Of a stretch of DNA of 23,925 nucleotides, positions 1-23,925 are shown in pieces (the stretch's first letter is position 1; each line of letters starts with the position of its first letter). The notes below the pieces were generated by a model. That model saw nothing but the letters and a program-made list of their open reading frames with translations. It was not told the origin of the DNA and searched no databases. The stretch covers positions 1 to 23,925 of IMG/VR virus record IMGVR_UViG_3300030328_001844; one strand, written 5' to 3'. The position numbers and the translations under genes are program-made. The DNA is from a virus.

Positions 1-1
1 T

Positions 2-55
2 AGTGATGAAGAGATACTTGATAGACTAGATATAGATTTAGGAGGAGTAATATAA
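2..55 (+). CDS. C-terminal end of an unidentified gene (partial)
   Basis: An open frame enters from the left edge and ends in TAA at 53-55. Only 17 residues are visible, mostly acidic (SDEEILDRLDIDLGGVI). The stop overlaps the next start codon by one base (TAATG), the same tight packing seen through the rightward operon, which supports this being a real gene end. The tail sequence GGAGGAG inside it serves as the ribosome-binding site of the next gene. No function can be assigned. Confidence 0.6.
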   Translation, partial: SDEEILDRLDIDLGGVI

Positions 56-210
56 TGGGTGAGTTAGAAGTAATAAAAAGATTAAGAGCTATCCTTGAGG
101 AGTATAAAAGTGATAAAACAATTCCTCATTCTAGGATAGAACAAGTAATAAAAGATTATGATAGGTCAATGGACGAGTACCTAGATAATCTCTATAAAAA
201 TATGACTTGA
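55..210 (+). CDS. small hypothetical protein (51 aa)
   Basis: ATG at 55 overlaps the previous stop (TAATG) and is preceded by GGAGGAG about 8 bases upstream, a strong Shine-Dalgarno sequence. The 51-residue product is charged and looks helical throughout, with no membrane segment or cysteines. It ends at 210, inside the -35 box of the promoter at 207-235, so coding and promoter sequence overlap by four bases. I do not recognise the protein. Its position at the end of a preceding operon, just before the first early promoter, fits a small early accessory protein, but that is context only. Confidence 0.65.
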   Translation: MGELEVIKRLRAILEEYKSDKTIPHSRIEQVIKDYDRSMDEYLDNLYKNMT

Positions 211-235
211 CTTTTATAACTGTAAATGTTATAAT
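207..235 (+). promoter_or_regulatory. sigma70-type promoter P1 (extended -10)
   Basis: TTGACT at 207-212, a 17-bp spacer, then TGT-TATAAT with TATAAT at 230-235. This is five of six -35 bases, a full -10 and a TGn extended -10. The predicted start near 242 would give a leader of about 25 nt to the gene at 267. A host-type promoter upstream of small early genes implies transcription by host RNA polymerase. Confidence 0.85.
214..234. promoter_or_regulatory. operator-like inverted repeat over P1
   Basis: TTATAAC (214-220) and GTTATAA (228-234) form a perfect 7-bp inverted repeat with a 7-bp centre. It covers the spacer and -10 of P1, the classic place for a repressor to block RNA polymerase. 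In AT-rich DNA a 7-bp dyad can arise by chance, so the operator role is inference. Confidence 0.35.
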
Positions 236-266
236 GTTAAGTTTTCAATAATGAAAGGAAATACTT

Positions 267-650
267 ATGCCTGCAAAAGGATTTAGTAAGTTTGACATTG
301 ACTTGAAATACGGACAGATACGAGAAGATAAAGTCAAAGAAATGTTTGGTGATAAAACTATCGAGGTAAAGACAGAAAGAAACTGGTGGAAAAAAACTGG
401 TAACATTGCTATTGAGTATGAGTCAAGAGGAAAGCCTAGTGGTATAGATAAAACTGAGGCTGACTATTGGTTTCAAAGATTAGAACTTGATGAGTCTGGA
501 GAATTTTGTACATTAGTTTTTCCTACCCCTATCTTAAAAAAGATTGTGGATAAATACAAAGACAAGCTCACTAAAAATGTAGGTGATAACAATACTTCTA
601 AGTGTGTTATGTTGCCGATTAAAAAAATATTTGATAAAGAATTTTATTAA
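267..650 (+). CDS. early PD-(D/E)XK-like nuclease candidate (127 aa)
   Basis: The product opens with FDIDLKYGQIRED and, about 12 residues on, has TIEVKTE, a beta-strand plus E-x-K arrangement (E33, K35) typical of the PD-(D/E)XK nuclease core. The stretch KTGNIAIEYESRGKPSG follows, and I recall similar proteins annotated as hypothetical or endonuclease-like in marine phages. The acidic residues D12 and E20 could supply the other metal ligands. The start has an AAAGGA ribosome site 8 bases upstream, and P1 lies just before it, so it should be among the first genes expressed. It could degrade host DNA or resolve recombination intermediates. The fold is inferred from motifs only; no catalytic role is proven. 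Confidence 0.7.
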   Translation: MPAKGFSKFDIDLKYGQIREDKVKEMFGDKTIEVKTERNWWKKTGNIAIEYESRGKPSGIDKTEADYWFQRLELDESGEFCTLVFPTPILKKIVDKYKDKLTKNVGDNNTSKCVMLPIKKIFDKEFY

Positions 651-652
651 CA

Positions 653-850
653 ATGGAAATTAAAAAATTATTTAATAAAGACTTTCAAGAGTTTATGAGT
701 GAATATATATCTTCTTCTTTAAAAGAAAAAGGTATCATGGTACAACGAAGAACACTTAATAAACTATTCAATGAGGTACAAACTTATTGGGTCATGATAA
801 AGAGGGGTGAAAGATTACAAAATTATAGCGACGATAAAAAAAAGACTTGA
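653..850 (+). CDS. small hypothetical protein (65 aa)
   Basis: It begins two bases after the preceding stop and has no clear Shine-Dalgarno, so coupled translation with the nuclease-like gene is likely. The product is basic, predicted helical, and contains no membrane segment or cysteine. Its last codons (KKKT, stop at 848-850) run into the -35 box of promoter P2, the same gene-end/promoter overlap as at 207. I do not recognise it. A small early DNA- or protein-binding accessory role would fit its charge and place, but nothing in the sequence shows it. Confidence 0.65.
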   Translation: MEIKKLFNKDFQEFMSEYISSSLKEKGIMVQRRTLNKLFNEVQTYWVMIKRGERLQNYSDDKKKT

Positions 851-875
851 CAAAAAAAATTTATCGTGGTATAAT
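847..875 (+). promoter_or_regulatory. sigma70-type promoter P2 (perfect consensus)
   Basis: TTGACA at 847-852, 17-bp spacer, TGG-TATAAT with TATAAT at 870-875: full consensus in both hexamers, optimal spacing and an extended -10. It overlaps the stop codon of the previous gene. Transcripts would start near 882 and enter the AT-rich region before the SSB gene. Confidence 0.9.
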
Positions 876-959
876 ATCTATATAGATTACATAGAGTATT
901 AAAGATATTTAATTGTTATTATAATAATTATAATAATAATATTTAAAATAGAATTTTGT
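876..959. other. very AT-rich low-complexity tract between P2 and P3
   Basis: About 84 bases made almost wholly of A and T, with runs of TAATAATTATAATAATAAT around 917-940 and only a handful of G or C. It contains no ORF. It lies just downstream of P2 and just upstream of the replication operon. AT-rich DNA after promoters next to replication genes is the layout of the T7 primary origin, so this is a candidate duplex-unwinding region; that reading is inference. It could also be a simple untranslated leader. Confidence 0.4.
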
Positions 960-1064
960 ATGAGTAGAAAAGAGTGGTTTAAATTTGTAGAAAAATATAA
1001 GATAGACACATGGGTGTTTGTTGTTTTTCTACTTGCGGTATTTGTAATTGGATACTTTTTTTGA
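960..1064 (+). CDS. small single-pass membrane protein (34 aa)
   Basis: ATG at 960 opens a 34-codon frame ending TGA at 1062-1064. The first 15 residues are polar and basic (MSRKEWFKFVEKYKI), followed by about 18 hydrophobic residues ending GYFF, a clear transmembrane helix with the N-terminus likely cytoplasmic (positive-inside). There is no good Shine-Dalgarno sequence, which lowers confidence. It is the only ORF between promoters P2 and P3, so P2 appears to serve it before the SSB gene. Short early membrane peptides in phages sometimes act on host envelope enzymes or exclusion; no such role can be read from this sequence. Confidence 0.5.
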   Translation: MSRKEWFKFVEKYKIDTWVFVVFLLAVFVIGYFF

Positions 1065-1082
1065 TTACAGATAATTATATTG

Positions 1083-1111
1083 TTGACAAATAATTTGTTG
1101 TATGGTATAAT
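1083..1111 (+). promoter_or_regulatory. sigma70-type promoter P3 (perfect consensus)
   Basis: TTGACA at 1083-1088, 17-bp spacer, TGG-TATAAT with TATAAT at 1106-1111. The ten bases ATGGTATAAT are shared with P4 on the other strand. The start near 1118 gives a leader of about 40 nt to the SSB gene, which has a strong AAGGAG site. It probably drives the whole replication and nucleotide-metabolism operon. Confidence 0.9.
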
Positions 1112-1119
1112 TCAATTAT

Positions 1120-1142
1120 AATAACATTAATAAATAACATTA
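1120..1142 (+). repeat. 10-bp direct repeat in the SSB leader
   Basis: AATAACATTA occurs at 1120-1129 and again at 1133-1142, 13 bp apart, between P3 and the Shine-Dalgarno of the SSB gene. It lies in the predicted 5' leader. It could be a protein-binding or mRNA-binding site, such as for SSB autoregulation, or chance in AT-rich DNA. Confidence 0.35.
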
Positions 1143-1158
1143 GAAGGAGAATAAAACT

Positions 1159-1587
1159 ATGGCTACAATACAAGGCAAGGCTTATTGGGCATCTATTACT
1201 AGACCCAATACAACTTTTGACCCCGTTTACCAAATCGATTTAGCGATTGATGACGAGACTGCTGAACAATTTTCAGCAAAGGGTATCACCGTTAAGGAAG
1301 ATGAACGAGGCAAGGTAGTTAAGTTCAAACGAAGAGTTAATCGTGCTGATGGTACAGATAATCCTGCACCTAAGTTAGTTGACTCAGCTAAAAATCCTAT
1401 TGATGTATTGGTAGGTAATGGTTCAGATGTAAAGGTTATGTACAAAGAGTACGACTGGAACTACGCTGGTAAATCTGGCGTTGGACTTGACCTACAAGCA
1501 GTACAAGTTATCAGCTTGATTCCTTATGGAGAAGAGTTTGATAAGGTTGATGGGTTTGTTGCAACCGATAGTGTAGATGAATTCTAG
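1159..1587 (+). CDS. phage single-stranded DNA-binding protein (T7 gp2.5-like)
   Basis: This 142-residue protein is the first product of the replication operon. Its role is to coat single-stranded DNA and to coordinate polymerase and primase-helicase. It has an OB-fold-like pattern of beta strands (KAYWASITRPN, YQIDLAID, VVKFKRRVN, DVKVMYKEYDWNYAGKSGVGLDLQAVQVI). The acidic tail DSVDEF ends in phenylalanine, as in T7 gp2.5, where the acidic tail and terminal Phe contact replication partners. Length (T7 gp2.5 is about 230 aa) is shorter than T7 but common in marine podoviruses. The AAGGAG ribosome site sits 9 bases before ATG. Location directly before the primase-helicase and polymerase supports the call; sequence identity to T7 itself is not evident. 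Confidence 0.8.
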   Translation: MATIQGKAYWASITRPNTTFDPVYQIDLAIDDETAEQFSAKGITVKEDERGKVVKFKRRVNRADGTDNPAPKLVDSAKNPIDVLVGNGSDVKVMYKEYDWNYAGKSGVGLDLQAVQVISLIPYGEEFDKVDGFVATDSVDEF

Positions 1588-1608
1588 ACTAGATAGGGGG
1601 CGACAACA

Positions 1609-3276
1609 ATGGACACTACAAATAATTTTGTAAAGTTCCACGTTTCATGTGGTGCTTGTGGAAGTAGTGATGCAAGATGTATTAATAGAGACGGTAGCTC
1701 TTATTGTTTTTCTTGCAAGACTTACTTTAAAGCACCATCTGATTTTGACTTGGACGATTTAGATAATATAGAGGGCGACACAATGACAATACAATCAGTA
1801 CAACGACAACCAACAGTCATAGAAAATGTTGGAACATTTGGTGCTATCAAAGACCGAGCAATAGCAGAAGATACTGCTAAGAAATATGGTGTTAAGATAG
1901 TCAGTAATGGAATGGGACAGATAGATAAACATATCTACCCTTACTATGATACAAAAGGTTCTTTGATTGCTACTAAGACTAGGTATGTAAAGAACAAACA
2001 ATTTTCAATAACAGGTTCGACTTCGGAGTCTGGATTATTCGGACAACAACTCTTTAGTGGTGGTAAATATGTAACCATAACTGAGGGTGAGGTTGATGCT
2101 ATGTCTGTATATCAATTACTTGGTAGTAAATATGCAGTAGTTAGTATTAAGAATGGTGTAGCTTCGGCAGTAAAAGATATCAAGAAGAGTTATGATTGGC
2201 TTGATAGCTTTGATAATATTGTTATCAACTTTGACAATGATGATGTGGGTAGAGAGGCTAGTGTAAAGGTAGCCGAGTTATTTGCACCATCAAAAGCTAA
2301 GATACTAAAACTGCCTGAGGGCTACAAAGATGCGAATGATTTACTAAAGGATAATAAGTATCAAGAGTACATCAAATCGTGGTGGAATGCCCCTGTTTAT
2401 GCCCCTGACGGCATCATTAAAGGTGAGTCTTTGCTTGATGATGTACTTGCTCCAGTTGTAAGGTCAACTGTTAACTATGGGTGGCAAGGTTTAGATGATA
2501 TGACCTATGGTATTCGTAGTGGTGAGTTAGTTACATTTACTGCAGGGACAGGACTTGGTAAGACTGCTATCATTAAAGAATTAGTATACAATTTATACAA
2601 GAATACAGATTCAATGATTGGTATGATTATGCTTGAGGAAAGTCCTAAGATTACTGCATTAGATATCATGAGTGTTGAAGCTAATCTTCCTTTGCGTAGA
2701 CCAGACATTCACATTGGTGAAGAAGAGAAGAGAGATTACTTTGATAAGACTATTGGTTCTGGTAGATTTTATTTCTATAAACACTTTGGTTCTAATTCAG
2801 TAGATAATATTGTATCACGAGTTAGGTATATGGCTAAGGCTTTAGACTGTAAGTATATTATACTTGACCATGTTAGTATGATTGTATCTTCTCAAGAGTA
2901 TGGTGATGAGAGAAAAGCACTTGATGAAATCATGACTAAGTTAAGAGTGTTGGTTGAAGAAACAGATATATCTTTATTGATTGTCTCACATCTAAGGAGA
3001 CCAGATGGTAAGGGACATGAAGAAGGAGCAGCGACTTCTCTATCACAACTTAGAGGTTCAGCCTCTATTGGTCAGCTATCTGATATGGTGATTGGACTTG
3101 AGAGAGACGCACAGAATGATGACTTACACATAAGGAATACAACTTGTGTGCGTGTACTTAAGAATAGATTTGTAGGTATGACTGGTCCTGCTACATACTT
3201 ATATTATGATAAGGATACTGGTAGGCTTAGTGAAACAGAAAAGCCTATGGGTAAAGATGAATTAGATGAACTATAA
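1609..3276 (+). CDS. bifunctional DNA primase-helicase (T7 gp4-like)
   Basis: It makes RNA primers and unwinds DNA at the phage fork. A zinc ribbon lies at the N-terminus (C14-x2-C17 and C33-x2-C36). A Toprim primase follows, with TEGEVDA (E159, E161) and FDNDDVGR (D209, D211). The RecA-type helicase has Walker A GTGLGKT at 313-319, Walker B YIILDH (D420, H421), the IVSHLRRP segment at 458-465, and LRGSASIGQLSD then LERD (possible arginine finger R499). At 555 aa it matches T7 gp4 (566 aa). The start is preceded by GGCGACAAC; a nearly identical sequence precedes in-frame Met59, beyond the zinc ribbon, so a short helicase-only form like T7 gp4B is likely. DNA polymerase follows after 14 bases. 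Confidence 0.97.
   Translation: MDTTNNFVKFHVSCGACGSSDARCINRDGSSYCFSCKTYFKAPSDFDLDDLDNIEGDTMTIQSVQRQPTVIENVGTFGAIKDRAIAEDTAKKYGVKIVSNGMGQIDKHIYPYYDTKGSLIATKTRYVKNKQFSITGSTSESGLFGQQLFSGGKYVTITEGEVDAMSVYQLLGSKYAVVSIKNGVASAVKDIKKSYDWLDSFDNIVINFDNDDVGREASVKVAELFAPSKAKILKLPEGYKDANDLLKDNKYQEYIKSWWNAPVYAPDGIIKGESLLDDVLAPVVRSTVNYGWQGLDDMTYGIRSGELVTFTAGTGLGKTAIIKELVYNLYKNTDSMIGMIMLEESPKITALDIMSVEANLPLRRPDIHIGEEEKRDYFDKTIGSGRFYFYKHFGSNSVDNIVSRVRYMAKALDCKYIILDHVSMIVSSQEYGDERKALDEIMTKLRVLVEETDISLLIVSHLRRPDGKGHEEGAATSLSQLRGSASIGQLSDMVIGLERDAQNDDLHIRNTTCVRVLKNRFVGMTGPATYLYYDKDTGRLSETEKPMGKDELDEL
1774..1785 (+). promoter_or_regulatory. probable internal translation start in primase-helicase
   Basis: GGCGACACAATG at 1774-1785 places an in-frame ATG (Met59) after almost the same sequence found before the full-length start (GGCGACAACAATG, 1599-1611) and the DNA polymerase start (GGCGACAATAATG, 3281-3293). 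T7 gene 4 makes a short form lacking the zinc domain from codon 64. By analogy this site would give a 497-aa helicase without the zinc ribbon. Confidence 0.6.
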
Positions 3277-3290
3277 ACGAGGCGACAATA

Positions 3291-5036
3291 ATGAAACGAA
3301 GATTGTTTTTAGATATAGAAACACCAATGATAACTGGAGGTACTTTACCAGATAAGATATTTCTTATCGTTTGTAAGGATACTGAGAGCAAACAGTTATT
3401 TACATTTACTGAGGATAAGTTTGATGAGTTTAAAACTTTAGTCAGTAGCTACGATGAATTCGTAGGTCATAATATAATTGGTTTTGACGCACCAGTTATA
3501 TATAAAGTGTTAGCTATTGACCTACATCAAGAGGGTAAGGTAATTGATACTTTAGTTTTGTCTCGATTATTTAATCCTGTTCGAGAGGGTGGACACTCTC
3601 TTAAATCGTGGGGAGAAACTTTAAGGTTTGACAAGTTAGACTTCAAAGATTTCTCTGCGTACTCTGATGAGATGCTAACTTACTGTATCAGAGATGTGGA
3701 AGTTACGGAGAAAGTTCTTACTTATTTAATAAGAAGACACCCTGACTTTTCAAAAGACGCAATTAGATTAGAACATGATGTATCTAGAATAATTGCAGAC
3801 CAAGAAAGAAATGGTTTTCTTTTTGATTTAGGTAATGCTCACCTATTATTGGGTCGGCTAAGAGAGAAGATAAACGAAATAGAAATAAAAGTAAAGGAAA
3901 GATTTATACCTTTACCTACCTTTATCAGACAAGTTAAACCTCGCTATCGTAAAGATGGCACACTAAGTACGGTTGGACTGAAGAATAGTCTGGGAGAGGG
4001 GTGGGAAAAAGCTACTGGAGAATTTTCTCTTATCGAAATGAAAGAGTTTAATCTTGGTAGTCGACAACAGATAGGTAGATATCTACAATACTTTGGGTGG
4101 AAACCTACAAAGTTTACTGACAAAGGTCATGTGATTGTAGATGAAAAAGTTCTGGAAGGGATTAAAGATATACCTGAAGCAGAACTTATTAAAGAGTTTC
4201 TACTACTGCAAAAACGAATTGCTCAAGTTGAATCTTGGGTAGAGGCAGTAGCAGATGATGGGAGAGTACACGGAAGAGTGATAACTAATGGTGCTATCAC
4301 TGGTAGAATGAGTCATCAGTCGCCCAACATGGCTCAAGTTCCTGCAGTGTATTCTCCCTACGGAACAGAATGCAGAGGACTATGGGTAGTTCCTGAAGGC
4401 TACAAATTAGTGGGAGTAGATGCTTCAGGACTTGAATTAAGAATACTTTCCCACTACATGAACGATAAGGAATATATAGATGCTATCATTAATGGAGATA
4501 TACACACTACAAATCAAAATCTTGCTGGGCTTAGCACAAGAGACCAAGCAAAGACTTTCATCTATGCCTTCATATATGGGGCAGGCGATGAAAAACTCGG
4601 AACTATCGTTGGAGGGAATAGACATGATGGGAAAAAGATTAAAGAAAGATTTCTCAGAGGTACTCCTGCCCTTGCAAACTTTAGACAAAGAGTGGGAAAA
4701 GCTACTGGAAAAGGTTGGCTCAGAGCTATCGACGGAAGAAGACTCATCATCAGAAACAGACACTCCGCCGTCAACACCTTAATACAAGGTGGAGGTGCTA
4801 TCGTAATGAAGAAAGCACTAGTCTTACTTGATGATTACATAAGACAAAATAAGATAGATGCTAGACCAGTTGCAAATGTTCACGATGAATTTCAGTATGA
4901 GGTTTACGAAGAACAAGCAGATGACTTTGGTAAACTAGCAGTCAACTCAATAGTAAATGCAGGTGTCGAACTTGGTATTCGATGTCCTTTAAATGGAGAA
5001 TATAAAAGTGGGAACAACTGGCAAGAAACACACTAA
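3291..5036 (+). CDS. family A DNA polymerase with 3'-5' exonuclease (T7 gp5-like)
   Basis: The replicative polymerase. Exonuclease residues: FLDIET (D8, E10), HNIIGFDAP (D66), YCIRDVEV (D135). Polymerase: TGRMSHQSPNMAQVP (338-351), motif A VDASGLELR (D377), motif B RDQAKTFIYAFIYG with R417, K421, Y425 and Y429 spaced exactly as R518, K522, Y526 and Y530 in T7, and motif C VHDE (H531, D532, E533). The tyrosine at 425 matches the T7-type discriminator position. At 581 aa it is about 120 residues shorter than T7 gp5, and the thioredoxin-binding insertion is probably missing, so it may not use host thioredoxin as clamp (inference). GGCGACAAT before the start matches the primase-helicase start region. 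Its 3' end overlaps the exonuclease gene. Confidence 0.97.
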   Translation: MKRRLFLDIETPMITGGTLPDKIFLIVCKDTESKQLFTFTEDKFDEFKTLVSSYDEFVGHNIIGFDAPVIYKVLAIDLHQEGKVIDTLVLSRLFNPVREGGHSLKSWGETLRFDKLDFKDFSAYSDEMLTYCIRDVEVTEKVLTYLIRRHPDFSKDAIRLEHDVSRIIADQERNGFLFDLGNAHLLLGRLREKINEIEIKVKERFIPLPTFIRQVKPRYRKDGTLSTVGLKNSLGEGWEKATGEFSLIEMKEFNLGSRQQIGRYLQYFGWKPTKFTDKGHVIVDEKVLEGIKDIPEAELIKEFLLLQKRIAQVESWVEAVADDGRVHGRVITNGAITGRMSHQSPNMAQVPAVYSPYGTECRGLWVVPEGYKLVGVDASGLELRILSHYMNDKEYIDAIINGDIHTTNQNLAGLSTRDQAKTFIYAFIYGAGDEKLGTIVGGNRHDGKKIKERFLRGTPALANFRQRVGKATGKGWLRAIDGRRLIIRNRHSAVNTLIQGGGAIVMKKALVLLDDYIRQNKIDARPVANVHDEFQYEVYEEQADDFGKLAVNSIVNAGVELGIRCPLNGEYKSGNNWQETH

Positions 5037-5898
5037 GACTTTAGATACTTTAGTTGAAGATATTAATAGTGTATTAACAGACATATCATCAGGAATTAAA
5101 CCTGATGTAAAAGAAGAACAGTTAGATAAGTTCTTAAACAATACTAAGTTAGCTTTACTTGATTGGCTTGAGCCTCGTAAGAGTTCAGGTAAAGGTTTAA
5201 GAATGTCTGTGATTGGTAGACCTGCTCGACAACTTTGGTATGATAATCATATCGAAAGAGAGACAGAAATACATGACCCTTCTACCCAATTAAAATTTTT
5301 ATATGGTCATATACTAGAACATTTACTTTTATTCTTGGTTGAATTATCAGGACACGAAGTAACTGCACAACAAAAGAAAGTTCTTGTTGAAGATGTTAAT
5401 GGTCATATGGATTGTAAGATTGACGGAGAAGTTGTTGATGTTAAGTCAGCTTCACCAATGTCATTTAAGAAATTTAAGAATGGTACTTTATATGAAGATG
5501 ACCCATTCGGATATGTTGCCCAACTTGCAGGGTATGAACACAATGAACCAAGTAATAATGGTGGATTGTTTGCAGTAAATAAATCATCAGGTGAGATTGC
5601 ATTGTTTAGACCTGATGAACTAATGAAACCAAATGCAGAAAAATTAATTAAAGATTTAAAGGAGAAACTAAAAGCTAATGAACCACCTGAGAAATGTTAT
5701 CAACCGATTCCTCACGATAAGACTGGAAACTTCAAGCTTCCTATTGGGTGTGTGTACTGTCCTCATAAGTTTATTTGTCATGGGGATTCTAATGACGGCG
5801 ACGGACTTAGAGTATTTAAATATGCAAACACAAATATATTCATGACAACGGTAGTTAACAAACCTAAAGTTGAAGAGATAACAGAAAGGTATAAGTAA
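5008..5898 (+). CDS. PD-(D/E)XK exonuclease (Cas4/RecB-like)
   Basis: Likely the phage DNA-end exonuclease, the functional place of T7 gp6, for primer removal, recombination or host DNA breakdown. With the GTG start, motifs are RMSVIGRPARQLWYD near 65-79, then GHMDCKIDGEVVDVKSAS (D135, D144-V-K146) and the YVAQLAGY helix (QxxxY). Near the C-terminus, GCVYCPHKFIC (C-x2-C-x5-C), with an upstream Cys in KCYQ, could bind an Fe-S cluster or zinc as in Cas4/AddB-type nucleases. I chose GTG at 5008 because GGAG ends nine bases before it; an ATG at 4993 has no such site and would add five residues. It overlaps the polymerase end by 29 nt. Confidence 0.85.
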   Translation: MGTTGKKHTKTLDTLVEDINSVLTDISSGIKPDVKEEQLDKFLNNTKLALLDWLEPRKSSGKGLRMSVIGRPARQLWYDNHIERETEIHDPSTQLKFLYGHILEHLLLFLVELSGHEVTAQQKKVLVEDVNGHMDCKIDGEVVDVKSASPMSFKKFKNGTLYEDDPFGYVAQLAGYEHNEPSNNGGLFAVNKSSGEIALFRPDELMKPNAEKLIKDLKEKLKANEPPEKCYQPIPHDKTGNFKLPIGCVYCPHKFICHGDSNDGDGLRVFKYANTNIFMTTVVNKPKVEEITERYK

Positions 5899-6131
5899 TG
5901 TATTTTATAATCACGGCAATGTTATTCTTTAGTAGTACTGACCAAGTTATATATACTCAGTATGATAAAGCTACATTCGATTCTTCCAACACTTGTCAAG
6001 AATTTTTGTTCCAGAATAAGGTACAGTTATTAAAAGAACTTTTTGCAGAGCATAATAAGAATGATGATATGAAAGGATTTGAATTCTTTTGTGAAAATAG
6101 AGATATAATATTAGAGGATGTTCACTTATGA
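5898..6131 (+). CDS. small exported or membrane-anchored two-cysteine protein (77 aa)
   Basis: The start overlaps the exonuclease stop by one base (TAATG) and the stop overlaps the next start by four (ATGA), so translation is coupled on both sides. The N-terminus (MYFIITAMLFF) is hydrophobic and looks like a short signal or anchor. Then comes a polar domain with two cysteines, C33 in SSNTCQEFL and C65 in FEFFCENRD, 32 apart. The same plan occurs in the gene at 9976 and, more loosely, the gene at 23606. If exported, the cysteines could form a disulfide. I recall many similar tiny proteins in marine phages, none with a known function. Confidence 0.7.
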   Translation: MYFIITAMLFFSSTDQVIYTQYDKATFDSSNTCQEFLFQNKVQLLKELFAEHNKNDDMKGFEFFCENRDIILEDVHL

Positions 6132-6439
6132 ATCGAAAAAAAATAAAAGTATTAAGAAGAAAAGCTAAAAAGATATTAGTAGAATGGTTGAAGTCTTTAC
6201 TTCCTGAAGAAGAACAAGACAAAGTTAATGTCAATAATATCTTACAGCTAATGCCAAAGCAAACTCATTATATAAATGAGTTCCAATTATACTTAAGTGC
6301 TTGGTCATTTAAATGGGTAATGAAAAAATTAAAAAGAAATCCAGAGTGGACTTTTGAAGAAATAAATAATAGTGCTGGCCCAAGTAAGAGACAGCTAAGA
6401 AGACAGAAGATGATTGACGATGGTCCAATACCGTTCTAA
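6128..6439 (+). CDS. hypothetical basic protein (103 aa)
   Basis: It is joined to the previous gene by an ATGA overlap and overlaps endonuclease I by about 20 nt. The N-terminus is strongly basic (MNRKKIKVLRRKAKK), followed by a helical domain containing YINEFQLYLSAWSFKWVMKKL and a basic tail PSKRQLRRQK. No membrane segment or catalytic motif is visible. The composition suits nucleic-acid binding, and its place between exonuclease and resolvase suggests a role in DNA metabolism; this is inference. I have a vague memory of similar sequences in marine phage genomes, unnamed. Confidence 0.7.
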   Translation: MNRKKIKVLRRKAKKILVEWLKSLLPEEEQDKVNVNNILQLMPKQTHYINEFQLYLSAWSFKWVMKKLKRNPEWTFEEINNSAGPSKRQLRRQKMIDDGPIPF

Positions 6440-6782
6440 ATTTGAGAAGACAGTTGTCTCTGGTCTTCGCAAGAAAAAAATAAAATATAAGTATGAAGAG
6501 TATGTTGTTAAGTTTATTCAACCTGCTGTTGATAGAACATATCTTCCTGATTTATATTTTCCAAAGACAGACATCTTCGTAGAATTGAAAGGTGTTTTAA
6601 AATTAGAAGACAGAAAAAAACATTTGTGGATACAAGACCAAACAGATTATGATATTCGTTTTTGTTTCATGAATGCAAATAATAAAATAAGAAAAGGTTC
6701 AAAGACAAGCTATATTAATTGGTGTGAAGCTAATGATTTTTTATGGTGCGAAAAAGAAATACCTTTAGATTGGATGAAGTAA
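6420..6782 (+). CDS. endonuclease I, Holliday-junction resolvase (T7 gp3-like)
   Basis: It cuts branched DNA, resolves junctions before packaging and helps break down host DNA. The whole family pattern is present: YRSKFE with the N-terminal catalytic Glu (E9 from this ATG), KYEE, TYLPDLYFP with D44, IFVELKG with E55 and K57, Q-x-DIRFCF, KGSKTSYINWCEAN and a closing IPLDWMK. These match the T7 catalytic set E20, D55, E65 and K67. The length of 120 aa is slightly below T7 (149 aa), lacking only the N-terminal extension. An upstream in-frame TTG (6414) would add two residues; I prefer ATG. It overlaps both neighbours, the next by TAATG. Confidence 0.93.
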   Translation: MVQYRSKFEKTVVSGLRKKKIKYKYEEYVVKFIQPAVDRTYLPDLYFPKTDIFVELKGVLKLEDRKKHLWIQDQTDYDIRFCFMNANNKIRKGSKTSYINWCEANDFLWCEKEIPLDWMK

Positions 6783-7033
6783 TGAAGATAACTAAAGAAA
6801 ATGCATACATTATATTAACACCTAATACACCAGGCAAAGGTGATGTAGGATTAGAAATGATAAACTATACTGATGACCCTAGTATAGATACATTAACTTA
6901 TGGAATTAGATGGTTAGTCACAGAAAATCCAGAGTTGATTTATTATATAGGAGCAAGAGAAATGGAATACGAAGTAATAAAAAAAATAAAGAAAGGAACT
7001 AAACCAAATGACAATGAACCGAGTTTACACTGA
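6782..7033 (+). CDS. hypothetical protein (83 aa)
   Basis: The frame is open from 6743, but the ATG at 6782 is the better start because it forms a TAATG overlap with the endonuclease I stop, as elsewhere in this operon. The product begins MKITKENAYIILTPN and contains a mixed alpha/beta pattern (DTLTYGIRWLVTENPELIYYIGARE) with a basic tail (KKIKKGTKP). I do not recognise a family. It overlaps the following gene by 26 nt in a different frame. Probably cytoplasmic; no catalytic residues stand out. Confidence 0.7.
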   Translation: MKITKENAYIILTPNTPGKGDVGLEMINYTDDPSIDTLTYGIRWLVTENPELIYYIGAREMEYEVIKKIKKGTKPNDNEPSLH

Positions 7034-7313
7034 TGATAAAATTATAGAGATAGTAGATAAAGTAAGAGATATTGTTTCTATAGATAGAGAAAACACACAT
7101 GGAAATAAAAAGATTAATCATGATAACATTGCAAAGATGTGGTCAGCATATCTTGACCAAGAGATTAAAGGACTTGATGTTGCATTAATGATGGTGTTAT
7201 TAAAGACTGCACGAACAAAAGCAGGAAACCATAACCCAGATGATTATATAGATATGGCAGGATATAGTGTCATAGCAGGAGAATTAGCGGAAGGAGAAAA
7301 TAACAATGACTAA
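7008..7313 (+). CDS. DUF6378-like / MazG-like small helical protein (101 aa)
   Basis: The sequence has the pattern of the DUF6378 group often found in phages: DRENTHGNKK, then NIAKMWSAYL, LDVALMMVLLKTARTK and HNPDDYIDMAGYSVIAGEL. The two acidic helices with conserved Asp and Tyr resemble an all-alpha NTP-pyrophosphohydrolase (MazG-like) arrangement, although that functional link is my inference. Its stop overlaps the RNR start by eight bases, so it is co-translated with nucleotide metabolism, which would fit nucleotide-pool control. The start could also be the second Met two codons later (MNRV). Confidence 0.7.
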   Translation: MTMNRVYTDDKIIEIVDKVRDIVSIDRENTHGNKKINHDNIAKMWSAYLDQEIKGLDVALMMVLLKTARTKAGNHNPDDYIDMAGYSVIAGELAEGENNND

Positions 7314-9240
7314 TACCAACTATCTACCAACAACTTATCAACAATTTATTCATGCATCTAGGTATGCAAGATTTATAGATGAAGAAAAGAGAAGAGAAAG
7401 TTGGGATGAAACTGTGAGTAGATACTTTAATTTTATGGAGGAACATTTAAAAGAAACTCATAAGTATACTTTAACAAAAGAATTAAGACAACAACTAGAA
7501 GAACAAGTATTAAGTCTAGGTGTCATGCCATCAATGAGGTCTTTAATGACTGCAGGAAATGCTCTTAAAAGAGACCATACATCAGGATATAACTGTAGTT
7601 ATCTTCCTATTAATGATGTTAGAAGTTTTGATGAAATTATGTACATTCTTATGTGCGGAACTGGTGTAGGATTTTCTGTTGAGAGAGATTATGTAGAAGA
7701 GTTACCAATCATAGCTGAAGAATTTGAGGATAGTGATACTGTTGTTGTAGTACAAGATAGCAGAACTGGTTGGGCAAAATCTTTAAGAGAATTACTTGCC
7801 ATGCTTTATAGTGGTCAAGTACCAAAGATAGATGTAACAAGAATAAGACCTGCAGGTGCAAGACTTAAAACATTTGGTGGCCGTGCAAGTGGGCCTCAAC
7901 CTCTTGTAGATTTATTTGACTTTGCGATTACAACATTTAAAAACGCCGCAGGTAGAAAACTTGACGCTCTTGAGTGTCATGATTTAGTTTGTAAGATAGG
8001 AGAAGTTGTAGTTGTAGGTGGTGTTCGTAGGTCAGCTTTAATATCACTTAGTAATATACAAGATGATAGACTTCGTAATGCTAAGAGTGGACAATGGTGG
8101 TTAACTGACCCACAAAGAGCATTATCAAATAACTCTGCTTGTTATTCTCGTACACCAGACATGGCTTTATATATGTCTGAATGGAAATCTCTTTATGATA
8201 GTAAGTCAGGTGAGAGAGGAATCTTTAATAGACAAGCCGCCAAAGATAAAGCATCAGAGAATGGTCGTCGTGATAGTGAACATGAATTTGGAACTAATCC
8301 TTGTTCAGAAATTATACTTAGACCTTATCAATTCTGTAATTTAACTGAGGTAGTTGTTCGTGCTTCTGATACAGAGAAATCTTTAAAAGAGAAAATTAGA
8401 TTGGCAACAATACTTGGAACATTTCAATCAACTCTTACTGATTTTAAATACATTAGAAAGATATGGAAACAAAATACGGAAGATGAAAGACTACTAGGTG
8501 TATCACTAACTGGTATTATGGATTCAACTTTAACAAACAATCCACAAAAGAATTTTCTTTCTGGATTAAAACAAGTTGCTATTGATACTAATAAAGAGTT
8601 AGCAAAGAAACTAAAGATACCACAATCTACAGCTATTACTTGTGTAAAACCTAGCGGTACAGTAAGTCAATTAGTTGATAGTGCTTCTGGAATTCATACA
8701 AGACACAGTCCTTATTATATTAGAACTGTTAGGTGTGATAAGAAAGACCCTCTTACACAGTTGATGATGGATAAAGGAATACCTAACGAACCTGATATAA
8801 CTAAACCAGATTCTGTTACAGTATTTTCTTTTCCTACTGCTTCTCCAAAGAATTCTATTACTAGACATTCAATGGGAGCTATAGAACAATTAAAAATGTG
8901 GAAGACATATCAAGATGAATGGTGTGAGCACAAACCTTCTTGTACAGTAAGTGTAAAGGAAGAGGAGTGGATGTCTGTTGGAGCTTGGGTGTATGAAAAC
9001 TTTGATAAAATATCTGGCATAAGTTTTCTTCCGTATACAGACCATGTATATAAACAAGCTCCTTACCAAGATATAACAAGAGAAGAATATCTTGAATGGA
9101 AAAAGAAAATGCCACAGACTATAGATTTTTCTTTACTAAAGGATTATGAATCTGAAGATAACACAACAGGTTCTCAAGAACTCGCATGTACTGGCGGAGT
9201 TTGTGAGTTAGTTGATGTATCTGCTCCTCAAGAGGATTAG
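7306..9240 (+). CDS. nrdJ: adenosylcobalamin-dependent (class II) ribonucleotide reductase
   Basis: It reduces ribonucleotides to deoxyribonucleotides for phage DNA synthesis using a B12-derived radical and no oxygen. At 644 aa it resembles the monomeric Lactobacillus-type triphosphate reductase. All key residues are visible: C97 in GYNCSYLP and C344 in QFCNLTE as the redox pair, NPCSE with the thiyl-forming C333 and E335, and the C-terminal pair C628/C633 in ACTGGVCEL. The 11- and 5-residue cysteine spacings equal those of C408/C419 and C731/C736 in the Lactobacillus enzyme. Active-site segments YILMCGTGVGFSVE and VVVGGVRRSALISLS are intact. GGAG lies 8-10 bases before ATG. No nrdA/B, thioredoxin or thymidylate synthase is in the window. 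Confidence 0.96.
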   Translation: MTNTNYLPTTYQQFIHASRYARFIDEEKRRESWDETVSRYFNFMEEHLKETHKYTLTKELRQQLEEQVLSLGVMPSMRSLMTAGNALKRDHTSGYNCSYLPINDVRSFDEIMYILMCGTGVGFSVERDYVEELPIIAEEFEDSDTVVVVQDSRTGWAKSLRELLAMLYSGQVPKIDVTRIRPAGARLKTFGGRASGPQPLVDLFDFAITTFKNAAGRKLDALECHDLVCKIGEVVVVGGVRRSALISLSNIQDDRLRNAKSGQWWLTDPQRALSNNSACYSRTPDMALYMSEWKSLYDSKSGERGIFNRQAAKDKASENGRRDSEHEFGTNPCSEIILRPYQFCNLTEVVVRASDTEKSLKEKIRLATILGTFQSTLTDFKYIRKIWKQNTEDERLLGVSLTGIMDSTLTNNPQKNFLSGLKQVAIDTNKELAKKLKIPQSTAITCVKPSGTVSQLVDSASGIHTRHSPYYIRTVRCDKKDPLTQLMMDKGIPNEPDITKPDSVTVFSFPTASPKNSITRHSMGAIEQLKMWKTYQDEWCEHKPSCTVSVKEEEWMSVGAWVYENFDKISGISFLPYTDHVYKQAPYQDITREEYLEWKKKMPQTIDFSLLKDYESEDNTTGSQELACTGGVCELVDVSAPQED

Positions 9241-9243
9241 TAT

Positions 9244-9483
9244 ATGAAAAAGAAAGTTATAAAAGAAGGAGTGATTGCTAGTTATAGTGTACTAGTGAAC
9301 ACTAAAGGAGAGTTGATATCCGAAGTGTCAACTCTTCCTGAAGATAAATCAGATATAATTAATGGTACATTTAAAAGAAGTGAAGAAGAAAAACATTTCT
9401 ATCTTCAACTTGTAAAAGAACTTAAGATAAAGTTTGGTGAGGTAGAGAAGTGGATACAAAAATATATTACTTCTATAAACTAA
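9244..9483 (+). CDS. hypothetical protein (79 aa)
   Basis: It starts three bases after the nrdJ stop and its own stop abuts the next ATG, so it belongs to the operon. The product begins with a short beta-rich part (KEGVIASYSVLVNTKGELISEV) and continues as a charged helical part (SEEEKHFYLQLVKELKIKFGEVEKWIQKYI). There are no cysteines, membrane segments or known motifs. Its place after nrdJ suggests, but does not show, a link to nucleotide metabolism. Confidence 0.65.
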   Translation: MKKKVIKEGVIASYSVLVNTKGELISEVSTLPEDKSDIINGTFKRSEEEKHFYLQLVKELKIKFGEVEKWIQKYITSIN

Positions 9484-9594
9484 ATGAAAAATTTACTTTA
9501 TAAAATTTTTCTAGAAGGTTGGAATTTTAACCCACCACCTGAGAAAATAGATAAAGCAATTATTATTTTATTATTATTGGTATTACTATTATGA
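9484..9594 (+). CDS. tiny single-pass membrane protein (36 aa)
   Basis: ATG follows directly on the previous TAA, and the stop overlaps the next start (ATGA at 9591-9594), so this short frame is bracketed by coupled genes, a good sign it is translated. The first half is mixed polar (MKNLLYKIFLEGWNFNPPPE) and the second half is a run of Ile, Leu and Val ending at the stop (AIIILLLLVLLL), a C-terminal transmembrane tail. It is the second such peptide in the rightward block (compare 960-1064). Function unknown. Confidence 0.6.
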   Translation: MKNLLYKIFLEGWNFNPPPEKIDKAIIILLLLVLLL

Positions 9595-9971
9595 AAGCAT
9601 TTGTATACGGAACATTAAAAAAAGGAAAGAGACTTCATTCTATTATTGAAGATGCAACCTTTATAGGAACACACGAAACTAAACAATCTTTTGATATAAA
9701 AGATTATGCTAATGGTGCTTTCCCTATTATTTTTTTACCTAAAGATGATGGTTATAAAATAAAAGGTGAGGTATATGATTTGGATAAACAAACTATGAGT
9801 TATGTTTGGAGTTTAGAAACAGGTGCAGGATATTCTCCTGTTGAAATAGATGTGGGTGAGCATACCGCAGTTGCTTTTATATATCCACAACTTGCTGAGC
9901 ATTCATCAGTAAGTGTTACTGATAATTATATAGTTACTAATAATAATATTAAAGAGTGGACTGGAGGGTGA
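9591..9971 (+). CDS. gamma-glutamylcyclotransferase-like (AIG2/GGCT fold) protein
   Basis: The N-terminal VYGTLKKGKRLH is the hallmark substrate-binding loop of the GGCT/AIG2/YtfP family. The second hallmark is an acidic residue in the barrel near GEVYDLD and SLETGAGY, with E76 as the likely catalytic Glu. Enzymes of this fold release 5-oxoproline from gamma-glutamyl peptides or amines. At 126 aa the domain is complete. It is common among marine phages as an accessory metabolic gene, where its substrate is unknown. The start is coupled to the 36-aa membrane peptide by ATGA. The protein is expected to be cytoplasmic. Confidence 0.85.
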   Translation: MKAFVYGTLKKGKRLHSIIEDATFIGTHETKQSFDIKDYANGAFPIIFLPKDDGYKIKGEVYDLDKQTMSYVWSLETGAGYSPVEIDVGEHTAVAFIYPQLAEHSSVSVTDNYIVTNNNIKEWTGG

Positions 9972-9975
9972 CGAG

Positions 9976-10215
9976 GTGTGGTATATAGCAGTCGTTGCTG
10001 TGTTCATTGACTTTGGTTTACCCTTACACAGTGCATATTTAGCAGAATACTTTTCTACTGAAGCATCTTGTGTAGAATATTTAAATAAAAACTCTGACTT
10101 TTTATATAAGAGTGTGACAGAAGAGTTTCCTCAATATGAAAATGAAGGAAACTCTTATAATCTTGAGAGTATAACTCTCTCTTGTAAGTATTATAGTCCT
10201 TTAATAGATGCTTAA
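9976..10215 (+). CDS. small exported or membrane-anchored two-cysteine protein (79 aa)
   Basis: GTG start at 9976, supported by GGAGG eight bases upstream. The N-terminus is hydrophobic (MWYIAVVAVFIDFGLPL) and the rest is a polar domain with C32 in STEASCVEYLNKN and C70 in ITLSCKYY. The plan and local pattern (F/Y-S-x-x-x-x-C-x-E-x-L, a 30-40 residue helical region, then a second Cys) match the gene at 5898 and suggest two diverged copies in one operon. It is the last rightward gene; its stop codon touches that of the convergent holin-like gene with no bases between. Confidence 0.7.
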   Translation: MWYIAVVAVFIDFGLPLHSAYLAEYFSTEASCVEYLNKNSDFLYKSVTEEFPQYENEGNSYNLESITLSCKYYSPLIDA

Positions 10216-10647
10216 TTACTTCTTAACTAAACTTCCACCAAAATATAATCCGATAATTGCAGACACTAAGTTAGTATCTAAAGGTGTAATCACGATACCT
10301 TTATGTGCCATAGGAACCCATTGCATTACATCTTTACCTTCTAAGAATAAGAAACCTGGTTTCCATTCTGTGTAACCAACGATGACATGAGCATCAGGTG
10401 TAACTAGTGGTAAAATTTTTGGTAAAACTACAATGGCAAATACAGCAGTCAATGCTATGATTCTTCTTGTCCATTGAAATCCTACATTATCGTATTCTCT
10501 AGCTTCTTTAAAAGCTGCAGTTTGTACCTCTGCTCTTTGTATGAGCATCTTCTGTTCAGCTTGTTTAGCCTTTATACTTTGTGACCATATACTCATAATT
10601 CCACCAAGCACGGTAGAACCAAGCATTGTTATCATTTCAAATGGCAT
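10216..10647 (-). CDS. holin-like membrane protein with three predicted TM segments
   Basis: 143 residues with hydrophobic segments at about 5-21 (MITMLGSTVLGGIMSIW), 62-83 (IIALTAVFAIVVLPKILPLV) and 124-141 (NLVSAIIGLYFGGSLV). A charged amphipathic helix rich in Gln, Ala and Lys lies between the first two. The arrangement resembles the three-TM holins of gene-transfer agents and marine phages, which form inner-membrane holes for lysis. The family call is from topology and memory rather than a clear motif. It is the last gene of the leftward block and overlaps the 22-aa peptide ORF upstream. An alternative is another phage membrane protein of unknown role. Confidence 0.6.
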   Translation of the reverse strand: MPFEMITMLGSTVLGGIMSIWSQSIKAKQAEQKMLIQRAEVQTAAFKEAREYDNVGFQWTRRIIALTAVFAIVVLPKILPLVTPDAHVIVGYTEWKPGFLFLEGKDVMQWVPMAHKGIVITPLDTNLVSAIIGLYFGGSLVKK

Positions 10648-10705
10648 ACTATAATCCTAGTTTAGATTTAATCTTAGCGATTAATTTTTTTATTTTCTTT
10701 ATCAT
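10637..10705 (-). CDS. 22-aa cationic amphipathic peptide ORF
   Basis: Minus-strand ATG at 10705 is preceded by AAAAAGGAG with a five-base gap, a better ribosome site than most genes here have. The product begins MIKKIKKLIAKI and stays Lys/Arg and Ile/Leu alternating to residue 18, an amphipathic cationic helix. Its stop lies just inside the holin-like gene in another frame, an 11-nt overlap suggesting coupling. It could be a lysis helper, an antimicrobial-like membrane peptide, or only a leader peptide controlling holin translation. Short length means chance cannot be excluded. Confidence 0.5.
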
Positions 10706-10720
10706 TTTTTCTCCTTTTTA

Positions 10721-10829
10721 GGGGGGTGCTATGGTATTAGACACCTCCGATTTGTTAATCCTCGTGCATCCTAGAGCGTTTTTTTTTGTCTAGAATACAC
10801 TAAAAATTCCTCCTGCCCCAAACACGAGG
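10721..10829. other. structured intergenic element (nested inverted repeats)
   Basis: Between Hsp20 and the holin-like gene (10706-10829) lies the only long non-coding stretch of the leftward block, and it is clearly richer in G+C than its surroundings. Plus-strand pairing: 10722-10731 (GGGGGTGCTA) with 10738-10740 and 10742-10748 (one bulged A, one G-U), CCTCGTG 10760-10766 with CACGAGG 10823-10829, and inside that CTAGA 10771-10775 with TCTAG 10789-10793. On the minus strand the G-U pair becomes an A-C mismatch. A perfect AGGAGG also occurs on the minus strand here. Possible roles: an RNA, a processing site, a regulatory leader or a DNA recognition site. No tRNA cloverleaf can be drawn. Confidence 0.5.
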
Positions 10830-11264
10830 TTATTTTATTTTAATTGTCTTACTCTTCTTTTCTTCAGGAAGATTAAGTTTCATCTTAACTAAAAGGATAC
10901 CGTCTTTAAACTCTGCATCCTTTACTTCAAGATGTTCTGCAAGAGTCCATCGTCTAGTGAAAGCTCTCTTGGCTATTCCTTTATGAAGGAAACTTTCTTC
11001 CTCATCTTTAGTCTCCTTAGAAGCTGAGACAGTTAAGACATCTTCTTTAACTTCAACATCGATATCATCTTTAGTGAATCCTGCTAAAGCCATTTCCAAT
11101 TCATAACCATCAGTACCAATCTTACGAATATTGTAAGGTGGGTAACTCGGTGCTTCAAAGTTTGACATTGAAGACAGTTGGTCAAAGATAGAATCAAAGC
11201 CGACTGTTAAGTTTTTAAATGGGTCTGCATTAAATACCAGACCTCTTGTTGTAGGTATATTCAT
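10830..11264 (-). CDS. small heat-shock protein (Hsp20, IbpA-like)
   Basis: An ATP-independent holdase that keeps unfolded proteins soluble. The alpha-crystallin domain spans about residues 38-135, with PPYNIRKIGTDGYELEMALAG at its start, FTRRWTLAEHLEVKDAEFKDGILLVKM in the middle and a C-terminal I-x-I tail (IKI, 141-143). Length of 144 aa is normal for IbpA-type chaperones. GGAG lies six bases before the ATG. Marine T4-like and pelagiphage genomes also carry Hsp20 genes; a role in virion assembly or host stress is proposed but unproven. Here it sits between the virion proteins and the holin-like gene, suggesting late expression. Confidence 0.95.
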   Translation of the reverse strand: MNIPTTRGLVFNADPFKNLTVGFDSIFDQLSSMSNFEAPSYPPYNIRKIGTDGYELEMALAGFTKDDIDVEVKEDVLTVSASKETKDEEESFLHKGIAKRAFTRRWTLAEHLEVKDAEFKDGILLVKMKLNLPEEKKSKTIKIK

Positions 11265-11305
11265 AATTAACTCCTTTCATTAAGCAAGTTATTGTTGTTG
11301 TTGTC

Positions 11306-11345
11306 TTTAAGAAGCTATACCTTAAGCCTTCTTAAATCTTTTTTT
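11306..11345 (+). terminator. possible rightward rho-independent terminator
   Basis: TTTAAGAAG (11306-11314) and CTTCTTAAA (11328-11336) are a perfect 9-bp inverted repeat with a 13-base loop, followed by TCTTTTTTT on the plus strand. It would stop rightward transcripts that read past the convergent junction at 10215. The stem has only two G-C pairs and the T-run also encodes Lys codons on the minus strand, so this may be incidental. Confidence 0.35.
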
Positions 11346-13046
11346 GTCTAGCAATCCACCCCTTTTAAAGCTAAACCCAATACTAGTATTAATCTCTCCA
11401 TCTTCATTAATAGTTATTTTTGGCTCTGCATTTAGATATTTATTTCCTACAAAACCTGTAACATCTGTTCCTATTCCTATATTAAATCCTTCTTCAGTAT
11501 TATAACCTCCTACAACATTTAGACCATCTGTCCAACCACCAACTTGTGTCCAACCACTCATTGGTGTATTAGTATAATTAGCTCCCCAACCTGTCTTATA
11601 TGATGTTTCTATTCCAACATTACTATTATCTAAATTATAAGAAGCTTCTGTAGAAGTCATGTCTGTGTGATAACCTGCTTTAATTGAAGTATCACTATCA
11701 GTAAAGTTTCCTTCTTCTATACTACTAAATGGAGTTACACTTTCGAGACCAAGTGTCCCAAAATTACCTGCAATATCCCAACCAGTCTCAATTCCACCAA
11801 CATATCCTTCGCTAGTTACATTAGCATATGTACCAAGAGGGTCATATCTAATATCGGCAGGGCTTAAATTAGAGTATGTTTTCCACCCTAAAAATTTTGG
11901 AGTATAATTTTTTTTATCTTTTTTTTCTTCCTGGACACCTATTTTAGAAGTCTTTGCAGTAGTACCTATATGAGGATTTACTGGAGTTTTACTTACTCCA
12001 AAATCAGGTTGACTTGCATCTGCTCCTCCACCCTTTCCCTGATTAGAACTACTAGAACTACTAGAACTACTAGAACTACCTTGGTCAGCTCCACCTCCGT
12101 GTGGGTTGCCACCTTGCGATGAACTACTTTTACTTTTACTTCTACCTCTTCCTCTATCTCTTGGAGGATAAGCACGAATACCAGACTTAGTCATTTCTCC
12201 TGTTCCACCTGCTTTCTTTAACATGTCCGCTTCGTTAGGAGTAATGTAAGCAAGTTGATGTCCTTTAGGCGCAACAGCATTTAAAACATTAGCCATTTGT
12301 TTTTGTATAGAAATATTAGTTTCTGTAGGTTTTACCATAGCTCCCCCTAAATTCATCTCTGGTCTTTTAACTGGGGTTATTACTTTTTCTTTTGTTGGTT
12401 TTTTAACTGGCACTACATTAGGACCTAGAACTTTATTAACATAATTCAAAGTTTCTTCAGGTAAACTATTTCTTTTAATCCCCTCTTTATCAATCCAGTA
12501 ACCTTTTTTCTTAAACCTTGTGTACCTTGAAGGGCCAAAGTTGTAGGCGGCAACAGCATCTCTTTCATTTCCATAATGTTTAACTAATCCTTTTATATAT
12601 GAAGTTCCAAACTCAATATTTTTTTCTGGATTTTTTAAATCTTCTTCAGTTAAAGGAATAAAATTTTTCTCACTTATCTTTTTTCCTTTGTTATCTATAA
12701 TATATCCTGGATAAGCACTAGCAGTTCCTGGCATAATCTGCATTAATCCTATAGCTCCTTTATTTGAGGGAGGAGTATTTGGATTAGCACTACTTTCAAC
12801 TTCAATAATTCTTTGGATTAAAGGGTCATCAGACCAAACACGAAAACCATCTTCATATCCTCCACTATTATATCCCTTCCTTCCTAAGAATTCTGAATAT
12901 ATAAATCGTGGGTTACCTCTTTGATTTGAAGTAGAGTATTTTCCTACGTCTGAACTTTCAGTGTTCTTTAAACCATATGCTTTATTGCCCACTTGAAAGA
13001 ACTGGGATAAAAGTTTCTTTGTTGACATTGGGTTATCGTACCACAT
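11322..13046 (-). CDS. virion-type lytic transglycosylase with beta-barrel-like C-terminus
   Basis: It likely cuts peptidoglycan during DNA entry, like the transglycosylase domain of T7 gp16. The SLT domain spans about 72-210, with catalytic E84 in RIIEVESSANP, then GAIGLMQIMPGTA (97-109) and AVAAYNFGPSRY (165-175). A low-complexity Gly/Ser region (about 295-345, including 11 serines in a row) links to a C-terminal part, about 385-565. That part alternates aromatic/aliphatic with small/polar residues (GIETGWDIAGNFG, VGIETSYKTGWGANY, FNIGIGTDVTGFVG, INTSIGFSFKRGG), a pattern typical of membrane beta-strands. The start at 13046 has GAAGG six to ten bases upstream; MSTKK six codons on is an alternative. 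It starts two bases after the 1552-aa gene. Confidence 0.8.
   Translation of the reverse strand: MWYDNPMSTKKLLSQFFQVGNKAYGLKNTESSDVGKYSTSNQRGNPRFIYSEFLGRKGYNSGGYEDGFRVWSDDPLIQRIIEVESSANPNTPPSNKGAIGLMQIMPGTASAYPGYIIDNKGKKISEKNFIPLTEEDLKNPEKNIEFGTSYIKGLVKHYGNERDAVAAYNFGPSRYTRFKKKGYWIDKEGIKRNSLPEETLNYVNKVLGPNVVPVKKPTKEKVITPVKRPEMNLGGAMVKPTETNISIQKQMANVLNAVAPKGHQLAYITPNEADMLKKAGGTGEMTKSGIRAYPPRDRGRGRSKSKSSSSQGGNPHGGGADQGSSSSSSSSSSSNQGKGGGADASQPDFGVSKTPVNPHIGTTAKTSKIGVQEEKKDKKNYTPKFLGWKTYSNLSPADIRYDPLGTYANVTSEGYVGGIETGWDIAGNFGTLGLESVTPFSSIEEGNFTDSDTSIKAGYHTDMTSTEASYNLDNSNVGIETSYKTGWGANYTNTPMSGWTQVGGWTDGLNVVGGYNTEEGFNIGIGTDVTGFVGNKYLNAEPKITINEDGEINTSIGFSFKRGGLLDKKRFKKA
12045..12080 (-). repeat. 9-bp tandem repeat encoding poly-Ser
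   Basis: AGAACTACT repeated four times (last copy with one change) on the plus strand, encoding the serine run at about residues 322-333 of the transglycosylase protein. Such short tandem repeats can gain or lose units by slippage, changing linker length without shifting frame. Confidence 0.85.
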
Positions 13047-13047
13047 A

Positions 13048-16000
13048 TTAAACCTTCTTTATCATTACTGCACTACCATTTATTTTATAACTACTAGGAA
13101 TTTTAGATATTTCAAATCCATCTCCTAGTATTGATTTTATATAATCTAGTAGTTCATTTATTTTAAATCCTTTTTGAAAAGTTTCGTTGTCACCTTTCTT
13201 CATAACAAAACCATCATTCAATTTTCTTAATGGGTTTCCTTCTATTATAGGTCTAGTATTTATAATTGCTACTCCATCATCAGCTAATAATTTTCCAATA
13301 TTTTTTACAACCTCTGCTCTATTAGATGGATTAGGAATAACATTTAATACAGCATGACTTATAATAGCTTTAAATTTATTTTTACCTTCTACTTCTATTA
13401 AAGTTTTTTCATTTTTATATTCAGGTACTTTTCCTTTATAAGTAATGTTATTGTGTTTATAAGAAAGAGCTTCTAAATCTTTATTTGCTTTTGCAAATGG
13501 TTCAAAACTTTTTGTCTTACCTAATTTTTCTAAAACTCTAGAGCCTAATCCTAAACCAGAACCATAATCTAATATATCTATGTTTTCAAAATTTCTAAAG
13601 TTAATTCCTTTTTCTTCTAAGAAAGGAACATACTTCTCATAAGTTGCTACTGTATTTTTTATCTGAGTAGCTCCAGGATTAATTTTTTTCGTAGCTACTT
13701 TAGTAACTCCTTTAGTTGATGCTTTACTTATAGCTTTACCAACTAACCCTCCTAAAGCAAAACCTATTTCTGAACCAGAACCAAAACCTAAAGGAATACC
13801 AAAACCTAAATCAAAATCAGGATTTAATGGGAAATCTCTTTCCTCTACAGGGTCATAGTTAAACCACCATAGTTCTTCAGGAAAAGCATTCTCCATCATT
13901 CTTCTATATTCAGGAGGTATTATCCAAAGATTTGTGTTTTCCATCCACTCTAAACCTATATCTGCCAAAGGCCTACCTGATGCTACTTCTTTAGGTAAAC
14001 TGAAAAGACTTGTTATAGTTTCAGCACCGGGAAAAAAGTTAAGAGGTTCTCTAGGATTATAAGTAGCATAACTATATACATTACCAGCTAACCATCCTGG
14101 ATTACCTGACAACATAATACCATCAGCTAGAGCATCTTGTGGTGATGAATCTTCCCATTGAAATCCAGTCTTAACCCATCTTCTAAGTTGATGTAAAGCT
14201 GTAAATACAGGTATAGTCATTAACATTTTTACTGCTAATCTAGCTTCACCATTTTCTATTCTTTGTAGTAGTGCATTTGTTTGAGAAGACTTTGCTTGTG
14301 CCCAAGAACTAAACTGTCCTAATAATCTTAATGTAGGATTTTTTGATTGAGTAAATAACATTCTATTTCCAACAGCAGGAATGATAGCATCTCTATCCAT
14401 AGCAACTCTTCCTGAATATGACATTAATCTACTTCCTAAAGTATCTGCCTTTGCTTCTTTCCAGTTTTTAAAAGTACCAAACTTTAGAATCTCATTTAGA
14501 TTAGTAATTCTACCATCAGCATCAGTTTTAGCTATACCCATCTTTATAGCTCTATCATATAATCTTCTAGCCTTTCTACCTACAATATTCACATAAGGTA
14601 GAGCAGCCAATTCTCCTAAACTTCTTCCATTAACTTCTGTAAATCTTACAATATCTCTAGCAAGATTTAAACCATCAATAGCTCCAAAGTTAAAAGCAGT
14701 TCTTCTTCCTAATTCAGTAACATCTTGTAAACCTACAAGTTTAAAAAAATGTTCATTACCTTTAGATAAAGCTCTTAATAAAAGGTTTGGGTCACCTTCT
14801 TCAATAAAAGCACTAGAAGATAATTCTCTTAAAGCTTTCTTTGCTACATTATCATGATGTAAATATAAAACATCTGCTGGTTGGTCTGTAATCTTACGAG
14901 GTTTAGTAGTAAAAGGAAGTCTTCTTGGCATATTAACAGTAGCTGCTGTTCCTTGCATCCAAGTTTTAAAGTAATAACTATTTTGGAATGTTTGAACAAT
15001 ATCACCAAGGTTTGCTAATGAGACTGTACCCATTAATCTTGTGTTAGTTAAGAAAGAAACAAGAGCTGCAGTAGTTCTTTGAATTCTACCTGCCTCAGCT
15101 CCATGTCTACCGAAGTAAGCATGAACTCCATCTATCATAGCTCTTATATCATTCTGTTCTCCTTTAGAAGTATTTATAAATCCTTGGTTTAAATACTGCT
15201 TACGCAAATTATCTTTTAAACGTATTAAACCTTCTCCATTTTTTCCAAATACTTTAGAAAATTCTACAGATTTTGTACTTTTATTTACCATATTTAAAAG
15301 AACTGCTGATACATCATTTACAAAATATTTACTTAAAGGCCCTTCTACTAAATCATAACTACCTTGTAACATTCTATCTAGTTCTACATGTTCAAGAATG
15401 TCAGTACTAGTACTTTTTGGAAGGATTTTCAGATGTTCTTGTATAGGTGTTTTAAAAGTAAGAGTAGCATGTCCTTTTTTATCTACTCCTTGTGTTATTA
15501 AATTCTCATAATCATTTTTCATAACACCATGATAATACTTTGTAGCTGCTCCTTTAAAATCTGATAATTTTTTATTGTACTTCTTACCTTTATTTTTTAT
15601 ATCAGACCTAAAATTTTTCTTAGCTTTATTATATAAAACTTTTTGTATATCTTTTATAAATTGTTCTTTATTCTTTGAAATAAAAACTTTGTTATGAACA
15701 CGAGGAAAATAATTTTCTATTATTTCTTTAGGTGATATACCACCTTGTATTAAATAATTCTTATGTACTTCTAAAAATTGATTAATTCTTTTAGATAAAG
15801 CTTGAGAATCTTTTACAATAGTTGTACCATTTACTTTATCTAAATTTTTTAATTCTTTTAATGTAGTTGTTCTAAAAGTTTTTCCTCCATCGTCAGTAAG
15901 AGTTATAATACTTTTACTTTTTGTTCCTCCTCTAACAAGAGACATTGCAATTTGTTGAATCTGTGGACTATTATAAGCGATATCATCAATAACACCCACC

Positions 16001-17706
16001 ATTTTATCATCTCCAAATAATAAGACTTTAAAATTATCTAGTGCTTTACCTGCATTTTGTTCTACACTTGATGTCCCACCTTTATAACTCTGAAATAGAA
16101 GATTAGAAAATCTTCCCATGACAGACCCTCTACCTTCTAATCTTGTAGCAAGAGTCATACCTGACCAAGTTTTTAATTTCCACATTCCGTAATGAGCGTG
16201 TTCTCTAATAGCTTTACCAAAAACATTATCAGCTACTTTTTTAGGTAAATACTTCGGACCTTGAATAAGTAGACGATAACCACCCATAAGCATAGCTCCA
16301 CCTATAGCCCAGTTAATCATGTCTTCGTTATCGTCTCCAGCGAGGACACCAAACATTCCACCAACCACTCCTCCAAAAGTAGGATAAACAGTGGATGCAA
16401 GAATACCTCTTATAACTTTATCACTTAAAGCAGCAGCTCCTCCTTTAGCATATAGTTGTTTAGTTATTTCTCCTATATACTCTCCACCTGCAGATGTTAA
16501 AGCTTTTATAGCATTATCATATTCATCAGCTACTTGACTCTGTAATGTTTTTTGTGCTTTAGATAATTCTACTCTACGATTTATAAGTAAATCTTTCTTT
16601 TTTAAACCAGTATCTTTAAAATTTTCTATCCATTTTTTTTCTAACTTAGTTTTCTTATCAACTAAGCTATCAAGAGTTTTATAATTTTTTAAAGTAGGTT
16701 TAAAATTTTTAATTTGTTTTGAAAGTTGATTAAAAGTTTTAGTGTCTGTTTTAGCATCATCAAATAATTTTAACATTCTTTGATATCTTTGAAACTCAAG
16801 AGTATTATCTTGTAGTGCTTGTATCGCAGCTTTTACTGAAGGTGTTGTAGCTATCTTTTGAATCTTATCTAAAGATAAATTTGAAGTAATATTTCTTTCA
16901 TCTATTTTATTTATAGCAGCTTTTATCACATCATCAGATATAGCTTTATTAGAAAACAAAGTAGGGAATGCTTTATTAAGACCCATTCTTCCTGCAGTTC
17001 CTATACCTGGGATAGCAGCGCTTAAGGCAGCTCCTAAACCTACTGATGTTCCCCATATTTTAGGGTCAATCCTACCTTCTTGGTCAAGCATTCTTATACC
17101 CATGTCAGCACCAGCAGTTGCTCCTCCTAATCCAGCTAAAGCACTTCCTGATTGTAACATAGATTTCCCATACTGTCCAGACTTCCAAGCTAATGAACCA
17201 GCTTTATAAGCTTTACCTCCCCAACCAATCCAAGGAATCCAAAGAATAGGGTCAGCCATAATTGTAGCCATCTGTCCGCCTATTACAGCGATATCACTAT
17301 CATATTTTCCATCTTTAAATTCAGGAAACTCTTCCCAAACTTCTTGCATATGTTGATTCCAGGCATCTCTACTTCTTTCTTCATAAGTATCTCCTGTAGT
17401 TCCCCAGCCTGTAGCAGCAGTAAAGAATCTATAAGCACTACCAAGAGTCATGCTTTCTTTTGCCATACCATACTGTGCTTTTCTTGTTTCATCTGGTGCA
17501 TCACCAACAAAAGAAGAAACATTAGATGGTTGTTGAGATGAATAACTAGGAATAGTAAGAGTATTCTTTTGTCCTAACCATTCCTCATATTCTGAATCAG
17601 TATCAGGAGTAGTAGGGGTAGTAGGAATAGTAGGAATAGTAAGATTATTCTTTTGTCCTAACCATTCCTCATATTCTGAAGATGTTTGTTGAATATTATC
17701 TGTCAT
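13048..17706 (-). CDS. giant internal virion-type protein with C-terminal SAM methyltransferase domain
   Basis: 1552 residues, beside the transglycosylase gene, in the place where T7-like phages encode ejected core proteins. The N-terminus carries a duplicated segment (SEYEEWLGQKN twice, 28 residues apart). Gly/Ala-rich hydrophobic stretches follow at about 140-215 and 430-485, then a long helical body. From about 1310 a hydrophobic Gly-rich run (LGFGSGSEIGFALGGLVG) and a basic linker lead to a class I methyltransferase: motif I ILDYGSGLGLG (1378-1388, D1380), acidic position FEP (E1402), and ISHAVLNVIPNP (1449 on). The DPPY-type motif of DNA amino-methyltransferases is absent, so the substrate may be protein, RNA or a small molecule. 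No Shine-Dalgarno is obvious. Confidence 0.85.
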   Translation of the reverse strand: MTDNIQQTSSEYEEWLGQKNNLTIPTIPTTPTTPDTDSEYEEWLGQKNTLTIPSYSSQQPSNVSSFVGDAPDETRKAQYGMAKESMTLGSAYRFFTAATGWGTTGDTYEERSRDAWNQHMQEVWEEFPEFKDGKYDSDIAVIGGQMATIMADPILWIPWIGWGGKAYKAGSLAWKSGQYGKSMLQSGSALAGLGGATAGADMGIRMLDQEGRIDPKIWGTSVGLGAALSAAIPGIGTAGRMGLNKAFPTLFSNKAISDDVIKAAINKIDERNITSNLSLDKIQKIATTPSVKAAIQALQDNTLEFQRYQRMLKLFDDAKTDTKTFNQLSKQIKNFKPTLKNYKTLDSLVDKKTKLEKKWIENFKDTGLKKKDLLINRRVELSKAQKTLQSQVADEYDNAIKALTSAGGEYIGEITKQLYAKGGAAALSDKVIRGILASTVYPTFGGVVGGMFGVLAGDDNEDMINWAIGGAMLMGGYRLLIQGPKYLPKKVADNVFGKAIREHAHYGMWKLKTWSGMTLATRLEGRGSVMGRFSNLLFQSYKGGTSSVEQNAGKALDNFKVLLFGDDKMVGVIDDIAYNSPQIQQIAMSLVRGGTKSKSIITLTDDGGKTFRTTTLKELKNLDKVNGTTIVKDSQALSKRINQFLEVHKNYLIQGGISPKEIIENYFPRVHNKVFISKNKEQFIKDIQKVLYNKAKKNFRSDIKNKGKKYNKKLSDFKGAATKYYHGVMKNDYENLITQGVDKKGHATLTFKTPIQEHLKILPKSTSTDILEHVELDRMLQGSYDLVEGPLSKYFVNDVSAVLLNMVNKSTKSVEFSKVFGKNGEGLIRLKDNLRKQYLNQGFINTSKGEQNDIRAMIDGVHAYFGRHGAEAGRIQRTTAALVSFLTNTRLMGTVSLANLGDIVQTFQNSYYFKTWMQGTAATVNMPRRLPFTTKPRKITDQPADVLYLHHDNVAKKALRELSSSAFIEEGDPNLLLRALSKGNEHFFKLVGLQDVTELGRRTAFNFGAIDGLNLARDIVRFTEVNGRSLGELAALPYVNIVGRKARRLYDRAIKMGIAKTDADGRITNLNEILKFGTFKNWKEAKADTLGSRLMSYSGRVAMDRDAIIPAVGNRMLFTQSKNPTLRLLGQFSSWAQAKSSQTNALLQRIENGEARLAVKMLMTIPVFTALHQLRRWVKTGFQWEDSSPQDALADGIMLSGNPGWLAGNVYSYATYNPREPLNFFPGAETITSLFSLPKEVASGRPLADIGLEWMENTNLWIIPPEYRRMMENAFPEELWWFNYDPVEERDFPLNPDFDLGFGIPLGFGSGSEIGFALGGLVGKAISKASTKGVTKVATKKINPGATQIKNTVATYEKYVPFLEEKGINFRNFENIDILDYGSGLGLGSRVLEKLGKTKSFEPFAKANKDLEALSYKHNNITYKGKVPEYKNEKTLIEVEGKNKFKAIISHAVLNVIPNPSNRAEVVKNIGKLLADDGVAIINTRPIIEGNPLRKLNDGFVMKKGDNETFQKGFKINELLDYIKSILGDGFEISKIPSSYKINGSAVMIKKV
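17549..17680 (-). repeat. 48-bp direct duplication at the 5' end of the giant gene
   Basis: 17549-17596 and 17633-17680 are identical at 47 of 48 positions, 84 bp apart, and encode the repeated SEYEEWLGQKN(N/T)LTIP motif. The spacer is itself repetitive (Thr-Pro rich). Near identity implies recent duplication or gene conversion. Confidence 0.9.
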
Positions 17707-17714
17707 GATTATTT

Positions 17715-19793
17715 TTAAGCAATATCAAAGTTACTTAAATTAGTTGATAAAATTGATTTAGCAGTTTGGTCTGGAGTATTATCAGTTACTTTCTGAAGTT
17801 CAATTGAGTAAACTTTATAACCATACTCATTAGTATTTTCTACTACAACTGGTTTATATGTATCTCCTTCTACTGTATTAAATTCTTGATTTATATCTAT
17901 AGTTTTAGTTCCATCTTTAAATTTTGTAGCATTAATATCATTAACAGATACTTTTTTATTATTAAAAGTTTCTATAAATTTATTAGAAAGTAATCCTATA
18001 CCTGATAACTCAGTGAGAGTATCCCAGTTTTGTCCAACTCCCATCCAAGGAGAACCTATCTTTTTAGTATTGGAATTGTAACTATACTTTTTATATGTTC
18101 CATCCTTATCTTCATCTATATACATTGGTGTATCTGCTGGAATAGTTTGTTTCTTTCCATCAATATTAACGACTATACTACCATCTGCATTTTGTTTTAC
18201 AAGCTTAGGAATTGAAGTAGAGTTAATTACTTGACCAGATGTAATAATTTCCTCTTCCTCTACTAATGGAGGTTGCTCTTCCTCTACTAATGGATTTAAA
18301 ATAGATGGAGGCCCTTCTGGTAAAGTCTCGTTTAACTCTTTAGATTGATTAAATAAATCTGTTAAAAGATTTGAAGATTCAACTGCCATTATATTATTAA
18401 ATGCATTACTAACATCACTATAATTAATAGGGTTCCAAATCTCTGTCTTATTCTCAGACTGCCACTTTGCCGCAAGGTCTATTTCTAATTTATTTTGGAG
18501 AGCACTAAAAGCTGATAGAGCAATACCTGCATCTATATCTTCTTGTGTAGCTAAAGATATTTTACCATCTTCTTGTACAGTAACGAGTGTATCATGTAAT
18601 TTTTCTAAAGATTTATTATCAATTACATTTTGAGGAATTATTATTGGTCTTACCTTAAAAGAATCTGCCCAGAATTTAAAGTTATCTACTTCAAATCGTA
18701 CAGTTCTTCTATTAATATGTTGAATAGTCATATCTTTTACTGCATTTCCTGTAGCAAACGATTGGAAAGTCTCTAATGCGCTATCTGGGGTAAGCGTAGG
18801 AGCAAGATATATCTGTGTATAAAGTGCATCAAAAGAGTTTTTCATAAGAGGAAGTACTTGTTTATAATACTCCATTCCTAAAGGACTCATTCCTATCACT
18901 ACTTTCTTACCCATAGACAGTTGTTCTTTATCATACTCAAATAAAGCATCCAATTCTCCTTGTGGCAGCTTTAAACTTCTTATCATTATTTCCCTGATAT
19001 TTGCATAGTCCTTTTCCGCAGACATTCCTGGCATTTGCCAAGCTAACCACTTATTCCAAGTTTCATCTAATCCAGGTACACTCTCAATAAAAGCAGTAAA
19101 GTTTTCTGTTACTTCTTTAGAGTTAAGATTAAGGCCTTCAATAATACTTTCCACCTCTTCTGGTATTTTATTCCAACTCCATTCAGTAGGAATTTCTCTA
19201 TACTCTTTTAATTTATCTAGAGCATTGTTAGTTCCTGTGCTTAAATCATCTTGAAGAGATGCAAGAATCTCTGTTTCAGACTTATTGGTTTTACCTAACC
19301 ACCCACGAATTCTTTCTGTTAGAGGGCCTTGTAAATCTTCTGCTTTTACCATAGCTTCATTATATTTTGTTTGGTCAAAAAATTCTCCCCACTTAGGAGC
19401 AACAGGTTCACTTAATCCTTTATATACATATTGTCCCTTTTCATTTTCTTCTACTTGACCTGAATAAAACTCTATAATTTTATTTCTAGAATCTTCATTA
19501 CTTAACTCAGACCAACTAACACCATCATTTAAAGCTAACTGTTCAGCTATTTGAGTTTTAGTTGCATTACTACCTAAAGATTTAAGAGAGTTATTTATTT
19601 TATCATATCTATCTACTTCACTATAAAATCTATTTTCAGCTTGTCCATGTCTATTTACAGCAGTCATATAATCAAGTTTAAACTGCTCCATAATACGTTC
19701 ACCTACATCATTAATTCTATCTGGTCTTGCTTTCTGGTCATCAACCAGCATACTAGAAAAAACATTAAGTGCATCTTTAGCTATATTACCCAT
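17715..19793 (-). CDS. large virion-associated protein candidate (692 aa)
   Basis: It lies directly before the 1552-aa gene (8-base gap) and one base after the 203-aa gene, in the position of T7 gp15 (internal core protein). The sequence is mainly helical and hydrophilic with no signal peptide. The first 200 residues are charged helices (LDYMTAVNRHGQAENRFYSEVDRYDKIN). About residues 505-525 hold a Pro/Glu-rich hinge, and the C-terminal 170 residues are beta-rich (SIVVNIDGKKQTIPADTPMY). I know no family for it. The internal-virion role is from gene order only. AAGAGG before the ATG serves as ribosome site; a TATAAT there is coincidental. Confidence 0.65.
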   Translation of the reverse strand: MGNIAKDALNVFSSMLVDDQKARPDRINDVGERIMEQFKLDYMTAVNRHGQAENRFYSEVDRYDKINNSLKSLGSNATKTQIAEQLALNDGVSWSELSNEDSRNKIIEFYSGQVEENEKGQYVYKGLSEPVAPKWGEFFDQTKYNEAMVKAEDLQGPLTERIRGWLGKTNKSETEILASLQDDLSTGTNNALDKLKEYREIPTEWSWNKIPEEVESIIEGLNLNSKEVTENFTAFIESVPGLDETWNKWLAWQMPGMSAEKDYANIREIMIRSLKLPQGELDALFEYDKEQLSMGKKVVIGMSPLGMEYYKQVLPLMKNSFDALYTQIYLAPTLTPDSALETFQSFATGNAVKDMTIQHINRRTVRFEVDNFKFWADSFKVRPIIIPQNVIDNKSLEKLHDTLVTVQEDGKISLATQEDIDAGIALSAFSALQNKLEIDLAAKWQSENKTEIWNPINYSDVSNAFNNIMAVESSNLLTDLFNQSKELNETLPEGPPSILNPLVEEEQPPLVEEEEIITSGQVINSTSIPKLVKQNADGSIVVNIDGKKQTIPADTPMYIDEDKDGTYKKYSYNSNTKKIGSPWMGVGQNWDTLTELSGIGLLSNKFIETFNNKKVSVNDINATKFKDGTKTIDINQEFNTVEGDTYKPVVVENTNEYGYKVYSIELQKVTDNTPDQTAKSILSTNLSNFDIA

Positions 19794-19794
19794 A

Positions 19795-20406
19795 TTATAC
19801 CTCTTCCTTTTCTTCTTCTATTCCTGCTTCTTCTGCAGTAGGCAACTCTTTTACTTTTGATAATAAAGAAGGAGCTACACTAGTACGTCTTATTTGTTCT
19901 GGTTTTAATTTATTAAATTTCATAGACTCATCCATATATGTTTCAGTATCTTCTTCTGAAGGTTCATCTGAATCTTCTCCTTCATAAATAACTGGTTCTA
20001 TTCCTGCTTGTTCTGCCATTGCAATTAAAAGATACATGACTGGTTCAATTAATAATAACATTAAATCAGGATTAATCTTTCCTTTAGATACAGAAGTATA
20101 AAGAAGTACTTGAGCTATTTCTGTAATAGGTGTTTTATCTAGAAATTTTATTAATAGTTCAATATATCTATCTCTATCTTCTCCAAGTTGTACAAATAAA
20201 TCTTCCATGAAAGGTTGAACTTCTGTATACTCAGGAGGAGTTTCCCAAGGATACTTTTGTTCTGGACTAGTAGTTAATGATTCTCCTGGAGTAGGAGCAT
20301 CAAACGGATTAATTGAAGTACCATCTTTTAGAGGTATCATTCCTGCAGCTTCAGGTTGAGCCTGTTGGTTTAGTTGTGCAGGTATGTTTACGTTTTCTTC
20401 TTCCAT
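19795..20406 (-). CDS. conserved marine-phage virion-type protein (203 aa)
   Basis: The pattern of an N-terminal Gln/Pro-rich tail, MIPLKDGTSINPFDAPTPGESLT, then YPWETPPEY and a helical core (EIAQVLLYTSVSKGKINPDLMLLLIEPVMYLLIAMAEQAGI) matches a structural protein I remember from several marine phages. It is unnamed there, so treat this as recall. The helix KINPDLMLLLIEPVMYLLIAMAE is hydrophobic enough to interact with membrane or other subunits. The C-terminus is acidic. AAAGGA lies 9 bases before the ATG, inside the 54-aa ORF. It heads the leftward virion cluster together with that ORF. Confidence 0.75.
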   Translation of the reverse strand: MEEENVNIPAQLNQQAQPEAAGMIPLKDGTSINPFDAPTPGESLTTSPEQKYPWETPPEYTEVQPFMEDLFVQLGEDRDRYIELLIKFLDKTPITEIAQVLLYTSVSKGKINPDLMLLLIEPVMYLLIAMAEQAGIEPVIYEGEDSDEPSEEDTETYMDESMKFNKLKPEQIRRTSVAPSLLSKVKELPTAEEAGIEEEKEEV

Positions 20407-20552
20407 GATTTTTTATCCTTTAGTAAATTATCCAGAGGATGCTCTGGTAAATTAAATTTTTGTTTTCTTTCTTTTTCTTTTTTTTGCTTGAGTTCTTCAA
20501 AATCGAATTCAAGCTGTTTCTCTAATTTATCTTCTTCTTTTGAATTTGCCAT
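20388..20552 (-). CDS. small charged coiled-coil protein (54 aa)
   Basis: A minus-strand ATG at 20552 opens a 54-codon frame that overlaps the next gene by 19 nt. The product is Lys/Glu-rich with a heptad-like first half (EEDKLEKQLEFDFEELKQKK), then NLPEHPLDNLLKDKK. There is no Shine-Dalgarno; the -10 of P4 ends only 8 bases before the ATG, so the predicted transcript starts about two bases before it. Translation would have to be leaderless, or the ORF may be untranslated leader for the 203-aa gene. Coding-like composition and overlap favour a real gene. Confidence 0.55.
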   Translation of the reverse strand: MANSKEEDKLEKQLEFDFEELKQKKEKERKQKFNLPEHPLDNLLKDKKSWKKKT

Positions 20553-20560
20553 ACATATAT

Positions 20561-20589
20561 ATTATACCATATTATATAAGAATTGTCAA
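20561..20589 (-). promoter_or_regulatory. sigma70-type promoter P4 (perfect consensus, leftward)
   Basis: On the minus strand: TTGACA (20584-20589), 17-bp spacer, TGG-TATAAT with TATAAT at 20561-20566. Full consensus, optimal spacing and extended -10; ATGGTATAAT is shared with P3. Predicted start is near 20554, two bases before the 54-aa ORF. It should drive the virion-protein cluster down to the holin-like gene. Confidence 0.9.
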
Positions 20590-20605
20590 TAGTTAATATT
20601 AACTA
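20590..20605. promoter_or_regulatory. 16-bp perfect palindrome abutting P4
   Basis: TAGTTAATATTAACTA is a perfect palindrome starting at the base next to the -35 of P4. Its centre lies about 43-44 bp upstream of the predicted start, a position used by activators that touch RNA polymerase; a repressor there is also possible. It lies between two genes, so it is not constrained by coding. Confidence 0.5.
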
Positions 20606-20609
20606 GTGA

Positions 20610-20975
20610 TTAGTTTAGCAGAGGATTACTTGACTGTACTTTTAATTCCTGTATAAGTGCCTCAACATAAGAAATACCTGCAGAATTAATTTTTATTTCA
20701 GCTTCTAACTTTTGTATTTTTTCTTTTAAAATACCTATCTCTGTATTCAAAGTTTCTTTTAAAAGACTTACTTCAGTATTTAAAGATTTATTAACTTCTT
20801 TTATTTCTTTATGGACTTCAGATAAATCTACAGTTTGATTTACGACAAATTTTTTATTTTCAATAACATCTAATCTTTGATTAAACGTACCCCAAGTATA
20901 AAAACCACCGCCAATGGCAGATACTAATGCGATTAGCATTCCAATAGTTTGTAATTTAGATATCATTCCTTGCAT
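20610..20975 (-). CDS. membrane-anchored coiled-coil protein (121 aa)
   Basis: An N-terminal membrane helix (IGMLIALVSAIGGGFYTWG, about 11-29) is followed by a long heptad-repeat region (EVHKEIKEVNKSLNTEVSLL through KEKIQKLEAEIKI). The layout, one N-terminal anchor plus an extended coiled coil, resembles i-spanins topologically, but no partner o-spanin is seen next to it. Similar proteins recur in marine phages in my memory without a function. GGAG lies seven bases before the ATG. It overlaps the 642-aa gene by 20 nt and is the last gene before P4, so it belongs to the upstream leftward transcript. Confidence 0.7.
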   Translation of the reverse strand: MQGMISKLQTIGMLIALVSAIGGGFYTWGTFNQRLDVIENKKFVVNQTVDLSEVHKEIKEVNKSLNTEVSLLKETLNTEIGILKEKIQKLEAEIKINSAGISYVEALIQELKVQSSNPLLN

Positions 20976-22884
20976 TTAATAACTCCTTAAATTTTAAATA
21001 TGCTTTTAATGTTTTATCTTTAGCTTTTATAAGTTCAACTTCATACTGTGCAACTGGGTCTGTACTTGATAAAGCTGGTTGTGTATTATAAATATCTTTA
21101 TTATAGCTAGCTAAATTTATATGCCCATTAAAAAAATTCATATCACCACTAGGTAATTGTCTTGTATCAAATAAACCAGCATTCATATTAAAATAACTAG
21201 ACATATCTGGTTGACTATCTGTCATTTCTTTAGCAACTATTTCATTTACTGCATTTAAAGTTAATTCTATTCTTTGCATTTCATTTGAAATTTTACCTTG
21301 AATAACTTTTTCTAATGCTGCAATTTTAATATCTAAATCAACTTCCACGCTTTTTCCAGTGGCTGGGCCTGAAGTTCCTGATTCTTCTGATGCAGCTCCA
21401 CCTTTAATTGGTTTCTCGATAACTTCTTCTTGTTCTTTATTATCTGTTGCTTCTTTCGGTTCGTCTGTAGTAGACTCTTTGCTACTGGGTTGCTCTTCAA
21501 TTTGTTCATCTTTAGTCTCTTCAATGGATTCTTGTTGTGGTTCTTCTTCTTGTACTGGTTCTTCTTTAACCATTGCTACTTCTTCCAGAGGCTCTTCTTC
21601 TTTTACCACTTCTTCCATTGGTTCTTCTATAACTTCTTCTACTATTTCAATAGGTGCTTCTTCTTCAGTATACTCTTCAAACATTTCTTCAAACATCTCT
21701 TCTGCCATTTCCATATCTATTTCTTCCATTGGCATCTCATCAAACATCTCATCAAACTCTTCTATGAAAGCTTCATCAGTAAAAGCTTCTATATACATTT
21801 CTTCTTCAAAGTACATCTCTTCTTCAAAGTATTCTGGTTCATCAAAGTATACTTCTTCTAGTGGAGGTAGCTCATCAAACATTTCCATTTCTGGCATTTC
21901 ATCAAAGAACTCTACTTCCTCGAAGGCAAGAGTTTCTGGAAAAAATTCTTCCATGTCAAACTCTTCGTAATAGTTATCTTCAAAGTACTGCTCTTCAAAA
22001 AAAAATTCATCAAGTGCTAAATAGTCCTCTTGTAAATCAAATTCTTCTTCTTCAAAATAGTCATCATTAAAATCATAATCAAAAACTATATCATTTAAAA
22101 TAGGTTCTGGTTCGTAATAATCATATTCTATATCTTCAAAATAAAAATCATTTTCAAAAGTATCTAGTATAGTTTCAACTTCTGCTATCTCATCTTGACC
22201 CACACAAGTAGGTGGAGTTTTTTCCCAACAGTATTGAATTGTACTTACTGTTGTAGAAGAAAGAGCATCGTAAGTTAGTTTTAATTCTGGGTCTTTTACA
22301 TCAACCCCAGCATGCCCTCCGTTATAAGAAGCTAAGCCTTGTATATCAAAACTAAATCTAGCAGTTAAAGAACCATGAGTGTTTTCTGAGTTTGGTGCAA
22401 TAATTAATGTATTAGAATAATTATTAAACTGATAGTTATGATTAGTTGTATCTTCTAAAGTTATACTCTGTGTTGTAGTATCAATACCATTAGTTGCTGT
22501 TTGCGTCATAGTAACAGTGGATGCTTGAGGATTCCACCATCTTATATCTGCAGATAACTCAGATGTTAGACCTTGTTGTAATTCTTGTTCAGTTAATATG
22601 CCTTGAGAGTTAATGGTAGTTTCTGCATACTTACCATCTTTACCTGTTAGATAAATTGATTCATTAATATCCGATGAATCTGGAAACATTGTTCCTTCCC
22701 AGCTTCCATCATTCCATTGCTGGGATATTAAATTATCAGTAGTAACTGAATTACCAGTAGTTATAGTTGTGATAGTTGTAGTATCTCCAACATTAGGAGT
22801 ATCTTCTTGAATAACTACAGTATCAGCATTACTTAGTGCCGAGATTAATAATGTTGCCGTTACCGTCAGTAATAATTTGTGCAT
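20956..22884 (-). CDS. secreted hyper-acidic protein (642 aa)
   Basis: The N-terminus MHKLLLTVTATLLISALSNA then DT is a textbook Sec signal peptide with an A-type cleavage site after residue 20. Residues 21-220 are Thr/Asn/Ser-rich and beta-like, ending with a two-cysteine hairpin (C219, C227). Residues 223-427 contain no Lys, Arg or His at all and are built from Glu, Asp, Phe, Tyr and Met (EEMFEEMFEEYTEEE type). A Pro/Glu/Lys repeat-like part (428-490) and a C-terminal domain (510-642) with a coiled coil follow. GAGGAG precedes the ATG. I know no function. It may bind cations or coat the envelope or virion; that is speculation. Confidence 0.8.
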   Translation of the reverse strand: MHKLLLTVTATLLISALSNADTVVIQEDTPNVGDTTTITTITTGNSVTTDNLISQQWNDGSWEGTMFPDSSDINESIYLTGKDGKYAETTINSQGILTEQELQQGLTSELSADIRWWNPQASTVTMTQTATNGIDTTTQSITLEDTTNHNYQFNNYSNTLIIAPNSENTHGSLTARFSFDIQGLASYNGGHAGVDVKDPELKLTYDALSSTTVSTIQYCWEKTPPTCVGQDEIAEVETILDTFENDFYFEDIEYDYYEPEPILNDIVFDYDFNDDYFEEEEFDLQEDYLALDEFFFEEQYFEDNYYEEFDMEEFFPETLAFEEVEFFDEMPEMEMFDELPPLEEVYFDEPEYFEEEMYFEEEMYIEAFTDEAFIEEFDEMFDEMPMEEIDMEMAEEMFEEMFEEYTEEEAPIEIVEEVIEEPMEEVVKEEEPLEEVAMVKEEPVQEEEPQQESIEETKDEQIEEQPSSKESTTDEPKEATDNKEQEEVIEKPIKGGAASEESGTSGPATGKSVEVDLDIKIAALEKVIQGKISNEMQRIELTLNAVNEIVAKEMTDSQPDMSSYFNMNAGLFDTRQLPSGDMNFFNGHINLASYNKDIYNTQPALSSTDPVAQYEVELIKAKDKTLKAYLKFKELLNARNDI

Positions 22885-23551
22885 CAGGATTCTCCTCAGC
22901 TTCTAACTGTTGTATAATTTTATTATCTACTTTTTCCATGTAACGTAATGCTGCTACATATTCTTCATAGTCTGGTCTTTGTTTATCATACTTTTTCCAT
23001 TCATCTTTTGCTGCTTCGCCTATCTTTCCTCTGAATGGGCATGGAGTTCCTGCATGTTCCATAGCTTGAAACACTCTAGCATCTTGACATAAAATACTTA
23101 CTGATGCAACTTTCATATTAAAGTCAAATAAAAGCTTAGCAAGTTTCATTCTTTCACAATTCATATCACGCTTTGTAATACCTATAGATGCACCAAGTCC
23201 AAACTTTTGTACTCCACCAGATACTCCAACTACACAAAGGTCTTGAGACATAGCACTTATAGATGGTGCAGATGCAGAAGGAACTACTCTAGTATCTCCT
23301 GTATAAGAATTATTATTAGTAGTTGCATTTGTAGTAATGTTAGAAGATGAACCACTTTGATAGTTCGTTGTACTTTCAGAATTGTATCCTCCAGTAATTG
23401 CGGTATTACTACCACTTGAATTTACTTGGTCATTTGTAGTTGAACCTGAACTTGTTACGTCATTGTCAGCTAAAGCAGAATCCATTAATGCACTAAATAT
23501 CCAAAGTATACAAATAGTAATAATAACTGCAATAGAAATATTTTTTATCAC
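22829..23551 (-). CDS. exported four-cysteine protein with Ser/Thr/Asn linker (240 aa)
   Basis: GTG at 23551 is preferred: GGAG ends nine bases upstream, while the TTG at 23566 overlaps that GGAG. With GTG the N-terminus is MIKNISIAVIITICILWIF, and ALA-DND gives an A-x-A signal-peptidase site. A Ser/Thr/Asn-rich linker (about 30-95) leads to a conserved-looking domain with SQDLCVVGVSGG, RDMNCERMKLAKLL, ILCQDARVFQAM and GTPCPF, four cysteines that could pair in the periplasm. I recall this domain in other marine phages as hypothetical. It ends in a charged helix and overlaps the 642-aa gene by 56 nt, so the two are co-translated and possibly work together. Confidence 0.78.
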   Translation of the reverse strand: MIKNISIAVIITICILWIFSALMDSALADNDVTSSGSTTNDQVNSSGSNTAITGGYNSESTTNYQSGSSSNITTNATTNNNSYTGDTRVVPSASAPSISAMSQDLCVVGVSGGVQKFGLGASIGITKRDMNCERMKLAKLLFDFNMKVASVSILCQDARVFQAMEHAGTPCPFRGKIGEAAKDEWKKYDKQRPDYEEYVAALRYMEKVDNKIIQQLEAEENPDAQIITDGNGNIINLGTK

Positions 23552-23605
23552 GCTGGTGTGCTCCAAATAAATAGTATAATTAATATAAATAAAATTAAAT
23601 AAATT

Positions 23606-23839
23606 TTAATTTCCCACGACATCTTCTGTAAGTATTTTAACAATTCTTTTTCTTCCCATATCTATTTCAGTTAGTGCCTCAACTTGGACACACTTCATAT
23701 AGATTCCTTCTTGGTCAGGGCCTATATTCTGCATAGAAATACGTTTAGTTTTTAAACAATCTGCCATACCTTCAGTTGGTACACTTTCAATCACACCACC
23801 GTTAACAATTAATAGTACTGCAAACAAAGTTTCTTTCAT
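23606..23839 (-). CDS. small exported two-cysteine protein (77 aa)
   Basis: Its start overlaps the stop of the preceding gene (TGATG). The N-terminus MKETLFAVLLIVNGGVIESV is a short signal or anchor. Two cysteines follow, C28 in GMADCLKTK and C50 in IYMKCVQV, 22 apart, then a charged tail. The plan matches the genes at 5898 and 9976, making three members in the window on both strands. No good Shine-Dalgarno is seen beyond coupling. Function unknown; it begins the run of exported proteins in the leftward block. Confidence 0.65.
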   Translation of the reverse strand: MKETLFAVLLIVNGGVIESVPTEGMADCLKTKRISMQNIGPDQEGIYMKCVQVEALTEIDMGRKRIVKILTEDVVGN

Positions 23840-23925
23840 CAGTGTGTTCCGTTTGCTCTAATCTTATCAATTAACATTTCAACATCTATCATACGTTCTT
23901 CTATAAATTGTAATTGCATATTTAG
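23839..23925 (-). CDS. C-terminal part of a small protein (partial at window edge)
   Basis: The minus-strand frame is open from the right edge and ends TGA at 23841-23839, overlapping the next ATG by one base. An internal ATG at 23919 would give a 26-residue helical peptide (MQLQFIEERMIDVEMLIDKI then RANGTH). It may instead be the tail of a longer gene beyond the edge. No function visible. Confidence 0.5.
   Translation of the reverse strand, partial: LNMQLQFIEERMIDVEMLIDKIRANGTH

What the first reader, a model, noticed from the sequence alone, without database searches (positions are those of the whole stretch)
13048..13644. Methyltransferase domain on the tail of a giant, probably ejected virion protein
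After a hydrophobic run and basic linker, residues about 1355-1552 form a class I SAM methyltransferase with intact motif I and SAM-ribose acidic residue, but no DPPY motif. Enzymes carried on virion proteins act at once on entry (compare P1 DarB and 'polyvalent' ejected proteins). This one could modify host defence or translation factors, RNA, or incoming DNA ends before any phage gene is expressed.
Basis: partly seen in the sequence, partly recalled or inferred. Interest (0 to 1): 0.8.

Follow-up and report, generated by a model that had tools for sequence, protein, structure and literature searches.

The report
Swappable methyltransferase on phage ejection protein
A marine phage carries a methyl-transferring enzyme as a swappable module on the large protein that it probably squirts into its host with its DNA, and related modules sit on quite different phage particle proteins, which points to an unstudied class of particle-borne weapon or tool.

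Summary
The domain is real. Residues ~1341-1552 of the 1552-aa protein (window 13048-13689, minus strand) model as a class I SAM methyltransferase (pLDDT 93) with motif I and the ribose-binding acid, no DPPY; 15 residues are invariant in 35 aligned sequences, window included. The carrier looks like a podophage gp16-type ejection protein: phrog_342 match, gp14/15/16-like gene order and sizes, and the top three VIA rows for its weakly modelled core are ejectosome proteins of PhiM1, E1004 and T7 (Z 12.9, 11.8, 10.8). The domain is a mobile cassette: of 76 core relatives with a complete 3' end, 16 carry it in the ORF, 2 in a following ORF, 58 show none; near-identical copies sit on cores only 37-45% alike. 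Relatives sit on other particle proteins or as genes between terminase and portal. Nearest cellular kin found: the Dnd-associated putative methyltransferase (hhalign 95-98%). Substrate, virion presence and timing are not shown; relatives' tails often carry peptidoglycan hydrolases, so delivery of this tail to the cytoplasm is inferred and doubtful.

The parts
13048..13689 (-). class I SAM methyltransferase cassette, residues ~1340-1552
   Evidence: Pfam Methyltransf_23 over cut-off for the isolated piece; AF2 pLDDT 93; 15 invariant residues in 35 aligned sequences
13687..13797 (-). hydrophobic run and basic linker, residues 1304-1340
   Evidence: hydropathy scan, 19-residue mean 1.21 at 1304; sequence
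14017..17529 (-). gp16-type ejection-protein core, residues 60-1230
   Evidence: 26 aligned viral relatives; phrog_342 at residues 140-331, E 2.5e-8
14368..16161 (-). part of the core that aligns with solved ejectosome proteins (residues 516-1113 at the widest)
   Evidence: VIA-align 8vb2_A Z 12.9, 9vvp_O Z 11.8, 7eyb_I (T7) Z 10.8; model pLDDT 57 overall
11322..13046 (-). SLT transglycosylase gene; in T7 this activity is the gp16 N-terminus, here it is the next gene
   Evidence: Pfam SLT E 1.1e-20; phrog_342 positions 32-248, E 5e-15
17715..19793 (-). gp15-like gene (692 aa)
   Evidence: place and size only; blastp 22% to the gene in the same place in L014, no match to T7 gp15 at E<=0.01
19795..20406 (-). 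gp14-like gene (203 aa)
   Evidence: place and size; 43% and 53% identity to HTVC103P gp54 and HTVC115P gp42, no match to T7 gp14 at E<=0.01
10830..11264 (-). Hsp20 gene, conserved neighbour of this module
   Evidence: Pfam HSP20 E 2.5e-18; also next to the ejection module in HTVC103P, 115P, 104P

Best explanation
The last ~210 residues are an active SAM-dependent methyltransferase built as an exchangeable effector cassette onto a gp16-type ejection protein. The protein is made late, packed into the head on the portal and expelled with gp14- and gp15-like partners at infection. The cassette then refolds, takes host SAM and methylates a target in the first minutes. The likeliest target is nucleic acid (incoming DNA or a host RNA) and the likeliest purpose is to blunt host defence. 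Shown here: predicted fold, conserved pocket, resemblance of the carrier to gp16-type proteins, cassette exchange, spread over unrelated particle proteins, kinship with the Dnd-associated family. Inferred: packaging, delivery to the cytoplasm, activity, target, purpose.
For: Fold and pocket. Carrier: phrog_342 hits split over this gene and the next; three best VIA rows all ejectosome proteins, next row Z 8.7. Cassette: of 76 complete core ORFs 16 carry it, 2 have it in a following ORF, 58 show none in the fetched stretch; L023/L034 core 37% but methyltransferase 96%, L031/L034 41/98, L042/L045 45/94, and the reverse L034/HTVC103P 72/62. Purifying selection: dN/dS under 0.25 in 11 of 14 pairs with a ratio, 17 tried. 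Other carriers: Myrna gp97 with head maturation protease (phrog_18299, E 1.7e-18), L057 internal virion protein (phrog_6651, E 1.6e-37), CRP-3 gp36 with an endolysin stretch; separate or short genes between terminase and portal (both neighbours checked for L066). Virus-linked: 357 viral loci against 8 in a collection of 84,980 genomes with somewhat stricter patterns, none in plasmids with the single window query. Kin: TIGR04096 matched by 30 of 35 rows, best E 4e-10; hhalign 98.5% and 95.3%.
Against: No virion proteomics or assay. The same tail position in relatives holds peptidoglycan hydrolases (Pfam matches among 42 tails: Glucosaminidase 9, Phage_lysozyme 5, Phage_lysozyme2 4, Pesticin 2, SLT 1; a tail may match more than one). 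PMC8954989 (passages) has T7 gp16 crossing the inner membrane twice; from that I infer that a C-terminal tail would end in the periplasm, away from SAM. The core model is weak (pLDDT 57), Foldseek alone gave no match at E<=1e-3, hhalign with the single T7 gp16 sequence was negative, and VIA's own note says Z under about 13 in helical proteins may be chance. Structure does not pick a substrate (rows tied). Three of 14 dN/dS values are 0.42-0.75. The cassette is absent from most core relatives examined, so it is not essential.
Confidence: 0.52

Rival explanations
1. The enzyme works in the producing cell during assembly: it methylates DNA being packed, or particle proteins, and its presence in the virion is incidental.
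For: SAM is plentiful there (established knowledge); in the L066 group the gene lies between terminase and portal; Myrna's copy is fused to a head maturation protease.
Against: Cassette exchange between divergent ejection cores and its absence from 58 of 76 core relatives do not suit an assembly need; fusion to the ejected protein would be needless.
Confidence: 0.22
2. It is an envelope-side or single-turnover enzyme: like the hydrolase cassettes in the same tail it works in the periplasm or at the membrane, with SAM carried in the particle, on peptidoglycan, lipid or the channel itself.
For: Hydrolases occupy the same tail in relatives; a lysozyme-like stretch (my reading) follows the methyltransferase in HTVC103P.
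Against: SAM is cytoplasmic (established knowledge); some other carriers are head proteins without an evident envelope task.
Confidence: 0.13
3. A delivered small-molecule methyltransferase that alters a metabolite or a defence signal nucleotide.
For: Foldseek and VIA neighbours include glycine and sugar N-methyltransferases.
Against: Kinship with the Dnd-associated family; the neighbours are tied with tRNA enzymes and show fold only.
Confidence: 0.1
4. A decaying or non-catalytic methyltransferase fold kept as a binding or structural module.
For: Function untested; three pairs show dN/dS of 0.42-0.75.
Against: SAM-site residues invariant in 35 of 35 sequences, including E1402 and others outside the search patterns.
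Confidence: 0.03

Closest known systems
T7 gp16 / podophage ejectosome proteins (PhiM1, E1004)
   Same: Core fold segment (Z 10.8-12.9), gene order after gp14- and gp15-like genes, phrog_342 match
   Different: SLT transglycosylase is in a separate next gene, and a methyltransferase is added at the C-terminus; the review PMC8954989 has no occurrence of the word methyltransferase in its main text
TIGR04096 dnd_rel_methyl, Dnd-associated putative methyltransferase
   Same: Related domain by hhalign (95.3%, E 2e-8 to L182, a member over the cut-off; 98.5%, E 1.6e-15 to a below-cut-off relative in L096), shared VLN/VIN, ER and DG..TFQK..E marks
   Different: Far below the family cut-off (21.9 against 150 bits); the match covers only part of the model; virus-borne; NCBI calls the family putative and its substrate is not known to me
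P1 DarB and polyvalent-protein adenine methyltransferases
   Same: Methyltransferase on a large phage protein; mosaic multidomain carriers. [quoted passage not shown]
   Different: DarB class has NPP(Y/F) and a SWI2/SNF2 partner (PMC5512222 passages); here neither was found
Pelagibacter phages HTVC103P and HTVC104P
   Same: Full-length homologues with the same domain, 28% identity over 95-96%
   Different: Annotated as hypothetical protein; lysozyme-like C-terminus (my reading) after the methyltransferase; HTVC115P's homologue shows no methyltransferase match

Membership tests
Class I SAM methyltransferase | Rossmann-type fold | tested here: met
   AF2 pLDDT 93, VIA Z up to 14.8 to solved class I enzymes
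Class I SAM methyltransferase | Motif I glycine loop and beta-2 acidic residue | tested here: met
   D1380, G1382, G1384, G1386, E1402 in all 39 rows
Class I SAM methyltransferase | SAM-dependent activity | not testable with these tools
   needs an assay
DPPY-type amino-methylating DNA methyltransferase (DarB class) | (D/N/S)PP(Y/F) after beta-4 | tested here: not met
   VLNV at that place in the window sequence
DPPY-type amino-methylating DNA methyltransferase (DarB class) | SF2 (SWI2/SNF2) helicase partner in the same protein | tested here: not met
   Pfam scan of the whole protein at E<=1 shows none
TIGR04096 dnd_rel_methyl | score over the curated cut-off of 150 bits | tested here: not met
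   21.9 bits for the 198-aa piece; no listing for the whole protein at E<=1
TIGR04096 dnd_rel_methyl | homologous methyltransferase domain | tested here: met
   hhalign 95.3% with L182, which scores 501.9 bits; pairwise hhalign E-values are not for a database search
TIGR04096 dnd_rel_methyl | dnd genes nearby | not tested
   no search for dnd genes was run
T7 gp16-type ejection protein | shared core (sequence profile or fold) | tested here: met
   phrog_342 E 2.5e-8; the first three VIA rows, from 570 aligned chains, are ejectosome proteins. Caution: helical, model pLDDT 57, Z under 13; Foldseek and hhalign with T7 gp16 alone were negative
T7 gp16-type ejection protein | N-terminal transglycosylase in the same chain | tested here: not met
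   SLT lies in the next gene; PMC8954989 says it is not conserved in P22 or Sf6 either (passage)
T7 gp16-type ejection protein | present in virion and ejected | not testable with these tools
   needs proteomics
Polyvalent proteins (PMC5512222) | several effector domains in one polypeptide delivered with the invading DNA | tested here: inconclusive
   the window protein has a core plus one enzyme; some relatives (L085, LS06) look richer, by motif reading only

The most novel reading that the evidence does not exclude
A virion-delivered cousin of the Dnd-associated methyltransferase that acts on the DNA backbone or on phosphorothioate marks, letting incoming phage DNA pass phosphorothioate-based or other restriction before any phage gene is expressed, and traded as a cassette among ejection, head and packaging proteins of unrelated phages.
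Probability: 0.1. Interest if true: 0.9.

Novelty: new variant of a known kind. Interest (0 to 1): 0.62.

Why it matters
Enzymes that ride in phage particles act before any phage gene is read, so they meet host defence first. Here a methyltransferase class different from the DarB type is exchanged among ejection proteins of HTVC103P-type marine phages and recurs on head, internal and packaging-region proteins of other phages, with kinship to an unexplained companion of the Dnd system. Finding its substrate would tell something about both. Cultured carriers exist (HTVC103P, HTVC104P, CRP-3, CRP-738, Myrna), so the test is feasible.

Tried and rejected
Single-protein queries found only the near-identical contig IMGVR 3300030450_001276; alignments were needed. 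PDB sequence searches gave only weak rows, the best about E 1e-3, methyltransferases for the most part with a dehydrogenase row between; for the core the best row was E 0.003 to an unrelated helical protein. hhalign of the core with the single T7 gp16 sequence was negative and Foldseek on the core gave no E<=1e-3; the ejectosome matches come from the VIA re-alignment alone. I took the substrate from no fold neighbour: METTL6, Trm9 and TylM1 rows are tied. The DarB-type reading was rejected on motif and partner. I thought the N-terminal part of the L053 group might be a nucleotidyltransferase because of a BFVD name; its sequence reads rather like a zincin (HEIQHYVQ), but neither Pfam nor PHROGs named it and a DNA search found nothing.

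Literature: searches returned no paper. Searches returned 3, 5 and 26 papers; of these I opened four, by passages around search terms only (PMC8528129, PMC6918029, PMC10504331, PMC11288001), and saw no mention of this domain there; the other listed papers were not opened. PMC5512222, PMC10853773, PMC8954989, PMC11440229 and PMC12810830 were also seen by passages only. Searches (39 papers; 134 papers, none holding TIGR04096 among the ten listed) were used as listings. The library holds open-licence PMC papers only, so absence in print is not shown.

In the tree I gave the label gp16-like to L016 and L047, whose ORFs are cut off at the 5' end and do not show the core, and to L020, whose copy is a separate gene after the core gene.

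Full report
What is there. The window is part of a 31.5-kb virus record. The gene at 17706..13048 on the minus strand codes for 1552 aa. Its last ~210 residues hit Pfam Methyltransf_23 above the curated cut-off when scanned alone (28.1 against 27 bits, E 2e-6; 23.4 bits in the whole protein). An AlphaFold2 model from 35 aligned sequences has pLDDT 93.0 and pTM 0.90; 309 PDB chains match at E<=1e-3, and the VIA rows for METTL6 (Z 14.8), Trm9 (14.2) and TylM1 (14.0) are tied.

The pocket. In 39 rows dereplicated at 85% identity (from 86), D1380, G1382, G1384, G1386, E1402, P1403, P1428, N1455, V1456, R1463, G1478, R1485, Q1511, L1527 and G1528 are the same in all rows, and the same 15 columns are invariant in the 35-row alignment of the window and 34 viral loci. 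Part of this is by construction: the scan patterns covered the motif I and QKGF stretches, but E1402, P1428, N1455, R1463, G1478 and R1485 lie outside them and a locus needed only one pattern. The place of DPPY reads VLNV. dN/dS was tried on 17 pairs: 14 gave a ratio, 11 of these under 0.25 and three 0.42, 0.45 and 0.75; one pair (window/L003) was identical and two were saturated.

The carrier. phrog_342, internal virion protein with endolysin domain, matches this protein at 140-331 (profile 313-429, E 2.5e-8) and the next gene, an SLT transglycosylase, at profile 32-248 (E 5e-15), as if a T7 gp16 had been split. Genes of 203 and 692 aa stand in the places of T7 gp14 and gp15 (196 and 747 aa), but only by place and size; neither matches T7 by blastp. 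The core model (residues 60-1230) is weak (pLDDT 57, pTM 0.42, mostly helical). Foldseek found nothing at E<=1e-3 and hhalign with the single T7 gp16 sequence was negative, yet the first three VIA rows, from 570 aligned chains, are all ejectosome core proteins: PhiM1 8vb2_A Z 12.9 (rmsd 5.4, 265 aligned), E1004 9vvp_O 11.8 (6.6, 266) and T7 7eyb_I 10.8 (6.5, 239), with the next row at 8.7. That these chains are the gp16 counterparts I take from their length (1101-1105 residues), the C4 label of 8vb2 and the use of 7EYB for gp16 in PMC8954989 (passage). Z under about 13 in helical proteins can be chance, but three members of one functional class on top is hard to get by chance. The record belongs with HTVC103P-type pelagiphages: HTVC115P, 104P and 103P share DNA at 70% identity with its other end and 103P and 104P are full-length homologues of the giant protein. 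PMC8528129 (passages) says HTVC103P-type phages have HMO-2011-type morphogenesis genes.

A cassette. 80 viral loci with the core motif were kept (of 167 found). In 76 the 3' end of the ORF is complete: 16 have the methyltransferase in the same ORF, 2 in a following ORF (L145, which is the L020 contig; L033) and 58 have no match (tblastn 1e-4) in the fetched stretch. Of 55 ORFs complete at both ends 12 carry it in the ORF. Loci were not dereplicated and include the window's near-copy. Of the 58 tails without it I scanned 42 (16 left out as near-repeats): Pfam matches are Glucosaminidase (9), Phage_lysozyme (5), Phage_lysozyme2 (4), Pesticin (2) and SLT (1), besides four families without an evident link. 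Order differs: core-methyltransferase (window), core-methyltransferase-lysozyme-like tail (HTVC103P, my reading), separate gene right after the core gene (L020). Over 136 pairs of 17 carriers core and domain identities correlate (Spearman 0.81), but L023/L034 have 37% core and 96% domain identity, L031/L034 41/98, L042/L045 45/94 (91 over a slightly longer stretch), and L034/HTVC103P the reverse, 72/62: the domain moves between cores. In the tree the copies I labelled gp16-type form one supported group with one other row (100/99; two of the 13 labels were assumed, see Tried and rejected), so they probably stem from one source and were then exchanged.

Beyond gp16. Of 357 viral relatives the best 80 were kept; 60 have complete ORFs: 21 of up to 300 aa, 11 of 301-599 and 28 of 1000 aa or more. 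Other carriers: Myrna gp97, whose N-terminus is a head maturation protease (phrog_18299, E 1.7e-18; it also matches tape-measure families and a DNA methyltransferase family by name, phrog_27806, E 4e-7, in the protease part); L057, internal virion protein (phrog_6651, E 1.6e-37); CRP-3 gp36 with an endolysin stretch; CRP-738 gp40 and L085 with DUF7178/phrog_3842; a 3103-aa protein of phage LS06. L053, L083, L085 and L088 gave no PHROG match that names a virion protein. In the annotated phage collection 12 records, 10 distinct phages, hold the domain. In L066 the neighbours on either side are a terminase and a portal protein. Of neighbours scanned from 20 hand-picked loci (94 proteins) the named families shown are mostly portal, terminase, head, head-tail adaptor, internal virion and tail proteins, besides resolvases, amidase or endolysin and a DNA-binding protein (25 of 48 and of 84 families are displayed). 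Eight relatives turned up in the collection of 84,980 genomes with somewhat stricter patterns, some of them distant, and none in plasmids with the single window query.

Kin. TIGR04096, the DNA phosphorothioation-associated putative methyltransferase, is matched by 30 of 35 rows (best E 4e-10); for the window the match is partial and far below its cut-off. Generic methyltransferase families match some rows too (CpaM 9, ArsM 6, UbiG 3). hhalign of the family with L182, a member over the cut-off (501.9 bits), gives 95.3% and E 2e-8, and with a below-cut-off relative in a proteobacterial MAG (L096) 98.5% and E 1.6e-15. These are pairwise values, not database E-values. Shared marks are VLN/VIN, ER and DG..TFQK..E. 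The function of TIGR04096 is not known to me, and one search listed no paper that I followed up.

How it probably works. Shown: an intact predicted methyltransferase on a protein that resembles gp16, mostly under purifying selection, exchanged as a module. Inferred: it is packed, expelled and acts early on nucleic acid to blunt defence. The hard point is place. PMC8954989 (passages) puts T7 gp16-C in the cytoplasm but has the protein cross the membrane twice, and relatives carry wall hydrolases in the same tail. If the tail stays outside, the enzyme has no SAM, unless it brings it or works in the producing cell.

Novelty. Particle-borne methyltransferases are known (DarB; PMC5512222 and PMC12810830, passages), as are mosaic ejection proteins. 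A methyltransferase of this class on an ejection protein, its exchange as a cassette and its kinship with the Dnd-associated family did not appear in the searches and passages named under Tried and rejected. I therefore call it a new variant of a known kind.

Noticed in passing
window 11322-11360 (end of the 574-aa gene) and the ends of 12 core relatives: A basic C-terminal tag of the type GGLLDKKR recurs at the end of different tail cassettes: 12 of 76 complete core ORFs and the window's SLT gene; L014's next gene ends in a similar GGLLDRSSKK. T7 gp16 needs its positively charged last five residues for infectivity (PMC8954989 passage); a loading or ejection signal is possible.
   Followed up: partly
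L177 1557-2012 minus (record 25456-25911, outside the window): 151-aa ORF in the stretch that matches HTVC115P DNA holding gp46, annotated as toxin-activating lysine-acyltransferase, inside the particle-gene module; possibly an acyl modification of a phage protein.
   Followed up: no
window 10830-11264: A small heat-shock protein (Hsp20) gene sits next to the ejection module here and in HTVC103P, 115P and 104P.
   Followed up: no
window 20956-22884: A 642-aa protein with a long glutamate/aspartate/phenylalanine-rich region and no Pfam or PHROG match at E<=1.
   Followed up: no
L053 1974-3083: 370-aa stretch with a zincin-like HEIQHYVQ motif (my reading) fused to the methyltransferase in 584-587-aa proteins of the group that in L066 lies between terminase and portal; no Pfam or PHROG name.
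   Followed up: partly
L008 gp40, L085, L007 gp36: The methyltransferase shares proteins with DUF7178 or phrog_3842, whose VT(V/I)DTH stretch recalls HhH-GPD DNA glycosylases (recalled, untested).
   Followed up: partly
L158 tail (3376-5913): Tail of a core relative without the methyltransferase carries a zincin-like HEFRHKAF motif (my reading).
   Followed up: no
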